Origin: Burkholderia sp. HI2500
GTDB taxonomy: Bacteria; Pseudomonadota; Gammaproteobacteria; Burkholderiales; Burkholderiaceae
DNA: 64,000 bases
Assembly: GCF_002223055.1 (NCBI RefSeq)
Contig: NZ_NKFL01000007.1
Span: 992,001 to 1,056,000, forward strand
Direction of reading: 5' to 3'
Within the stretch, counting starts at the first letter, position 1. Each line of letters starts with the position of its first letter. The notes under the pieces are model-generated. The model was not told the DNA's origin and searched no databases. It saw only the letters and a list, made by a program, of their open reading frames with translations. Below are positions 1-64,000 of the stretch, piece by piece. The translations under genes were made by a program, and so were the position numbers.

Positions 1-141
1 CGCAACGACTGTTTATTCACTACAAGAAGTTTCCCGAATTTTCAGTTTGTTTAACTAAACAATCCGGCGTTAAGTGGCTTTGGGTACAAATTTCCGCCAT
101 TGTTGCGTTGCAACGGCGGCGCACAGGGGGGTGCTTTGACG

Positions 142-164
142 GGCGCCCGGCGAACCCGGGCGCC
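142..164 (-). terminator. Hairpin downstream of the beta-propeller gene
   Basis: A 9-bp perfect inverted repeat (GGCGCCCGG / CCGGGCGCC) around a 5-nt loop lies just past the stop of the minus-strand beta-propeller gene. There is no T-run after it on the minus strand, so it may be a Rho-assisted stop or a 3'-end stabilising hairpin. Bases 1-141 hold no gene that I can see. Confidence 0.35.
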
Positions 165-208
165 ACATGAACCGGCGGAACGGAACGAATGAATGAATGC
201 CGTGCGCG

Positions 209-1396
209 TCAGCGCGGCAACGTCCTCAGCGAAGAAGGCCCGCCCGTCAGTGCAATCCGCTTGCCCGTATCGTGCAGCTTGCCGCCTTCGACCGAATAGA
301 GCGCCAGTTGCCGTTCGACGTTGAACTGCACGATCACGTGCCGGCTGTCGGCGGTGAACACGATGCCTTGCGCGGCTTCGCCGCCGGGCAACTCGCTCAC
401 CTTCACGGCCTGCCCGTTGCGGATCTCGAACAGCAGCACCTTGCCGATCTTGTGGCGGCCCGGGTTGTCGGCCGTCAGGTTCGAGCCGTCCATCGCCTGC
501 ACGGCGATCCACTTGCCGTTCGGCGAGATCGCGACGCCTTCCGGCAACGACGGCACCGTCAGGTACTGGACCGTGCGGAACGGCGTGCGCGACACGTCGA
601 TCAGCGCGACGGTATCGGCGTCGCCCGCCAGCGTGCCCGTATAGCCCGGCAGCCCCGCGAGCCCGACGTTGCTGACGACGGCCCAGCGGTTGTCGCTCGA
701 CACGTCGATCGTGTAAGGCGCGACGCCGGTGCTCAGGCGCGACCCGCTGTCGGTCACCTTGCCGTCGTCGACGTTCAGCACCGCGATGCCCTGCTCGTCG
801 CGCAGCGACACGAGCGCATGCTTGCCGTCATGGGTGAAGCTGATCCCCGCCAGCCGCTTCTTGCCGATCTTCAGGTTGCCGTCGAGCGTCACGTTCGTGC
901 CGTCGATACGCAGGATCGACACGCTGCCGTCGACGTTCGCGACGAGCGCGAGCTTGCCCGAGCGGTCGATCGCGATGCCTTGCGGATGCGTGCCGAGCTC
1001 GATGCGCGTGATCGACGGCGGCGCGGCGTCGAGATTCACGACCTGCAGGAACGTGTCGAACACGAGCTGCTTCGCGGCCGTGTCGTAGCGCGTCGGCGCG
1101 CCGACGAGCGCGAGCTTCGCGTCCGGCGTGATCGCGACGGCCTGCGGCGGCCCCTGGATGCCGTTCTCGACGTCGACCTGCAGCGCGACCTTCGGCGGGA
1201 ACGTGCTGGCGTCGAGCAGCGTCAGCGTGTCGGCGGGCGGCGAAGCCAGATAGGTGTCGCGGCCCTCGACGCGCTGGTACTTGCCGTCGTTGCCGGACAC
1301 GATCCAGTCGGCGGCGTGGGCGGCAACGGCCGTCGTGGCGAGGGTCAGTGCGGCGAGCAGGCGCGCACTGCGCGGGCGAAAAGGATTCGAATGCAT
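209..1396 (-). CDS. Secreted YncE-like beta-propeller protein
   Basis: This 395-residue protein begins with a clear Sec signal peptide (about residues 1-28, Ala-rich core, cleavage after AHA). It then shows repeated WD/NHL-like blades with the recurring pattern of a Gly-Ile/Val-Ala-Ile-(S/D)-x-(D/N)-Gly-Lys turn, for example GTHPQGIAID and LPEGVAISPNGK. This matches the YncE/lactonase-like beta-propeller family, usually periplasmic proteins of unknown ligand. An open frame continues far upstream, but the signal peptide fixes the start at this ATG. It stands alone, in the same direction as the M81 operon but about 130 bases downstream of it. The true substrate or partner cannot be read from the sequence. 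Confidence 0.8.
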   Translation of the reverse strand: MHSNPFRPRSARLLAALTLATTAVAAHAADWIVSGNDGKYQRVEGRDTYLASPPADTLTLLDASTFPPKVALQVDVENGIQGPPQAVAITPDAKLALVGAPTRYDTAAKQLVFDTFLQVVNLDAAPPSITRIELGTHPQGIAIDRSGKLALVANVDGSVSILRIDGTNVTLDGNLKIGKKRLAGISFTHDGKHALVSLRDEQGIAVLNVDDGKVTDSGSRLSTGVAPYTIDVSSDNRWAVVSNVGLAGLPGYTGTLAGDADTVALIDVSRTPFRTVQYLTVPSLPEGVAISPNGKWIAVQAMDGSNLTADNPGRHKIGKVLLFEIRNGQAVKVSELPGGEAAQGIVFTADSRHVIVQFNVERQLALYSVEGGKLHDTGKRIALTGGPSSLRTLPR

Positions 1397-1524
1397 GTCG
1401 GTCGATTCTCCGGATCGGTTGCGGACACAATGGATGGCATCGACCCTGCTGCTCGACGGGTCGGTGCCATCGCATGATGCCCGAAAGCCGGCAAATCCGG
1501 CGTTTTGCGCCCGGTCGGTTTCCG

Positions 1525-3030
1525 TCACGCCGTCCCGCGCGCGCCGGACGACGACCATTCGCCCACCACGTCGAGCGGATACACGGGCCGCGCCAGCCGC
1601 TCGTATTGGAACAGCCCGTAGTCCGACCCCGTCACGCCGCGGCTGTCGCATTCGACCAGCGCGGCTGCGATCGGCACGAACACCGGCCGGCAATACATCC
1701 GCGACTTCAGCAGCAGGAAGCGCGCGCGGCGTGGATCGACGCCGACGCTCTCGAACACGCCGAGATCCCACGGCTCCTGGGTCCGCTCGGTGATGACCAG
1801 CGTGGCCGCGCCGATGTCGAGCACGGCCGTGCGGCCCATGTACGCACGCTGGCCCGTGTAAGTGGGCCCCGTGATCACGTATTCGCCGTCGGTGAGCGCA
1901 CGCACGATGCCGGTCGCGCGGAACGGCTCGCGCCGCACGCCGCCGTGCGACGGCAGGCGGTTGCCCACCGATACCGTGACGGTCGCGCCGACACCCGCGT
2001 CGATCAGCGCTGCGACGGCCTGCGGGTCGCACAACGGCCCGCTGACGATACCGTCGAGCCCGTGCGCGAGCGCGGCCTCGAGCAGGTCCATCGTGTCGCA
2101 CGGGCCGCCCGACATGCAGTTGTCGCCGTGATCGAGCATCAGCACCGGGCGATCCGCGCCGTGCGCGAGCGTCGCGGCCTGCGCAACCGATTCAGCGAGC
2201 GGCGCGCTGCGATAGACGAAATCGTCGCGCGCGTCCCAGATCTGCCGCGCGATGCGCTCGGCCACCGCGTCGGCGGCGGCCCGGTCGCCATCGGCCACCA
2301 CCACCACGCTGATGCACGGCGCGGGAATGTCCGCGAGCGAGAAGCCGGGCAGCACCGAAACCGCGAGCATCCCGTCGGCCTCGGCGGCGCGCGCGGCCTC
2401 CACCGCGCGCCGCATTGCGCCTTCCGCGCTCGCACTGAGCAGCGTCGATGCCATCAGCGGCGGCTGCCGCCACGCGAGCACGGGCCGCGCGCGGCCGTGC
2501 AACCGGTCGAGCAGCACGCGCGCCGCATGCTCGCCCGTCTCGTACATATCGACGTGCGGGTAAGTCTTGAAGCTGACGATCACGTCCGCGTGATCGATCA
2601 TCTTCTGCGTGACGTTCGCATGCAGGTCGAGCGCGACCGCGATCGGCGCGTTGGGCAGCGCCGCGCGCACACGCGCGAGCAGGTCGCCCTCGCCGTCCGC
2701 GCTCTGCTCGGCGACCATCGCGCCGTGCAGGTCGAGCATCACCGCGTCGCAGCCGGGCGCGGCCGCGACGATCGCGTCGCAGATCGCCGCATACGCGTCG
2801 GCCGCGACCGGCCCGCTCGGGTTCGCGGCCGCCGATACGGGCGTCACGATGTCGGCGCCTTCACGTTCGGCCGCGTCGAGGAACGCGGCCATCGCGGTGC
2901 GCATCCCGCGATTCGCGCGATAGGCGTCGTCGCCCCAGTCCGGGCCGTTGCGGCCGAACGCGGCAAGCGGCGTCGGCACCGGCGAGAACGTGTTGGTCTC
3001 GTGGTTCATCCGTGCGATCAGGATTTTCAT
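1525..3030 (-). CDS. M81 family metallopeptidase (MlrC-like)
   Basis: At 501 residues this is the usual length for the M81/MlrC family, zinc metallopeptidases first known from microcystin degradation but common in ABC-importer operons. The family N-terminus (MKILIARMNHETNTF) is present, followed by two Asp-Leu-His motifs (DLHGAM near residue 100 and DLHAN near 135) expected to supply metal ligands, and a later LDHGDN motif. Its ATG overlaps the stop of the amidohydrolase gene by four bases (ATGA), so the two are translationally coupled. It is the last gene of the operon that carries the Liv importer, which suggests hydrolysis of an imported peptide-like or ureido compound. It is probably cytoplasmic, as no signal peptide is seen. 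Confidence 0.85.
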   Translation of the reverse strand: MKILIARMNHETNTFSPVPTPLAAFGRNGPDWGDDAYRANRGMRTAMAAFLDAAEREGADIVTPVSAAANPSGPVAADAYAAICDAIVAAAPGCDAVMLDLHGAMVAEQSADGEGDLLARVRAALPNAPIAVALDLHANVTQKMIDHADVIVSFKTYPHVDMYETGEHAARVLLDRLHGRARPVLAWRQPPLMASTLLSASAEGAMRRAVEAARAAEADGMLAVSVLPGFSLADIPAPCISVVVVADGDRAAADAVAERIARQIWDARDDFVYRSAPLAESVAQAATLAHGADRPVLMLDHGDNCMSGGPCDTMDLLEAALAHGLDGIVSGPLCDPQAVAALIDAGVGATVTVSVGNRLPSHGGVRREPFRATGIVRALTDGEYVITGPTYTGQRAYMGRTAVLDIGAATLVITERTQEPWDLGVFESVGVDPRRARFLLLKSRMYCRPVFVPIAAALVECDSRGVTGSDYGLFQYERLARPVYPLDVVGEWSSSGARGTA

Positions 3031-4316
3031 CGTGCGCGGCCCTCCGCGATCCCGGCAGCGCCGAGCATCGCGTGCAGCAACACGTTGCAGCCGGCCTCCA
3101 GATGCGCGGGATCGGCCTCCTCGATCTCGTTGTGGCTGATCCCGTCTTTGCACGGCACGAAGATCATCGCGGTCGGCGCCACGCGCGCGAGATACACGGC
3201 GTCGTGGCCCGCCCCGCTGATCACGTTCATCGACGACAGCCCGAGCGCACGCGCGCCCGCACGCACCTGCTCGACCAGCGTCGCGTCGAACGGCTGCGGC
3301 GGGAAGTACACGACCTGCTCGACGTCGATTGGCATGCCGGCCGCTGCGCCCAGGTCGGCGCACGCCGCACGCAGCTCGGCATCCATCGTCGCAAGCGTCG
3401 CATCGTCGGCTGCGCGCAGGTCGACGGTCAGCGTCACGCGGCCCGGAATCACGTTGCGTGAGTTCGGATGCACGTCGACCCAGCCGACCGTGCCGCGCCC
3501 ATGCGGCGGATGCGCGCACGCGATGTCGTTCACCTTGCGCACCAGATCGGACGCGACGAGCAGCGCGTCACGCCGCAGCGCCATCGGCGTCGGGCCCGCG
3601 TGCGCCTCCATGCCGTGCACGGTCACGTCATACCAGCGCTGCCCGAGCGCACCCTCGACCACGCCGATCGTCGTGTCGTGCGCCTCCAGCACCGGGCCCT
3701 GCTCGATATGCGCTTCGAAATACGCGCCGACCGGATGCGCGCCGCGCCCGTCGTTCGCATCGCCCGCATAGCCGATCGCGGCCAGCGCGTCGCGCACCGA
3801 CACGCCGTCGCGGTCGCATTGAGCGAGCGCATGGTCGAGCGTGAACGCGCCCGCGAACACGCCGGAACCCATCATCACGGGCACGAAGCGCGACCCTTCC
3901 TCGTTGGTCCACACCGCGACCTCGAGCGGCGCCCGCGTGCGCACGCCCGCATCGTCAAGCGTGCGCAGCACTTCGAGGCCCGCGAGCACGCCGTAGTTGC
4001 CGTCGAACTTGCCGCCGGTCGGCTGCGTGTCGATATGGCTGCCCGTCGTCACGGGCGGCAGGTCGTCGCGTTCGCCCGCGCGCCGCGCGAAGATGTTGCC
4101 GATCGCGTCGACGCGCACCGTGCAGCCGATTTCCTTCGCCCACGCGGCGAACAGGTCGCGCGCCTCGCGATCGAGTTCGGTGAGCGCGAGGCGGCACACG
4201 CCCCCTTTGTCGGTCGCGCCGATCCGCGCGAGACGCATCAGGCTGTCCCACAGCCGCGCGCCGTCGACGCGCAAGCCGGACGCCGCGACGCCCGGTGTCG
4301 AATCCTGAACTTGCAT
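3027..4316 (-). CDS. Zn-dependent M20 amidohydrolase (allantoate amidohydrolase / N-carbamoyl-L-amino-acid hydrolase family)
   Basis: The 429-residue protein is full length for the AllC/HyuC/beta-ureidopropionase subgroup of M20 peptidases. It carries the metal-binding landmarks GSHIDTQP and the acidic WTNEEGSRF block, the substrate-domain AHAGPTPM motif and a late SGAGHDA motif. Members hydrolyse N-carbamoyl amino acids or allantoate, releasing ammonia and carbon dioxide. The start chosen has GAGGAA about 8 bases upstream; a longer in-frame ATG lies further 5' without support. It sits between the Liv importer and the M81 gene with coupled translation, so the imported substrate is probably an N-carbamoyl or ureido compound. 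The exact substrate cannot be assigned from sequence. Confidence 0.85.
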   Translation of the reverse strand: MQVQDSTPGVAASGLRVDGARLWDSLMRLARIGATDKGGVCRLALTELDREARDLFAAWAKEIGCTVRVDAIGNIFARRAGERDDLPPVTTGSHIDTQPTGGKFDGNYGVLAGLEVLRTLDDAGVRTRAPLEVAVWTNEEGSRFVPVMMGSGVFAGAFTLDHALAQCDRDGVSVRDALAAIGYAGDANDGRGAHPVGAYFEAHIEQGPVLEAHDTTIGVVEGALGQRWYDVTVHGMEAHAGPTPMALRRDALLVASDLVRKVNDIACAHPPHGRGTVGWVDVHPNSRNVIPGRVTLTVDLRAADDATLATMDAELRAACADLGAAAGMPIDVEQVVYFPPQPFDATLVEQVRAGARALGLSSMNVISGAGHDAVYLARVAPTAMIFVPCKDGISHNEIEEADPAHLEAGCNVLLHAMLGAAGIAEGRAR

Positions 4317-4350
4317 CGATGGAATTCCTCGCAATGAAAGGACGCGGCGC

Positions 4351-5052
4351 TTACGCGACACCGACGCCCAGGTAACGGTCCTTCACCTCGTGATCGGCCG
4401 CGAACGCCGCGTTGCTGCCTTCGTAGACGATCACGCCCTGTTCGATCACGAAGTGGCGGTCGGCGAGCTGCGTGCACACTTCGAGGTTCTGTTCGACGAG
4501 CAGGATCGCCACGCCGGCCGCCTTGATCCGCTTCAGCTGCTCCACGATCTCCTCGACGATCACCGGCGCGAGCCCTTCCACCGGCTCGTCGAGCATCAGC
4601 AGCCGCGGGTGGTTCATCAGCGCGCGGCCGATCGCGAGCATCTGCTGCTCGCCGCCCGACAACTGCGCGCCGCCGTTGCGGCGGCGCTCCTTCAGGCGCG
4701 GGAAGATCCGGTAGATGTCGTCGAGCTGCCACGGTGAATCGCGGCGCGCACCGAGCCGCAGGTTCTCCTCGACCGACAGCAGGCGGAAAATCCCGCGATG
4801 CTCCGGCACGAAGCACAGGCCGCGCGCGGCGATCCGGTGCGCCGGCTGCCCGGACACCGGCCGGCCCGCGAACGTCACCGTGCCGCCGGTCGGCGCGACG
4901 ACGCCCGCGATCGTCTTGAGCGTCGTCGACTTGCCCGCGCCGTTGCGGCCGAGCAGCGTCACCGTCTCGCCTTCGTCCACGTTCAGCGAAATGCCCTGCA
5001 GGATGTGGCTCTTGCCGTAGCAGGCGTGAACGTCCTTCACGTCGAGCATCAT
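4351..5052 (-). CDS. livF: Branched-chain-amino-acid-type ABC importer, ATPase LivF
   Basis: A 233-residue single-domain ABC ATPase of LivF type. Walker A (GRNGAGKST) is at residues 35-43, the signature LSGGEQQ at 131-137 and Walker B with catalytic Glu (LLMLDEP) at 151-157. LivF pairs with LivG to power import of branched-chain amino acids or, as often in Burkholderia, amides, urea-like or aromatic compounds. Its two tandem ATG codons overlap the stop of livG. The neighbouring amidohydrolase suggests a ureido or amide substrate rather than leucine. Confidence 0.92.
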   Translation of the reverse strand: MMLDVKDVHACYGKSHILQGISLNVDEGETVTLLGRNGAGKSTTLKTIAGVVAPTGGTVTFAGRPVSGQPAHRIAARGLCFVPEHRGIFRLLSVEENLRLGARRDSPWQLDDIYRIFPRLKERRRNGGAQLSGGEQQMLAIGRALMNHPRLLMLDEPVEGLAPVIVEEIVEQLKRIKAAGVAILLVEQNLEVCTQLADRHFVIEQGVIVYEGSNAAFAADHEVKDRYLGVGVA

Positions 5053-5816
5053 GCGCGGCCTCCCGTGATCATGTTGCCGAGATACGCGCTGCGCACGCGC
5101 TCATCGCCGCGAATCGCGTCCGGCTTGCCTTCGACCAGCACGCGGCCCTGCTGCATCACCGTAATCGTGTCCGAGATGTCCATCACGATGCCCATGTTGT
5201 GTTCGATCAGCACGACCGTGTAGTCGTCTCGCAGGCCGCGGATCAGTGCCTTCATGTCGTCGAGATCGTCGATCCCCATGCCCGACGTCGGCTCGTCGAG
5301 AAAGATCGCGCGCGGTCGCGCCGCCAGCGCCATCCCGACCTCGAGCCGGCGCTGCTGGCCGTGCGACAGCACGCCCGCCGCCGTATCGGCGAAACGCTGC
5401 AGGCCGAGCCGCTCGAGCACGTCGTCGACGATGCCGTCGTGCGCGAGCGCACCGCGCGGCGCCGCCCACGGATTCAGCGCGCGCCGCGCTTCGACGCCCT
5501 GCGCGGCGACGCGCAGGTTCTCGCGCACGCTCAGGTTCGGAAACAGGCTCGTCACCTGGAACGAGCGCGCGATGCCGCGCCGCACGCGCTTGTGATCGGG
5601 TTCGCGCGACACGTCGTGACCGTCGAACAGGATCGAGCCCGACGTGATCGGCAGCGTGCCCGTCAACGTATGGAACAGTGTCGTCTTGCCGGCGCCGTTC
5701 GGCCCGATCACCGAATGCACGGTGCGCGGCATGATCCGCAGGTCGACGCCGCCCAGCGCCGTGAACTTGCCGTAGCGCTTGACGATGCCGCGCGCCTCGA
5801 GAATCGCTTCGCTCAT
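5049..5816 (-). CDS. livG: Branched-chain-amino-acid-type ABC importer, ATPase LivG
   Basis: A 255-residue ABC ATPase with Walker A GPNGAGKTT at residues 38-46, a LivG-type signature (LSHGQQRR, His replacing Gly as is common in LivG) and Walker B IFLDEPTSGM. The C-terminal extension with the EHNM motif is typical of LivG rather than LivF. The start ATG overlaps the end of livM and the stop overlaps livF, so the whole importer is one coupled unit. Confidence 0.92.
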   Translation of the reverse strand: MSEAILEARGIVKRYGKFTALGGVDLRIMPRTVHSVIGPNGAGKTTLFHTLTGTLPITSGSILFDGHDVSREPDHKRVRRGIARSFQVTSLFPNLSVRENLRVAAQGVEARRALNPWAAPRGALAHDGIVDDVLERLGLQRFADTAAGVLSHGQQRRLEVGMALAARPRAIFLDEPTSGMGIDDLDDMKALIRGLRDDYTVVLIEHNMGIVMDISDTITVMQQGRVLVEGKPDAIRGDERVRSAYLGNMITGGRA

Positions 5817-6856
5817 TGCTGCTCCCCGGTCGTCGTCGCCGTCCGTGCGCCGCGCCGCAGCGACGCCGCGACGCGTTCACCCAATCCCCACAACCCGCGC
5901 TGCATGAACAGGCTGACCGCGATCAGCACGAGGCCGAGCAGCAGCAGCCAGCGCGGCCACAGCGTCGACAGCCAGTCCGCGAACAGCACATAGAACGCCG
6001 CGCCGAGCACCGACGCGAACAGGTTGCCCGTGCCGCCGATCACCGTCATCACGAGGATCATCTCGCTCGTGTGATAGTCGATGTTCGACAGCGGCGCGAT
6101 GCCCGTCATCAACGCGTGCAGCGCACCGGCGAAACCCGTGACCGCACCCGACAGCACGAACGCCGCGAGCTTGAAGCGCTTCACGTCGTAGCCGGCCGCC
6201 GCCGCGCGCGCCTCGTTGTCGCGGATCGCGAGCAGCGTACGGCCGAACACGGAGCGAGACACGCGCAACAACAGCCAGAACACCGCGACGAACAGCACCG
6301 CGACGAAGCCGTAGTAGCGCCACGGTGAATCGAGCGAGACGAGCGGATGCCCGAACAGGGACAGCGCGGGGCGCGGGATGTCGAGCAGCCCGTTGTCGCC
6401 ACCCGTGAGGTCCGGCGTCGTATAGGCGAGAAAGTAGAACAGCTGCCCGAACGCGAGCGTCAGCATCACGAAATAAGTGCCGCGCTGCCGGATCGAGAAC
6501 CAGCCGACGAGCGCGGCCGCGACGGCACCGAGCACGGTGGCGGCCACCAGCGCGGCAGTCACCGATGCGACGCCGTGCGTCAGCACCAGCCCCGCCGCGT
6601 AGCTGCCGAGCCCGAAGAAGATGCCCTGCCCGAACGACAGCAGCCCCGTGTAGCCGAGCAGCAGGTTGCAGCCGAGCGCGGCGAGCGCGAACACCAGCAC
6701 CTCGGTCGCGAGCGAGCCCGAGCTCAGCGCAACCGGCAGCGCGCACACGACGGCCACCGCGAGCCAGCCTTCCGGCCGCTGCCATGCGCCGCGCCACGGC
6801 CGCGGGCGTGACGAGGCCGCCGTCCCGGGCGGCAGCGGTTTCGACGATTCGATCAT
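5813..6856 (-). CDS. livM: Branched-chain-amino-acid-type ABC importer, permease LivM
   Basis: A 347-residue inner-membrane permease with about nine hydrophobic segments and LivM landmarks: NLLLGYTGLLSFGQGIFFG, TYFVMLTLAFGQL, GGDNGL and the cytoplasmic loop GRTLLAIRDNEARAAAAGYD, which contacts the ATPases. An open frame runs several hundred residues further 5', but the ATG used here overlaps the livH stop (ATGA), the arrangement seen at the other joints of the operon. It forms the channel with LivH. Confidence 0.92.
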   Translation of the reverse strand: MIESSKPLPPGTAASSRPRPWRGAWQRPEGWLAVAVVCALPVALSSGSLATEVLVFALAALGCNLLLGYTGLLSFGQGIFFGLGSYAAGLVLTHGVASVTAALVAATVLGAVAAALVGWFSIRQRGTYFVMLTLAFGQLFYFLAYTTPDLTGGDNGLLDIPRPALSLFGHPLVSLDSPWRYYGFVAVLFVAVFWLLLRVSRSVFGRTLLAIRDNEARAAAAGYDVKRFKLAAFVLSGAVTGFAGALHALMTGIAPLSNIDYHTSEMILVMTVIGGTGNLFASVLGAAFYVLFADWLSTLWPRWLLLLGLVLIAVSLFMQRGLWGLGERVAASLRRGARTATTTGEQQ

Positions 6857-7713
6857 GCGGCCCTCCCCAGCAACCCGTTCGGACGCAACAGCAGCACGGC
6901 CGCCATCGCGACATAGATCATCAGCCTCGCCCCTTCCGGCCACAGCGTGCTCATCAGGCTCTGCACGATGCCGACCAGCAGCCCGCCGACCAGCGCCCCG
7001 AGAAAATTCCCCATCCCGCCGACGACGACCACGACGAACGCGACACCGAGCGCCTCGATGCCCATGAACGGGTCGACGCCGCGGATCGGTGCGGCGAGCA
7101 CGCCCGCGAGCGCGGCCGTCGCCGCGCCGAGCGCGAACACGAGGCTGAACACGCGCGTCACGTTGATGCCGAGCAGCGACACCATCTCCGACGATTCGCT
7201 GCCCGCGCGCACCGTGCTGCCAAGCCGCGTGCCTTCGAGCACCCACCACAGCAGCGCGGCGAGCACGGCCGTGAACGCGATCACGAACAGCCGGTATTTC
7301 GGGTAGACGAAGCCGCCCCAGATCACGACGCCGTTCAGCGCGTCGGGTGGCGGCACGTTGTCGCCGAGCGGGCCCCACGCGAGGATCGCGCACTCCTGCA
7401 GCACGAGCGCGAGCCCGACCGTCGCGAGGATGTGGAATTCGTGCTGCTGCGCGTACACATGACGCAGCACGAGCTTTTCGACGCTCCACGCGAACGCGCC
7501 GACGACGAGCGGCACGACCGCGAGCGCGACCCAGAAATTCGCCGACCATTGCAGCGCCTGGTAGCAGAGATACGCACCGAGCAGGTAGAACGCACCGTGA
7601 GCGAAGTTCACGAAGCGCAGCAGGCCGAACACGATCGACAGGCCGACGGCGAGCAGGAAATACAGCATGCCCACGCCGATGCCGTTGACGATCTGCAGCA
7701 GATAGACGTTCAT
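6853..7713 (-). CDS. livH: Branched-chain-amino-acid-type ABC importer, permease LivH
   Basis: A 286-residue inner-membrane permease of LivH type with eight or so hydrophobic helices, the N-terminal block LSIVFGLLRFVNFAHGAFY and the late loop with GGMGNFLGALVGG. It is the usual length. It is the second gene of the transport operon, about 70 bases after the binding-protein gene, and is coupled to livM through an ATGA overlap. Confidence 0.92.
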   Translation of the reverse strand: MNVYLLQIVNGIGVGMLYFLLAVGLSIVFGLLRFVNFAHGAFYLLGAYLCYQALQWSANFWVALAVVPLVVGAFAWSVEKLVLRHVYAQQHEFHILATVGLALVLQECAILAWGPLGDNVPPPDALNGVVIWGGFVYPKYRLFVIAFTAVLAALLWWVLEGTRLGSTVRAGSESSEMVSLLGINVTRVFSLVFALGAATAALAGVLAAPIRGVDPFMGIEALGVAFVVVVVGGMGNFLGALVGGLLVGIVQSLMSTLWPEGARLMIYVAMAAVLLLRPNGLLGRAA

Positions 7714-7782
7714 GGCTTCCGTGTCAGAAAGGAAGGTAACGGACGTCCGCGGCGCGCGACGGCCGCGGACGCATGCACTGCG

Positions 7783-8991
7783 TCACGCGAGCTTGCAGCT
7801 CGTCTTGTCGACCGGCAGGAACGACTGGCCCGAACTGACGATGTCGGCGTAGTCGTCCGCGTTCTTCATCCGGCTCTTCGGCTTGCCCTTCAGCAGGTAG
7901 TAGTTCTTCAGCACCTGGTGATCGCCCTTGCGGATTTCCTCCGGGCCCGTGAGGCCGTCGTACTTCATGCCCTCCATCGCCGCGACCACCTTCTTCGGAT
8001 CGGCGCTGCCGGCCTTCACCATCGCGTCGACCAGGATCTTCGAGCAGATGTAGGAACCCGCGAGGCTGTAGTTCGGGTTCGCCTTGAACGTGGCGTTCGC
8101 GCGCTTCACGAGGTCGCGGTTCAGCGGCGAATCGATGCCGTGCCAGTACTGCGCGCCGAAATACACGCCGTCGCAGATGTCGGGCCCGAGCGCCTCGAAC
8201 TGCTCGAGGCCCGATGCCCACGCGAGCAGGATCGTGCAGTTGCGCTTCATCCCGAAGCTGACGGCCTGGCGCAGCGTGTCCGACGACTGCGAGCCGAAGT
8301 TCAGGATCAGCAGCACGTCCGGCTGCGCAGCCGCCGCATTCGTCAGGTAGCCGCTGAACTCCTTCTCGGCGAGCGAGTGGTAGCTGTTGCCGACATGCTC
8401 GATGCCCTTTTCCTTGAAGATCGCCTTCGCGGCCGACAGCAGGCCCTCGCCGAACACGTATTGCGGCGTGATCGTGTACCAGCGCTTCGCCTTCGGCAGC
8501 ATCTGGGTCAACGGGCGCACCGTCTGCTCGATCGCGCCGAAGGTCGGCACCGACCAGCGGAACGTCGCGGCATTGCAATCCTTGCCGGTGATCTCGTCCG
8601 CGCCGGCCGTCGTGATGAACACGCCGCCCGCCTTCTGGACTTCCTTGCCCATCGCCAGCGACTCGGACGACAGGATGCCGCCCGCGAAGAAACGCACGCC
8701 CTTCTGCTGCGCGATCTCCTGCACGCGCCGCACGGCGGTCGCGGGCTTGCCCTCGGTGTCGAGCGCCGTGTAGGCGAGCGGCGCGCCAAGCACCTTGCCG
8801 TATTGCTGGACGATGAGCTGCATGCCGAGATCGGCGTACTTGCCGTTGGCCGCGAACGGCCCCGACATCGGCACCGGGCATGCGAGCTGGATGGACGAAC
8901 CCTGCGCGAACGCGGCGCGGGACGACATGCTGCCGAGCGCACCCGGCGCGGCCGACAGCGCGGCCAGTTTCAACAGTTCTCGGCGATTCAA
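7783..8991 (-). CDS. Tat-exported Liv-type periplasmic substrate-binding protein
   Basis: This is the binding protein for the LivHMGF importer (Periplasmic_binding_6/LivK fold, with the CPVPMSGPFAANGKYAD entry motif). I place the start at a TTG codon because AGGAG sits exactly 7 bases upstream and the product then begins MNRRELLKLAALSAAP, a textbook twin-arginine signal; the mature protein would start near AFA-QG. A GTG 60 bases upstream (ending at 9051) gives 20 extra residues but lacks a good ribosome site. The total is 402 residues. It is the first gene of the operon, transcribed from the divergent control region shared with the FadR-type regulator. The ligand is not deducible; the downstream amidohydrolase hints at a ureido or amide compound. 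Confidence 0.82.
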   Translation of the reverse strand: MNRRELLKLAALSAAPGALGSMSSRAAFAQGSSIQLACPVPMSGPFAANGKYADLGMQLIVQQYGKVLGAPLAYTALDTEGKPATAVRRVQEIAQQKGVRFFAGGILSSESLAMGKEVQKAGGVFITTAGADEITGKDCNAATFRWSVPTFGAIEQTVRPLTQMLPKAKRWYTITPQYVFGEGLLSAAKAIFKEKGIEHVGNSYHSLAEKEFSGYLTNAAAAQPDVLLILNFGSQSSDTLRQAVSFGMKRNCTILLAWASGLEQFEALGPDICDGVYFGAQYWHGIDSPLNRDLVKRANATFKANPNYSLAGSYICSKILVDAMVKAGSADPKKVVAAMEGMKYDGLTGPEEIRKGDHQVLKNYYLLKGKPKSRMKNADDYADIVSSGQSFLPVDKTSCKLA

Positions 8992-9081
8992 GTTGACGCT
9001 CCTGATAAAGGGGGACACACGCGATGCGACCGACTGCCAAACCGTGCCCACGCCCTGCAGGATGCGCGCCGCCGGTTGATC

Positions 9082-9101
9082 CTATTTATCATGATAAATA
9101 G
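9082..9101. promoter_or_regulatory. Perfect 20-bp palindromic operator (CTATTTATCATGATAAATAG)
   Basis: The sequence CTATTTATCATGATAAATAG is a perfect inverted repeat with no central spacer, AT-rich in a GC-rich setting. It sits in the divergent gap between the Liv binding-protein gene and the GntR-family regulator. FadR-type GntR proteins bind short palindromes in such gaps, so this is the probable autoregulatory and operon operator, about 90 bp upstream of the importer start and 120 bp upstream of the regulator start. Confidence 0.6.
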
Positions 9102-9219
9102 AATGAACCTGATGCTAGAGTTGATCAAAATTGGTGTCAATCAGGCAAAATTCCGTACCCGCGCCGGAACGGATCGTCGACGATGACGCGGCGCGCAGTC
9201 AGACAAAGGAGTCGTGAAG

Positions 9220-10074
9220 ATGGTCATGGACCGAGCCAGGGCGGGCCTCGCGGTCGAAATCAAGCAGCCGAAGCGGGCCGACCTCGTCGCCGAGGAGATC
9301 AAGCGGCTGATCACCGAGAAGGACCTGAAGCCGGGCGATCGCCTGCCGCGCGAAGCCGAGCTGCAGCAGCTCTATGCGGTGAGCAAGAGCACGATCCGCG
9401 AGGCGCTGAAGTCGCTCGAGGTGCAAGGGCTGATCAAGGTCACCACGGGGCCGTCCGGCGGCGGGATGGTCGTCGAGGTGCCGCTCGACCGCACGTTGCA
9501 GCTGCTGCAGAACTACCTGTTCTTCAAAGACGTGACGATCGACGACATCTACACCGTGCGCAAGCTGCTCGAACCCGAGCTGGCGGCCGGTGCCGTGCCG
9601 CATCTGGGCGAGCGCGACTTCGCGGCGCTGGAGGCGAACATCGCGTGCTGCGACGGCGCGTCGGGCGTGCACGACCGCGGGCACATGCTGCGCCAGCGCC
9701 AGGAGGACACGACGTTCCACGACATCCTCGCGGCCGCGAACCCGAACCCGTTCCTGCGCTTCAGCTGCGAGCTGATCAACGAGATGATCCGTCAGCTGAT
9801 CGAGTTCCGGAACGATACGCCGCTCGTGGAGCACAAGCGCTTCGGCGAAGCGAACGTGTCGATCCACAAGGCGATCCTGCAGGCCGCGCGCGAGCGCGAC
9901 GCCGAGCGCGTCCGGGCGCTGATGGTCGAGCACATGACCGAGGCGCCCAAGCATGTGAAGCGGATGAAGGGCAAGCTGCGCGGGCGGTTGATCCTCGATT
10001 CCGAGATCCGCCGGCGGGCCGCCGCGCCCGTTGCGGGATCCGATGCGGGCGCAACGGATCCCGACGAGGACTGA
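9220..10074 (+). CDS. GntR-family transcriptional regulator, FadR/FCD subfamily
   Basis: A 284-residue regulator with an N-terminal winged helix-turn-helix (about residues 18-85; LPREAELQQLYAVSKSTIREALKSLE is the recognition region) and an all-helical FCD ligand-binding domain (about 105-250) with the metal/ligand Asp/His/Asn pattern of VanR/LldR-type proteins. AGGAG lies 8 bases before the ATG used; a GTG at 9214 is too close to it. It is transcribed divergently from the M81-amidohydrolase-Liv operon and likely represses it until its catabolic substrate binds. Confidence 0.88.
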   Translation: MVMDRARAGLAVEIKQPKRADLVAEEIKRLITEKDLKPGDRLPREAELQQLYAVSKSTIREALKSLEVQGLIKVTTGPSGGGMVVEVPLDRTLQLLQNYLFFKDVTIDDIYTVRKLLEPELAAGAVPHLGERDFAALEANIACCDGASGVHDRGHMLRQRQEDTTFHDILAAANPNPFLRFSCELINEMIRQLIEFRNDTPLVEHKRFGEANVSIHKAILQAARERDAERVRALMVEHMTEAPKHVKRMKGKLRGRLILDSEIRRRAAAPVAGSDAGATDPDED

Positions 10075-10085
10075 CTGCCGGCGAG

Positions 10086-10108
10086 CGCGGCGTCGGCGCG
10101 ACGCCGCG
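10086..10108 (+). terminator. Hairpin after the GntR-type regulator
   Basis: A 10-bp perfect inverted repeat (CGCGGCGTCG / CGACGCCGCG) with a 3-nt loop, 11 bases after the regulator stop. It lacks a T-tract but is a strong GC hairpin in the convergent gap before the aldehyde dehydrogenase gene. Confidence 0.45.
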
Positions 10109-10252
10109 TGCTCCGCAGCGCACGGGAAGTATCAGCCACGCGGTCACTGCCGACGCCGTGCGTGGCCGTGGCGGCCGGCCGCCGCGAGCGGCGCAGGCAA
10201 TCGCGCACGCGCGCCGCGATTCACCCGGGCGGGCGCCGCATCGTGCGGACGC

Positions 10253-11677
10253 TCACGCGTACCCCGTCGTGCCCTTCGTCTCCAGATACTCGACGAGGCC
10301 GAACTCCGCATACTCGCGGCCGTTGCCCGAGCGCTTGTAGCCGCCGAACGGCGCGGCCGGATTCCATGCCGGGTAGTTGATGTGGACGTTGCCGACCCGC
10401 AACCGCGCCGCCACCCTGCGCGCACGCTCGATATCCTTCGACTGCACGTAGGCCGCGAGCCCGTAGACCGAATCGTTCGCGAGCGCGACGGCTTCTTCTT
10501 CGGTCCGGTAGGCCATGATCGACAGTACCGGCCCGAAGATTTCCTCGGTCGCGATCGTCATGTCGGGCGTGACGTTCGAGAATACCGTCGGCCGCACATA
10601 GAACCCTTCACCGAGCCCGTCAGGCCGCCCCGGCCCGCCGGCGACGAGCGTCGCGCCTTCTTCGATCCCGAGCCGGATGAAGTGCTGGATGCGGTCGAAC
10701 TGCGTGCGGCTGACCACCGGCCCGATACCGGTTTCCGTCGAACGCGGATCGCCGACGACCGTGCGCTCCGCCTCCCGCCGCGCGGCCTGCTCGGCCAGCG
10801 CCAGATGATCGGCGTGCACGAGCATGCGCGTCGGCGCATTGCACGACTGGCCGCTGTTGCTGAAGCAGCTGCGCACGCCCCGCGTGACCGCATCCTCAAT
10901 GTCGGCATCGGGCAGGATCAGGTTCGGGCTCTTGCTGCCGAGTTCCTGGTGCACGCGCTTCACGGTATCGGCGGCGGCCTTCGCGACCTCGACACCGGCG
11001 CGCGTCGAGCCCGTGAACGACACCATGTCGACATCCGGATGCCGCGACAGCGCGTCGCCCACTTCGTGCCCGTAGCCGTGCACGAGGTTGAACACGCCGG
11101 GCGGCACGCCGGCTTCGTGCAGGATCTCCGCGAACAGGATCGCGCTGAACGGCGCGATCTCGCTCGGCTTGAGCACCATCGTGCAGCCGGCCGCGAGCGC
11201 CGGCGCGACCTTGCACACGATCTGGTTGATCGGCCAGTTCCACGGCGTGATCAGCGCGCACACGCCGATCGGCTCGTGCGACACCAGCAGCGAATCGGTC
11301 TGCGTGCTGAAGCGAAACGACTGCAACGCACGGATCGTCTGTTCGAGGTGCGCGGTGCCGACGGCCGCCTGCATCGCGCGCGCGAATGCGATCGGCGCAC
11401 CCATCTCCTGGCTGATCGTCCGCGCAACCTCCTCGTAGCGGCGCTGGTAAATGTCGAGCACGCGCCGCAGCAGCGCGACGCGCTCGTCCACCGGCCAGCG
11501 CGAATACGTGTCGAAAGCCTGCTTCGCCGCGCCGACCGCGCGATCGACGTCGGCCGCATCGCCGATCCTGAGCTGCGCATACGGCCGCGCCGTGCTCGGA
11601 TCGATCACGTCGATCGATCGTGCGTCAGCCGGATCGAGCCACTGGCCGTCGATGTAGGACTGTTGTGTCGTTCTCAT
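10253..11677 (-). CDS. NAD(P)-dependent aldehyde dehydrogenase
   Basis: A 474-residue ALDH-superfamily enzyme that oxidises an aldehyde to a carboxylate. The catalytic Asn is in PWNWP (residue 147), the general-base Glu in HQELGSKSPN (245) and the nucleophilic Cys in NSGQSCNAPTR (279); the NAD-binding GST motif is in FTGSTRAG (about 222-228). It follows the class III aminotransferase by 30 bases on the same strand. Together they fit transamination of an amine or omega-amino acid to a semialdehyde followed by oxidation to the acid, as in putrescine, GABA or beta-alanine catabolism. The exact aldehyde is not determinable. Confidence 0.9.
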   Translation of the reverse strand: MRTTQQSYIDGQWLDPADARSIDVIDPSTARPYAQLRIGDAADVDRAVGAAKQAFDTYSRWPVDERVALLRRVLDIYQRRYEEVARTISQEMGAPIAFARAMQAAVGTAHLEQTIRALQSFRFSTQTDSLLVSHEPIGVCALITPWNWPINQIVCKVAPALAAGCTMVLKPSEIAPFSAILFAEILHEAGVPPGVFNLVHGYGHEVGDALSRHPDVDMVSFTGSTRAGVEVAKAAADTVKRVHQELGSKSPNLILPDADIEDAVTRGVRSCFSNSGQSCNAPTRMLVHADHLALAEQAARREAERTVVGDPRSTETGIGPVVSRTQFDRIQHFIRLGIEEGATLVAGGPGRPDGLGEGFYVRPTVFSNVTPDMTIATEEIFGPVLSIMAYRTEEEAVALANDSVYGLAAYVQSKDIERARRVAARLRVGNVHINYPAWNPAAPFGGYKRSGNGREYAEFGLVEYLETKGTTGYA

Positions 11678-11707
11678 CGAATGCTCCTGAAATGAAGGAC
11701 GCCGCGC

Positions 11708-13105
11708 TCAGCGCGTCGCCCGTGCATAGGTGTCGACGAGGATGTCGCGGATCTTCGCGACGAACCACACGATCTCGTCGCGCGACATCACGAGCGGCGG
11801 CGAGAACTGCACGATCGGCGTGCCTTCGTGATCGACGCCCGCGCGGCACAGCAGCCCTGCGTCGAAGATCGCGGGCGCGAGCAGCGTCGACACGAACGCC
11901 TGCGCGCTGATGCCGGCCGCCCAGCAGCGCGCGGCCTTGTCGGTCACGAGTTCGAGCGAATAGTGATAGCCGTCGCCGCGCACGTCGCCGACGCACGGCA
12001 GTTCGAGCAGGCCGTCGAGCGTCTGGCGGAACACCGCTTCGTTGCTGCGGACGTTCTCGAGCACGCCTTCGCGCTCCATGATCGCGAGGTTCGCGAGCGC
12101 GGCCGTGCACGCGACCGGGTGGCCGCCGTAGGTCGCGCCGTGCAGGAACATCTGCTGCGGGCCGTCGAGCACCGTGTCGACCACCGCGTCGCTCGCGATC
12201 ACGCCGCCGAGCGGCACGTAGCCCGACGCGATGCCTTTCGCGAACGTGATGATGTCCGGCTTCAGCCCGTAGCGCGCGGAGCCGAAATATTCGCCGAGCC
12301 GGCCGAACCCGCAGATCACTTCGTCGGCGACGAGCAGCACGCCGTGCCGGTCGCAGATGTCGCGCAACCCGGCCGCATAGCCGGCCGGCGGCGTCAGGCT
12401 GCCGCCCGCGTTCTGCAGCGGCTCGACGACGATCGCGGCGACGGTATCCGGCCCTTCCTGCACGATCAGCGATTCGATCTCGTCGAGCAGGTGGCGCGTG
12501 AACTGCGCTTCCGTCTCGCCCGCCGGGCGGCCGTAGCGCTTCGTGTTGCCCACGTGCCGCACGCCCGACATCAGCGGCTCGAAATGCTTGCGGAAGTTCG
12601 TCATCCCGTTCAGCGCGAGCGCGCCGAACGACGTGCCGTGATACGCGACGCGCCGCGCGATGAACTTGCGCCGCTGCGGCTCGCCGCGCGCCTGGTGATA
12701 CTGGCGCACCAGCTTGATCGCCGATTCGTTCGACTCCGAGCCGCTCGACGTGAAGAACACGCGGTTCAGCCCGTCGGGCGCGAGCGCCGCGAGCTTGTGC
12801 GCGAGCTTGATCGCCGGCTCGTGGCCGACACCCCAGTTGGTCGCGAAGGGCAGCCGCACCATCTGCTCGCGGATCGCGTCGCCGATTTCCGCGCCGTGGC
12901 TGTAGCCGACCTGCACGCAGTACAGCCCGGCCAGCCCGTCGAAGTAGCGCTTGCCGTTGCGGTCGACGAGCCAGCAGCCCTCGCCGCGGTCGAACACGGT
13001 GAGCGCGTGGTCGCGATACGCATCGGCGTGCGTGAAATGCATCAGCAGGTGGCGTTTGCCGATGGCCTGCAGGTCCGCATCGAGATTGACGTCAACAGCG
13101 TTCAT
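11708..13105 (-). CDS. Class III pyridoxal-phosphate aminotransferase (omega-amino acid/diamine type)
   Basis: A 465-residue fold-type I aminotransferase. The SGSESNESAIK cofactor-phosphate region is near residues 121-131, the cofactor-contacting Asp is in LLVADEVICGFGR (about 261) and the Schiff-base Lys in ITFAKGIASGY (290). Closest family style is omega-amino acid:pyruvate or putrescine aminotransferase. GGAGG lies 8 bases before the start; a further upstream in-frame ATG would only add residues ahead of this site. It forms an operon with the aldehyde dehydrogenase (after) and an APC permease (before), consistent with import and deamination of an amine. Confidence 0.9.
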   Translation of the reverse strand: MNAVDVNLDADLQAIGKRHLLMHFTHADAYRDHALTVFDRGEGCWLVDRNGKRYFDGLAGLYCVQVGYSHGAEIGDAIREQMVRLPFATNWGVGHEPAIKLAHKLAALAPDGLNRVFFTSSGSESNESAIKLVRQYHQARGEPQRRKFIARRVAYHGTSFGALALNGMTNFRKHFEPLMSGVRHVGNTKRYGRPAGETEAQFTRHLLDEIESLIVQEGPDTVAAIVVEPLQNAGGSLTPPAGYAAGLRDICDRHGVLLVADEVICGFGRLGEYFGSARYGLKPDIITFAKGIASGYVPLGGVIASDAVVDTVLDGPQQMFLHGATYGGHPVACTAALANLAIMEREGVLENVRSNEAVFRQTLDGLLELPCVGDVRGDGYHYSLELVTDKAARCWAAGISAQAFVSTLLAPAIFDAGLLCRAGVDHEGTPIVQFSPPLVMSRDEIVWFVAKIRDILVDTYARATR

Positions 13106-13162
13106 GGATGATTCCTCCTTCAGGGTTTCAGAGCCGGCGGCCGGCAGTCGGCCACCGGTCAT

Positions 13163-14554
13163 TCAATTCATCGACAGCGTCGGCGCCGGGCGCGTGAAGC
13201 CGCGCGTGAGCCACACGAGCTGGCAGAGTCCGAGCACGAGCCAGCCGGTGCCGACGTAGAACGTCTGGCGCGACAGGCCCGACCAGAGCCACACGTTCAT
13301 CGCGAAGCCGATCGCCGGCATCACGCCGAACGTGATCCAGCCCGCGAAGCGGCGATGCTCGGGCCGGCACAGATAGCTGCGCATCACGCACAGGTTCACC
13401 ACCGCGAACGCGACGAGCGCACCGAAGCTGATCATCGTCGACGCGAGATCGAGCGTGATGAACAGCGCGGACAGCGACACGATGCCGACCGCGAGCGTCG
13501 CGCGCACCGGCGTGTGCAACCGCGCATGCAGGTGGCCGAAGACGCGTTCGGGCAGCACGCGGTCGCGGCCCATCGCGAACAGCACGCGCGTCACGCTCGC
13601 CTGGCCCGCCATCGCGCTCGCGAAACAGCCGGCCACGTACACCGCGACGAAGAACGCCGACAGCGTGCCGCCGCCGATGCGCCGCATCAGGTCGAGGCTG
13701 GCCGAATCGAGATCCTTGAATGCGTGCCAGTCGGGAAACACCACTTGCCCGACGTACGCGACCAGCATGAACAGCACGCCGCTCACCAGCGTGCAGAGCA
13801 GGATCGCGCGCGGCACCGTGCGCTTCGGCTCGCGCGTTTCCTCCGACAGCGTGGTGACCGCGTCGAAGCCGAGGAACGACAGGCACAGGATCGCTGAGCC
13901 GGCGAAGATCGCCCGCGCATCGCCCGACGACGGCAGCGCGACGGCCATCGACAGCCCTTCGCCCGACGCGACCCGCGCGGAAGCGATGAAGAAGATCGCG
14001 ATGAACACGAGCTGGCTCGCGATCAGGATCAGGTTCACGCGATTGACGAGCCGGATGCCGACGATGTTCAGCCCGGTGATCAGCACGATGCTGCCGACGA
14101 TCCACACGCCGGCCGGCACGCCCGGGAAAATCTGTTTCATGTAAATGCCGATCGCGAGGTAGCTGATCATCGGGATGAACAGGTAGTCCATCAGCAACGC
14201 CCAGCCGACCATGAAGCCGGCCGACGTGCCGAAGTTGCGGCTCGCGAACGTATAGGCGGAACCGGCGCTCGGCATCAGCCGTGCCATGTGGCCGTAGCTG
14301 CGCGCGGTGAACAGCATCGCCACCAGCGTGACCGCATACGCGGCGGTCAGGTGCCCGTTCGTCTCGCTCGTGACGATCCCGTAAGTCGTGAACACCGTCA
14401 TCGGCAGCATGTACGCGAGGCCGAAGATCACCAGCGTCGCGAGCCCGAGCAGGTGCGGCTTGCGGTGTTGGTCCGCGTCGCCTCGCATCGCGTGCGCGCC
14501 GACGTCATGCATCGCGGCGGCTGATGCGTATCGACCTGGGCTGTCGTTGTCCAT
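13163..14554 (-). CDS. APC-family amino acid/amine permease
   Basis: A 463-residue inner-membrane transporter with about twelve hydrophobic segments and APC hallmarks: the first helix motif VIFGLAYMLPMTVF, AGSAYTFASRNFG in the second/third helix region and the LGFDAVTTLSEETREPKRTVPRAI loop, the signature of the family. Length is typical. As the first gene of the unit with the aminotransferase and aldehyde dehydrogenase, it probably imports the amine or amino acid they degrade. PuuP-like putrescine permeases look similar, but the substrate is inference. Confidence 0.88.
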   Translation of the reverse strand: MDNDSPGRYASAAAMHDVGAHAMRGDADQHRKPHLLGLATLVIFGLAYMLPMTVFTTYGIVTSETNGHLTAAYAVTLVAMLFTARSYGHMARLMPSAGSAYTFASRNFGTSAGFMVGWALLMDYLFIPMISYLAIGIYMKQIFPGVPAGVWIVGSIVLITGLNIVGIRLVNRVNLILIASQLVFIAIFFIASARVASGEGLSMAVALPSSGDARAIFAGSAILCLSFLGFDAVTTLSEETREPKRTVPRAILLCTLVSGVLFMLVAYVGQVVFPDWHAFKDLDSASLDLMRRIGGGTLSAFFVAVYVAGCFASAMAGQASVTRVLFAMGRDRVLPERVFGHLHARLHTPVRATLAVGIVSLSALFITLDLASTMISFGALVAFAVVNLCVMRSYLCRPEHRRFAGWITFGVMPAIGFAMNVWLWSGLSRQTFYVGTGWLVLGLCQLVWLTRGFTRPAPTLSMN

Positions 14555-14805
14555 GCTGTCCTCACGTGGGTGGCGTTCACGGCTTCAACACTCGTTCGCC
14601 CGGCACGGCCGGCGGCGCACGACTGGGAGAAAGTGTGGTGCGCCAAAAAATCCGCCACGAATGAGAAAAGCGGACGTAATCAGGGGATATTTCCGGACAC
14701 ACCGCCGTGCGTCGCGCCGGCGAGCCATGCATGCTGCTGTGCGGCACTGGCGTTTTGCGGACATTCCGGCTATGTTCTACGCGACCCCGTCGCCCCTTCA
14801 GCACC

Positions 14806-15900
14806 ATGAACAGTCGCCCCCATCCAGACCAGAGCCGGGCCGAGCGCAGCCTGCGCTCGTCGCTCGGCCTCGCACGCCCGGCCGGGCGCCAGGAGGACAT
14901 TCCTGCCACCGTCCACGCGATCGCGGTCGCGCTGGACGAGTGCCGCGTGCGGCATATCGACGGCGCCGCGCTGCTCGAAGGCACGGGGCTCGGCGCGGAC
15001 GAAGTCGCGTCGCCGAACCTGCACGTGAATCGCGGCCAGGAGCAGCGCTGCTTCCACAACCTGCTGCAGTGCAGCGGCGTGCCGTCGATCGGTCTGTCGA
15101 TCGGCGCGCGGCTGCACGTGTCGACGCTCGGCCTCGCCGGCTACGCGATGCTGATCAGCGGATCGGTGATGCAGGCGTTCCGGTGCATGGCCCAGTTTCC
15201 GCTGTTCATGGGGTTGTATTTCGATGTACGTATCGATGCGCACGCGGATGGCATGAGCGTGACGATCAGCCGCTACAACGGCGAACCCGATCTCGAGGTG
15301 TTCCAGGTCGACATGTGCCTGTCCAGCCTGCGGCTGATCGTGTCCGATCTCGTCGGCAAGCCGGTCTGGCCCGAGCAGGTTCAGCTCGCGCGCCGCACGC
15401 CGCGCAATGCGGCCGACTACACGCGCCACTTCGGCTGCAAGGTCGTGTTCAATGCGGGCGACAACCGTCTCGTGTTCACGTCGGTGAACGGCACCGAGAC
15501 GCCGCTGCTCGCGAACGAAGTCAGCTTCAACGCGTTGCATGGCCAGTGCGAGGCGCTCGAACGGCAGTGGGCCGCGTCGGTCGGCACGCGCTTCGCCGAT
15601 CGCGCGAGGGAGTTGATGGCGCGCGACCTCGCGCGCTTCAAGTCGATGACGTCGCTCGCGGATGCACTGCACCTGACGGAGCGCACGCTGCGCCGGCGGC
15701 TCGACAAGGACGGTCTCACGTTTCAGTCGCTCCTCGACGACGTGCGCCGCGACGAAGCAGTGCGGATGCTCGACGATCCCGAGCTGACGGTCGCGGCCAT
15801 CGCCGAACGTCTCGGCTACAGCGAGCCGCGCAGTTTCCGTCACGCGTATCGACGCTGGACCGGCAGGGCACCGCGCGCCGATCAGGACGGCAGCGAATAG
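14806..15900 (+). CDS. AraC-family transcriptional regulator (arabinose-binding-like N-domain)
   Basis: A 364-residue regulator. The N-terminal ~200 residues match the Arabinose_bd-type domain of OruR/ArgR-like AraC proteins (GLSIGARLHVSTLGLAGYAML, then the F-x-L-x-Q region). The C-terminus holds two helix-turn-helix motifs (SLADALHLTERTLRRRL and VAAIAERLGYSEPRSFRHAYRRWTG). It is transcribed divergently from the permease-aminotransferase-dehydrogenase operon, so it probably activates it in response to its amino acid or amine. The frame is open further upstream; the ATG here gives the usual family N-terminus, though no strong ribosome site is visible. Confidence 0.85.
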   Translation: MNSRPHPDQSRAERSLRSSLGLARPAGRQEDIPATVHAIAVALDECRVRHIDGAALLEGTGLGADEVASPNLHVNRGQEQRCFHNLLQCSGVPSIGLSIGARLHVSTLGLAGYAMLISGSVMQAFRCMAQFPLFMGLYFDVRIDAHADGMSVTISRYNGEPDLEVFQVDMCLSSLRLIVSDLVGKPVWPEQVQLARRTPRNAADYTRHFGCKVVFNAGDNRLVFTSVNGTETPLLANEVSFNALHGQCEALERQWAASVGTRFADRARELMARDLARFKSMTSLADALHLTERTLRRRLDKDGLTFQSLLDDVRRDEAVRMLDDPELTVAAIAERLGYSEPRSFRHAYRRWTGRAPRADQDGSE

Positions 15901-16513
15901 GCCGGGCGCGCGTGGAGACATGGTGGTGCGTGACGGTCGGGCACGACGCTGGGGCGCTCGCGAAACCCGCTTCAAGTCGACGGCCTCGTCAATCGATTCG
16001 GAATTCGAATCATTTTTCAAACACCTGATCCTTCCCCGTTTCATCGCCACCGCACGATCGTCGGCACGCAATCCCGATCGCTCCCCAAGGTAGACGCGAT
16101 CATTCGATTACTCTATACTCAGCCCAACTTCATCACAAAATGCATGATCTCGTGTGCAACGTGATGTCATTTCGCAATTCGTTGCGCATGCATCCGTTTC
16201 GCCACGTCAAGGGGGCCTCCGGCTCCAGCGGCAGGTGTCACGCCCGCCGCATCCATGCCGTCCTCACGGGGCGGTGCCCTGCTCGAACGCGCCTCGCCAT
16301 GACGGCGCCGCCGGGCTGAACATGACAATCAGACGAACGCAGCATTGCGTTCACTCGACCGCCAGTCGCACCTCGTTGCGGCCGGCATGACTGTTTCCGT
16401 CAGTTCAAATCGCGGCCATGCCGGGATCACGAACTTCCATCGCGGCGCCATCCGGCGTCCACGCGGCGCGCGCTCGTGCGTGTGCCGCACCGAGATTGAG
16501 GGGGTGTATCTTC
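15901..16513. other. Gene-free stretch before the osmoprotectant operon
   Basis: I see no convincing coding frame here. It should contain the promoter of the downstream ABC operon; the moderately AT-rich part around 16095-16170 is the likeliest place, but no clear -35/-10 pair or operator stands out. Confidence 0.4.
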
Positions 16514-17230
16514 ATGACTCGACGCACTGTCCAGCTGGTGGGCAGCCTGATCGCCATCGTCGCCATCGCCTGGGCGCTCGCCCGCGGCATCGGCGCCGAC
16601 ACATTCAGCCAGCGCGCGGACGATCTCGCGTACTACGCGGGCCAGCACATGCTACTGGTCGTCTATTCGATGGCGCTCGCGATCGCCGTGGGCGTGCCGG
16701 CCGGCGTGCTGCTGAGCCGGCCGCGCTTCCAGCATCAGGCCGAGCGCTTCATGCAGGTCTTCAACATCGGCAACACGATCCCGTCGCTCGCCGTGCTCGC
16801 CATCGCGCTCGGCATCTTCGGCATCGGCAGCGTGCCCGCGATCGTCGCGCTGTTCCTCGCATCGCTGCTGCCCATCACGCGCAATGCCTACGAAGGCATG
16901 AAGAACGTGCCGGCCGCGCTGCGCGAAGCCGCCAAGGGCATCGGCATGACGGGCTGGCAATCGCTCGTGCGCGTGGAGTTGCCCAATGCGCTGCCGATCA
17001 TCGTCGGCGGCGTGCGCACCGCGCTCGCGATCAACGTCGGCACGGCCCCGCTCGCGTACCTGATCGGTGCGGACAGTCTCGGCTCGCTGATTTTCCCCGG
17101 CATCTATCTCGACAATCAGCCGCTGCTGCTGCTCGGCGCGTCGCTCACCGCGATCCTCGCGCTCGTGCTGGACGGCCTCGTCGCGGCCGGCAGCCGCCAT
17201 TGGCTCGCCCGCCACGGAGGTGCCGCATGA
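16514..17230 (+). CDS. Osmoprotectant-type ABC transporter permease (OpuCB/YehY-like)
   Basis: A 238-residue inner-membrane permease with five or six hydrophobic helices and the OpuC/ProW-type EAA loop (EAAKGIGMTGWQSLVRVELPNALP). Such permeases import glycine betaine, choline, carnitine or related compounds. The chosen ATG starts directly before the first helix; a longer frame 5' is unsupported. It is the first of four tightly packed genes, and its stop overlaps the binding-protein start by ATGA. Confidence 0.85.
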   Translation: MTRRTVQLVGSLIAIVAIAWALARGIGADTFSQRADDLAYYAGQHMLLVVYSMALAIAVGVPAGVLLSRPRFQHQAERFMQVFNIGNTIPSLAVLAIALGIFGIGSVPAIVALFLASLLPITRNAYEGMKNVPAALREAAKGIGMTGWQSLVRVELPNALPIIVGGVRTALAINVGTAPLAYLIGADSLGSLIFPGIYLDNQPLLLLGASLTAILALVLDGLVAAGSRHWLARHGGAA

Positions 17231-18138
17231 CGCTCCACCGCACCATTCGATCGCTCGCGCGCCTGTGCGCCGTCGCCGCGTTGTGCGTGGCGGCGAGTGC
17301 ACCGGCCTGCGCGGCGAAGCTCGTGCTGGGCGCGAAGAACTTCACCGAGCAATACGTGCTGGCGGAACTCACCGCGCAATACCTGCGCGCGCGCGGCTAC
17401 GACGTGGAAGTCCGTTCGGGCCTCGGCAGCACGCTCGTGCGCAGCGCGCTGGAGAACGGCCAGTTCGATCTCATATGGGATTACACGGGCACCGCTGCGC
17501 TCGTCTACAACAAGATCAACGACAAGCTGTCGCCCGACGAAATGTACCGGCGCGTCAAGGCGCTCGACGTGCCGCGCGGGCTCGTCTGGCTCGACGCGTC
17601 GCCGCTCAACGACACCTACGCGATCGGCCTGCCCAGCCCGCTCGCGCAGGCCACCGGCATCCGGACCGTCTCGCAGCTCGCCGAGCACCTGAAGACCGAT
17701 CCGGCCGCGAAGCACTACGTGTTCGGGATGGACGCCGAATTCGCGAATCGCCCCGACGGGCTGAAGCCGCTGCTCGCCGCCTACGGCATGCAGTTCAGCC
17801 GCGCGCAGCTCAAGCAGATGGACCCCGGGCTCGTCTATACAGCGCTGCACAACAACCAGCTGAAGATCGGCCTCGTCTACACGACCGACGGGCGCGTGAA
17901 GGGCTTCGGCATCGTGCCGCTCGAGGACGACAAGCACTTCTTCCCGCCGTACAACGCGACGCCCGTGGTGCGCAAGGGCACGCTCGATCGCAATCCGAAA
18001 CTTGCGACGCAGCTCAACGCGCTGTCGGCCGCGCTCGACAACGACGTGATGCAGGCGATGGCCAAGGAGGTCGACCTCGACGGCAAGTCGCCGCGCGACG
18101 TCGCCGACGCGTTCCTGCGCACGCACAAGCTGCCCTGA
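17227..18138 (+). CDS. Osmoprotectant-type ABC transporter, periplasmic binding protein (OpuAC/YehZ-like)
   Basis: A 303-residue secreted binding protein with a Sec signal (about residues 1-29, cleavage ACA-AKL). The mature start KLVLGAKNFTEQYVLAEL is the classic OpuAC/OsmF motif, followed by GSTLVRSALENGQFDLIWDYTGTA, which forms part of the quaternary-amine pocket. It binds betaine-like solutes and delivers them to the two permeases that flank it. Translation is coupled on the 5' side. Confidence 0.9.
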   Translation: MTLHRTIRSLARLCAVAALCVAASAPACAAKLVLGAKNFTEQYVLAELTAQYLRARGYDVEVRSGLGSTLVRSALENGQFDLIWDYTGTAALVYNKINDKLSPDEMYRRVKALDVPRGLVWLDASPLNDTYAIGLPSPLAQATGIRTVSQLAEHLKTDPAAKHYVFGMDAEFANRPDGLKPLLAAYGMQFSRAQLKQMDPGLVYTALHNNQLKIGLVYTTDGRVKGFGIVPLEDDKHFFPPYNATPVVRKGTLDRNPKLATQLNALSAALDNDVMQAMAKEVDLDGKSPRDVADAFLRTHKLP

Positions 18139-18148
18139 AGGAGAACCC

Positions 18149-18802
18149 ATGAGCGTATTCGACTATCTCGCGTCGAGCTGGCCCGAACTGCTGCAACTCA
18201 CGTTGCAGCACATCTGGCTGGTCGGCATCGCCGTAGGCTGCGCGATCGTGGCCGGCGTGCCGCTCGGCATCCTCATCAATCGCCACGACTGGCTTGCCGG
18301 GCCGCTGCTCGGCGTCGCGACCATCGTGCTCACGCTGCCGTCCATCGCGCTGTTCGGCCTGATGATCCCGCTCTTCTCGCGCTTCGGCCAGGGGATCGGC
18401 GCCGCCCCCGCGATCACGGCCGTGTTCCTGTACTCGCTGCTGCCGATCATGCGCAACACGTACCTCGCGCTGCACAACGTCGATGCGGGCATCAAGGAAG
18501 CCGGCACCGGCATCGGCATGACGTCGTGGCAGCGCCTGCGGCTCGTCGACCTGCCGCTTGCGGTGCCGGTGATTCTCGCGGGCGTGCGCACCGCGGTCGT
18601 GATGAACATCGGCGTGATGACGATCGCCGCCGTGGTCGGCGCGGGCGGGCTCGGCACGCTGATCCTGCGCGCCATCGGCCAGAGCAGCATGATGAAACTG
18701 CTGGTGGGCGCGGTGCTCGTGAGCCTGCTCGCGATCGTCGCCGACCGGCTCCTGCAGAGGCTGCAGCGAGCATTGACACCGAAGGGAGTGCAGAAGACAT
18801 GA
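18149..18802 (+). CDS. Osmoprotectant-type ABC transporter permease (OpuCD/YehW-like)
   Basis: A 217-residue inner-membrane permease, the second of the operon. It has the EAA-type loop EAGTGIGMTSWQRLRLVDLPLAVPV, the same layout as its partner. AAGGAGAA precedes the ATG, and the stop overlaps the ATPase start (ATGA). It forms the heterodimeric channel with the first permease. Confidence 0.88.
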   Translation: MSVFDYLASSWPELLQLTLQHIWLVGIAVGCAIVAGVPLGILINRHDWLAGPLLGVATIVLTLPSIALFGLMIPLFSRFGQGIGAAPAITAVFLYSLLPIMRNTYLALHNVDAGIKEAGTGIGMTSWQRLRLVDLPLAVPVILAGVRTAVVMNIGVMTIAAVVGAGGLGTLILRAIGQSSMMKLLVGAVLVSLLAIVADRLLQRLQRALTPKGVQKT

Positions 18803-19974
18803 TCGAACTCGACAAACTGACCAAGACCTTCACGCGCAAGGACGGCCAGGCCGTGCGCGCCGTCGACGCCGTGAGCCTCTCGGTGGCCGAGGGGGAAATC
18901 TGCGTGTTCCTCGGCCCGTCGGGTTGCGGCAAGACCACCACGCTGAAGATGATCAACCGGCTGATCGCCCCCACGTCCGGCCGTGTGCTGATCAACGGCG
19001 AGGATACGGCGCAGCTGAACGAGGTCGACCTGCGGCGCCACATCGGCTACGTGATCCAGCAGATCGGGTTGTTCCCGAACATGACGATCGAGGAAAACAT
19101 CACCGTCGTGCCGCGCCTGCTGGGCTGGGACAAGAAGCGCTGCGCCGAACGCGCGCGCGACCTGATGGCGATGGTCGCGCTCGATCCGAAGCTGTACCTG
19201 AAACGCTATCCGCGCGAGCTGTCGGGCGGGCAGCAGCAGCGGATCGGCGTGATTCGCGCGCTGGCCGCCGATCCGCCCGTGCTGTTGATGGACGAGCCGT
19301 TCGGCGCGGTCGATCCGATCAATCGCGAATCGATCCAGAACGAGTTTTTCCAGATGCAGCGGCAACTGAACAAGACCGTGATCATGGTGAGCCACGATAT
19401 CGACGAAGCGATCAAGCTGGGCGATCGCATCGCCGTGTTCCGGCGCGGCCAGCTCGTGCAATACGATCACCCCGACACACTGCTCGCCCGCCCGCGCGAC
19501 GAATTCGTCGCGCAGTTCGTGGGCCAGGACAGCACGCTCAAGCGCCTGCTGCTCGTGAAGGCCGGCGACGCCGCCACGCAGCCCGAAACGGCCCGGGTCG
19601 ATACGCCGCTCGCGCACGCGCTCGCCGTGATGGACGAAACCGACTGCCGCTACCTGACCGTGCTCGACGACGCGGGCCGCGCGCTCGGCTACGTGACGCG
19701 CCGCGCGGCGCGCACCGGCGGCGGCGTGTGCGGCGAGCGCGTGACGCCCTTCCCGGCCGGCGTCGCGGCGGACGACAACCTGCGCATCGTGCTGTCGAAG
19801 ATGTACCAGTACAGCGCGTCGTGGATGCCGGTGCTCGACCCCGACGGCGCGTGGCTCGGCGAGATCACGCAGGACTCGATTGCCGCGTACCTCAGCTCGG
19901 GCCGCTCGCGCCGGCAGACGGGCCAGCCGCCCGGCAGCCCGGCCGATGCGGTCGCGGCAAGCGCCACGCACTGA
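18799..19974 (+). CDS. Osmoprotectant-type ABC transporter ATPase with CBS domains (OpuCA/YehX-like)
   Basis: A 391-residue ATPase. Walker A GPSGCGKTT is at residues 39-47, the Q-loop in YVIQQIGLFPN, the signature LSGGQQQR at 141-148 and Walker B VLLMDEPFGA at 161-170. The C-terminal ~130 residues form a tandem CBS module, which in OpuA/OpuC proteins senses ionic strength or nucleotides and gates transport osmotically. It completes an importer with two permeases and one binding protein. Confidence 0.9.
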   Translation: MIELDKLTKTFTRKDGQAVRAVDAVSLSVAEGEICVFLGPSGCGKTTTLKMINRLIAPTSGRVLINGEDTAQLNEVDLRRHIGYVIQQIGLFPNMTIEENITVVPRLLGWDKKRCAERARDLMAMVALDPKLYLKRYPRELSGGQQQRIGVIRALAADPPVLLMDEPFGAVDPINRESIQNEFFQMQRQLNKTVIMVSHDIDEAIKLGDRIAVFRRGQLVQYDHPDTLLARPRDEFVAQFVGQDSTLKRLLLVKAGDAATQPETARVDTPLAHALAVMDETDCRYLTVLDDAGRALGYVTRRAARTGGGVCGERVTPFPAGVAADDNLRIVLSKMYQYSASWMPVLDPDGAWLGEITQDSIAAYLSSGRSRRQTGQPPGSPADAVAASATH

Positions 19975-19981
19975 TTCGTCT

Positions 19982-20011
19982 CCGTGCCGGTGCGGCGTCG
20001 CACCGGCACGG
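19982..20011 (+). terminator. Strong hairpin terminating the osmoprotectant operon
   Basis: A 12-bp perfect inverted repeat with a 6-nt loop (arms 19982-19993 and 20000-20011, CCGTGCCGGTGC against its complement) directly after the ATPase stop. There is no long T-run, but the stem strength and placement favour a terminator. Confidence 0.6.
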
Positions 20012-20136
20012 GCAAGCGAATCGATACCGTGCGCGATGGAAAAAAACGCGCGGCCAGGCCCGGCGATCAAACGCCGCCTGACCCGCCTTCAACTGAAAAC
20101 CGTCGAACCGGAACCGGCGAGCGGACGCCATTTCGA

Positions 20137-20529
20137 TCATCCGTGTTTGCCGCAGACGTAATCCATGACCAGCGTCTGAATGGAGTCGCGCTCGACATAC
20201 CGGTAATCATCCGAATTTTCACGAGATATGTAGACCTCGCCCGGCTGCACTCCGACCATGCTGGTCTTGCCCATCGCCCAGGTCTTGTTCTCGCAGTCGA
20301 ACGACCAATCGGAAACGACGCGCTTCACCGGAAACGGCGCCGAGTAACGGCGCGGCTCGGCATAAACGATCTTGACCGTCACCCACGAATTGAGCGGATA
20401 ACGCTCGACGGAAGCGGGATCCACATAGAGCGCGATGGCCGGGCCGGGGCCAAGCGTGATCCAGCTCTCGGCCCATGCCCCGCTTGCGACGAGCGCAAGG
20501 AATGCACCCGCAATCCAGCGTCTTTTCAT
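20137..20529 (-). CDS. Small secreted protein of unknown function (surface-adhesin-E-like)
   Basis: A 130-residue protein with a Sec signal (residues 1-20, cleavage after AWA) and a compact mature domain containing WVTVKIVYAEPRRY, an internal FDCENKTWAMG and a C-terminal VMDYVCGKHG. This pattern, with two Cys able to pair, resembles the small surface-adhesin-E/exported proteins common in Burkholderia. I start at the second ATG because GAGG sits 7 bases before it but only 1 base before the first. It converges on the osmoprotectant operon. Function unknown. Confidence 0.65.
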   Translation of the reverse strand: MKRRWIAGAFLALVASGAWAESWITLGPGPAIALYVDPASVERYPLNSWVTVKIVYAEPRRYSAPFPVKRVVSDWSFDCENKTWAMGKTSMVGVQPGEVYISRENSDDYRYVERDSIQTLVMDYVCGKHG

Positions 20530-20893
20530 TTTCATTCCTCGAATCCGGCTCGGTGAATTCCGGCGGCCTGATTCTACTTTCTCCGGTTGCGTGACGTGCG
20601 CGATTCAAACCGGATCATTCACCGACTTCAAATCATTTCGCCCAATCGACATCCGGTCACACCTATCGCGCGCATATAGAACAATCCGCGCGACGAATGC
20701 ATCGCGAATTGCATGAATTCGACTCGCGTAGAATGCCCGCAATAATCGAACATCAAGCCGAGCGGGCCGCCCTTCCATTCCACTCGCACCGGCGCAACGC
20801 GAACAAGACAACACGGACACGACCCGTGGCATCCGCAAACGGCGCCGCCCCGACCGCGCGCCCTTGCGACGATCGCCCGCCGACGAAGCCTCC
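20530..20893. other. Divergent gap between the secreted protein and the fusion enzyme
   Basis: A gap of about 360 bases, somewhat poorer in G+C than its surroundings around 20560-20760. No coding frame is supported. It probably holds both divergent promoters; no clear consensus element stands out. Confidence 0.4.
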
Positions 20894-23329
20894 ATGAGCA
20901 AACCGATCCTGTACCTCCTCGCCGGCAACGGCAGCGCGGCCGACTGGTGGGACGATGCGCTGCCCCACTTCCGGCATTACCAGCCGGTGCCGCTGGAACT
21001 GCCGGGGTTCGGCGACAACCCCACGCCGCCCTGCGAGGATCTCGCCGCCTATGCGCAAGCGCTGCTCGACATGACCGAACCGGGCCACGCGATCATGGCG
21101 GTCGGCGTGAACGCGCTGCTGGTGCTGCACGCGTTGCAGCGACGCCCCGGCCACTTCAGCCGCAGCGTGCTGCTCGCGCCCGTCGGCGCGTTCCTGTGGG
21201 AACGCCGCCTGCCGAAACTGATGGCGCCGAAGCCGCTGCGCAAGACCATCCACTGGCTGCTCGCGCACTACCCGACGCTGTTCGCCCGCAAGTTCTCGAA
21301 CCTGACCTGGACACGCGCACAGTACCGCCGCATGGGCGCCGGCTATGCGCGCTGCCGTGCGTTCCTGCCGCACTGGGATCTCGTGCGCGCCGATACCGCG
21401 CTACCGCTGCTCGAGTGGGTCGCCGATCGCATCGAACTCGTATGGGGCGACCAGGACAACGTGCTCGGCGTGCGCCAGGCCGCCGCGTGGTCGGCGATTC
21501 TCGCGCGCGCCGACCTCACCGTCACGCTGCAGGCCGGCTGGGGACACTATCCGTGGATCGACGCGCCGGCGGCATTCGTGCACTGGCTCGAAGCGGGCGA
21601 TGCCGGCTTCGTCGCGCATACCAAGGGCGGGCGTCTGGCGCTGGCGACGATGGCCGGCCTGCCCGTGCCGCCCGCGCTGTCGCTGACCCGCGCCGACGAT
21701 CCGCGCCTGCCCGGCTTTCTCGCGAGCCAGCCCGATGCCGAGTGGGCGATCCGCTCGTCGAGCCACGGTGAAGACCAGGCCGATGCGGCCAACGCCGGCC
21801 TGCATACGACGTTCCTGCGCGTACCGGCAGCGCAGGCGGCCGCGCGTGTGGCGGAGCTGCTCGATGGCGGCCTCGAGGAAGCGGTCGTGCAGCGCTTCAT
21901 CACGCCCGTGCTGTCGGGCATCGCGTTCGTGCGGCATCTGGCGGTCGAAGTCGAATGGGTGGAAGGCCACCTCGAAACGCTCGCCGACGGGCAGGCCAGC
22001 CCGCAACGCGCGACCCTGTCGCGGCTCGGCGAGCCCTGGCAGCGCGGTACGTTCCCCACCGCGCACGGCCTGGGCGCGACGCAACTGTGGACCTTCCTGC
22101 AACGCGTGCTGCGCGCGTTCCACTACGTGCCGGGCGACGTCGAGTGGGCATGGGACGGCCGGCAGCTGTGGCTGCTGCAATACCGGCCGATCAGCAGCTA
22201 CGGCTGGCATCGCCACCTGACCGCCGCGAACATCGCCGAGATCCTGCCGCCGCAGCCGAGCCGGCTGGTCGAGTACGCGCAACGACGCGCGGCCGGCAGC
22301 ATCCCGGCGATCATGGCGCGCTGGGACGCACGCGTACTGCAGGACAACGAACCATTCACCGCGCTCTATGGCGGCGCGTCGTATATCAACAACGACCTGT
22401 TCCTCGCCCGCCTCGCCGACTGGGGCGTGTCGGCCGGCAACTACTCCGGCGAGATCGGCGGCGCGACGCCGCCGCTGCGCTGGCGCCCGCTGCGGCTGCT
22501 GCGTTCGCTGCCGGTGTTCTGGCGCATGCTGCGCGTAGCGCGCGGGCACCTGCCGACACTCGAACGCGGCTTGCAGCGCTTCGACCAGGAACTCGCGACG
22601 CTCGTCGAGCAGCACGCCGACGGCCAGCAACTGGCCGACTGGTTCACGCGCTTCTACGTGTTCGTCGTGCAGGGCAACCTGTGCATTGCGTCGTCGCTGG
22701 CCAGCAGCGGCGGCGCACTGTGGGGCCGTCCGCCGACCGCATACGGCCAGCTCGACGACAGCCCGCATCGCCTGCCGTGGGAAACCGATCCGGGCACCGC
22801 GCGACCCGCGCCTACCCGCCTGCCGCTGCAGGCGTTTCCTGACTGGCCGCTGCCGGTCCGCGTGCTCCACGCGCTCGGCGCGCCCGGCATGCGCGGCTGG
22901 TATCTGCAGGTCCGCGAGTGGTATCGCGACAACCTGATGCGCGTGTTCTTCCGCCTGCATCATGCGATGCCGGCCGCCGATCGCGACACGTGGTTCGCGC
23001 CGCATCCCGAGCGCCGCGAACGCAACGGCAGTTTCTGGCAGGACGGCAGCGAAGGCACCGACGAGGCGGCCGGCTTCATGATCTATCCGGGCCACACGCA
23101 AGGCGTGCTCGGCCACGACATCCTGCTGGAAGACACGCTCGACCCGGGCCGGCACGCGCAATATCAGGCCGCGCGCGCCGTGATCGCGCGCATGGGCGGC
23201 CGGCTGTCGCACGGCGCGACACTGCTGCGCGAACTGCGCAAGCCGTCGGCCGTGCTGCCGCGCGTCGATGCGGCGTGGATCGGGCGCGAGGTGCGGCTCA
23301 GCGACGGCCGGCTGACGCTGGTCGAATGA
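20894..23329 (+). CDS. Fusion of an inactive alpha/beta-hydrolase with a PEP-synthase/rifampin-phosphotransferase-like enzyme
   Basis: An 811-residue multidomain protein. Residues 1-235 look like an alpha/beta-hydrolase: the LLAGNGSAADWW entry loop, the acid Asp in VWGDQD (about 188) and the His in GWGHYP (218). The nucleophile elbow, however, reads V-G-V-N-A (70-74), so Ser is replaced by Asn. Residues ~245-450 resemble the ATP-grasp half of PEP synthase (IRSSSHGEDQADAANAG at 287-303, and WAWDGRQLWLLQYRPIS at its end). A long helical middle follows. The C-terminus has the swivelling phosphohistidine domain with GGRLSHGATLLRE (His773) and a closing R-L-S-D-G-R-L beta turn. Rifampin phosphotransferase has the same ATP-grasp/insert/His order. 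The substrate is unknown; it is preceded and followed by unrelated genes. Confidence 0.7.
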   Translation: MSKPILYLLAGNGSAADWWDDALPHFRHYQPVPLELPGFGDNPTPPCEDLAAYAQALLDMTEPGHAIMAVGVNALLVLHALQRRPGHFSRSVLLAPVGAFLWERRLPKLMAPKPLRKTIHWLLAHYPTLFARKFSNLTWTRAQYRRMGAGYARCRAFLPHWDLVRADTALPLLEWVADRIELVWGDQDNVLGVRQAAAWSAILARADLTVTLQAGWGHYPWIDAPAAFVHWLEAGDAGFVAHTKGGRLALATMAGLPVPPALSLTRADDPRLPGFLASQPDAEWAIRSSSHGEDQADAANAGLHTTFLRVPAAQAAARVAELLDGGLEEAVVQRFITPVLSGIAFVRHLAVEVEWVEGHLETLADGQASPQRATLSRLGEPWQRGTFPTAHGLGATQLWTFLQRVLRAFHYVPGDVEWAWDGRQLWLLQYRPISSYGWHRHLTAANIAEILPPQPSRLVEYAQRRAAGSIPAIMARWDARVLQDNEPFTALYGGASYINNDLFLARLADWGVSAGNYSGEIGGATPPLRWRPLRLLRSLPVFWRMLRVARGHLPTLERGLQRFDQELATLVEQHADGQQLADWFTRFYVFVVQGNLCIASSLASSGGALWGRPPTAYGQLDDSPHRLPWETDPGTARPAPTRLPLQAFPDWPLPVRVLHALGAPGMRGWYLQVREWYRDNLMRVFFRLHHAMPAADRDTWFAPHPERRERNGSFWQDGSEGTDEAAGFMIYPGHTQGVLGHDILLEDTLDPGRHAQYQAARAVIARMGGRLSHGATLLRELRKPSAVLPRVDAAWIGREVRLSDGRLTLVE

Positions 23330-23373
23330 ACGAGATGCGGTTGTCGTCCGCCTGAGCCTGAACTGCTTGCGGG

Positions 23374-23748
23374 TCAGCGCACCGGCGTGCGGACGACTCC
23401 GTCGACCTTCAGCGTGCGGCGGTCGTGCGCGGCTTCGTATTCGACCGTCTGCGCGGGCGTGACGGCGCCGTACGAACGGCCGTTCACATAGACGGTGCCG
23501 TCCCGCAACTCGACCCGGTCGCCATTGACCGTCGCGGTGGCCCGTTCGCCCTGCAACACGGCGCCCGAGCAGCCGGCGGTCGAGAAGCTGCGTACCGACG
23601 TGCCCGGCATCGCGGCGATCCCGCCCGGGTCCGCCGCATGCGCCGCGCTGCACGGCAGCGCATCCATGCTGCCGGCAGCGTGGACCGCGCCGGCGCTGAT
23701 GCCGCATCCGGCAAGCAACACAATCGTCATCGGCTTCAGAGGGTTCAT
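23374..23748 (-). CDS. Small exported protein, probable lipoprotein
   Basis: A 124-residue protein with a short signal sequence and the lipobox LLAGC (Cys15), so it may be anchored to the outer membrane; an alternative Sec cleavage after VHA is also possible. The mature part is low in complexity, ending in a beta-rich segment with VNGDRVELRDGTVYVNGRSYG. GGAG lies 5 bases upstream of the ATG, which rules out the longer in-frame start. It is transcribed away from the MarR-GNAT gene. No family recognised. Confidence 0.6.
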   Translation of the reverse strand: MNPLKPMTIVLLAGCGISAGAVHAAGSMDALPCSAAHAADPGGIAAMPGTSVRSFSTAGCSGAVLQGERATATVNGDRVELRDGTVYVNGRSYGAVTPAQTVEYEAAHDRRTLKVDGVVRTPVR

Positions 23749-23962
23749 GGTGAGCTCCGTTGTCCGCCGCCGCGGATCGATGGCCAGCCGACGCCCGTGC
23801 GCGCATGGCAGGCAGGCCGGATGCACCCAGTATGCGTCCGCTTCGCGGCACGCCGCCATCCGCGTCAGTACCACTCGTCGCCGCCCTGGTTCACGCCGAC
23901 ACCGGCCTCTGGAAACATCTCCCCCCGTGCAATCCGTCCCCATGAAAGTTCGCCTTGATCAA

Positions 23963-24000
23963 GTTGCGACCCGCAACTATTATTGATTGCGATCCGCAAC
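23963..24000. promoter_or_regulatory. Two tandem MarR-type operators
   Basis: Two near-identical imperfect palindromes, GTTGCGACCCGCAAC (23963-23977) and ATTGCGATCCGCAAC (23986-24000), share the form (G/A)TTGCG-N3-CGCAAC. Their starts are 23 bp apart, about two helical turns, just upstream of the MarR-GNAT start. This is the classic layout for autorepression by a MarR dimer. Confidence 0.6.
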
Positions 24001-24015
24001 CTTTCCAGGCCACCC

Positions 24016-24996
24016 ATGGACCTCATCGACGCGCCCGCCAAGCCTCGCGAAGCCACGATCCTCGAGCTGCGCGACTTCTCCCGAAAACTGGTTCGCGAGC
24101 TCGGCTTCATGCGCGCGACGCTGGCCGACAGCGACTGGGCGCCTTCGGCCGTCCACGCGATCCTCGAGATCGGGATGGCGCCCGGCATCAACGCCCGCGA
24201 CCTGGGCAACATCCTGCGGCTGGACAAATCGAACACGAGCCGGCAACTCGCGCGGCTCGAGGCGGCCGGTGTCGTCGAGCGGCGCGTGTCGAGCGACGAT
24301 GCGCGCGCGATCGAGCTGTACCTGACCGCCGAAGGGAAAAAGCTCCAGAAGAGAATCGACACGTTCGCGACGGACCAGGTGTCGAATGCGCTGCGCCGCA
24401 TGGTGCCCGCCGACCAGCAGGCGCTGCTGCGCTCGCTCGCGCTGTATGCCGATGCGCTCGCGCAAGACAACGCCGCGAAAGCGCCCGTCGCGGCACTCGA
24501 CGCGCCGGCGATCCGCGAAGGTTACCAACCGGGCTGCATCGGCGATATCGCGGGCCTCCACGCGCGCTTTTATTCGGAACACTGGGGCTTCGGCGCCTTT
24601 TTCGAAAAGCGGGTGGCGACCGAACTGGCCGAATTCGCCGCTGCGCTACCGGCCGACGGCAAGGCGCTTTGGCTATGCCAGGAAGACGGACGGACACTCG
24701 CGTCGCTCGCGATCGACGGCGACCCGGCAACCGGCATCGCGCACCTGCGCTGGTTCATCGTGAACGATGCGCTGCGCGGGTCGGGCATCGGGCGCCGGCT
24801 CATGACGGAAGCCATGCGCTTCGTCGACGCGCAGCGGTTTCGCGAAACCTACCTGTGGACGTTCAAGGGGCTGGACTCGGCACGCCATCTGTACGAGTCG
24901 TTCGGCTTCACGCTGACCGACGAATCCGCGGGCACGCATTGGGGAACCGAGGTGGTCGAGCAACGCTTCAGCCGGCCGGGGCCGTCGGGCGGTTGA
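24016..24996 (+). CDS. MarR-GNAT fusion: helix-turn-helix regulator with N-acetyltransferase domain
   Basis: A 326-residue two-domain protein. Residues ~10-150 form a MarR winged helix-turn-helix (INARDLGNILRLDKSNTSRQLARLEAAGVVERRVSSDDARAIEL is the helix plus wing). Residues ~165-320 form a GNAT acetyltransferase fold with the acetyl-CoA loop LRGSGIGRRLM (about 259-269) and a C-terminal YESFGF motif. Such fusions are a known arrangement in proteobacteria; they likely sense or modify a small molecule and control their own promoter. The start chosen lies after the second operator copy; an ATG at 23983 would lie inside the operator region. Confidence 0.85.
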   Translation: MDLIDAPAKPREATILELRDFSRKLVRELGFMRATLADSDWAPSAVHAILEIGMAPGINARDLGNILRLDKSNTSRQLARLEAAGVVERRVSSDDARAIELYLTAEGKKLQKRIDTFATDQVSNALRRMVPADQQALLRSLALYADALAQDNAAKAPVAALDAPAIREGYQPGCIGDIAGLHARFYSEHWGFGAFFEKRVATELAEFAAALPADGKALWLCQEDGRTLASLAIDGDPATGIAHLRWFIVNDALRGSGIGRRLMTEAMRFVDAQRFRETYLWTFKGLDSARHLYESFGFTLTDESAGTHWGTEVVEQRFSRPGPSGG

Positions 24997-25302
24997 GGGG
25001 CGACGGGACGGCTCCGTCGCGCTACCCCATCCCGAAGAGCGAATCGAAGACGTTCTTGATTTCTCGATGAAAAAGTCGAACGCGCAGGATAACCGCACTC
25101 GAGCGTCCACGCGACGCGTGGCCGGCGCATCACTTGATGCGCCGCACGCGCACGATGCCCCAGACGAGTATCGCGATAACGACGGCGAATACCGCACGCG
25201 TATCCGGATCTCGCGCACGCCGCTGCGACCGGGCGCGTGCGCGGTCACCTTCAGCGTCCGCGTCTCGAGAATGTGATCGTCGCGCGCTACGTGCCGAGGC
25301 GC
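24997..25302. other. Gap with a possible gene remnant on the minus strand
   Basis: About 305 bases. After the MarR-GNAT stop there is a 7-bp stem hairpin at 25000-25020. On the minus strand, one frame around 25170-25290 reads like an Ig-type beta-strand segment (RTLKVTAHAPGRSGVREIRIRV), and a second frame at 25130-25200 reads like a membrane anchor with a basic tail (AVFAVVIAILVWGIVRVRRIK, residues 1-20 hydrophobic). Joined by a frameshift they could be the end of a decayed anchored protein. This is tentative; no intact gene is supported. Confidence 0.3.
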
Positions 25303-26373
25303 TCAGTCGACTGCCGGAATCCATGCGGCAGTCGCCGCGTCGCTCGCGCGGAACGCCGGAAACTTCGCGGCGAGTTCGGCCACGGTATGAATGTCGTTCT
25401 TCACGAGATCGTCACGCGTGATCAGCGTCGGCTTCACCGCGATGCGCGCGCCCGGGTCCCGCCCTGCGACCAGCAGCGCGGCGGCCCGCACCGACACGGC
25501 GCCGACGACCGCCGGATTGGTCGCGGCCGTCGCGACCCACGCGCTGTTCGGCGCGCGGATGGCCTCGATGTCGGCCGTCGACACGTCCGCGCTGTAGATG
25601 CGGATTTTCGACGAGAGCCGGGCCTCGTCCGCCGCGAGCTTTGCGCCGCGCGCGAACTCGTCGTACGGCGCGAACACGACGCGAATGTCGGGATTCGCGC
25701 GATACACGGCCGCCGCCTGGTTCGCGACCGATTGCGCGATCGGATTGTCGACGGTGCCCCAGCGCGCCTTTTCCTGCACCTTCGGGTGCGCACGCTTGAA
25801 ATCGCGCCACGCGGCATCGCGCCGGTCGAGCGGCGCGAATCCGGCCACGTACACGTACCCTGCCGCGAACGTGTCGCCGTTGTCCTTCACCGCCTGATTC
25901 AGCAGCAGGTTCGCCAGGTCGCGATCGTTCTGCTCGATCTGCGGCACCTTCGGATTGGCGAGATCGACGTCGAACGCGACAACCTTGATGCCTTTGTCCA
26001 GCGCGCGCTGAACGACGTCCTTCAGCGATTCCGGCAAGCCGTGATTGACGATGATCGCAGACACGCCGATGCTGATCGCCTGCTGAATCTGCTCACGCTG
26101 CTCGGCCGCGTCCTGCCGGCCTTCGTAGATGCGCAGATCGACGCCGAGCGCCCGTGCCTGCTTCTGCGCGCCGGCTTCGTAGGCCTGGAAGAAATCGCCG
26201 GTCGACAGGTAGTTGACGAGCGCGATCTTCACGCCGCCCTTGTCGAACGGCGCAGGCGCCCCCTTGAGCGGACCAGCGTGGGCCGTGGGCACACCGAACA
26301 CGAGCGCGGTGCCCAGCACGAGTGCACCGAGTTTCAGTTCGATACGCGACTTTCGGCGAAGCAACGAGCGCAT
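25303..26373 (-). CDS. Ribose-type ABC importer, periplasmic sugar-binding protein
   Basis: A 356-residue secreted protein: basic N-terminus, hydrophobic core, cleavage near residue 33 (AHA-GPL). The mature domain is a type I periplasmic-binding fold (RbsB/LacI-like) with the opening VKIALVNYLSTGDFFQAYEAGAQKQA, a hinge-side VSAIIVNHG and VVAFDVDLAN, and the late ADVSTADIEAIRAP. It belongs with the ATPase and permease immediately upstream. The closest neighbour upstream is an LLM monooxygenase, so the sugar may carry sulfur. It is the last gene of a long minus-strand unit. Confidence 0.88.
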   Translation of the reverse strand: MRSLLRRKSRIELKLGALVLGTALVFGVPTAHAGPLKGAPAPFDKGGVKIALVNYLSTGDFFQAYEAGAQKQARALGVDLRIYEGRQDAAEQREQIQQAISIGVSAIIVNHGLPESLKDVVQRALDKGIKVVAFDVDLANPKVPQIEQNDRDLANLLLNQAVKDNGDTFAAGYVYVAGFAPLDRRDAAWRDFKRAHPKVQEKARWGTVDNPIAQSVANQAAAVYRANPDIRVVFAPYDEFARGAKLAADEARLSSKIRIYSADVSTADIEAIRAPNSAWVATAATNPAVVGAVSVRAAALLVAGRDPGARIAVKPTLITRDDLVKNDIHTVAELAAKFPAFRASDAATAAWIPAVD

Positions 26374-26539
26374 GGCGTGTCTGTCTCCATATAGGACGAT
26401 ATCGGCTCAATCTATCAGCGCACCGAGCGAATTCAAACCGACCGATTCGGCAATGGATATTACTTTGGATAACAAACCGTCCTGCCTGAAGATTCTCTGA
26501 ACCGTGGATGCCCGAGCCTGGTCTCGGCGAGCTCACGCG

Positions 26540-27598
26540 TCACGCCCGGGCATCCGTACGGCGACCGATGCCGAACGTAAATGCAAGGGCCAGCACGAGC
26601 AGTACGCCCTTGATGAAATCCTGCATGTAGTAGGGTGCGTTCAGCATCGTGAGCCCGTTGAGCAGCACGCCGACGAACACCGCCCCGACGACCGTGCCGA
26701 ATACGTTGGGCCGCTTCGCGCCCCACACCGCATAACCGATCAGCGCGGCCGCCACCGCATCGAGCAGCAGCGAGTGGCCCGCGCTCACGTCGCCGCGGCC
26801 GACCCGCGCGGCGATCAGCACGCCGCCCAGCGACGCGATCGCACCCGACACGACATACGCGGCGACGCGGTAGCGCGCGGCCGGCGCGCCGGCCAGCCGC
26901 GCGGCCGTTTCGTTGCCGCCGATCGCGTAGATCACGCGGCCCCAGCGGGTCGCCTCCATCGTCACGCAGGCCAGCACCGTCACAGCCGCGAGCAGCAGGA
27001 CCGGCAACGGTACGACGTCGAACACGCGCAACCGGCCGAGCGCGAGAAACGCATCGGGGAACACGCCCGTCGCGTCCGTGCCGTCGGGCAGCACGGAACC
27101 GGTCGCGAGCGAACGGCCGCCGGTCGGGATCAACTGCAGGCCGGCGAGCAGGAACAGCGTGCCGAGCGTCGCGAGCTGGTCGGGCACGCGCAGCCGCGTA
27201 ATCAGCAAGCCGTTGAACAAGCCGGCCGCCACGCCAAGCACGACGCAGGCGAGCACGGCCGCCCATGCGCTGCCGTGCCAGACGACCAGCACGTAGCTCG
27301 CGGCCATCTGCGCGGTCGCGGCCACGCTGCCGACCGACAGGTCGAAACCGCCGGCCGCGAGCGTGACCGTCACGCCGATGCCGAGCAACGCGACGATCGA
27401 CACCGCCTGCAGGATGCTGAACAGGTTGTCGACGTTCAGGAACGCGGGCTCCCTGAGCGCGAACACAACCACGAGGACGCCCAGCACGAGCAGGATGCCC
27501 GTCCGTTCGAGCACATCGCGGATGCGCGCCGGCCCGGGGCGCGACGACCGTTCGACGGATGCGGCATGGCGGACAGCGGAAGAAGTCACGGGTTTCAT
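26540..27598 (-). CDS. Ribose-type ABC importer, permease
   Basis: A 352-residue inner-membrane permease of the RbsC/XylH family with eight to ten hydrophobic helices. Landmarks are VTVTLAAGGFDLSVGS (the family signature), the WGRVIYAIGGNETAARLAG loop and the closing GVLLNGLTMLNAPYYMQDFIKG. The ATG overlaps the ATPase stop by four bases. A longer in-frame start (27637) lies inside the ATPase gene. Confidence 0.9.
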   Translation of the reverse strand: MKPVTSSAVRHAASVERSSRPGPARIRDVLERTGILLVLGVLVVVFALREPAFLNVDNLFSILQAVSIVALLGIGVTVTLAAGGFDLSVGSVAATAQMAASYVLVVWHGSAWAAVLACVVLGVAAGLFNGLLITRLRVPDQLATLGTLFLLAGLQLIPTGGRSLATGSVLPDGTDATGVFPDAFLALGRLRVFDVVPLPVLLLAAVTVLACVTMEATRWGRVIYAIGGNETAARLAGAPAARYRVAAYVVSGAIASLGGVLIAARVGRGDVSAGHSLLLDAVAAALIGYAVWGAKRPNVFGTVVGAVFVGVLLNGLTMLNAPYYMQDFIKGVLLVLALAFTFGIGRRTDARA

Positions 27599-29154
27599 GA
27601 GCAGGCACGCACGATGGAAGAAGTGGGAGGCACGCAATCAAGCGTCGCGCGGTCGAATCGCACGATACGATCGGCGATCTCGGCCGCTTCCTCGAGATCG
27701 CTGACGAACACGATCGTCGTGCGCTCATGCGCATGACGCCGCAGCGTATCGACGATATCGGCGCGCGCGCCCGCATCGATGCCCTGGAACGGCTCGTCGA
27801 GCAGCAACAGCCGCGCCGGCTCGGCATGCCAGCGCGCGAGCACGACCTTCTGCTGGTTGCCGCCGGACAGGTGCGCGACGCGATCGTCGGGCCCGTCGCA
27901 GCGAATGCCGAACCGCGCGATCGCCGCCGCGGCGGCCGTGCGTTCGCGCGCTCGGCGCACAGCGCCGCTCGCGAACCAGCGCGACAGGAACGGAAAGCCG
28001 ATCGTGCCCGCGATCGACGCGAACGGAACGCTGTCGGGAAACAGCGACGTGCGCCAGCGGTCCTCGCCGGCCAGGAATACGCCGGCGCGAATCGCGTCAG
28101 CCGGCGAACGTGGCCGCCATGTCCGGCCGTCGAGTGTCATCTCGCCGGCCGCCGCCCGCACCGCGCCGAAGATCGTCCGCGCGAAGCGCGACTTGCCGCC
28201 ACCGACGGGGCCCGCGATCGCGACGATCTCGCCACGCCGGACATCGAGGTCGAACGGTGTACTGGTCAGCGTCAGCCGCATCTGCCGCACGCTGAAGCCT
28301 GGGCCTGCCCCGGCTCCGGCGAGCCCGGCACGCTCCGGCACCGATGCACGCGTACGCGGCAACGGCCGGCCGATCATCGTTTCCACCGCCGCATCGAAAT
28401 CGATCGGCGCGGCCAGATCGGCGACGATCCGCCCGTCGCGGACGATCGCCGCGCGATCGGCGATGCGGCGCAAATCGCCGAGCCGATGCGACACCAGCAG
28501 GATGGCGACGCCGTCGCGGCGCAACGCGTCCACCAGCACGAACAGCCGCTCGGCCTCCGCCGCCGACAGGCTGGCGGTCGGCTCGTCGAGAATCAGCAAC
28601 GATGGCTGCCCGGCCAGCGCACGCGCCAGGGTCACACGCTGCTGGTCAGCCAGCGACAGCGAGGCGAGCGGTGCGGCCAGGTCGACGTCGAGCCCGACCC
28701 GTGCGGCGAGCGATCGCGCCGCCGCGCGCCGCGCGGCCGGCGGCACGCGCCACGGCGAGGCCGGATCGCACAGCCGGTCGAGCAGCAGGTTGTCGGCGAT
28801 CGACAGCGTCGGCACGACGGCGTCGGCCACGGACTGGTGCACGGTCGCGACGCCGAGCCGCTTGGCCGCGTGCGGCGACGCCGGCCGATAGGGTTCGCCG
28901 CGTAGCGTCAGCGTGCCGCTGTCCGCTTGCAGCGCGCCGCTCAGGATCTTGACGAAGGTCGACTTGCCCGCGCCGTTCGCGCCCATCAACGCGACGACTT
29001 CGCCGGCGCCGATCGACAGGTCGAGCGCCGCCAGCGCGACGGTCGCGTCGAAGCGCTTCGCGATGCCCGTGGCGCTCAGGACGGGCGGTAACGTCGACCG
29101 ATGAGGCCGATCGTCGCGCGTCACGTCCATCGTCTCGTTCGTCGCGCTATTCAT
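27595..29154 (-). CDS. Ribose-type ABC importer, dual ATPase
   Basis: A 519-residue protein with two fused ABC ATPase halves, as in RbsA/XylG. The first half has Walker A GANGAGKST (58-66) but a degenerate signature, LSLADQQR; the second has an atypical Walker A, GPVGGGKS, and a good signature LSGGNQQK with LLLDEPFQGID. One intact composite site is usual for this family. Weak ribosome site (GGAA, 8 bases). A 21-codon ORF ends across its start codon. Confidence 0.88.
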   Translation of the reverse strand: MNSATNETMDVTRDDRPHRSTLPPVLSATGIAKRFDATVALAALDLSIGAGEVVALMGANGAGKSTFVKILSGALQADSGTLTLRGEPYRPASPHAAKRLGVATVHQSVADAVVPTLSIADNLLLDRLCDPASPWRVPPAARRAAARSLAARVGLDVDLAAPLASLSLADQQRVTLARALAGQPSLLILDEPTASLSAAEAERLFVLVDALRRDGVAILLVSHRLGDLRRIADRAAIVRDGRIVADLAAPIDFDAAVETMIGRPLPRTRASVPERAGLAGAGAGPGFSVRQMRLTLTSTPFDLDVRRGEIVAIAGPVGGGKSRFARTIFGAVRAAAGEMTLDGRTWRPRSPADAIRAGVFLAGEDRWRTSLFPDSVPFASIAGTIGFPFLSRWFASGAVRRARERTAAAAAIARFGIRCDGPDDRVAHLSGGNQQKVVLARWHAEPARLLLLDEPFQGIDAGARADIVDTLRRHAHERTTIVFVSDLEEAAEIADRIVRFDRATLDCVPPTSSIVRACS

Positions 29155-29212
29155 ACCGAAGATTCCGGACGGCGCGATGCGCTTGCAGGAGAAACAGGTC
29201 GTCGTGGGTCAT
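29147..29212 (-). CDS. Possible 21-residue coupled ORF before the sugar ATPase
   Basis: A short ORF starting MTHDDLFLLQAHRAVRNLRY and ending one residue later. Its stop codon overlaps the ATPase ATG (ATGAATAG), and GGAG lies 9 bases before its own ATG. The arrangement resembles a coupled leader or a tiny gene between the LLM gene and the transporter. There is no similarity I recognise; it could be chance. Confidence 0.3.
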   Translation of the reverse strand: MTHDDLFLLQAHRAVRNLRYE

Positions 29213-29255
29213 GTCACGCAACTCCGCTGAGGGTCGTCCGGTATTGATCGGCTCG

Positions 29256-30638
29256 TCAGCCCGCTTCCGGCACCGGAAACCGGAACGAAGCGCCATAGGC
29301 CGTGTCCGGCAGGCGGTCCCGCCCGCTCAGCCGTGAACGGAAGGTGCCGCTCGCCGGCGTCGCTCGGTACAGGCCGCGCTTTTTCAGTTCCGGCACGATC
29401 AGTTCGGCGAAATCGTCGAGCGTGCCCGGGCTGATCAGCGGATTGAGCATGTAGCCGCTCGTCGTCGATTGCCGCGCATGCTCGGCGAGCTGGTCGGCGA
29501 CTTCGTCAGGCGAGCCGACGAGGATCAGGTCGGTGCCGCGCGTGACATTCGCGAACTTGCGCCGCACGTCGCCGGCGGTGAGCGGCTTGCCGCTGCCGTC
29601 CGGCCGCACCACGTAGGACGTGAGCCCTTCCGTTTGTGTCGTCAACGGCTCGTCGTCCGCATAGCGATCGATGTCGATGCCGGTATCGCCCGCATAGCTG
29701 ACGAGTTGAGCCTGCAGGTGATAGTGCTGCTGCAGCGCGTGGTACTTCTCCTTCGCGTCGGCCGACGAACGCGCCGTCACGATCCGCAGCACCGTGAGCG
29801 CCTTCACATCCTCCGCTGCCCGGCCGTTTTCGACCGCCAGCCGCCGGATTTCATCGAGGCCAGTGCGGATCTCATGCGGATTCGACTTCGCGACGAACAC
29901 CACTTCCGCGTGCTTCGCCGCGAATTCGCGCCCGCGCCCCGACCAGCCGGCCTGGATCAGCACCGGCGAGCGCTGCGGCGACGGCGCGCAGACGTGCGGG
30001 CCATGCACGCGATAATGCGTGCCTTCGTGCTCGATCGGCCGCACACGGTCGCCGCGCGCGTAGCGCGGCTCGCGCTTGTCGGCGACGACCGCGTCGTCCG
30101 CCCAGCTCCCTTCCCACAGCTTGTAGGCCACGTCGAGAAACTCCTCCGCACGCGCGTAGCGTTCGTCGTGGCCGATCATCCGGTCGAGCCCGAAGTTGCG
30201 CGCCGCGCTCGTCAGGTAGGACGTCACGATGTTCCAGCCGATCCGGCCGTTGCTCAGGTGGTCGAGCGTGCTGAAGCGCCGCGCGAGCGCGAACGGGTGC
30301 TCGTAGGTCGTGCTCGCGGTCACGCCGAATGCGAGCCGCTCGGTCTGCGCGACGAGCGCCGGAATCAGCATCATCGGATCGTTCGCGGGCGCCTCGACCG
30401 CCCACCGGACCGCCGCGTCGGACGACCCGCCATGGACGTCGTACAGGCCGAGCACGTCCGCGAAGAACAGCATGTCGAGATCGGCCTGCTCGGCCGTGCG
30501 CGCGAGGTTCGACCAGAACGCGAGCGTATTCGCGCGCAGCCGTTCGTCGGCGGGATGGGTCCACAGGCTCGGCGCACCGCCGCAGCCGACGCTGGCCTGT
30601 TCGTAAAGGGAAAACAGCAAGGGGCGAGGATCGGACAT
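29256..30638 (-). CDS. LLM-class flavin-dependent monooxygenase (NtaA/SnaA/DszA family)
   Basis: A 460-residue TIM-barrel monooxygenase that uses reduced FMN supplied by a separate reductase. Family landmarks: LDMLFFADVLG, the ASTTYEHPFALARRFSTLDHLSNGRIGWNIVTS block (flavin/substrate pocket), the ARNFG segment, HYRVHGPHVCAPSPQRSPVLIQAG and the late G-S-P-D-E-V-A-D-Q-L. Relatives open chelates or C-S bonds (DszA, sulfone monooxygenase). It sits between an amino-acid importer and a sugar importer, consistent with sulfur scavenging. No flavin reductase gene is present in the cluster. The start used is the ATG giving the usual family N-terminus. Confidence 0.85.
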   Translation of the reverse strand: MSDPRPLLFSLYEQASVGCGGAPSLWTHPADERLRANTLAFWSNLARTAEQADLDMLFFADVLGLYDVHGGSSDAAVRWAVEAPANDPMMLIPALVAQTERLAFGVTASTTYEHPFALARRFSTLDHLSNGRIGWNIVTSYLTSAARNFGLDRMIGHDERYARAEEFLDVAYKLWEGSWADDAVVADKREPRYARGDRVRPIEHEGTHYRVHGPHVCAPSPQRSPVLIQAGWSGRGREFAAKHAEVVFVAKSNPHEIRTGLDEIRRLAVENGRAAEDVKALTVLRIVTARSSADAKEKYHALQQHYHLQAQLVSYAGDTGIDIDRYADDEPLTTQTEGLTSYVVRPDGSGKPLTAGDVRRKFANVTRGTDLILVGSPDEVADQLAEHARQSTTSGYMLNPLISPGTLDDFAELIVPELKKRGLYRATPASGTFRSRLSGRDRLPDTAYGASFRFPVPEAG

Positions 30639-30664
30639 CGTCGTGTTCAGTGCAAAAGCAGGAA

Positions 30665-31432
30665 TCAGTTGGGTGCCGCCCACGCGCCGGACGATGCGCG
30701 GCGGCGCCGTGCGGGCGGGCGATCGTCGGGCTCGCGCGTCAGGTAGCGGTTGAGGTGTTTCTCGAGACGGGCGGCGGGAATCGTCAGCAGCGCGACCAGC
30801 ACGACATAGACGATCGCCGCGCCCGCGAGCGGCTCATAAACGCGCAAGGTTTCAAAACGAAGCGTATTGGCCGTCCCCATCACGTCGAACACCGTGACGG
30901 TCGACGCGAGGACGGTCGACTTCAGCAGCAGGATCGCCTCGCCGGTGAGCGCCGGCAGTGCGAGTCGCCATGCACGCGGGCCGACGATCCGGCGCAGTAC
31001 ACCCGCCCGCGTCATTCCGTATGCAAAGCCGGCCTCGATTTCGCCGGCCGGCACCCCGGCAATCGCGCCGCGCAGGATCGTCGCGACATAGGCGCCCTCG
31101 TTCACGCTCAACGCGACGACCGCATACCAGAACGCATCGCGCAGCAACGGCGACGCCCAGCTGTCGCGCATCCATTCGCGCGGGACGATCTGGCCGAAGC
31201 CGTAATACAGCAGATAAAGCTGCACCAGCAGCGGTGTACCGCGAACCAGCATGATCCAGCCGCGCGCGGGCCAGCGGCAGGCTACGTGACGCGAACCCGC
31301 CGCCAGCGCGAGCGGAATGCCGATCACCACGCTGGCGATACCCGACAACAGCAGCAACGCCAGGGTCGTCGGCACCGCGGCGAGCAGCTTCGGCATCACC
31401 GTGTCGAGCAGGAAAGGCAGCGAGAAGATCAT
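30665..31432 (-). CDS. Polar amino-acid-type ABC importer, permease 2
   Basis: A 255-residue inner-membrane permease of the HisM/GlnP family. It has about five helices, the VRGTPLLVQLYLLYYGFGQIVP motif (conserved RGTPLLVQ) and an EAA loop GEIEAGFAYGMTRAGVLRRIVGPRAWRLALPAL. Its ATG overlaps the upstream permease stop. The C-terminal tail is Arg-rich. It pairs with the next permease to form the channel. Confidence 0.9.
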   Translation of the reverse strand: MIFSLPFLLDTVMPKLLAAVPTTLALLLLSGIASVVIGIPLALAAGSRHVACRWPARGWIMLVRGTPLLVQLYLLYYGFGQIVPREWMRDSWASPLLRDAFWYAVVALSVNEGAYVATILRGAIAGVPAGEIEAGFAYGMTRAGVLRRIVGPRAWRLALPALTGEAILLLKSTVLASTVTVFDVMGTANTLRFETLRVYEPLAGAAIVYVVLVALLTIPAARLEKHLNRYLTREPDDRPPARRRRASSGAWAAPN

Positions 31433-32163
31433 GTCGTCGCGCGCCTCGTGCCGCGGTTCGCATGCCGCTCCAGCGCCGCGAAGAGGCCGGTCGACGTGAT
31501 GCTCAGCAGCAGGAACAGTGCGGCCGTGACCAGATAGAAGAATACGTAGTGCCGCGTCGCGCCGGCCGCGAGCTGGCTCGCCTTCAGCAGATCCGTGAAA
31601 GACCCGAGCACGCTGATGAACGACGCATCCTTGGTCGCGTTCAGCCACACGTTGCCGACGCCCGGCAGCGCGAGCCGCGCGGCGGCCGGGAACCGGATGC
31701 GCGCGAACGTCTGCCATGGCGTCATCCCGTACGCGTGCGCGGCTTCGATCTGGCCGACCGGCACGTTGACGAGCGCCGCGCGGAAGATGTCGGTGAGATA
31801 CGCACCCTGGATGAAACCGAGCGACAGTGCGGCGACGACGAACGGATCGAACGCGAAGTCGCCCGATACGATGCCGCTGCCGCGAAGCGCGTTCTCGATG
31901 GCCGGTGCGACCGCATAGAACGCGAGCAGCAGGCACAACAGCTCGGGCAGCGCGCGCACGAGCGTCGTGTAGAGGCGCGCCAGCCACACGAGCGCCGCGT
32001 ATCGCGACAGCTTGCCGAGCGCGCCGGCGACGCCGAGCAGCACGCCGGTGCAGAACGACGCAGCCGCGACGCCGAACGTCAGCGCGAACGCACCCGCGAA
32101 CACGCGGCCATAACCGCCGTCGCCGAATGCGAGCAACGCGAGCAGCGAATCGTCCGCGGCCAT
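31429..32163 (-). CDS. Polar amino-acid-type ABC importer, permease 1
   Basis: A 244-residue inner-membrane permease of the HisQ/GlnP family with TTLVRALPELLCLLLAFY (variant of the R-x-x-P motif) and the EAA loop GQIEAAHAYGMTPWQTFARIRFPAAARLALPG. It starts 4 bases after the binding-protein gene and overlaps permease 2. No ATPase gene of this class follows. Confidence 0.9.
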   Translation of the reverse strand: MAADDSLLALLAFGDGGYGRVFAGAFALTFGVAAASFCTGVLLGVAGALGKLSRYAALVWLARLYTTLVRALPELLCLLLAFYAVAPAIENALRGSGIVSGDFAFDPFVVAALSLGFIQGAYLTDIFRAALVNVPVGQIEAAHAYGMTPWQTFARIRFPAAARLALPGVGNVWLNATKDASFISVLGSFTDLLKASQLAAGATRHYVFFYLVTAALFLLLSITSTGLFAALERHANRGTRRATT

Positions 32164-32167
32164 GCGC

Positions 32168-32971
32168 TCAGCGCCCCTTCTCGATCGTGCCTTTCAGGTT
32201 CGGATAGCGGGCGGTGATCGCATCCCACGTGCCGTCCTGCTGCAGTTGCGCGATCGCGGTCGACAGCTTGCCGCGCAGCGCATCGCCGCGCCGCACGCCC
32301 GCGCCGACCCCGAGGCCCAGCACCGGATCGTCCGCGCACGTGGCCTTGACCTCGAAGTCCTTGCCGTCGCGCGACGCGAGGAACGCCGTGAATAGCCCCT
32401 TGCCTTCCTGCACGTAGTCGACGCGCCCGGACACCAGATCCGCGAGCGCATTGTCGAACTTGTCGAACGCCTTGATCTGCACGTTCTGCTTGAAGCGGGC
32501 ATCGAGGAACGCCGAGAAGTTCGTGCCGGCCTCGACGCCGATCACGCTGCCCTTGAAGGTCGCGGGCACCGCGCAGTCGACGCGGCGCCGGTCGCTTTTC
32601 GCGCCGACGAACACCGTCGGCGACTCATAGTAGGCACGACTGAAGTCGATCGCTTTCTGCCGTTCGCCGGTGATCGTCATCGACGACCAGATCACGTCGA
32701 TCTTGCGGTTCTGCAACGCCGGAATCAGGCCGTCCCATGCAATGTCGGTGAGCTCGCACCGCACGTTCAGCTTGCCGCATGCGGCATCGAGCACGTCGAT
32801 TTCCCAGCCCTTCCACTTGCCGCCGGCATCTTTCGAAAAGAACGGCGGATACGATTCGGCGTCGATGCCGACGCGCAACGTCGGCTGGGCCGCGTGGGAA
32901 ATCGGCGCGAGGCCGAGCACGAACAGCGCGGCCGCGGCACGGCGGACCCTGGAACGCATCAAACGATTCAT
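32168..32971 (-). CDS. Polar amino-acid-type ABC importer, periplasmic binding protein
   Basis: A 267-residue secreted protein (signal ~1-25, cleavage SHA-AQP) of the SBP_bac_3 family: TLRVGIDAESYPPFF, GKWKGWEIDVLDAACGKL, WDGLIPALQNRKIDVIWSSMTITGERQKAIDFS, the standard ligand-pocket motifs for cystine, glutamine and related amino acids. Two Cys pairs are possible (Cys in LNVRCELT and in RVDCAVP). In a cluster with LLM monooxygenases, a sulfur amino acid such as cystine or methionine is a likely ligand. A longer in-frame upstream extension is not supported. Confidence 0.88.
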   Translation of the reverse strand: MNRLMRSRVRRAAAALFVLGLAPISHAAQPTLRVGIDAESYPPFFSKDAGGKWKGWEIDVLDAACGKLNVRCELTDIAWDGLIPALQNRKIDVIWSSMTITGERQKAIDFSRAYYESPTVFVGAKSDRRRVDCAVPATFKGSVIGVEAGTNFSAFLDARFKQNVQIKAFDKFDNALADLVSGRVDYVQEGKGLFTAFLASRDGKDFEVKATCADDPVLGLGVGAGVRRGDALRGKLSTAIAQLQQDGTWDAITARYPNLKGTIEKGR

Positions 32972-33159
32972 GTGGCGAATTTCTGAAATAACGTCGGAAC
33001 GACCGGCGTTGCAGCCGGCAGGAGGCGTGACTGTAATGCGCGCCGATGCGTGTACCAAATGGTTATTTTTGCGATGGATATCTGATCGCGCGATATGCAC
33101 GATATGCACGAAACCGCGCACCGTCCGACGTACGGCACGGTACGCGGTTCATCCGTCGT

Positions 33160-34467
33160 TCACGCCGCCACGGCCTCGCGCCGCAACGCCGGCAGTTCCA
33201 GGTTCGCGCGAAAATCGCCGCCTACATAGTCGGTGTCGAGCAGATCGCGCCGCCGCAATTCGGGCAGCAACCCGTTGAGCAGCAGGTCTTCCTGGTCCGG
33301 CTGGCCGAGCCCGTGCAACGACAGCACGTCGACGAGCCCCGCGCGATAGCGCGTTTCAATCGCGTCGGCGAGCTGTTCCGGCGTGCCGGCGACGGACCAG
33401 TGGCCCGTCTCCTGCGCACGGATGATCAGCTCGCGCAGCGTCAGCCGCTGGCGTGCGTAGCCCACGAAGATCGCGACGCGTCCGCGCCGGCGATGCACGC
33501 TGTCGATCGCCGGCAGCAGCGACGCCGGCAACGGCTGGTCGAGCGGCAGGCCGCTCAGGTCGACGACGCCGCCCAGCATGTCGGCCAGCTTCAGCCTGCC
33601 CTGTTCGTAATCGATCCGTTCATGCTTGTCGCGCAACCGTCGCGCGACGTCGGCATCGGATTCGCCGATCACCGAATGGAACGAGTTCATCACGAGCGGC
33701 AGCCGGTCGGCGCGGCCGAATGCGATGGCCTGCCGATGCAGCTCGGCGACGAATGCGCGCGCATCGTCGTGCGTCGGCTGTGACGTATAGACGACCTCCG
33801 CGTACTTCGCGCCGAGCGATACGCCGCTGGCCGACTGCCCGGCCTGAAACAGCACCGGCCTGCGCTGCGGCGACGGCGGCACGTTCAGCGGCCCCTGCAC
33901 CTGGAAGTGCTCGCCGCGGTAGTCGATCGCGCCGAGCTGGCGCGGATCGACCGAGATGCCGCCGCCCTGCCCGCGCCGCGTCGCGCGCGGATCGTTCGCG
34001 TCGAACAGCGCGTTGACGACTTCGACGAATTCGGCCGCACGCGCGTAACGCCGTTCGGGGTCGGGCAGCGCCGCATCGCCGAAATTCTCCTCGCCGACCG
34101 ACGACGTGACCGCATTCCACGCGGCCCGCCCGCCGCTCACGTGGTCGAGCGTGCCGATCAGCCGCGCGAGGTTGTACGGATGGTGATACGTGGTCGACAC
34201 CGTCGCGACGAGGCCGATCGCCGACGTCGCCTGGCTCAGCGCCGCCAGCGCGACGATCGGCTCCTGGCTGCCCGTGGTGCCGGCGAGGCCTGCCGCATCG
34301 GCCTGCAGCAGGTCGGCGGTAAAGAGGCCGGTGATCTTCTCGGCTTCCGCCCTGCGTGCGAGCGACGCCGCGCGTCGCACACCCTGTGCGACATCCGCAT
34401 CGCCGGGCGCGTACAGCACGCTCGCCGCGCCGACGAGTGTCTTCAGCCGTCTGCGTGCGCCGCTCAT
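33160..34467 (-). CDS. LLM-class flavin-dependent monooxygenase (second NtaA/SnaA/DszA member)
   Basis: A 435-residue LLM enzyme, homologous to but clearly diverged from the one at 29256-30638. It shows TVSTTYHHPYNLARLIGTLDHVSGGRAAWNAVTS, EENFGDAALPDPERRYARAAEFVE and NVPPSPQRRPVLFQAGQS. GGAG sits 7 bases before the ATG chosen. It is the first full-length gene of the long minus-strand unit and faces a third LLM gene across a shared control region. It needs reduced flavin from elsewhere. The substrate is probably an organosulfur compound; this is inference from family and context. Confidence 0.85.
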   Translation of the reverse strand: MSGARRRLKTLVGAASVLYAPGDADVAQGVRRAASLARRAEAEKITGLFTADLLQADAAGLAGTTGSQEPIVALAALSQATSAIGLVATVSTTYHHPYNLARLIGTLDHVSGGRAAWNAVTSSVGEENFGDAALPDPERRYARAAEFVEVVNALFDANDPRATRRGQGGGISVDPRQLGAIDYRGEHFQVQGPLNVPPSPQRRPVLFQAGQSASGVSLGAKYAEVVYTSQPTHDDARAFVAELHRQAIAFGRADRLPLVMNSFHSVIGESDADVARRLRDKHERIDYEQGRLKLADMLGGVVDLSGLPLDQPLPASLLPAIDSVHRRRGRVAIFVGYARQRLTLRELIIRAQETGHWSVAGTPEQLADAIETRYRAGLVDVLSLHGLGQPDQEDLLLNGLLPELRRRDLLDTDYVGGDFRANLELPALRREAVAA

Positions 34468-34535
34468 GACGCGGCTCCGTTCATCGCGCGATAGCACGCC
34501 GTGAGGGCCGTACGTCGTTCGCGTTGCTCATTCAT
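34464..34535 (-). CDS. Putative 23-residue leader ORF of the monooxygenase operon
   Basis: A very short ORF (opening MNEQRERRTALTACYRAMNG, then three more residues) with GAGGA 6 bases before its ATG. Its stop overlaps the ATG of the LLM gene (ATGA). It is the first translated unit of a large operon, contains one Cys and is Arg/Ala-rich. A regulatory leader peptide or a coupling device is plausible; no known family recognised. Confidence 0.45.
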   Translation of the reverse strand: MNEQRERRTALTACYRAMNGAAS

Positions 34536-34814
34536 TCGCATTCCTCGTGATTCCGTTCGGTCTGAGAATCGGAGCGTGCCCGCGGGCATCGCGACGGCGA
34601 GCGTACTCGCGTCGGACCGTCGGTCAGGCTCCACACACGCGCCGCGAGGCGCGCAGCCAACGACCATAACGCAAGCCCCCGGGGCGGCCGGAACGAATAT
34701 TTTCGGCTTTCGATATTCTTCTTGATTGTTTGACCGTGCGAACGTCGACGCAAAATAATTCGGCATGCCAAATCCGCTGATCAGGCCGTTTCGACCCGCG
34801 CCGATCGCTTCATC
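34536..34814. promoter_or_regulatory. Shared divergent control region of the sulfur-related units
   Basis: This gap serves two divergent operons. An AT-rich patch at 34690-34735 includes a GAATAT/ATATTC inverted repeat (34695-34700 and 34713-34718, 12 bp apart), a reasonable LysR-type (CysB/SsuR-like) half-site pair. No regulator gene is adjacent, which suits control by a distant global sulfur regulator. That assignment is inference. Confidence 0.4.
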
Positions 34815-35978
34815 ATGACGTTCGACGCCCTCCGCTCCCACTTCGATTTGTCCGCTTTGTCCGCGTTGCCGTTCCGCTTGAGCGTGCTCGACAAGAGCCC
34901 CGTCGCGCCCGGAGAAACCGCCGCCGACGCGCTGGCGCGCAGCGTATCGCTCGCACGCTTCGCCGATGCGGCCGGCTATCACCGCTACTGGCTCGCCGAA
35001 CATCACAACACCGCCGCGCTCGCGTGCCCGTCGCCGGAAATCCTGATCGCGCACGTGCTCGCGCAGACGCGGCGCATTCGGGTCGGATCCGGCGGCGTGA
35101 TGCTGCAGCACTACAGTCCGTACAAGATCGCGGAAAACTTCAACCTGCTCGCGTCGCTCGCGCCCGGCCGCGTCGATCTCGGCATCGGCAAGGCGCCGGG
35201 CGGCCTGCCGCTGTCGACCCGTGCGCTGCAGGCCGGCTACGATCCGGCGCGGCGCGCGTCGTTCGCCGATCTGGCCGAGGAATTGAATCGTCATCTCGAG
35301 GGCGACGATGCAACAGCCGACGCGAGCGATCAGGATGGCGCTACGCTGCATGCGACGCCACGCCCGCCCGAGCCCGCGCAACCGTTCCTGCTCGGCGCCA
35401 GCGCGGAAAGCGCCACGCTCGCCGCGCGGCTCGGCTGGGCGTTCGTCTACGCGTCGCATCTGAATGCCTCCGCGACGGATCTGGAGCGCACGTTCGACAC
35501 CTATCGCGAGGCGTCGGGCGGCCGCACGCCGCTGCTGGCCGTCTCCGCGATCGTCGCCGGCACCCGCGACGCGGCGGCGCGACTCGCGAGCGGACATCAG
35601 GGCTTTCGCGTTCAGGTGGGCGACACGCCCGCCGTCAACGTCGGCAGCCTCGAACAGGCGCACGCGTACATCCGCCAGGCCGGCGGCGGCCCGCACCGGA
35701 TCGACCCGCGCGAAACGCGGATCGTGCACGGCACGCGCGACGACGTGCTGCACGAGCTCGACGCATTGCATCGCCGCCACGGGATTGCCGAATTCGTCGT
35801 CGACACGCCGGTCGCCGACGCCGCCCCGCGCATTGCGTCGCTGCGCCTGCTGGCCGGCGCGCATGCCGACGGTGACGACACGGCGGCGGGCGCGCGCGAC
35901 GAAGCGAACGCGAACGCGCGAGATGCCGGCGCGCGCACGATCGCACGCCAACCGGACTTCGAGGGCACCGCGCCATGA
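34815..35978 (+). CDS. LLM-class flavin-dependent oxidoreductase (MsnO8-like)
   Basis: A 387-residue bacterial-luciferase-like enzyme. The motifs RLSVLDKSPVAPGETAADAL, YHRYWLAEHHNTAALACPSPEIL and RVGSGGVMLQHYSPYKIAENF define the MsnO8/luciferase-like LLM group; FDAPG-like substitutions and an Ala-rich, charged C-terminal tail of about 30 residues look disordered. Members oxidise alkanesulfonates and related compounds using reduced flavin. Its stop overlaps the GNAT start (ATGA). First gene of the plus-strand unit. Confidence 0.83.
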   Translation: MTFDALRSHFDLSALSALPFRLSVLDKSPVAPGETAADALARSVSLARFADAAGYHRYWLAEHHNTAALACPSPEILIAHVLAQTRRIRVGSGGVMLQHYSPYKIAENFNLLASLAPGRVDLGIGKAPGGLPLSTRALQAGYDPARRASFADLAEELNRHLEGDDATADASDQDGATLHATPRPPEPAQPFLLGASAESATLAARLGWAFVYASHLNASATDLERTFDTYREASGGRTPLLAVSAIVAGTRDAAARLASGHQGFRVQVGDTPAVNVGSLEQAHAYIRQAGGGPHRIDPRETRIVHGTRDDVLHELDALHRRHGIAEFVVDTPVADAAPRIASLRLLAGAHADGDDTAAGARDEANANARDAGARTIARQPDFEGTAP

Positions 35979-36550
35979 CCGATACGATTCGCATCGCCAG
36001 CGCAGACGACGTGCCGGCCGTCTACGCGTTGCTGCAGGACGCCTACGCGCCGCTCGCGGCGCAGGGCGTGCACTTCACGATCACGCGCTCGCCGATCGAA
36101 CGCGTCGCGCAAGCCGTCGCGCGCGAAACGACGTTCGTGCTCGAACATGCGGCACCCGACGGCCGTACCGCCCTCGCGGCCACGTTGACCGTGCGGTCTC
36201 CATGGGTATCCGGCGAACGCCATCGCACGCCCTATCCGTTCCTGCACTGGTTCGCGGTTGCGCCCGCGTTCGCGCGGCAAGGGCTCGGGCACACGCTGCT
36301 CGAACACGTCGAGACACAGTTCCTGGCCGCGCAGGTCAAGGCGCCCGCGACGTATCTGGCGACCGCGATCCACCATCCATGGCTGCAGTCGTACTACGAG
36401 CGCGGCGGCTACGTGCCGTTCGATCGCTCGACCAACGCGCTCGGCACGCCGCTCGTCTGGCTCAGAAAAATCCTGATCCCGGATCTCTACGAGGATCCGG
36501 CGACGGCCGACGCCGCGCCGGAGCGCCTGCCTGTCCCCATGAACGCGTGA
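35975..36550 (+). CDS. GNAT family N-acetyltransferase
   Basis: A 191-residue GNAT-fold protein. The acetyl-CoA motif is degenerate but visible (VAPAFARQGLGHTLLEHVE, about residues 90-108), and the C-terminal YYERGGYVPF motif is typical. It is coupled to the MsnO8-like gene. In sulfur-scavenging operons such acetyltransferases may acetylate cysteine- or methionine-like intermediates; the substrate here is unknown. Confidence 0.78.
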   Translation: MTDTIRIASADDVPAVYALLQDAYAPLAAQGVHFTITRSPIERVAQAVARETTFVLEHAAPDGRTALAATLTVRSPWVSGERHRTPYPFLHWFAVAPAFARQGLGHTLLEHVETQFLAAQVKAPATYLATAIHHPWLQSYYERGGYVPFDRSTNALGTPLVWLRKILIPDLYEDPATADAAPERLPVPMNA

Positions 36551-36595
36551 CGCGCGGGCGCACCCTGCCATCCATCTCGTGAAAGGCTTCAACGC

Positions 36596-38236
36596 ATGAC
36601 TCTCGCATTTCCGGATTCCGCTCTCCGCGCGTCGCGCCACACCGTATCGGCTGCGTTGCTGCTCGCCGTCGCGATGCCGTATGCGGCGTTCGCACAGGGC
36701 ACACCCGTCTCCGGCGGCACGCTGACCTGGGGTGTCGAAACCGAGCCCCGCACGCTGAATCCGCAACTGAACGGCCAGGACAAGGTCGAGCTGCTGCTGC
36801 GCAACGCCTACGAAAGCCTGCTCGCGCAGAAGCCCGACGGCAGTTACGTGCCGTGGCTCGCGACCGGCTACAAGGTCTCGGCCGACGGCAAGACCTACAC
36901 GTTCACACTGCGCGACGGCGTAAAATTCACCGACGGCGCGCCGTTCGACGCGCAGGCCGTCGCCCGCAACTTCCTGAACGCGCGCGAACTGTCATACTCG
37001 GCCGGCAGCCAGCTTGCGCGGCTGATCTCGCACGTCGCGGACGTGAAGACGCCCGACGCACACACGGTCGTGATCGCGCTCGACGCGCCGTATACGCCGT
37101 TCCTGACGTTCGCCGGCCGTCTGCCGCTGCTGTCGCCGAACGCGTTCGGCCGGTCGAGCCTGAAGTCGGGCGGCACCGACATCGCGGGCACCGGCCCGTT
37201 CATCCTGAAGCGGTACGTGAAAGGGCAGGAAATCGAGTTCGCGAAGAACCCCGACTATCGCTGGGCGCCGCCGACGGCGGGCCACCAGGGCCCCGCGTAC
37301 CTCGACCGGATCGTCTACCGGTTCCTCCCCGAATCGTCGGTGCGCACCGGCGCGCTGTTGTCCGGCCAGGTCGACGTGATCGAAGGCGTGTCCGGCAACG
37401 ACGCGGCACTGATCCGCAAGAACGCCGATTTCACGTATCGCCGCGCGCTCAATACCGGCACGCCCTACTCACTGTTCCTGAACGTCGACTACGGCCCGAC
37501 CCGCGACGTGAAAGTACGCCGCGCGCTGCTCGAAGGACTGGACGCGACCGGCATCGTGCAGTCGATCTACCGCGGCGAGCGCGCGCGCGCGTGGGGGATC
37601 ACGTCGCCGATCGATCCGCTCTACGACGCCGCTGTCGAAAAGACCTACGGCAACAATCCGAAACGGGCGAACCAGCTGCTGGACGAAGCCGGCTGGCAAG
37701 CACGCGACAGCAGCGGCTACCGGACCCGCGACGGCGAACGCCTGACGATCGCGGTGATCCAGGCGCAGGCGACGGTACGCGATCAGCGCGACGTGCTGCT
37801 GCAGGCATTGCAGGCCCAGGCACGGCAACGCCTCGGCGTCGACCTGAAGATCCAGTACGTCGACGACGGCACGTACGTCGAAGCGCGCAAGAGCGGCAAG
37901 TTCGGCTCGATCGCGAACTCCAACACGCCGCCCGACGGCATCGACATCGAGGGCCACTACCTGCCGGTCGATCGCGGCGGCGCGCTGAACTACAGCCGTG
38001 CGGCGGCGCCCGAACTGACGCGCTGGTTGCAGGCGGCCGCGCGTACGCAGAACGTCGCGCAGCGCAAGCAGTCGTACGGCGAGCTGCAGCGCTTCGCGAT
38101 CAACGAACAGGCGTATGCGGTCCCGCTTTACGAACCGGAAGACCAGATCGCGGCCGCGAAGGCCGTCCAGGGGCTGCGCTTCCGCTCGTTCGCGCAGATG
38201 CCGGAGAACCCGTACGACGTGTGGGTGAAGCAGTAA
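36596..38236 (+). CDS. Dipeptide/nickel-type ABC importer, periplasmic binding protein
   Basis: A 546-residue secreted SBP_bac_5 protein (signal ~1-34, cleavage AFA-QGT). It has GGTLTWGVETEPRTLNPQLN, the LLRNAYESLLAQKPDG and KTYTFTLRDGVKFTDGAPFDA blocks of the DppA/OppA family and a GTGPF motif. It belongs with the permeases and dual ATPase downstream. Ligands of this family include peptides, glutathione and sugars; given the LLM neighbours a sulfur-containing peptide or conjugate is a fair guess. Confidence 0.9.
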   Translation: MTLAFPDSALRASRHTVSAALLLAVAMPYAAFAQGTPVSGGTLTWGVETEPRTLNPQLNGQDKVELLLRNAYESLLAQKPDGSYVPWLATGYKVSADGKTYTFTLRDGVKFTDGAPFDAQAVARNFLNARELSYSAGSQLARLISHVADVKTPDAHTVVIALDAPYTPFLTFAGRLPLLSPNAFGRSSLKSGGTDIAGTGPFILKRYVKGQEIEFAKNPDYRWAPPTAGHQGPAYLDRIVYRFLPESSVRTGALLSGQVDVIEGVSGNDAALIRKNADFTYRRALNTGTPYSLFLNVDYGPTRDVKVRRALLEGLDATGIVQSIYRGERARAWGITSPIDPLYDAAVEKTYGNNPKRANQLLDEAGWQARDSSGYRTRDGERLTIAVIQAQATVRDQRDVLLQALQAQARQRLGVDLKIQYVDDGTYVEARKSGKFGSIANSNTPPDGIDIEGHYLPVDRGGALNYSRAAAPELTRWLQAAARTQNVAQRKQSYGELQRFAINEQAYAVPLYEPEDQIAAAKAVQGLRFRSFAQMPENPYDVWVKQ

Positions 38237-38296
38237 GCCGGCGCAGCGGCCCGCTTTTGCATCACGGTTCGCGCCGACCCGACAGGAGATTTCCCA

Positions 38297-39307
38297 ATGA
38301 GCCATTCGACCTCCGCTCCCGCCTCCCTCCCTGACGCACGACCGGCCGCGCCGTCGCCGGCCGCATGGCGGCGCTGGCCGGGCTCGCCCGTCGTCACGCG
38401 GCTCGCCACCGGCGTGCTCGTGCTGTGGGCCGCGATCACGCTGTCGTTCGCGGCCGTGCATCTCGCGCCGGGCGATATCGTCGGCATCCTGATCGGCGAG
38501 CAGTTGAGCACGCCCGAGATCGAGGCCGCGATCCGCCAGGAATGGGGACTCGACGAACCGCTCGCACTGCAATACGTGCACTACCTGTGGCGCGTGCTGC
38601 ACGGCGAGTTCGGCCGCTCCTACATCCTGAACACGGACGTCGCGCCGCTCGTGCTCGGGCAGCTGTGGCCGACGCTTAAGCTGACGGGCGCGGCGCTCGT
38701 CGTGACGATCGTGTTCGCGGTCGGCCTCGCGGTGCTGACGGCCGGCCGCCGCTGGGCGGGGCGCGCCGCGTCCGGCGTCGAACTGCTGCTGGCCTCGACG
38801 CCGTCGTTCTGGCTCGGAATCATGCTGTTGTTCGTGTTCAGCTTCACGCTGAAGCTGTTCCCGGTGGCCGGTGATCGCGGCTTGGCGTCGCTCGTGCTGC
38901 CCGCGCTGTCGCTGGGGCTCGCGCAGGGCGCGGTGATCGGCCGCGTGCTGCGGCAAGGCATCGAGCGCGCGCTCGACGAGCCGTATGCGCTGACGGTGCG
39001 CTCGTGGGGGATCGGCGGGTTCGCGCTGCGCGTGCGCCATGCGCTGCGCCACGCGGCGCTGCCGGCCGTCACGCTCGCCGGCTGGCTCGTGGGCGGGCTG
39101 CTGAGCGGCGCCGTGATCACCGAGCAGGTGTTCGGCCGGCCGGGCCTCGGCAAGGTGACGGTCGACGCGGTGCTGTCGAAGGACATGCCGGTGATCCTCG
39201 CGATCGCGATCCTGTCGGCCGCGATCTACGTCGCGCTCAGCACCGCCGTCGATCTGCTGTACCTGCTGATCGATCCCCGCCTGCGCGAACGCCGCGCACG
39301 GCATTGA
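38297..39307 (+). CDS. Dipeptide-type ABC importer, permease (DppB-like)
   Basis: A 336-residue inner-membrane permease with six helices, the SFAAVHLAPGDIVGILIGEQLSTPEIEAAIRQEWGLDEPL segment unique to DppB/OppB proteins, and the HALRHAALPAVTLAG EAA-type loop. AGGAGA precedes the start by about 8 bases. It sits between the binding protein and the second permease. Confidence 0.92.
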   Translation: MSHSTSAPASLPDARPAAPSPAAWRRWPGSPVVTRLATGVLVLWAAITLSFAAVHLAPGDIVGILIGEQLSTPEIEAAIRQEWGLDEPLALQYVHYLWRVLHGEFGRSYILNTDVAPLVLGQLWPTLKLTGAALVVTIVFAVGLAVLTAGRRWAGRAASGVELLLASTPSFWLGIMLLFVFSFTLKLFPVAGDRGLASLVLPALSLGLAQGAVIGRVLRQGIERALDEPYALTVRSWGIGGFALRVRHALRHAALPAVTLAGWLVGGLLSGAVITEQVFGRPGLGKVTVDAVLSKDMPVILAIAILSAAIYVALSTAVDLLYLLIDPRLRERRARH

Positions 39308-39320
39308 ACCGGAGGCACCG

Positions 39321-40186
39321 ATGTCCGTTCCCGTCGATCTCACGTTGCGCCCGAGCGCGACCCGCGGCACGGCCGGCTGGCTGTCCCGCCATCCGGGGCT
39401 GGCGCTCGCCGCCGTCTATCTGCTGCTGAACGTGGTCGCCGTCGTCGCGCCCGGCTGGCTCGCGCACGGCGATCCGCTCGCCGCCGATCCGCTGTCCGCG
39501 CAGCTCGGCAGCAGCGCCGAGCACTGGCTCGGCACCGACCAGCTCGGCCGCGACATCTACTCGCGCGTCGTGTATGGCGCACGCTACTCGCTGTCGATCA
39601 GCGTGGCCGCGATCGGCGTCGCGACGCTGTTCGGCACCGCGCTCGGGCTGCTCGCCGGCCTCGCCCGCGGCTGGCTCGACGAGCTGATCACGCGCGTGCT
39701 CGACGTCGTGTCCGCGTTCCCCGACCTGCTGCTCGCGCTGATGCTGATCTCGTTCACCGGCCCCGGCGCGGTGAACCTGGTGTTCGCGCTCGGCGTCGCG
39801 TCGGTGCCGCGCTTCGCGCGCATCGTGCGCGCGCAGACCTTCGTCGTCGCATCCTCCGGTTACGTCGAGCACGCGCGCACGCTCGGCCTCGCGCCGGCGG
39901 TGCTGGTCTGGCGCCACGTGCTGCCGCACGCGATCGCGCAGGTGCCGGTACTCGCGACGATCGGCCTCGGCACCGCGATCATCGGCGCGTCGGGGCTGAG
40001 CTTTCTCGGCATGGGGCCGCAACCGCCGGCAGCCGAATGGGGGCTGATGCTCGCCGAGGGCCGCAACTATCTGTACAACGCGTGGTGGATCGCAGTGTGG
40101 CCCGGCCTCGCGATCACCGCGGCCGTGATCGCGGTGAATGCGCTCGGCGGCTACTGGCAGGCGCGCTTCGAGCGGCGGGAGGCAGC

Positions 40187-40190
<4 letters not shown>
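39321..40190 (+). CDS. Dipeptide-type ABC importer, permease (DppC-like)
   Basis: A 289-residue inner-membrane permease of the DppC/OppC family with the HWLGTDQLGRDIYSRVVYGARYSLSISV entry motif, an EAA loop YVEHARTLGLAPAVLVWRHVLPHAI and the closing GPQPPAAEWGLMLAEGR. GGAGG precedes the ATG. The stop overlaps the ATPase start by four bases. Confidence 0.92.
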
Positions 40191-41854
<1,664 letters not shown>

Positions 41855-42141
41855 CCATGGTTTTTCACCGAACCGCTGCCATGCACCGATCGACGCCCGC
41901 CTCTCCCCGCCGGATCCATCTCGGCGCCATCATCCCGCGCGCGGCCGGCAACATGTCCGCGTAGCGGCACCGGATGCGCTCGCTGACGCGAGCCTCTCGG
42001 GCTTCCGTATCCGCCGAACCGGCACGCACGCGCGGCATGAGCGGCATCGAGTCGTGCGCGTGGCCGGGCCTTGCGTGACGGTCGTATCGCCAGCCCGGCC
42101 GGCCTTGTGCATTTCGCCAGGCCACCGCGCGCGAACCCGGC

Positions 42142-43059
42142 TCAACCGTGGAACACGAGCAGCACCAGCGGCATCGTGACGGCCGCGAGCGCGGTCTGCA
42201 CGGTGATGATCCCGGCGGACAAGCGATGATCGCCGCCGAGCAGCTTCGCCATGATGTACGCCGACGGTGTGCACGGCAGCGAATTGAACAACACGATCGT
42301 CGTGAGTGCCGGCCCCCGGATGCCGAGACTGAAGCCGATCCAGAAGGTCAGCAAGGGCACGAGCAGCAATTTGATCACCGACGACTGGAACACGGGGCCG
42401 CGCGCCGCCTTCGCGGCCTTCACGTCGAGACCGGCTCCCACGGCGAGCAGCCCGAGCGGGAGCGATGCAGCACCGAGAATCGACAGCACGCTCGACAGCA
42501 CGCCCGGCAAGGGCAGCCCGCCGAGATTGAACGCGGCGCCGAGCACGACCGACATGATCACCGGGTTTCTCAGCAACGCGCCGCCGATCTGCCGCGCCGA
42601 TGGCGCACCGCCGCTGCCGTGACGCATCAGGATGATGATCGACGCGACGTTCAGCAACGGGATCGCGACTGCGATGCTGATCGACGTGAGCGTGAGACCC
42701 ACGCTGCCGTACAACGCTGCGGCGGCGGCAACCCCCACGTACGTATTGGGCCGCAGCGCCCCCTGGATCACCGACGAAAACACAGCTCCCGGCTGCCGGC
42801 TCCACGCTCGCCATGCATAGAGCAGCGCCGCGCTCGCGACCACCGCGCCGAGGATGGCGATCGCGATCGGCCGCACCGGAAACTGCGTCAGATTGGCTTT
42901 CGCGACCTGACTGAACATCAGCGCGGGAAACATGTAGTAGTAGTTCAGCGTTTCGCACGGCAACCAGAATTCGTCCGGCAGCAGGCGGCGCTGCCGCAGC
43001 ACGAATCCTGTCAGGATCAGCACGAAGATCGGAATGAGTGCGGTCAGGACATTCTGCAC
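42142..43059 (-). CDS. AEC-family transporter (auxin efflux carrier type)
   Basis: A 305-residue inner-membrane transporter with about ten hydrophobic helices, an early LPCETLNYYYMFPALMF segment, ALRPNTYVGVAAA and the paired inverted half GGLPLPGVLSSVLSILGAASLPLGLLAVGAGL, typical for AEC/malonate-type carriers. I start at a GTG preceded by GGAG with a 6-base gap; another GTG at 43074 overlaps the stop of the small upstream gene and is also possible. Substrate unknown. The 41855-42141 gap downstream has no gene that I can see. Confidence 0.85.
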   Translation of the reverse strand: MQNVLTALIPIFVLILTGFVLRQRRLLPDEFWLPCETLNYYYMFPALMFSQVAKANLTQFPVRPIAIAILGAVVASAALLYAWRAWSRQPGAVFSSVIQGALRPNTYVGVAAAAALYGSVGLTLTSISIAVAIPLLNVASIIILMRHGSGGAPSARQIGGALLRNPVIMSVVLGAAFNLGGLPLPGVLSSVLSILGAASLPLGLLAVGAGLDVKAAKAARGPVFQSSVIKLLLVPLLTFWIGFSLGIRGPALTTIVLFNSLPCTPSAYIMAKLLGGDHRLSAGIITVQTALAAVTMPLVLLVFHG

Positions 43060-43070
43060 GGGCCGCTCCG

Positions 43071-43316
43071 TCACGCGAAGACCAGCGTCTTCGCGAGCAC
43101 GACCGCGCCGTAGACGCCGATGAATGCGGTCATCGCGCGCTCGTACAGCGGTGCGCCGGCGCGCGCCTTCAGGTTCAAGCGCACCAGCATCGCGAGCGAT
43201 GCCAGCACCGCGATCGCGCAGATCACCATCGTGACCCGTTCGGCGACCGGCACCGCACGTCGCCGCGCGAGCAGCGACGCCGGCCCGATCGTCGCAATGA
43301 TGGTGGTCTTTGACAT
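43071..43316 (-). CDS. Small two-helix membrane protein before the AEC carrier
   Basis: An 81-residue ORF (90 if an upstream start is used) with two hydrophobic segments (VTMVICAIAVLASLAMLV and AMTAFIGVYGAVVLAKTLVF). Its stop overlaps the alternative GTG start of the AEC gene. The first residues (KTTIIATIGPAS) look like the pyruvate-kinase N-terminal motif, but nothing else does, so this is probably chance. It may be a partner of the carrier. Function unknown. Confidence 0.5.
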   Translation of the reverse strand: MSKTTIIATIGPASLLARRRAVPVAERVTMVICAIAVLASLAMLVRLNLKARAGAPLYERAMTAFIGVYGAVVLAKTLVFA

Positions 43317-43484
43317 TTTTCTGATCCGATGAATTCGGTGCACAGAAATATGACAGAACCGTGAAATTCTCAGAAAGAATTAAAAATACGAAACCTAGAT
43401 CCGAAAGTGATTTAGAAGGCGTGCACCTCGTCCGGTCGACTGACTGCGCATGGCCATTGCCACGGCCCACGGCCAAACGCATGT

Positions 43485-44225
43485 TCAACCGACAAATCGC
43501 GCTTCGACACCGCTTCGCACCACCAGATCGAAGCGCTCCGGACGAATATGAAACACGGTGGATTCACACGTGCGGCCGTCGGCCAGACGCGACGTGCGCC
43601 GCAACACGAGCAGCGGCGCCTGCTTTGCGGTCTTGAGCCACACGGCGATATCGTCGGGCGCGGCCACGGCCGTCACCGACATGTCGGCGTCGGCAATGCG
43701 CCAGCCGAGCAGTTGCTCCAGCAGCTCGTAGGTCGGCAGGCTGTCGGCCCGCGCAAAAGCGACGTCGCTCGCTTCGGGCAGCAGGCAAGTCTGCGCGAGC
43801 GCGATGGGCTCGTCGTCGACCCAGTGCAGGCGTTCGAGATAGACGCAGCGCGTGACGTCGGCGGCGAACGCGTGTCGCAGGCCGGGCGGCACGTCGCACG
43901 CCTCCATGCGCAGCAGTTCCATCCGTGCCTTGGCCCCCTGTCCCGCGATCGAATCGTGCAGTCCACGCAGCACATCCAGTCGATGCCGCAGCCGCTGCTT
44001 GGCGGCGAACGTGCCCTTGCCCTGCTTGCGCTCGACGATTCGCGCGTCGGTCAGCCGGTCGAGCGCGAGCCGGACGGTCACGCGACTCACCTGAAAACGC
44101 TCGCTCAGTTGTGCCTCCGAGGGCAGCTTGCCGGTCGGCTCGTACGCGCCTTGCTCGATCTCGTCGCGCAGCGTCGTCGCGATCTGCTCGTAAAGCGACG
44201 TCGCGTCATCACGCAGCAGCGTCAT
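43485..44225 (-). CDS. GntR-family regulator, HutC/UTRA subfamily
   Basis: A 246-residue regulator with an N-terminal winged helix-turn-helix (LPSEAQLSERFQVSRVTVRLALDRLTDARIVERKQGKGTFA, residues ~34-75) and a C-terminal UTRA ligand domain beginning near residue 90, with the family pattern of a V-Y-L-E-R-L-H strand and the final S-T-V-F-H-I-R-P-E-R-F-D-L. It faces a DASS-type transporter and PHP-domain hydrolase, so it likely represses them and itself and responds to their substrate or its product. Confidence 0.88.
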   Translation of the reverse strand: MTLLRDDATSLYEQIATTLRDEIEQGAYEPTGKLPSEAQLSERFQVSRVTVRLALDRLTDARIVERKQGKGTFAAKQRLRHRLDVLRGLHDSIAGQGAKARMELLRMEACDVPPGLRHAFAADVTRCVYLERLHWVDDEPIALAQTCLLPEASDVAFARADSLPTYELLEQLLGWRIADADMSVTAVAAPDDIAVWLKTAKQAPLLVLRRTSRLADGRTCESTVFHIRPERFDLVVRSGVEARFVG

Positions 44226-44305
44226 CGAATCTTCCTCTCCGTGCTCGGCTCGCGCTATGCGCGAATCCTGATTTCGATATGAAAAGCAATTGGATCGTCC
44301 AACTT

Positions 44306-44321
44306 GTATTAATACGTATTA
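44306..44321. promoter_or_regulatory. Overlapping palindromes, candidate operator for the HutC-type regulator
   Basis: GTATTAATAC (44306-44315) and TAATACGTATTA (44310-44321) are both perfect palindromes sharing six bases, AT-rich in a GC-rich gap. They sit between the divergent regulator and transporter genes, about 60 bp before the transporter start, where a HutC-type repressor is expected to bind. Confidence 0.5.
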
Positions 44322-44382
44322 TGACATCTCGATAGACGATCGGGCCTGCTGTCTCAGGGCCAGACGCACGGAGAGCATACCA

Positions 44383-45945
44383 GTGACTGAAAACGCAATC
44401 GGCACGCCGCCGCTCGACAGCACGCACGCGATCCGACCGCCACCGGCCGGATCGCCGGCGACACGACACGCCGATCCGCACGCGACAGGCCGATCGCGTC
44501 GCGCGCACTGGCGTGCCGCGATCGGCTTCGCCGCAGCGTGGCTCGCGTTCTTCGCGATCGCCTGGTGGCTGCCGGCCCCCGCGCATCTGTCCGCGGAAGG
44601 CAAGGCGACACTCGCGGTGGTTTCGTGGGTCGCGATCGTGTGGATCACCGACGCGGTTCCGGTCGGCGTGAGTGGCATCCTGCTGCCGATGCTGCTCGTG
44701 CTGTCGCACGCGAGCCCGTCGTTTCCGAAGGCGGCCAGCGGCTTCGCCGCGCCCGTCGTGTTCCTGTGCCTCGCCGCGTTCCTGTTCTCCGCGATCATGC
44801 AGGCGTGTGGACTCGACCGCCGCATCGCCCTGTTGCTCCTCGACCGCCTGAAGGTGCGAACCGCCAACGGCGTGATCTGGGCCATGTTCGCGGTGAATTG
44901 CGTGATGGCGCTCGTCGTGCCGGCCGCGAATGCACGGGCCGCTACGCTGCTGCCCGTCACGAACGGGATCGTCCGGCTGTTCGGCGAGTCGCCGCGCGAG
45001 CGTGCCGCACGCAAGGCGATCGTGATCCAGACGCTCGTCTACGGCGCGATGATCAGCGGCATGTGCATCCTGACGGCCCACCTGCCGAACATGGTCGTGT
45101 CCGGGCTGCTCGAGAAACAGCTCGGCATCCGGATCTCGTATCTGACCTGGCTCAAGCTCCAGTGGCCGTACCTCGGGATGTTCGCGATCACGCAAGCCTG
45201 GGTGCAATTCCATTTCCGCTCGCGCGCCGTCGCGATTCCCGGCGGCCCGGGCGCGATCGCGGCCATGCGCCGTGCGCAACCGCGCGCGGCGCGCAACGAC
45301 TGGGCCGTGCTCGTGCTGTTGGCCGCCGTCGCCGTATTGTGGGCGACCGAGCCGCTGCACCACCTGCCGTCGGAAATCGTCGCGCTGATCGCGCTGGCGC
45401 TGCTGTTCGCGCCCGGCGTGCTGCGCTTCGGCTGGGCGGAAGTCGAGCAGCGCACGATCTGGGGCACGCTGTTCCTGCTGGCCGGCGCGCTGTCGCTGTC
45501 GTCGGCGATCAGCGCGTCGGGGCTCGCGAGCTGGGCCGCCGATCACATCTATGTCGCCGCGCACGGTCACGGCTGGTGGTTGGCGATCGCGATCGTGATG
45601 CTCGGAACGCACGTGATCCGCATCGGCATGCTGTCCAACGTCGCGGCCGTCACGATGATCGCGCCGATCGCGCTCGCACTCGCGCCGCGCCTCGGGCTGC
45701 ATCCCGTCGCCTTCACGATGCTCGTCAGCGATACCGACAGCTTCGCCTATCTGCTGCCCACGCAGATCACCGCGGGCGTCATCGCTTACAGCAGCGGCGC
45801 ATTCTCGACGGCCGACTACGCGAAGGTCGGCGCGGTGTCCGTGCTGATCGCGATCGTCTACGGCCTCTGCGTGATTGCACCGTGGTACGCGTACATGGGC
45901 ATCCCCGTCTGGGACGCGAGCGCGCCCTGGCCGTTCGCGCACTGA
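44383..45945 (+). CDS. DASS/SLC13-family anion transporter
   Basis: A 520-residue inner-membrane protein with about twelve hydrophobic segments. The VSWVAIVWITDAVPVGVSGILLPMLL block and the closing VSDTDSFAYLLPTQITAGVIAYSSG correspond to the two substrate-binding hairpins of divalent-anion:sodium symporters (DASS/CitT/SdcS). A GTG start is chosen, with GGAGAG 7 bases before; an earlier in-frame ATG has no ribosome site and would run through the operator. It is followed 38 bases later by the PHP-domain gene. Substrate probably a carboxylate, sulfonate or phosphonate-like anion; inference only. Confidence 0.82.
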   Translation: MTENAIGTPPLDSTHAIRPPPAGSPATRHADPHATGRSRRAHWRAAIGFAAAWLAFFAIAWWLPAPAHLSAEGKATLAVVSWVAIVWITDAVPVGVSGILLPMLLVLSHASPSFPKAASGFAAPVVFLCLAAFLFSAIMQACGLDRRIALLLLDRLKVRTANGVIWAMFAVNCVMALVVPAANARAATLLPVTNGIVRLFGESPRERAARKAIVIQTLVYGAMISGMCILTAHLPNMVVSGLLEKQLGIRISYLTWLKLQWPYLGMFAITQAWVQFHFRSRAVAIPGGPGAIAAMRRAQPRAARNDWAVLVLLAAVAVLWATEPLHHLPSEIVALIALALLFAPGVLRFGWAEVEQRTIWGTLFLLAGALSLSSAISASGLASWAADHIYVAAHGHGWWLAIAIVMLGTHVIRIGMLSNVAAVTMIAPIALALAPRLGLHPVAFTMLVSDTDSFAYLLPTQITAGVIAYSSGAFSTADYAKVGAVSVLIAIVYGLCVIAPWYAYMGIPVWDASAPWPFAH

Positions 45946-45983
45946 AGCGCCCGAGTTCCATCGCCATTTCTTCCGGATTGACC

Positions 45984-48395
45984 ATGAACGAATCCAACGA
46001 CGCCCTCGATACCGTCGATGCCCTCGCCGCCGCGCTGCGCGACCGCCTGGGCCCGCACGTCGCGCCCGAAGGCCTGTATGAGCGCCACAAACGCCTGCCG
46101 TTCGCCGGACGCGTGCGCTGCAACGTTGCACAGCTCGAAGCCGGCGCATGGAGCGAGATCGTGCTCGACTACGAAGTCGGCTCGTCGGGCATCGCCGACG
46201 GTGGCTGGCTGAAGGCCACCTTCAAGTTCTATTCGGATTGGGCGCTGTTCCAGACCAGCGATCCGGGCGCCGCCAACTACATCAGTGCCGAATACCATGC
46301 CGCATCGCCCGTGCCGGGCCAGAGCCCGGCCACCGTGCAGGCGCTGAACGTGCGCTTCGACCAGAAGGGACACGAGCGGCCGTTCCAGAAAGCCGTGATC
46401 GTCGACGTCGTCGACGGTTACGTGAACGCCGGCGACCGGATCGTGATCCGACTCGGCGATCGCCGTCGCGGCCCCGGCACGCGCGTGCAGACCTTCGCCG
46501 AGGACAACTTCCGGTTCCGGCTCTACGTCGATCCGCTCGGTACGTCGCGCTTCGTCGCCGTGCCCGGAGACATCTCGATCGACATCCGTGCCGGCGCACC
46601 TTCCGACGTACTCCTGAACGGCCCGCGCTTCGTGCGGCCCGGCACGCGCGCGCCCTTCCGGCTATCGCTGCAGGACCGCTGGGGCAATGCGTGCCGAGAC
46701 GCAGGCGGCACCGCGCGCGTCGTCGCATACGACGCACGCGGCGAAGCCGTCTACCGACGCGAGCACGCGCTGCCCGATGCCGGGCTCGCGACCTGCGCGG
46801 TCGACGACCTGCCGGTCGATGCCGGCACGCTGCGCATCGTGGCCGACATCCCCGCCCGCCCGGACGTGCGCGCGGCCGAAGCGTGGCTCACGAGCGACGC
46901 GTCGCTGCCTGCGCCCCGTGCGTGGTACGCCGACCTGCACGTCCACGCCCACGATACGGTCGGCACCAACAGCCCGGCGTACAACGCGCGCTACGCACGC
47001 GACATCGGCGGCATCGACGTGCTCGGCTATACGGCGAACGATTTCCAGATCACCGACGAGAACTGGCAACTCGGGGTGGATGCGGTCGAGCAGTTCAACG
47101 ACCCGGGCCGCTTCGTCGTCTATCCGGTGCAGGAATGGTGCGGCAGCTCGACCGCGGGCGGCGACCACAATGTCGTATTTCTCGGCGACGCGCGGCCGGA
47201 TTTCCCGTACAACGCGCGCGGCGAGCACAACCGCACGCTGGTCTGGAACGAGGACATGAAGGGCAATGCGGTCGAGCTCGGCCGCTGGCCCGTCGAGGAA
47301 CTGTGGGATGCGTATGCGGACGATGCCGCGCATCATCTGGTGATGCCGCACGTCGGTGGCCGCCGCTATATCCCCGACTGGCACCATCCCGAGCTCGAAC
47401 GGCTCGTCGAGATCGCGTCGTCGTGGGGGCACTTCGGCTGGCTTTACCAGGACGTGATCGCGCGCGGCTATCGGCTCGGCGTGGCGGCCAGCGGCGACGA
47501 GCATCGCGGCCGGCCCGGCGGTGGCGCGCCCGGCGTGCAGGTGTTCGGCGTGCGTGGCGGCCTGACCGGCGTGCTGGCCGAATCCCTCGACCGCCGCAGC
47601 GTCGGCGAAGCGCTTCGCGCCCGTCATACGTGGGCGACGACGGGAGAGCACACCGCACTGCTCGTTCAATGCGGCGAATACCGGCAAGGCGACGCGTTCC
47701 GGCATCGCGGGCCAGCCACGCTCGATTACCGCCTGCTCGGCAATGCAGGCTGGGAATACGTGGCGGCCTACGACCATACCGGCGTGATCTGGGAGCGCGA
47801 TCTTCACGCGGAGCTGGGATACGCGCAGCGGCACATCCGGGTTCGCTGGGGAGGTGCACGCATTCGCGATCGCTATCGCTGGGCCTCCTGGCGCGGCACG
47901 ATTCGTGTGCTGAACGGCACGATCCACAATTTCAGGTCAAACGGCTTCGAACACCTCGAGGAGGCGGCCTGGCGTTCCGGGACGACCGACATTGGCTTCG
48001 CAAGCGATACGTACGGCGATGCCGACAGCGTCGAGATTGAAGTGGGCGGCCTGGCCCATGCCACGATCGTCGTCGAAGGCACCATCGACGGTTTCGTCAA
48101 GGTCGGCGATCCCCTGGCCGGCAATCCGTTTGCGCATGCGCCGACGTTCCGTCATGAGATTCGTGGCGCGGATCTGCTGGCAGCCGGCTCCGCGACGCAC
48201 CAGCTCGGTGGCACCGAGCTGTTTCTCGCCATCGAACGGCTGACTGAGCAGACGTTGCCGACCGACCTCTCGGGAAGCATCGAGATCGCCCCGTCCAACG
48301 CCTCGTTCGGCCACCGCCCCGTGTACTTCTTCGGGCGGCAACGCGATGATGCGAAGGTCTGGTCTTCGGCGCAGTTCATTACGTTCGACGATTGA
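45984..48395 (+). CDS. Large PHP/CehA-like metallohydrolase
   Basis: An 803-residue protein without a signal peptide. Residues ~40-310 form beta-sandwich domains (one with NVRFDQKGHERPFQKAVIVD, then one opening SLQDRWGNACRDAGG). Residues ~312-600 are a PHP-type hydrolase: WYADLHVHAHD (317-324, first metal motif), the later HHLVMPHVGGRRYIPDWHHPE and AASGDEHRGRPGG, which supplies a further D/H pair. The last 200 residues are beta-rich. This matches the DUF3604/CehA-McbA group, whose characterised members include carbaryl hydrolase. It follows the DASS transporter in an operon under HutC-type control. It is presumably cytoplasmic and acts on the imported compound. Confidence 0.78.
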   Translation: MNESNDALDTVDALAAALRDRLGPHVAPEGLYERHKRLPFAGRVRCNVAQLEAGAWSEIVLDYEVGSSGIADGGWLKATFKFYSDWALFQTSDPGAANYISAEYHAASPVPGQSPATVQALNVRFDQKGHERPFQKAVIVDVVDGYVNAGDRIVIRLGDRRRGPGTRVQTFAEDNFRFRLYVDPLGTSRFVAVPGDISIDIRAGAPSDVLLNGPRFVRPGTRAPFRLSLQDRWGNACRDAGGTARVVAYDARGEAVYRREHALPDAGLATCAVDDLPVDAGTLRIVADIPARPDVRAAEAWLTSDASLPAPRAWYADLHVHAHDTVGTNSPAYNARYARDIGGIDVLGYTANDFQITDENWQLGVDAVEQFNDPGRFVVYPVQEWCGSSTAGGDHNVVFLGDARPDFPYNARGEHNRTLVWNEDMKGNAVELGRWPVEELWDAYADDAAHHLVMPHVGGRRYIPDWHHPELERLVEIASSWGHFGWLYQDVIARGYRLGVAASGDEHRGRPGGGAPGVQVFGVRGGLTGVLAESLDRRSVGEALRARHTWATTGEHTALLVQCGEYRQGDAFRHRGPATLDYRLLGNAGWEYVAAYDHTGVIWERDLHAELGYAQRHIRVRWGGARIRDRYRWASWRGTIRVLNGTIHNFRSNGFEHLEEAAWRSGTTDIGFASDTYGDADSVEIEVGGLAHATIVVEGTIDGFVKVGDPLAGNPFAHAPTFRHEIRGADLLAAGSATHQLGGTELFLAIERLTEQTLPTDLSGSIEIAPSNASFGHRPVYFFGRQRDDAKVWSSAQFITFDD

Positions 48396-49265
48396 GCGCG
48401 TCCGACTCGACCCACCTTGTCACCGGGCGCTTGCGACGGTCTTTCCGACGCTCGCCCGGTGACGATCGCGGCTGCAAACCGTCGAATATTCTCATCACTT
48501 CGAGCCTGTCTCGACCGGCAAAGCGGCCTCACGCGCGCCGTTCACCCACCATCGCCACCACACCCGGACGCATTCATCGGCCTTCGAACGCCTAGGGAAA
48601 ATCCGGAGACATCCTTACAGCGATTTACCTGATGATTCATGGAAGCGTCATGTTTCGGCGATTCAGGTGTCCGCCAAGCTTTCAATTCGCGTCACGCAAC
48701 CGATGCCGCCGCGCGGCACATGCGATGACCGAAACCTGAAACGGCAGCCTCCGGCGCATCGTCAGGTGTTCAATACTTTCAACAACCCGGTCGAGAGTAA
48801 TCGTGAGATTCCGTGGCCCGCTGGTGCGGTGGAGACGAGGCGATGCGCGAAACCTGCGCGCCGCGATCGCGTCCTCCGACGACAGTGACGGCGGGCAAAG
48901 CCCTTGCCTGCCTCTGTCGATCTACACCATCCTGTCCCGCCGCTCCGTTCGCCGCCACAACGCCGTCGCCGCGCGTGCGTACGTCGCGATCCATACCGAC
49001 GACGTGGCATCGCTGCTGCCTTAGCGCCCCGCCTCTTTTCCTGACTCCGTTCGACCCACTCGCCGTGTCACCCGACCGGTGACGGGATCGGCTCGCACTG
49101 CGTTTCCGTGCAAGCCGGCTCCTGATCGAACGGACTCCTGATCGCCGTGCACCACGCTCGCTCGCCACGCGCGGCGGTCACGCACGTCTGCTTCATCCGA
49201 TGAACCATCGCGCCACGACCCGCGCCTTGCGGCTCACCACGCGCACCGAAATGGAAGACTCCGTC
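48396..49265. other. Long gene-free stretch after the PHP-hydrolase gene
   Basis: About 870 bases without a supported gene; it carries only short frames lacking family features. It starts with the strong hairpin at 48419-48463. The promoter of the polyamine-type binding-protein gene should be in its right half. No tRNA or repeat was seen. Confidence 0.45.
48419..48463 (+). terminator. Strong hairpin terminating the transporter/PHP operon
   Basis: Outer arms of 11 bp are perfect (GTCACCGGGCG at 48419-48429 and CGCCCGGTGAC at 48453-48463), enclosing an inner partial stem (GCGACGG against CCGACGC). It follows the operon stop by 24 bases. No T-run. Confidence 0.55.
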
Positions 49266-50375
49266 ATGCGAATCCGCACGCTTCGCCGCGCCGTTGCAAC
49301 CGCCGCCATCCTGTCGGCCGCCGCGGCTGCCGGCACGACCGCCCACGCGGCCGGCGAACTGAACATCTACAACTGGTCCGACTACATCGCGCCGGACACG
49401 ATCCCGACCTTCCAGAAGCAGACGGGCCTGCACGTCCGCTACGACAACTACGACAGCGACGACACGCTGCAGGCAAAACTGATGTCGGGGAATTCCGGCT
49501 ACGACATCGTCGTGCCGACGTCGAACTACATGGCCAAGCAGATCCAGGCGAGCGTCTACCAGCCGCTCGACAAGTCGAAGCTGCCGAACCTCACGAACCT
49601 CGATCCGTTGCTGATGAAGATGGTCGCCGATGCCGATCCGGGCAACCGGTACGGCGTGCCGTGGGCGTACGGCACCGACGGCATCGGCTACAACGTGCAG
49701 GCCGTGAAAAAGGTGCTCGGCGACAAGGCACCGGTCGACAGCTGGGCGCTGGTGTTCGACCCGGCCAACATGGCGAAGCTGAAAAGCTGCGGCGTGTCGT
49801 TCCTCGACCAGGCCGTCGACGTGTTCGCGGCCACGCTGCAGTACATGGGCAAGGATCCGAACAGCACGAACCCGGCCGACTACCGCGCCGCGTACGAGGT
49901 GCTGAAGAAGGTGCGCCCGTACATCACGCAGTTCAACTCGTCGGGCTACATCAACGATCTCGCGAACAACGACCTGTGCGTGGCGTTCGGCTATTCGGGC
50001 GACGTCGGCATCGCGCACCGTCGCGCCGCCGAAGCGAAGCGCCCGTACGAGATCGGCTTCGCGAACCCGAAGGAAGGCGGGCTGCTGTGGTTCGACATGA
50101 TGGTGATCCCGAAGGACGCGCCGAATCGCGACGCCGCATTGAAGTGGATCAACTACGTGCAGGATCCGAAGGTCAACGCCGGCATCACCAACGCGGTGTT
50201 CTATCCGACCGCGAACAAGGCCGCGCGCCAGTACGTGAAGCCCGCGATCGCGCGCGATACGTCGGTGTATCCGCCCGACGAGGTGCTGAGCAAGATGACG
50301 CTGCTCAAGCCGATGCCGCCGGAAATTCGCCGGCTGCAGAACCGGCTGTGGGCGCAGTTGAAGACGGGGCGCTGA
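49266..50375 (+). CDS. Polyamine-type ABC periplasmic binding protein (PotF/PotD-like), orphan
   Basis: A 369-residue secreted protein (signal ~1-29, cleavage AHA-AGE). It has ELNIYNWSDYIAPDTIPTFQKQTG, the hallmark PotF/PotD opening, GYDIVVPTSNYMAKQI and PWAYGTDGIGYN. Four Asp/Trp/Tyr positions expected to contact the diamine are present. GGAAG lies 8 bases before the ATG; earlier ATGs (49200, 49251) lack one and precede the signal peptide. No permease or ATPase gene adjoins, so it must use a remote transporter or act as a sensor. Confidence 0.87.
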   Translation: MRIRTLRRAVATAAILSAAAAAGTTAHAAGELNIYNWSDYIAPDTIPTFQKQTGLHVRYDNYDSDDTLQAKLMSGNSGYDIVVPTSNYMAKQIQASVYQPLDKSKLPNLTNLDPLLMKMVADADPGNRYGVPWAYGTDGIGYNVQAVKKVLGDKAPVDSWALVFDPANMAKLKSCGVSFLDQAVDVFAATLQYMGKDPNSTNPADYRAAYEVLKKVRPYITQFNSSGYINDLANNDLCVAFGYSGDVGIAHRRAAEAKRPYEIGFANPKEGGLLWFDMMVIPKDAPNRDAALKWINYVQDPKVNAGITNAVFYPTANKAARQYVKPAIARDTSVYPPDEVLSKMTLLKPMPPEIRRLQNRLWAQLKTGR

Positions 50376-50397
50376 ACCGCGCGCCGCGGTAACGAAT

Positions 50398-50432
50398 CGT
50401 GCCGCCGGCGGCTTGCTCGCGCCGGCGGCACG
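50398..50432 (+). terminator. Hairpin terminator after the polyamine-type binding-protein gene
   Basis: A 13-bp perfect inverted repeat (CGTGCCGCCGGCG at 50398-50410 and its complement at 50420-50432) with a 9-nt loop, 22 bases past the stop codon. GC-rich, without a T-run. Confidence 0.6.
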
Positions 50433-50523
50433 TGGTCGCATCGGAACCGGTGACCTCGCGTACCGAGGCGCCGACCCTGCCACGCGAGCATCGCAACGAC
50501 CGTAGCCGAACCGGCCGCGCGAA

Positions 50524-51123
50524 TTATCGAAGCGCCGGCTCCGCCGAAAACGCGTGTTCCACGAAGCGGATCACGTCGTCGAACGACGACGTGCACGTGG
50601 CCCCCGCCGCAAGCTCGCGAAACGCACCGTCCGGCCCGAAGCAGATGAGCGGCTTGCGCCAGCGCCGCGCGAGCGCGATCTCCTCGGCCGTGCCGGGCCC
50701 GCCCGGCAGCGCGACGATGAGGTCGCTGCTCAGCACGTTCACATAGTTGCGGTTGATCGTATCCGGGGCGGCGTCCGGCTCGCGGCGCGGCAGCGGCGTG
50801 AGGATCGGGATGTCGACGAACGGATGCGGATAGCCGTCGAGCGGCACGAAGCCCGCGAGCGGATCGGCTTGCGTCGGCAGGATGCCGATCGACCGGCCGG
50901 CCCGCCCCGGCACGCCGGCGAACGCACGTGCGACCGCCAGCATCACGCCCTGCCCGCCGCCCGTCAGCAGGTTGAAACCGGCCTGCGCGAGCCAGGTGCC
51001 GAGCGGCTCCGAAAACGCGAGCCACGGCTCCTTGCCCGAGCCCATCACGCCGATCGTCTTGTTCTTCTGTTGCATCGTGGTTACGAGTGAGGTCGTTGGA
51101 TGGTGCGCGATGGCCGCGCTCAT
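50524..51123 (-). CDS. LOG-like / TIGR00725-type Rossmann-fold protein
   Basis: A 199-residue protein with the Lonely-Guy-type Rossmann layout: KTIGVMGSGKEPW opening, LLTGGGQGVMLAVARAF and the diagnostic LPGGPGTAEEIALARRW (PGGxGTxxE motif). Such proteins are nucleotide-binding phosphoribohydrolase-like enzymes; many in bacteria are not cytokinin enzymes. I start at the ATG that overlaps the MFS stop (ATGA), since the ATG at 51075 (183 residues) has no ribosome site; both are possible. Cotranscribed after the MFS transporter. Confidence 0.75.
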   Translation of the reverse strand: MSAAIAHHPTTSLVTTMQQKNKTIGVMGSGKEPWLAFSEPLGTWLAQAGFNLLTGGGQGVMLAVARAFAGVPGRAGRSIGILPTQADPLAGFVPLDGYPHPFVDIPILTPLPRREPDAAPDTINRNYVNVLSSDLIVALPGGPGTAEEIALARRWRKPLICFGPDGAFRELAAGATCTSSFDDVIRFVEHAFSAEPALR

Positions 51124-52367
51124 TCGAGCTCGACGCCCTTGAGCTCGGGAATCAGGCACAGCGTCGCGACCATGTCGAGCACGTAGAGGCCGGCGAGCAG
51201 CGCGATGGCCGTCTGGAACGAGTAGTGCGCGGCCAGCGCGCCGACCGCGACCGGGCCGAAGCCGCCGACCGCGCGGCCGATATTCCACAGCACGTTCTGC
51301 GCGGTGGCGCGTGCGGCCGTCGGATAGCCTTCCGACATCAGCGTCCCGTAGCCGCCGACCATCCCGTTGACGAACATGCCCATCAGCGCACCGGCCCACA
51401 GCATCGCGGTCGGGTCCGACAGCCGCGCATACGCGAGGACCGTCACGACCGCGCCGAGCTGGTACAGCAGGAACGTCGGCTTGCGCCCGATGCGGTCCGC
51501 CAGCTGCCCGAACACCCAGACGCCGATCATCATCCCGACGACCGTCGCCGCCGTCCACAGCCCCGACTTCGTCAGCGAGAAGCCCATCTGTTTCGACAGG
51601 AAGGTCGGCAGCCAGATCATGATCCCGTAGTAGCCGAAGTTCTGGACCGAACACAGGATCACGATGCCGACGCTCGTGCGCGTGGTGCGGCCGTCCGCGA
51701 CGAGCAGGCGGAATGCGTTGGCCTTCGGCTGCGCTGCGCGCTGCACGAACGCTTCAGGCTCGTGCAGCCGGTTGCGCATCGCCCAGGCGAGCAGCGCGGG
51801 CAGCACGCCGACCACGAACATCCCGCGCCAGCCGATGTGCTGCAGCAGGAACGGCGTCAGCAAGGCGGCCAGCAGCACGCCGGCCTGCCAGCCGAGCGCG
51901 ACGTAGCACGACACGCGGGCGCGCTTGCTGGCCGGCCACGCTTCCGCCGCGAGCGCCATGCCGATCCCGAACTCGCCGCCGAGCCCGATGCCCGCGATGG
52001 TGCGATACACGAGCAGATCCTCGAAGCCCTGTGCGAACGCACACAGCCCGGTGAAGACCGCGAACAGCAGGATCGTCCAGGTCAGCACGCGCACCCGCCC
52101 GTACCGGTCGCTCAATGCACCGAACAGGATGCCGCCCGCGACGGCGCCGATCAGCGTCCACGTGACCAGCGCGCCGCCCTGCCCGGGCGTCAGATGCAGC
52201 GCCGCCGTGATCGCCGGCAGCATGAAGCCGAGGATCAGCAGGTCGAAGCCGTCCATCGCATAGCCGATCGCCGATCCGGCCAGCGCTTTCCACGCGTACG
52301 CGCCGACCTGCTCCACGCGCGGGGCCGGCGGGCCGTCGAGCGTCGAAGATTCTATGTTTGCTGCCAT
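51120..52367 (-). CDS. MFS transporter (aromatic acid/sugar-acid proton symporter type)
   Basis: A 415-residue inner-membrane transporter with twelve helices. The AMDGFDLLILGFMLPAI first helix (D-G-F-D motif) is typical of the AAHS/SHS-like MFS group that imports aromatic or organic acids. The loop motif GALSDRYGRVRVL (G-x-x-x-D-R-x-G-R-x-x) and the parallel QLADRIGRKPTF in the second half are intact. It is coupled to the LOG-like gene. Substrate unknown. The gap at 52368-52666 behind it holds no gene that I can see. Confidence 0.88.
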   Translation of the reverse strand: MAANIESSTLDGPPAPRVEQVGAYAWKALAGSAIGYAMDGFDLLILGFMLPAITAALHLTPGQGGALVTWTLIGAVAGGILFGALSDRYGRVRVLTWTILLFAVFTGLCAFAQGFEDLLVYRTIAGIGLGGEFGIGMALAAEAWPASKRARVSCYVALGWQAGVLLAALLTPFLLQHIGWRGMFVVGVLPALLAWAMRNRLHEPEAFVQRAAQPKANAFRLLVADGRTTRTSVGIVILCSVQNFGYYGIMIWLPTFLSKQMGFSLTKSGLWTAATVVGMMIGVWVFGQLADRIGRKPTFLLYQLGAVVTVLAYARLSDPTAMLWAGALMGMFVNGMVGGYGTLMSEGYPTAARATAQNVLWNIGRAVGGFGPVAVGALAAHYSFQTAIALLAGLYVLDMVATLCLIPELKGVELE

Positions 52368-52606
52368 GGTGTCCTGCCACGATTGTCCGGCGACATTTTA
52401 AAGCCTGTGCCCGTGAGCGACGGGCCGGCAGCCGCCCGGTGACGATGGTTCGCGCGTGCGTCGGTGCCCGCTTGCGGGACGGCGTGGCGGAAATCTGCAG
52501 ACAATGAACGGGAGGGGAAAAACGGCGATCCGGTGTCGGCGGCGAAGCCGGCGATGCCGCGGTCAGGCCGGACACCGAATGAAAAGCAGCATGCTGGCGG
52601 AGTGTT

Positions 52607-52638
52607 GCCGTCCGGCCCGCTGGCGCGAACCGGACGGC
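52607..52638 (-). terminator. Hairpin downstream of the H-NS-like gene
   Basis: A 9-bp perfect inverted repeat (GCCGTCCGG / CCGGACGGC) with a 14-nt loop, 29 bases past the H-NS-like stop on the minus strand. No T-tract, so the call is weak. Confidence 0.35.
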
Positions 52639-52666
52639 GCCGGGTGGCCTGGCGGCCGGGCCGGCT

Positions 52667-52996
52667 TCAGCCCTGATCGTCTCCGGGCCACCAGGTCTTG
52701 GCCTCGCGGTCGACGGCGAGCGCATCGAGATCCTTGCCTTCGAGCCATTTCGGCCGCGGGCCGCGGCCCGACCACGAGCGGCCGGTCGTCGGATCGTAGT
52801 ACTTGGCAGGCGCCTTGCGTTTTCGCTGGACGATGTAACCGAGCGCGCTCAGCACTTCCTGCTGCGAAATTCCCAAAAGCTCGACCTGTTCCTTGAATGC
52901 CGCGAGCGCGGCCTGCTTCTCCTTCTGCTTCGCATCCGACAGCTTGATGTTCAGGTCCCGAAGTTGTGCTTCGAGTTCCTGCAGGGCCTGGGTCAT
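52667..52996 (-). CDS. H-NS-family nucleoid protein
   Basis: A 109-residue H-NS paralogue. Residues ~1-50 are a coiled-coil oligomerisation region (LQELEAQLRDLNIKLSDAK). The C-terminal DNA-binding domain has YYDPTTGRSWSGRGPRPKWL (residues ~75-94), the AT-hook-like W-S-G-R-G-x-x-P-x-W motif. GAGGA lies 7 bases before the ATG, so the upstream in-frame extension is not used. H-NS proteins silence AT-rich foreign DNA; this one is 0.3 kb from the retron cassette and about 3 kb from an AT-rich tract it may bind. Confidence 0.85.
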   Translation of the reverse strand: MTQALQELEAQLRDLNIKLSDAKQKEKQAALAAFKEQVELLGISQQEVLSALGYIVQRKRKAPAKYYDPTTGRSWSGRGPRPKWLEGKDLDALAVDREAKTWWPGDDQG

Positions 52997-53310
52997 GTAT
53001 TCATCCTCTTTGGGCATGTTTTCGCAAAAAGCTCCGATGGCGGAACCTACCACGAAGTTCCGCCGATGGGGGCTGTCAAATGGGTGCATCGATTGCCTGA
53101 GCCGGCATGGCTTGCGCGATACGCACTAAACGACGCCGCGCGTCAATCAATGAGACAGGACCGGCCGGCAACGCGCAGCCCGCCGTGTACGAAGGCACGG
53201 CGAACGGCTGCGGCAAGTAAGCGCCGCACCATGGCACTGGCGCGGCATGGCGCGAATGATAGCAGTGCTCGGCGTCGTATTACAGAAGGCGTCGATGCGG
53301 ATACGTCCGA
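52997..53310. other. Gap between the H-NS-like gene and the reverse transcriptase gene
   Basis: About 310 bases, with promoter sequence for the H-NS-like gene expected near 53000-53060 and the 3' end of the retron transcript. No coding frame or clear terminator is seen. Confidence 0.4.
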
Positions 53311-54660
53311 TTACAGGCCGATGTCGCCGGCGTCCCATGCGATCCGGTCGAACAGCGCGCGCAGCTTCGCGCCGCGCGCCGCGTTCAGCGCGGCCGCATG
53401 CGCGACGCGCCCGGCGAGATGCGCGCGGAAATCCGGATGCGCATCGCGATTCTGCGATGCCGGCCCGCTGCGGATGCAGTTGGTCAGGATGGCCTTCAGG
53501 AGATCGAACGCATCGCGCGCCAGGTTCGGATGACGATTGACGACCACGCCGGCCAGTTGCTGCCGCGTGCCGCGCCGCATCACGCGCGTCTTGCGCAGTT
53601 GCAGCGCAAAGCCTTCCTCGAGCGCGATCGCGGCGACCCGGATCTGCAGCCGTTCGACGTCGCGCGCCAGCGTGCCGCCGCCGGAGAAGGCGAGATCGTC
53701 GGCATAGCGCGTGTAGGTTGCACCGAGCGAACGCGCGAGCGCGGCGAGCCGCATGTCGAACCGGAACGCGCTCAGGTTCGCCAGCGCCGGCGACGTCGGC
53801 GCGCCCTGCGGCAGATGCCGCTCTCGATAACGCTGGCGGCCGATCCAGTCGAACCGGTCGCGCAGGTCCGGCGCGAGCAGCCGTGCGGACGGCACGCGGT
53901 TGGTGCACAGCCCGGTGAGCATGCGCGCGACTTCGACCGGGTACCCGAGCGTGACGAACAGCGCGTGCACGCGGGCGGCGCGTATCGATACGAAGAAATC
54001 CGCGAGATCGAAACGGACGACGACGTCGCGATCCGCATGGGGCGCCGCGAACGACACGATCCCGTGCCCCTTGCGAAAGCCGTGTACCGCACCGTGCGGC
54101 GCGATGCGATCGAGCAGCCCGTGCAGGATGCGGCGCTGCGCTTCGCGCAGCCGGCCTTTCGGGATTTCGACGAGGCGGCTGCCGCCGCTGCGCTTGTCGT
54201 GCGCCACGTACGTGTAGTGATGCAACGGCGTGGCGCTGCTGCGCGCGTCGACGCGCCATTGGTCGGACAGCCAGTCGAGCGCCGGCGCGCTCACGCCGAG
54301 CCAGCCGGCCAGATCGCCGGGCGTCGCCCATTGCGGCACGTCGCAGCCGGCGAGCGGCGCCGGCAAGGGCCGCTGGACCAGCGGGCGCCGTACGACGCGA
54401 ATCGCGACGGGCCGATCGCTGCCGTACCACGCGCGCACGAAAGCCGGCGCATCGGCGAGGTCAGCCGCAAGCGTATCGATGTCGATGTCGGCCCAGCGCG
54501 CACCGAAGCGTGCGAGCGCGGCATCCGCGACTTCGTGAGTCCACGGTGGCGCGCCGCCGAGCACGGCCGCCATCCGGGACAGGACGCCGGGGCGTTCAGG
54601 TTCGCCGGCCAGCATCGCTTCCGCAATCGTGCGGGTGGTGTCGAACAGGGAGCCGGACAT
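53311..54660 (-). CDS. Retron-type reverse transcriptase
   Basis: A 449-residue RNA-directed DNA polymerase. Residues 1-~145 are an extra N-terminal region of no recognised family; the polymerase follows. Motifs: HDKRSGGSRLVEIPKGRLREAQRRIL (RT1-2, 154-179), HGFRKGHGIVSFAAPH (193-208, position of the retron NAxxH motif, here F-A-A-P-H), VVRFDLADFF (RT3, first catalytic Asp near 218), LPQGAPTSPALANL (RT4, 283-296), TRYADDLAFSG (RT5, catalytic YADD 319-322) and QQLAGVVVNRHPNL (367-380, position of the retron VTG motif). The layout with a long N-terminal region resembles myxobacterial retron RTs. The gene starts 12 bases after a predicted msr-msd RNA on the same strand. Together they make multicopy single-stranded DNA. 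A longer in-frame extension overlaps the RNA and is rejected. Confidence 0.88.
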   Translation of the reverse strand: MSGSLFDTTRTIAEAMLAGEPERPGVLSRMAAVLGGAPPWTHEVADAALARFGARWADIDIDTLAADLADAPAFVRAWYGSDRPVAIRVVRRPLVQRPLPAPLAGCDVPQWATPGDLAGWLGVSAPALDWLSDQWRVDARSSATPLHHYTYVAHDKRSGGSRLVEIPKGRLREAQRRILHGLLDRIAPHGAVHGFRKGHGIVSFAAPHADRDVVVRFDLADFFVSIRAARVHALFVTLGYPVEVARMLTGLCTNRVPSARLLAPDLRDRFDWIGRQRYRERHLPQGAPTSPALANLSAFRFDMRLAALARSLGATYTRYADDLAFSGGGTLARDVERLQIRVAAIALEEGFALQLRKTRVMRRGTRQQLAGVVVNRHPNLARDAFDLLKAILTNCIRSGPASQNRDAHPDFRAHLAGRVAHAAALNAARGAKLRALFDRIAWDAGDIGL

Positions 54661-54672
54661 GGGAATCGATAG

Positions 54673-54838
54673 GCGGGACGATGAGCCAACGTGACTGGTG
54701 CTGCGAGGAGTCGCGTTGCGCAACGCGCAACCGTGCTCCTTGCGACGCATCGGGGTGTCAATCTCATCCACGGGGTAGCCCCGTAGTCCTGGAACATCGG
54801 CTGCCTGTTCCGGGCGTGTGCTTGACCCACCGGCCCGC
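54673..54838 (-). ncRNA. Predicted retron msr-msd RNA
   Basis: Read on the minus strand 5' to 3'. The a1 segment GCGGGCCGGTGGGTCAA (54838-54822) pairs with the a2 segment TTGGCTCATCGTCCCGC (54689-54673): 16 of 17 positions pair, three as G-U, with one C-U mismatch. Directly after a1 comes AGC context with G54821, the expected branching guanosine. The msr holds two hairpins: GGAACA/TGTTCC with a 9-nt loop (54811-54791) and ACGGGG-CTA-CCCCGT (54784-54770). The msd region (about 54765-54690) forms a long stem: TGAC/GTCA outer pairs, AGGAG/CTCCT (54740-54736 with 54710-54706) and a 16-nt perfect palindrome CGCGTTGCGCAACGCG (54727-54712). This is seen by eye, not computed. Confidence 0.72.
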
Positions 54839-54845
54839 GATGCGA

Positions 54846-54874
54846 CTTTAATGGCCGCGAACGCGGCGTGTCAA
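54846..54874 (-). promoter_or_regulatory. Sigma70-like promoter of the retron RNA
   Basis: On the minus strand a perfect -35 box TTGACA (54874-54869) is followed after 17 bp by TTAAAG (or after 18 by TAAAGT). The predicted start falls at about 54838, exactly where a1 begins. Its position only 50 bases past the upstream gene suggests that the retron is transcribed independently. Confidence 0.6.
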
Positions 54875-54925
54875 ACCGGGTGGCGATCCGGCGCCACGGC
54901 GACGCGCCGGATCGCGACGCGCAAC

Positions 54926-55498
54926 CTACGCGTGCCGGGAAAACAGCTCGCGGTACGCGATCGGCGGGACGCCGACGCCGGCCATGTTGTTCAGCATCGT
55001 GGCCCAGGTCGCGTTGTCGACGCTGACCGGAAACGACCGCACGCGGTTGGCGAGCAGCCAGAAGGTGCGCGTCATGCCGTTGCTCATCGCGACTTCGTAC
55101 CCGCTTCCCTCGAGCCAGTGGCCGACCGGCGGCAGCGCCACCGGTTCGAGGCGGCCGGCCCGGAACGCGGCGGCGGCCGACGCGTATTTGCTGTCGAGCG
55201 GCATGACGCGGCGCGGCACGCAATCCTGCGAATTCAGTTGCGGAAACGCCGGGCTCGTGCCGAGCCACAGGCCGTAGAACTTTTGAGCGTCGAGATGCAC
55301 GACGAAGCGCTCCGTTTCGGCGGGCGTTGCCGCCATGTAGCAGTCCGCCTGGCCGGGAACGACCACGCGCCACGTCGCGCGCTGCGCGCTCAGGTCGACC
55401 AGCTCGCTCGGCAGCGGCCGCGGCTGGATGGGAGACGGTCGTCCCGCTTCGCGCAGGTCGCGCGCGCGATCGAGTCCGATACGAAGACGTGTCAGCAT
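54926..55498 (-). CDS. Hypothetical protein, probable plasmid fertility-inhibition factor family
   Basis: A 190-residue protein without signal peptide or membrane segment. Features: TWRVVVPGQADCYMAATPAETERFVVHLD in the N-terminal half, FYGLWLGTSPAFPQ, MPLDSKYASAAAAFRAG and the C-terminal block NGMTRTFWLLANRVRSFPV. This arrangement recalls the FiwA/plasmid fertility-inhibition family, which blocks conjugative transfer of other plasmids. The match is from memory of the family style and is moderately sure. GAGGG precedes the start. It lies directly upstream of the retron on the same strand. Confidence 0.55.
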   Translation of the reverse strand: MLTRLRIGLDRARDLREAGRPSPIQPRPLPSELVDLSAQRATWRVVVPGQADCYMAATPAETERFVVHLDAQKFYGLWLGTSPAFPQLNSQDCVPRRVMPLDSKYASAAAAFRAGRLEPVALPPVGHWLEGSGYEVAMSNGMTRTFWLLANRVRSFPVSVDNATWATMLNNMAGVGVPPIAYRELFSRHA

Positions 55499-56158
55499 GG
55501 GCCCTCTATTTCTCTCGTGATTTGTTCGAATGCGTCAGGGGGCGGGCGATTACATCGTCACGTGTTTGCAATCCGTGGGCCCGGTGTCCTGGCGCTCCCG
55601 GTGTGTTCGGGAACTGGCGCAGTGTAGCGTCTTTCCGGGTCGGCAAGAATCAACTCGGCCGGCGTCGACTGCAGCATCGACGGATGTGCGCTGCGCAGTT
55701 CGCACACTGGAAGAACCGCACGCTCGAATGCTGGAACCCTCATGAACGCCCATGCGCTATGCCCGCCACACCATCAACCATCGAATCAATATTCGTCGCC
55801 GATTATTTAAATATCGAAACAATCAAAAAACAAAAACAACAGCCCGCAGAATTCAATGAAATCAAATTCAAACAAAATTATCGAATATGATTAACGATAA
55901 ATTAATACGATTGGCGCCCTCAAAATCAAATAAATAATCTTTGTTGTGCGCCGCAACACCGTGATTCAAAGATCAGCGAGATACGGAGGCGCAGCATGAA
56001 TTACTTCATTCATGCTTGGTCGCAGAGTTTCCCCCTTATCAGGCCACCGTTGATTTCCAGACATTTGTGAATCAGCAATCCGGAAAGACAGTCACGTCTT
56101 CCCGGACGTGACCGACGTCGTCAGATCGCATCGATTCATTCAATACCAAAGGAAAGTC
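55499..56158. other. AT-rich gene-free tract
   Basis: About 660 bases. The part from about 55790 to 56000 is strongly AT-rich (runs such as ATTATTTAAATATCG and repeated CAAA/AAAT words), unlike the rest of the window. No coding frame is convincing. It is probably foreign or a regulatory tract and a natural target for H-NS. The promoter of the small secreted protein should lie at its right end. Confidence 0.5.
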
Positions 56159-56431
56159 ATGAAGAAGATTGCAACCGTGCTGTTTTCAGCACTGATGCTC
56201 GCCTCCACGTGCGCGTCCGCGCAGGCGCTTTGCAAAGCCGGCAAAATCGACAAGATCGAAACCGACACCACCGGCAACCTGCTGGTGACCATTAACGACG
56301 GCGTCTATTCGTTCGGCGCGAAGGAAGTTTATTCAATTATTTACCAGGCCTATTCAGAAAACAGAAATCTGTTTATCTATGGAAACAATTGCGCGAATGG
56401 TTCGCCGGCAACCCGCTTTGCCATTCGTTAA
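56159..56431 (+). CDS. Small secreted protein of unknown function
   Basis: A 90-residue protein with a Sec signal (residues 1-23, cleavage AQA-LCK) and a mature part of about 67 residues with two Cys that could form a disulfide (CKAG near the start and NNCANGS near the end). Codon use is AT-richer than that of its neighbours (TTT, ATT, TAT used freely), suggesting recent transfer. AAAGGAAA lies 7 bases before the ATG. No family recognised. Confidence 0.65.
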   Translation: MKKIATVLFSALMLASTCASAQALCKAGKIDKIETDTTGNLLVTINDGVYSFGAKEVYSIIYQAYSENRNLFIYGNNCANGSPATRFAIR

Positions 56432-56618
56432 TCGACCTTAAACGCTCGACGATCATCAATACGTCGAGCACGGGGCTGGATTGACATTCTGAATCCGGCG
56501 CCATCGCGGGCTGGGGTGTCGGCGTTGCGCGTCATGACGCCCGGCCCGCCCCCTCCCGTTCCGGTCCCCATGGAGCAGCCGTGCTTGCCGCTATAAGCCA
56601 AACGTTGTCGGGTATTTT

Positions 56619-56790
56619 TCATCCCGACCACCTCGGGCGCCCGCCGGCCCGTAGTTCACCATGCAACTCGATGCCGGACATCCCCGGCATGCAGACATCC
56701 GCAATCAAAAACGCGATGTCGCGAACGTGGGCAGAATCGAGAGGCGGCCGGGCCGAATCGAATGTATTCACGCGCCACCCCGACGAACGC
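56619..56790 (-). pseudogene. Remnant of a FixJ/NarL-type response-regulator receiver domain
   Basis: On the minus strand a single frame reads GFRRSSGWRVNTFDSA, then VRDIAFLIADVCMPGMSGIE, the phosphoacceptor region of a receiver domain (D in LIADV). The N-terminal part of the domain (the acidic DDD box) is missing, and the frame stops soon after the phosphoacceptor loop. It begins right behind the LysR terminator. Only about 50 residues survive. Confidence 0.65.
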
Positions 56791-56796
56791 CGAAAG

Positions 56797-56810
56797 CCCG
56801 CGATCGCGGG
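56797..56810 (-). terminator. Intrinsic-type terminator of the LysR gene
   Basis: CCCGCGATCGCGGG is a 14-nt perfect palindrome only 4 bases past the LysR stop, followed on the minus strand by CTTTCG. It is a compact hairpin with a short T stretch. Confidence 0.5.
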
Positions 56811-56813
56811 AAA

Positions 56814-57737
56814 CTACCGCAGAAACGGCGCCAGCGTGTCGGAAGCCTCGGAGAACCGCTGCTCGAGGAAGTCGAGCAAGGTGCGCACGCGTGGCGCCAT
56901 ATAAAGCGTTCGTTGAAACAGCGCGTTCACCGGCACGTCCGGGCAGCGCCACTCCTGCAGGAGCAGCTTGAGCCGCCCGGCCTGAAGATCGGCGCCGATG
57001 TCCCAGATCGATTTCATGGCCACCCCGCGCCCCTCGATCGCCCATTCGCGGGCAAGCGCACCATCATTGGTCTGACGGGAACGGTCGAGCGGCGCGGTGA
57101 ACGACGCGGTCTCCCCGTCGCGCGCGAAACGCCAGTTGTTCGCCGCGCCGGCCGCGGAAGAAAGGACGATGCATCGATGCTCACGCAAATCGTCGGGATG
57201 GCTCGGCATGCCGTGCTCGGCGATGTAGTCGGGCGACGCGCAAAGCGCGCGGCGATTGTCGGCCATGCGCTTGGCGACCATCGCGCTGTCCGCCGGCACG
57301 CCGAACCGGATCGCGAGATCGATGTCGTCCTGCAGCAGGTGTGACAGTGAATCCGAGAGCACGAGCGTCAGTGTGACGTTCGGATGGCGTTCGTTGAATT
57401 CGTCGAGCCATCGACGCAGCACGGTGCGCCCGAAATCGGAGGTGGCCGATACGCGCAACGCCCCGCTCACCGATGCACGTCCGGCCTGCAACGCCGCGCG
57501 CGCATCTTCCAGCGTTTGCAGTGCATGCTGGCAATGGACGAGATACAGACGACCTTCATCCGTGAGGCGCAGCTTGCGGGTCGAACGCTCGAACAGCTGC
57601 GTGTGGAGTTCTCCCTCGAGCTTGACGAGCCGGGCGCTCGCCGCCGCAGGGGACAGTCCGAGCTTTCTGCCTGCCGCCGAAAGACTGCCCTGGCCTGCTG
57701 CTTCGACGAAAAGACGAATGTCACCGAGATTGTCCAT
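56814..57737 (-). CDS. LysR-family transcriptional regulator
   Basis: A 307-residue LTTR: N-terminal winged helix-turn-helix (FVEAAGQGSLSAAGRKLGLSPAAASARLVKLEGELHTQLFERSTRKLRLTDEG, residues ~11-62), then the two-lobe effector domain (GALRVSATSDFGR and DLAIRFGVPADSAMVAKRMADNRRALCASPDY). The start gives the normal family N-terminus, MDNLGDIRLF; the frame is open further 5'. It is in the same direction as the SnoaL-like gene upstream, 120 bases apart, and may control it or the MFS exporter. Effector unknown. Confidence 0.88.
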   Translation of the reverse strand: MDNLGDIRLFVEAAGQGSLSAAGRKLGLSPAAASARLVKLEGELHTQLFERSTRKLRLTDEGRLYLVHCQHALQTLEDARAALQAGRASVSGALRVSATSDFGRTVLRRWLDEFNERHPNVTLTLVLSDSLSHLLQDDIDLAIRFGVPADSAMVAKRMADNRRALCASPDYIAEHGMPSHPDDLREHRCIVLSSAAGAANNWRFARDGETASFTAPLDRSRQTNDGALAREWAIEGRGVAMKSIWDIGADLQAGRLKLLLQEWRCPDVPVNALFQRTLYMAPRVRTLLDFLEQRFSEASDTLAPFLR

Positions 57738-57860
57738 GGTCGCGTCACGCGAAAAGAGTGTTGGGTCGTGCCGCGCGATGCGCCGCGAAGGCCCGGGCAT
57801 GGTAACGCGATGCGGACGGACGAAGAAAAGGCCGATTGGCACGATCGGCCCCCGGCCCGC

Positions 57861-58418
57861 TTACTTGGCGACCACGCCGAGCTGTTGCAGGAACGTCAGG
57901 TTGTCTTCGAGATGCCAGTTGTCGGTGATCTTGCCGTCGCGAATGCGATAGATGTCCGTGGCGATGAAGTCGACTACCTGCCCCTTCCCCTGCACGCCGT
58001 TGAAGGTGCCGGTGAAGTGACCGGTGAAGTGCAGATGGGTGACGACGCGGTCGCCGGCGACGATCATCTGTTCGACTTCGGCGTGGACGTCCGGCACGGC
58101 GCGATGGAAGCCTTTCGATGCAGCCAGCGGCCCGGCGATGCCCTGCGGCCGACCGGCGGGCAAGGTGCGGTCCGTGAAATCGGCCGCCAGCGCCTCGCGG
58201 GCCTGGGCCTCGTCGCCCGTGCTCCAGAAGGTGTCGTAAAGACGTGCCGCGCGAATCTGTTGCTCGGCCTGCTGCTTCGAGAGGTTCTTGTCGACGATCA
58301 GCGTTTTCGGCTGCACGAGATCGTCGCCGGTCGCGGCGACGGCAGGCAACGCGGCAGCAGCGGCGGCGGCGGCCAGCGCGATGCGGGAAACGGCGGAAAG
58401 GACGGTGCGGGTTTTCAT
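57861..58418 (-). CDS. Secreted SnoaL-like polyketide-cyclase/ester-cyclase fold protein
   Basis: A 185-residue protein with a Sec signal (~1-30, Ala-rich, cleavage AVA-ATG). The mature domain has SnoaL/NTF2-like landmarks: FHRAVPDVHAEVEQMIVAGDRVVTHLHFTGHFTG and DIYRIRDGKITDNWHLEDN. Such proteins act as small hydrolases or cyclases; this one is probably periplasmic. AAGGAG lies 7 bases before the ATG. It lies between the MFS exporter and the LysR gene in the same direction. Confidence 0.82.
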   Translation of the reverse strand: MKTRTVLSAVSRIALAAAAAAAALPAVAATGDDLVQPKTLIVDKNLSKQQAEQQIRAARLYDTFWSTGDEAQAREALAADFTDRTLPAGRPQGIAGPLAASKGFHRAVPDVHAEVEQMIVAGDRVVTHLHFTGHFTGTFNGVQGKGQVVDFIATDIYRIRDGKITDNWHLEDNLTFLQQLGVVAK

Positions 58419-58490
58419 GACGGGCTCCTTGAGTGTGTACGCGATGCTCGATGAACGGATTGAATCCGGCAGTAGTGCGACTTGGGTCAT

Positions 58491-59672
58491 TCAGGCTGGA
58501 AAGCGGGCGGTGCGATTCGCTTGTGCGGTCTCGCGTCGATCAAGCCGGGACGCGAAAGCGGTCACCGCAATCGCCATCAGCGTCAACGCGGCGGCCACGA
58601 GCGGCAGCGTGTCGAGTGCCTGCCCGTGCGAAAGCGCCATGCCGCCGAGCCATGCCCCCATCGCATTCCCCACGTTGAATGCGCCGATGTTGAGCGTCGA
58701 TGCGAGGTTCGGTGCGCTCGCGGCCTTGCTCAGCACGCGCATCTGCAGGCCCGGGACCGTCGCAAATGCCGCGACGCCCCAGACGAAAATCGTCAGGACC
58801 GATGCCACGGGGTGATGCATGGTGCGACTGAACACCACCATGATCGCGACCAGCACGACGAACACGCCCGTCAGCGCCCGCATCACGCCGCGATCAGCAA
58901 GCTTGCCGCCGAGCGCATTGCCGATGGCCAGACCGATGCCGAACAGCACGAGAATCTTCGTCACGCCGCTCGGCGCGAATCCGCTCGCCTGTTCGAGCAC
59001 GGGGGTGATGTAGGTGAACACCACGAACATGCCGCCAAAGCCGAGCACGGTCATCAACAGTGCGAGCCAAACCTGCGGGTGCTTGAGCACGCCTACTTCG
59101 TGCGCAAGGCTCGCGGGTTGCGCTTCGCGCGTGTTCGGCACGAGCGTCACGAGGGCCAGCGCGGCGAGCACGCCTGCGCCGGCGACGGACCAGAATGCGG
59201 CACGCCAGCCGAGCATCTGGCCGATGAAGGTGCCGAGCGGCACGCCGAGCACGTTGGCGAGCGCAAGACCGGTAAACATCAATGCGACGGCGCTCGCGCG
59301 CTTGTCCTGCGACACGAGCGACGCGGCAACGACCGACCCGATGCCGAAGAACGAGCCATGCGCGAACGACGTGACGACGCGGGCGATCATGAGGCTCGTG
59401 TAGCCCGGCGCGACCGCGCACAGAACATTGCCGACGATGAAGATTCCCATCAGCAGCAGAAGCGCCCACTTGCGCGGCATCCGGCTCGTGAGGACGGCGA
59501 GCAGCGGCGCGCCCACGGCGACGCCCAGCGCATAGCCGCTCACGAGCAGCCCCGCCGACGGGATGGAAACGGAAAGCGACTGCGCGACATCGGGCAGGAT
59601 GCCCATGATGACGAATTCCGTGGTGCCGATCGCAAAAGCGCTCAGGGCCAGCGCGAGAATGGGAAGTGGCAT
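58491..59672 (-). CDS. AraJ-like MFS exporter
   Basis: A 393-residue MFS transporter with twelve helices. Landmarks of the AraJ/sugar-efflux group are ALALSAFAIGTTEFVIMGILPDVA (start), GAPLLAVLTSRMPRKWALLLLMGIFIVGN (loop 2-3) and FAHGSFFGIGSVVAA. It probably exports sugars, drugs or arabinose-like compounds. A LysR-site-like element (59739-59784) lies 67 bp upstream of its start. Confidence 0.87.
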   Translation of the reverse strand: MPLPILALALSAFAIGTTEFVIMGILPDVAQSLSVSIPSAGLLVSGYALGVAVGAPLLAVLTSRMPRKWALLLLMGIFIVGNVLCAVAPGYTSLMIARVVTSFAHGSFFGIGSVVAASLVSQDKRASAVALMFTGLALANVLGVPLGTFIGQMLGWRAAFWSVAGAGVLAALALVTLVPNTREAQPASLAHEVGVLKHPQVWLALLMTVLGFGGMFVVFTYITPVLEQASGFAPSGVTKILVLFGIGLAIGNALGGKLADRGVMRALTGVFVVLVAIMVVFSRTMHHPVASVLTIFVWGVAAFATVPGLQMRVLSKAASAPNLASTLNIGAFNVGNAMGAWLGGMALSHGQALDTLPLVAAALTLMAIAVTAFASRLDRRETAQANRTARFPA

Positions 59673-59738
59673 GGCTGTCTCCGGGAAAGCGGCAGAGCCG
59701 CAGGGGATGTGCAGCGATTCTGCTTGCCACCGTGCGGA

Positions 59739-59784
59739 TTGATAATTGGCCTCCGTCTTGAATCATTTTCAAGCCAGACAAGAA
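59739..59784. promoter_or_regulatory. LysR-site-like element, copy 1
   Basis: This stretch contains TTGAATCATTTTCAA (59758-59772), an inverted repeat TTGAA-N5-TTCAA of the T-N11-A type that LysR proteins bind. It stands upstream of the AraJ-like exporter. The block shares 35 of 46 bases with the one at 63750-63795, with the palindrome at the same offset of 19. Confidence 0.55.
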
Positions 59785-59824
59785 AATCAACGCAAGGGGC
59801 GGCGCGTGCTTGATCAGCACTCCA

Positions 59825-60280
59825 TCATTCGTCGCCGGTCAACGCGCCGATCAGCGCGCGCACGCGAGCAGGCCTCGTACGCGAGCCAGGCATCACGAGA
59901 TTGACGGGCAGCGGCGCGGGGCGACGGGTCGGCAACACTTCAACGAGCGTGCCGCTGCGCAGGTGGAGTTTGGCGAGAAACGCGGGGAACTTGTGCGAGG
60001 CCCGCGCCAAGCGCGGCGGCTTCGACGAGCGCTTCACCGTGGTTGATGCGGAAGCGGGCCTCGATGGTCAGCGTGACCGTTCGCCCGTGTTCGACGAACT
60101 CGATTGGCCGATCACGGCCCGTGATTGGTATGCGAAACGCAATGAGGCGATGCTTTCGCAAATCGCCAACCGAACGAATCGTCGGATTGGCCGCCAGGGA
60201 ATCCGGATGCGCGCACAGGATCAGCGCCGCTTCGCCGATGCGACGGGAGACAAGCGAAGCGTCGTCGAGCGCCTTCGCAC
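59825..60280 (-). pseudogene. LysR-type regulator remnant
   Basis: Read on the minus strand from about 60270, one frame gives LDDASLVSRRIGEAALILCA, HPDSLAANPTIRSVGDLRKH, then FRIPITGRDRPIEF, clear LysR effector-domain sequence. The frame shifts near 59975 and continues as PAFLAKLHLRSGTLVEVLP to a stop at 59825. The helix-turn-helix and the first lobe are missing. The 5' boundary coincides with a perfect 14-bp inverted repeat. Confidence 0.65.
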
Positions 60281-60304
60281 GATCGCACCGGTGCGAAGGC
60301 GCTC
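60267..60304. repeat. 14-bp perfect inverted repeat at the LysR breakpoint
   Basis: GAGCGCCTTCGCAC (60267-60280) and GTGCGAAGGCGCTC (60291-60304) flank the 10 bases GATCGCACCG. The left arm is inside the LysR remnant, the right arm lies just before the deacetylase stop codon. It could be a rearrangement scar or act as a terminator for the deacetylase. Confidence 0.6.
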
Positions 60305-60314
60305 GGGCAGCCCG

Positions 60315-61361
60315 CTAGATCGTCTCGCTTTCGCGCACCGTAATCGGGCTTTGCAGCACGAACCGCGCAATGTCGTCCTTGCGCATGAACGCAACGCCGG
60401 GATGGCTCTTTGCATGACGCAGGAACGCGTCCCATGCACGCGTCATCTGCGGCGTGCCGCTGATACGGTCATGCGCGCTGATCGACATCATGCGCCGACG
60501 CGTACCCGCTTCCTCGTACAACTGATCAAAATCGAACTTGATCTGTTCGAGGAACTTGTCCGGCGAGTAATTCCGGCCCTCCACCAGCAGGATGTCGTTA
60601 TTGCGCAGCGTATACGGAATCACGACGAAATCCTTGCCGTTGACCTTTTCGATGAACGGCTCGTCGCGGCTCGTATCATCGATGTGATACACGTAGCCCA
60701 GCTCCTGCAGCAGCGACAGCGTGTTCGGCCCGCGTCGCAGCCAGTTCGCGTTGTAGCCGATCGGACGTTGGCCCGTCACCTCCTCCACCATCGATCGCGC
60801 CTGGATCAGAAACTCGCGTTCCTGCGGTCGCGACATCGCATACTGCGAGTTCCACGTCGGCCCATGGCCCGACGCTTCGTGGCCGCGCGCCACGATTTCG
60901 CGCGCCACCTGCGGATGCCGCTTCGCCGCCTCGCCGATCATGTGACTCGTCACCTTCACGTCATGCCGATCCCACAGATCCAGCATTCGGGGAATGCCCT
61001 CGCGATACCCGTACGCAAACCATGCTTGCGCGGCAAGATCGGCGGGCACGCTCGCCGGGAAATCGACTTTCGGAAACGGATTGTCGGCGCCCTTTGGCGG
61101 CTGTCCGCCCGCCTCGAACTGCATCGAGATCGAAATGACCAGCCGTGCACCGTTCGGCCAGAATTCACCCTGCACGGGCGCGGCTACCGGGATCGATCGG
61201 GGGCTGCCCGTTTGCGCACCGGCCTGGGGGGATTGAAGCATCGCACCGACGGCGAACGCGCCCGCGCCGATTCCGGCCTGGGTCAGGAAGGAACGGCGCG
61301 TCGGTTGATCGGGTGCCTGCTCGGCCGGATCGCGATCCACGTGATCGATTTGAATTGCCAT
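60315..61361 (-). CDS. Tat-exported polysaccharide deacetylase (PuuE-like)
   Basis: A 348-residue protein. A twin-arginine signal lies near residues 25-50 (TRRSFLTQAGIGAGAFAVGAML), so it is folded before export. The NodB-type domain follows (RHDVKVTSHMIGEAAKRHPQVAREIVARGHEASGHGPTW), with the His-rich metal motif G-H-E-A-S-G-H. It resembles the PuuE/allantoinase-like branch, which acts on allantoin or chitin-like amides. AGGAGA lies about 8 bases before the ATG; the frame is open to 61556, without support. It sits alone among gene remnants. Confidence 0.85.
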   Translation of the reverse strand: MAIQIDHVDRDPAEQAPDQPTRRSFLTQAGIGAGAFAVGAMLQSPQAGAQTGSPRSIPVAAPVQGEFWPNGARLVISISMQFEAGGQPPKGADNPFPKVDFPASVPADLAAQAWFAYGYREGIPRMLDLWDRHDVKVTSHMIGEAAKRHPQVAREIVARGHEASGHGPTWNSQYAMSRPQEREFLIQARSMVEEVTGQRPIGYNANWLRRGPNTLSLLQELGYVYHIDDTSRDEPFIEKVNGKDFVVIPYTLRNNDILLVEGRNYSPDKFLEQIKFDFDQLYEEAGTRRRMMSISAHDRISGTPQMTRAWDAFLRHAKSHPGVAFMRKDDIARFVLQSPITVRESETI

Positions 61362-61577
61362 GGACAATCTCCTCATGACGCGCAAGCGCGTCGCTCGCAC
61401 CGCAACGCGATGCATGATGAACGGGTATGGAATGTCACGCAGATTGGTGCGCGTACAACCCATTTTCGGAAAACGGTCCCGCTTTGAAAATGGGCTTTGA
61501 AATGAATAGACTTTCAATCCAGGCCAAAAAATCGGTGTTCCATCCGGATATGGCAAGCCCGCTCGGCCTACCGCGCT

Positions 61578-61790
61578 TCAATGCGTCGATACCCTTCGAT
61601 AAACGACGGTGATCGCCATCGCATCGTGATGGCGATCCTTCAACCATCCGAACACGATCGGCCCCGCAAAACCCGTCAGGTTTCCGAAGCAATTGATCGT
61701 CGCGATCCCCGCCGCCGCGGCCGCGCCGGTCATTCTCATGGTCGGCAGGTGCCGGAAAAGCGGCAATCGGTGCGATCGACACGTACGCAC
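61578..61790 (-). pseudogene. MFS transporter remnant (anion:cation symporter type)
   Basis: The minus-strand frame reads GAAAAAGIATINCFGNLTGF followed by AGPIVFGWLKDR, which is the helix-11 region of the ACS/phthalate-permease MFS group. About 50 residues remain; the rest of the transporter is gone. Confidence 0.55.
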
Positions 61791-61801
61791 GATCGCTCGT
61801 C

Positions 61802-62236
61802 ATGCCGACGATATCGGCCCTGCTCTCACGACACCCGCAGTTGTACGTGTCCGTTCAAGCACTCCCGGCTGCGGCGATCGATCAGGGGCTGGTGGAAAAT
61901 GAACTGGACGTCGGCGTGTCGCTCTCCCATCTGTCGCATGCGGACGTCCAGCAGAGAACGTTGTGCATCGAACGGCTGGCGCGGGTGCGTCGATCCGCCA
62001 GTCGCAAGGTCCGGAAGACCGCCAGCCTGCGGGAAGTGGCGACGACGATCGCGGACGATGGCCTGTCGCGCATCACCGCGGCGCGCTGGCGTCGCGGCAA
62101 GACCTTCACGCCTGCCAAGGAGCGTTTTGTAGAAGTGCTGTCGCGAACGATCCGCTCGTCCGGCCTCGACATGCCGGACAACGATTCGGTACGCACATCG
62201 GAGCCATCGCGGCCTGCGGGCACCAGAAAGCGCTAA
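61802..62236 (+). pseudogene. LysR-type regulator remnant with internal deletion
   Basis: A plus-strand frame of 144 codons. Its first half is LysR first-lobe sequence (MPTISALLSRHPQLYVSVQA, then IDQGLVENELDVGVSLSHL). Near residue 60 it jumps to the end of an LTTR second lobe (ARWRRGKTFTPAKERFVEVL). The middle of the effector domain and the DNA-binding domain are absent. It may still be translated but cannot be a normal regulator. Confidence 0.5.
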
Positions 62237-62400
62237 CGGCATCCTGAATACGCGTGCGCCCCGAAACGGAGGCGGCGCAGACGCTCATGCTCGCCCGTGC
62301 ACCCGGGATCATCCGGCGCCGCACACGGCACGCGGAATTCGGGCACGGGCGCTCGGACAACGGCGACGCATCGCGGTTCGACCTTCAACCAACCCGGCCG

Positions 62401-63111
62401 CTACGCGATCGCACCGCCACCGTCGACCAGCACCGTCGAGCCGGTCGCGTACGGGGTCGACGCGAGGTAGAACACGGCGTTCGCAACGTCCTCGGGTTGA
62501 CCGACACGGCCGGCCGGCAAGCGCGCCGCGGCGCCTTCGTACATCCTGTCCCGCGCCTGCGCATCGAGCTTCGACCAGAGCGGCGTCGCGATCAGGCCCG
62601 GGGATACCGTATTCACCCGCACGGGCGACAGCTCGAGCGCCAGACCCCGCGCCAGCGATTCGAGCGCCGCGTTGATCGCGCCTTGCAGGACCGAGGTCTT
62701 GCTCGGCCGCACGCTCAGGAAGCCCGACACGAACGTCATCGATCCGCCCTGCCGAATGCGTACGGCCCGCGCGACGCGATAGGCGCCCCAGAACTTGCTG
62801 TCCATCGCCGCGTAGGCATCGGCGAGCGCGAGACCACGCACCGGCCCCGTGGGTGTCTGAGCGGCCGACACGACAACGTGGTCGAATTCGCCCGCCGATT
62901 CGAAAAATGCACGTACGCTCGTGTCGTCGGTCGTGTCCGTCACACCGGTTCGCACGCCGTGACCGATCCTCGCTGCGCTCGCCGCCAGTTTGGCCGCGTC
63001 GCGCGACGCGATCGTCACGCTCGCCCCGGCCGCCGCAAAGGCCCGCGCGGCCGCTTCGCCGATCCCGGAGCTTCCGCCGACCACCAGCACGTCTTGCCCA
63101 TCGAATTTCAT
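62401..63111 (-). CDS. Atypical short-chain dehydrogenase/reductase
   Basis: A 236-residue SDR with an intact nucleotide-binding motif GGSSGIGEAAARAF (12-25), the N-A-G position as VVSAAQ, Ser129 in FVSGFLS and the VNTVSPGLIATPLW segment. The Tyr and Lys of the catalytic Y-x-x-x-K are missing: the aligned stretch reads S-V-L-Q-G-A-I-N (140-147). GGAGG lies 9 bases before the ATG. It may be a redox-inactive or mechanistically altered member. It is in line with the glyoxalase gene. Confidence 0.82.
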   Translation of the reverse strand: MKFDGQDVLVVGGSSGIGEAAARAFAAAGASVTIASRDAAKLAASAARIGHGVRTGVTDTTDDTSVRAFFESAGEFDHVVVSAAQTPTGPVRGLALADAYAAMDSKFWGAYRVARAVRIRQGGSMTFVSGFLSVRPSKTSVLQGAINAALESLARGLALELSPVRVNTVSPGLIATPLWSKLDAQARDRMYEGAAARLPAGRVGQPEDVANAVFYLASTPYATGSTVLVDGGGAIA

Positions 63112-63289
63112 CGTTCGCTTCCTCCGATCAAAAGCGTGCTCGCGAGCGTGAAGCCGCGCCCGTCGCACGCACCAAATGTTCTGAATACCGCTTGCGGCCA
63201 AGGATGGCCGGCCGCCACGCCGAATCGCCGCTGTCGCCGGCGAAGCCGGCAAGCGTCATGGGTTTCGCGAGACGATTCGGCAGATCCGG

Positions 63290-63694
63290 TCATCCGTTCG
63301 GAATCCCAGGCTGCTCATCCGCTCCGAGCGTCGTCACAAATTCGACGGAAACCCCCGGGGCAATGGACACGAACAACTGAAGCTCATTGGACAACGGCAC
63401 TTCACTCAGCGAGTAGTCGATCCGACTGCCGGAGAGTCGATCGATCAACGTCACCCATTCGCGGTGCGTGTCGACGCGAAGCGCAATGTGATCGATGCGC
63501 GGCGTGCTACGGCCTGCGTGCGCCGGTAGCGTTGCACGCGTGACATGAATCATCGGGCGGCTATCGAGGTACAACCAGTAGCCATCCACCGTGAACGGCG
63601 GTCGAGGCCCGGTATCGAGACCGACGACCTCATCGAAAAAGCGGCGTGTACCGTCAATGTCATCGGTAACGATGGTGGCGTGGTCGAAATGCAT
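63290..63694 (-). CDS. VOC/glyoxalase-fold protein
   Basis: A 134-residue single-domain vicinal-oxygen-chelate protein: MHFDHATIVTDDIDGTRRFFDEVVGLDTG opens the first beta-alpha-beta-beta-beta unit, and the second begins RIDHIALRV. Metal ligands appear as H4, H59 or so, H78 region and a late E in SVEFV. Members are dioxygenases, isomerases or antibiotic-resistance proteins; the reaction here is unknown. The chosen start gives the usual family length. A LysR-site-like element lies upstream. Confidence 0.8.
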   Translation of the reverse strand: MHFDHATIVTDDIDGTRRFFDEVVGLDTGPRPPFTVDGYWLYLDSRPMIHVTRATLPAHAGRSTPRIDHIALRVDTHREWVTLIDRLSGSRIDYSLSEVPLSNELQLFVSIAPGVSVEFVTTLGADEQPGIPNG

Positions 63695-63749
63695 GCTTCG
63701 TGTCCATGCTGGAAAGCCTGGTACGCATTCTGTCGCACGTCGGTCGGTC

Positions 63750-63795
63750 TTGATAATTGGCTTCGCCATTGAATGATCTTCAATGACGACAAGAA
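63750..63795. promoter_or_regulatory. LysR-site-like element, copy 2
   Basis: This block matches the one at 59739-59784 in 35 of 46 bases. The inverted repeat is TTGAATGATCTTCAA (63769-63783), at the same offset as in copy 1. It sits 56 bp upstream of the glyoxalase-fold gene. Confidence 0.55.
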
Positions 63796-63970
63796 GATGG
63801 GGGCCGCTGGTTGCCTTGGGGGTCCCGGTTTCGTCGCACGCCAGCGGATTCAAGAGACACGATGTCACCGCGACGCCATGCGTGCACGTCTTCGGCAATG
63901 TCGCGAACGGCATTCATGGCGCGGCCGGCGCAATGGGCACATGTGCACGGGCCGCGCGGGGCGCCCGATC

Positions 63971-64000
63971 CTACAGCCCCTGCGGCGCATCGCGCAGCAC
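63971..64000 (-). CDS. Possible 3' end of a gene cut by the window edge
   Basis: On the minus strand the last bases read VLRDAPQGL and a TAG stop (63971-63973). The frame is open to the window end. Too little is visible to name it; it could be chance. Confidence 0.25.
   Translation of the reverse strand: MLRDAPQGL

Follow-up and report, generated by a model that had tools for sequence, protein, structure and literature searches.

The locus studied here raises the question of whether a retron can consist of nothing more than an RNA and a reverse transcriptase (RT). Retrons are described as tripartite systems in the available portion of recent work (PMC13405049), and an earlier note on this DNA pointed to a retron with a recognisable RNA and no neighbouring effector of a familiar kind. 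The cassette lies in a 64,000-nucleotide window of the Burkholderia sp. HI2500 genome (the whole stretch of DNA that was analysed), where positions 54874-53311 of the minus strand hold a promoter followed by an RNA and then the gene for an RT. We consider it likely that these form a genuine, effector-less retron of two parts, an msr-msd RNA and a single 449-aa RT, belonging to a distinct clade.

The msr-msd RNA and its reverse transcriptase

The RNA lies upstream of the RT gene, spans roughly 165 nt (54838-54673, minus strand) and folds into two hairpins and a long third stem enclosed by pairing of its ends. Its ends are joined by a 17-nt a1 arm (54838-54822) and a 17-nt a2 arm (54689-54673), which pair over 17 positions with a sole mismatch, C54833 opposite U54678. 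Directly after a1 stands the predicted branching (priming) guanosine, G54821, in an AAGC context, followed by two msr hairpins of eight pairs each, at 54813-54788 and 54786-54768. The second of these, CUACGGGG-CUA-CCCCGUGG, is the most conserved element of the RNA and is probably where the RT anchors. The msd stem-loop, or template, follows at 54743-54703, with an outer helix (54743-54736 paired with 54710-54703) and a tip helix (54731-54725 paired with 54721-54715). Upstream of the RNA, a sigma70-like promoter reads TTGACA (54874-54869), a 17-nt spacer and TTAAAG (54851-54846); downstream, the RT gene (54660-53311, stop included; YADD at 53706-53695) opens with an ATG exactly 12 nt after a2. 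An alternative GTG start at 54771 would give an RT of 486 aa, and fits less well because that frame would cross the RNA.

The earlier note had traced the RNA pairing by hand, and the promoter, the one-mismatch duplex, the guanosine in its AGC context, the two hairpins, the long msd stem and the RT start 12 bases past a2 all stand as it described them. Its perfect 16-nt palindrome at the msd tip fares differently: it is present here (54712-54727), but it is not a family trait, as a palindrome of at least 16 nt occurs in only 3 of 54 aligned msd regions, the window's included. We therefore reject it as a defining feature; what is conserved at the tip is a 7-bp helix, which in the window closes a 3-nt loop.

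Folding alone would not settle that this RNA is real, because its energy is only moderately lower than that of shuffled sequences (z -1.81, with 8 of 200 shuffles folding as well), and we discarded folding energy by itself as proof. Covariation, the check that the earlier note had proposed, is decisive. Besides the window, we examined 57 non-duplicate loci from Burkholderia and its family, of which 53 have an alignable RNA beside the RT and, together with the window, make up an alignment of 54 RNAs; a covariance model found a fifty-fourth such locus, L132. At L121 the RT match starts at residue 103 at a contig end and the RNA lies on another contig of the same genome, and the RTs of L123 and L125 are truncated or deleted, with no RNA at either locus. 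Across the 54-RNA alignment, 96.1% of cells are paired, 17 of 47 pairs have changed on both sides, and double-change cells number 87 against 19.7 for shuffles, none of the 500 reaching 87; shifting one arm lowers pairing to at most 43.5%. Such changes on both sides are found in every helix: in the a1/a2 duplex (5 of 17 pairs, with 95.0% of cells paired), in both msr hairpins (4 of 8 pairs and 90.2% of cells in hairpin 1; 100% of cells paired in hairpin 2), in the outer msd helix (4 of 7 pairs) and in the msd tip (2 of 7). The C-A-A-G-C at the branch site is invariant in all 54 RNAs, and TTGACA is kept no more than 60 nt upstream of 53 of them, the window's counted.

The same architecture extends to 63 RNAs from outside Burkholderiaceae, in which 43 of 46 pairs have changed on both sides (707 cells against 189.7), including all seven pairs of the outer msd helix and all six scored at the tip. 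Since the distant RNAs were aligned by fitting them to the structure in the model, we paired each a1 with every a2 as an independent control: a1:a2 duplexes from the same RNA average -34.5 kcal/mol against -21.5 for foreign partners, and an arm's own partner is the best in 39 of the 63 RNAs and among the top three in 51. In 62 of the 63, ten or more pairs join the RNA ends in the minimum-energy fold. Hairpin 2 is again almost fully paired (99.0% of cells) and hairpin 1 is the least well paired helix (83.8%), while a crude scan of the branch context finds AGC in 37 RNAs, another AGN in 24 and neither in 2. Rfam 15 has no match at gathering score anywhere in the window, and a lenient Rfam search of 54600-54950 returns two matches, both far under gathering score.

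The RT itself carries the YADD and other RT motifs that the earlier note had read (QGAPTSP and TRYADDLAFSG among them) and matches Pfam RVT_1 at 61.4 bits. When the 486-aa frame from 54771 is scanned with PADLOC, the best models are RT_other (478.8 bits) and RT_outgroup (448.8), with RT_XIII third (298.5), and the 25 best matches shown are all retron RT models; six other RTs of the family rank in the same way, with RT_other and then RT_outgroup best. All 14 solved structures that match by sequence and the 18 best by fold are retron RTs, and the closest solved fold to the AF2 model (pLDDT 92.7, pTM 0.83) is that of the Ec86 RT (Foldseek E 1.6e-18, TM 0.82 by target). We looked specifically for a placement in a non-retron clade, and the RT both scores and folds as a retron RT. 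Identity as DRT2 was rejected at 36.0 bits against the NCBIfam Drt2 cut-off of 390, and identity as a group II intron RT at 33.2 bits against a cut-off of 300. The RT gene is under purifying selection, with an overall dN/dS of 0.18-0.33 across nine pairs.

In a tree of 66 RTs over 317 columns, all 27 family RTs form one clade (bipartition support 0.996) and 14 type-XIII-like RTs form another (0.744); the tree supports no one group as nearest to the family. We rejected membership of retron type XIII, as RT_XIII trails RT_other by 180 bits and the family clade is separate, and dropped a sister relation of the family to Mx162/type XIII, a grouping that lacks support in the same tree. The retron is placed in a distinct clade without an assigned PADLOC type. 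Six type-XIII-like RTs (L155, L157, L159, L164, L165 and L166) have open frames of 594-698 aa whose terminal hydrophobic stretches resemble a membrane anchor or effector fused to the RT; RT_XIII is the best PADLOC model for L164. The genome of L177 holds a second, weak RT_other match (30.1 bits, G000:C4:1291400-1291927), which is probably another RT class.

The predicted structure of the RT begins with a five-helix domain at residues 5-79 (54648-54424), whose helices span residues 5-17, 23-34, 39-58, 61-70 and 72-79 in the AF2 model; the domain was also modelled alone. It changes at roughly double the rate of the remaining RT, with dN/dS of 0.34-0.60 for residues 2-95 against 0.10-0.31 in two later segments (nine pairs). 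Judged from sequence, the domain is widely kept in the family: among the 80 loci compared most widely (the best 80 of 575 relatives), the assigned RT length is 425-470 aa in 66 and the tblastn match begins in the first 25 query residues in 55. A natural exception is L132 (6880-7320), whose RT starts at the linker and is without residues 1 to about 91. Since this locus keeps a strong RNA (156.5 bits), the domain can be separated from RNA recognition. Searches by fold with the domain returned no convincing solved relative, and the model shows no visible active site; considered as an RT-fused effector, the five helices have no recognisable function in Pfam or fold searches. We propose that the domain may be a built-in partner of the RT. 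It may instead be only an RNA- or DNA-binding accessory, because it has no clear solved relative or active site and L132 has lost it.

Distribution, genomic site and neighbours

In Burkholderia, the RNA is inherited together with its RT. The RT is matched at E <= 1e-30 in 45 of 65 genomes (own included), and the 65 divide into 43 with RNA and RT, 2 with a truncated RT only and 20 with neither. The RNA model finds one copy in each of the 43, all with an RT, and none in the 20 RT-less genomes (RT at E <= 1e-30, RNA at E <= 0.001, with the stricter Infernal filters); in the two RT-positive, RNA-negative genomes, G047 and G058, the RT is truncated or deleted. Sampling more widely, the RT is matched at E <= 1e-40 in 56 of 398 genomes of the family, from 4 of 25 genera, and at E <= 1e-25 in 10 of 369 genomes of the class and 15 of 398 of the phylum, own included in both. 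Six of 23 class and phylum loci have the RNA at E <= 1e-4 (L152-L154, L161, L162 and L163), L162 and L163 more weakly at 28 bits. The remaining 17 have no RNA model match at E < 0.01, and in none of their RTs does the match to the query begin before residue 99.

The RNA reaches far beyond this phylum. A scan of GTDB species genomes with a wide alignment confirmed 575 relatives, and for the best 80 of these an RNA model built only from Burkholderiaceae RNAs (R1) finds an RNA upstream of the RT in 71 at E <= 2.1e-4. This conserved RNA before homologous RTs, together with its presence in 43 of 65 Burkholderia genomes, is what the earlier note's reading predicted. In 70 of the 71 loci the RNA ends no more than 107 nt from the assigned start codon, and 63 lie outside Burkholderiaceae. 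By record titles they include Pseudomonadota, Planctomycetota, Acidobacteriota, Verrucomicrobiota, Myxococcota, Gemmatimonadota and Actinomycetota, at least seven phyla, labels that may err because many of the records are metagenome bins. R1 gives no confident RNA at L198, L217, L232, L236, L239, L240, L241, L251 and L253; L240 has a similar RNA fold, and the RTs of L198, L236 and L239 lie at or near contig ends. The Myxococcus and Pyxidicoccus genomes that we searched hold both family-type and type-XIII-like RTs.

Carriage by phages or plasmids was considered and rejected. The RNA matches none of 50,697 phage records, of the 22 phage records that match the RT none reaches 80% query coverage, and only 3 of 98 plasmid records matching the RT do so near full length, all three being Burkholderia records of 0.88-1.26 Mb. 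Among the best 80 of 81 viral-contig RTs, the top match has 34% identity, rising to 39% in a single short stretch, and all 18 viral RTs placed in the 66-RT tree lie outside the family clade.

The Burkholderia copies also reveal the limits of the element. Beside the same H-NS gene lie 36 of the 45 copies (own included), and 9 are elsewhere. At two of these nine loci, L141 and L151, homology to a 13-kb stretch of the window covers only 53311-54909 and 53325-54905, respectively; the whole mobile cassette (53311-54909, minus strand) thus comprises the promoter, the RNA and the RT and no further gene, and at these two delimited loci the RNA and RT have reached new sites unaccompanied by other genes. 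The upstream homology limit falls at 54878-54883 in L142, L143 and L148. Decayed retrons are found at the H-NS/MFS site in L125 (G058; 6010-6329), as pieces from either side of the RT deletion, and in L270 (G012; 3687-3789), as a short piece of the RT 3' end.

That the RT has no neighbouring effector, as the earlier note had remarked, holds across every set of loci compared: no gene besides the RT is shared across 26 Burkholderiaceae loci, the 80 wide loci or 110 neighbour proteins. The 26 loci have no common protein cluster except the RT and frames overlapping it, and the groups of 7-8 loci that share flanks among Burkholderiaceae belong to one other genus (g20). Across the best 80 of 575 relatives, the largest neighbour cluster spans 7 loci, at scattered positions and on both strands. 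When 110 of 148 picked neighbour proteins were scanned for domains, 105 PADLOC models matched some member, with no Pfam family in more than two proteins and no PADLOC family in more than one; the single RT match, at L204, most likely represents the remaining half of an RT split by a frameshift. PADLOC, Pfam and NCBIfam searches identify no recognisable toxin in the cassette.

Several genes adjoin the retron at particular loci. Directly upstream of it in the window, a chromosomal homologue of plasmid fertility inhibition factor (54926-55498, minus strand; Pfam PFIN, E 2.3e-17) is kept in part of the orthologous Burkholderia loci, and 27 larger Burkholderia loci contain H-NS in 18 cases and PFIN in 8. 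We rejected both as the effector, since neither falls within the cassette as delimited at L141 and L151. L178 adjoins a PDC-M05 candidate defence gene. In L249, L253, L254 and L255, a hydrophobic protein of 239-277 aa is encoded on the same strand about 28-135 nt after the RT; it adjoins a planctomycete subclade of the family and elsewhere is also found apart from the RT.

Proposed mode of action and alternatives

The RNA's architecture, its covariation, its co-inheritance with the RT, the cassette limits and the absence of any neighbour common to the compared loci are observed; the steps proposed here go further. One transcript would supply both RNA and RT. The RT would bind the RNA, probably at hairpin 2, which is near-invariant across phyla, and would prime from the 2'-OH of G54821, copying the msd hairpin leftward from about 54690. 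The predicted product is a branched msDNA with roughly 65-75 nt of DNA, from which host RNase H would remove the msd RNA, as in the general retron biochemistry given in the available portion of PMC6868368. Less certainly, the RT-msDNA particle may be the sensor. Because no effector is linked to the cassette, the response would come either from the RT's own N-terminal helical domain, acting as adaptor or effector, or from a host protein encoded elsewhere, and we entertain each of these tentatively and to the same degree. By analogy, antiphage defence would be the likeliest use, a view toward which we lean slightly. Because the Burkholderia element lies mostly at one site (36 of 45 copies), a housekeeping role would fit as well as defence.

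Such a role is the substance of one alternative, that of a housekeeping or regulatory retron whose msDNA or RNA-RT particle acts in DNA metabolism or regulation. It draws on that syntenic site, on the purifying selection acting on the RT, on the finding that no PADLOC family recurs among the 110 neighbours, and on the myxobacterial retrons, which are likewise N-extended and vertically inherited (in the available portion of PMC6868368). Yet 22 of 65 Burkholderia genomes lack the element or retain it in decayed form, 9 of 45 copies sit at other sites, its distribution across phyla is patchy, as that of defence elements is, and its N-terminal domain evolves fast; on balance we find this account doubtful. 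We are just as doubtful that this is an ordinary tripartite retron that recruits its effector in trans from a gene located elsewhere in the genome. The tripartite description of retrons (PMC13405049, available portion) and a cassette with no recognisable toxin speak for it, but the RNA and RT have relocated by themselves at the two delimited loci and are found among unrelated neighbours in at least seven phyla, so that a fixed partner in trans would have to be a near-universal host protein.

Two further readings have far less to commend them. The element could be selfish, its RNA and RT persisting through rare retrotransposition, and the relocation boundaries near the promoter and the RT stop are what such an element might leave. 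However, each Burkholderia genome with the RNA has one copy (43 of 43), genomes without the RT are also without the RNA, the element has long been retained at one site, and the cassette holds no other gene, which together make this improbable. More improbable still is that the RNA serves the RT gene as a cis-regulatory leader and not as a template for reverse transcription: although its position in the 5' leader, with its end 12 nt short of the ATG, would suit such a role, every part of it fits a retron msr-msd (end-to-end duplex, hairpin pair and long template stem), the G after a1 is invariant in the 54 Burkholderiaceae RNAs, all helices covary, and no Rfam family is matched at threshold.

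The reading that we prefer, a two-part retron without a dedicated effector, has several implications. RNA and RT occur together in at least seven phyla and no shared third gene was found in the family, which therefore offers a direct test of whether a retron needs an effector gene. The family also bears on the question posed by the myxobacterial retrons, namely the role of N-extended, vertically kept retrons. Its RNA is defined well enough for modelling and searching, and compact one-gene retrons of this kind could serve single-stranded DNA production in Burkholderia and other non-model bacteria.

Comparison with known systems

Retron Eco1 (Ec86) shares its RT fold and its msr-msd plan with the window retron. 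In Eco1 the effector is a separate component, as the title of its solved complex 7v9x shows, whereas the window retron has no linked gene and its RT carries an extra N-terminal domain. DRT2 and group II intron RTs have the RT palm in common with the window RT, which falls far under their curated cut-offs. The PADLOC models that best match the window RT and its six scanned relatives are RT_other (PDLC02949) and RT_outgroup (PDLC03740), whose names suggest catch-all sequence models.

Mx162 (Retron-Mxa1) and its relatives, the RT_XIII group, resemble the window retron in their N-extended RT, AGC-type branch context and long vertical inheritance (as described in the available portion of PMC6868368). 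They differ from it in that their match to the window RT starts only at residue 108, and the RNA model finds only weak, gapped matches of 67-69 nt upstream of their RTs (best 20.5 bits, E 0.0018). An Mx162-like RT from a Pyxidicoccus genome (L262) scores 515.4 bits with RT_XIII, against 298.5 for the window frame; judging by the protein's start and length, L262 and L264 are probably Mx162.

A description of this Burkholderia retron was not found in the available portions of the literature searched (including PMC6868368, PMC8934634, PMC12262390, PMC13405049 and PMC12548924), and an earlier mention of the clade is possible. The retron as such is a known kind of element; what is new here is a clade-wide RNA unmatched by Rfam 15, its reach over phyla, and an organization in which the RNA and its RT travel with no linked third component.
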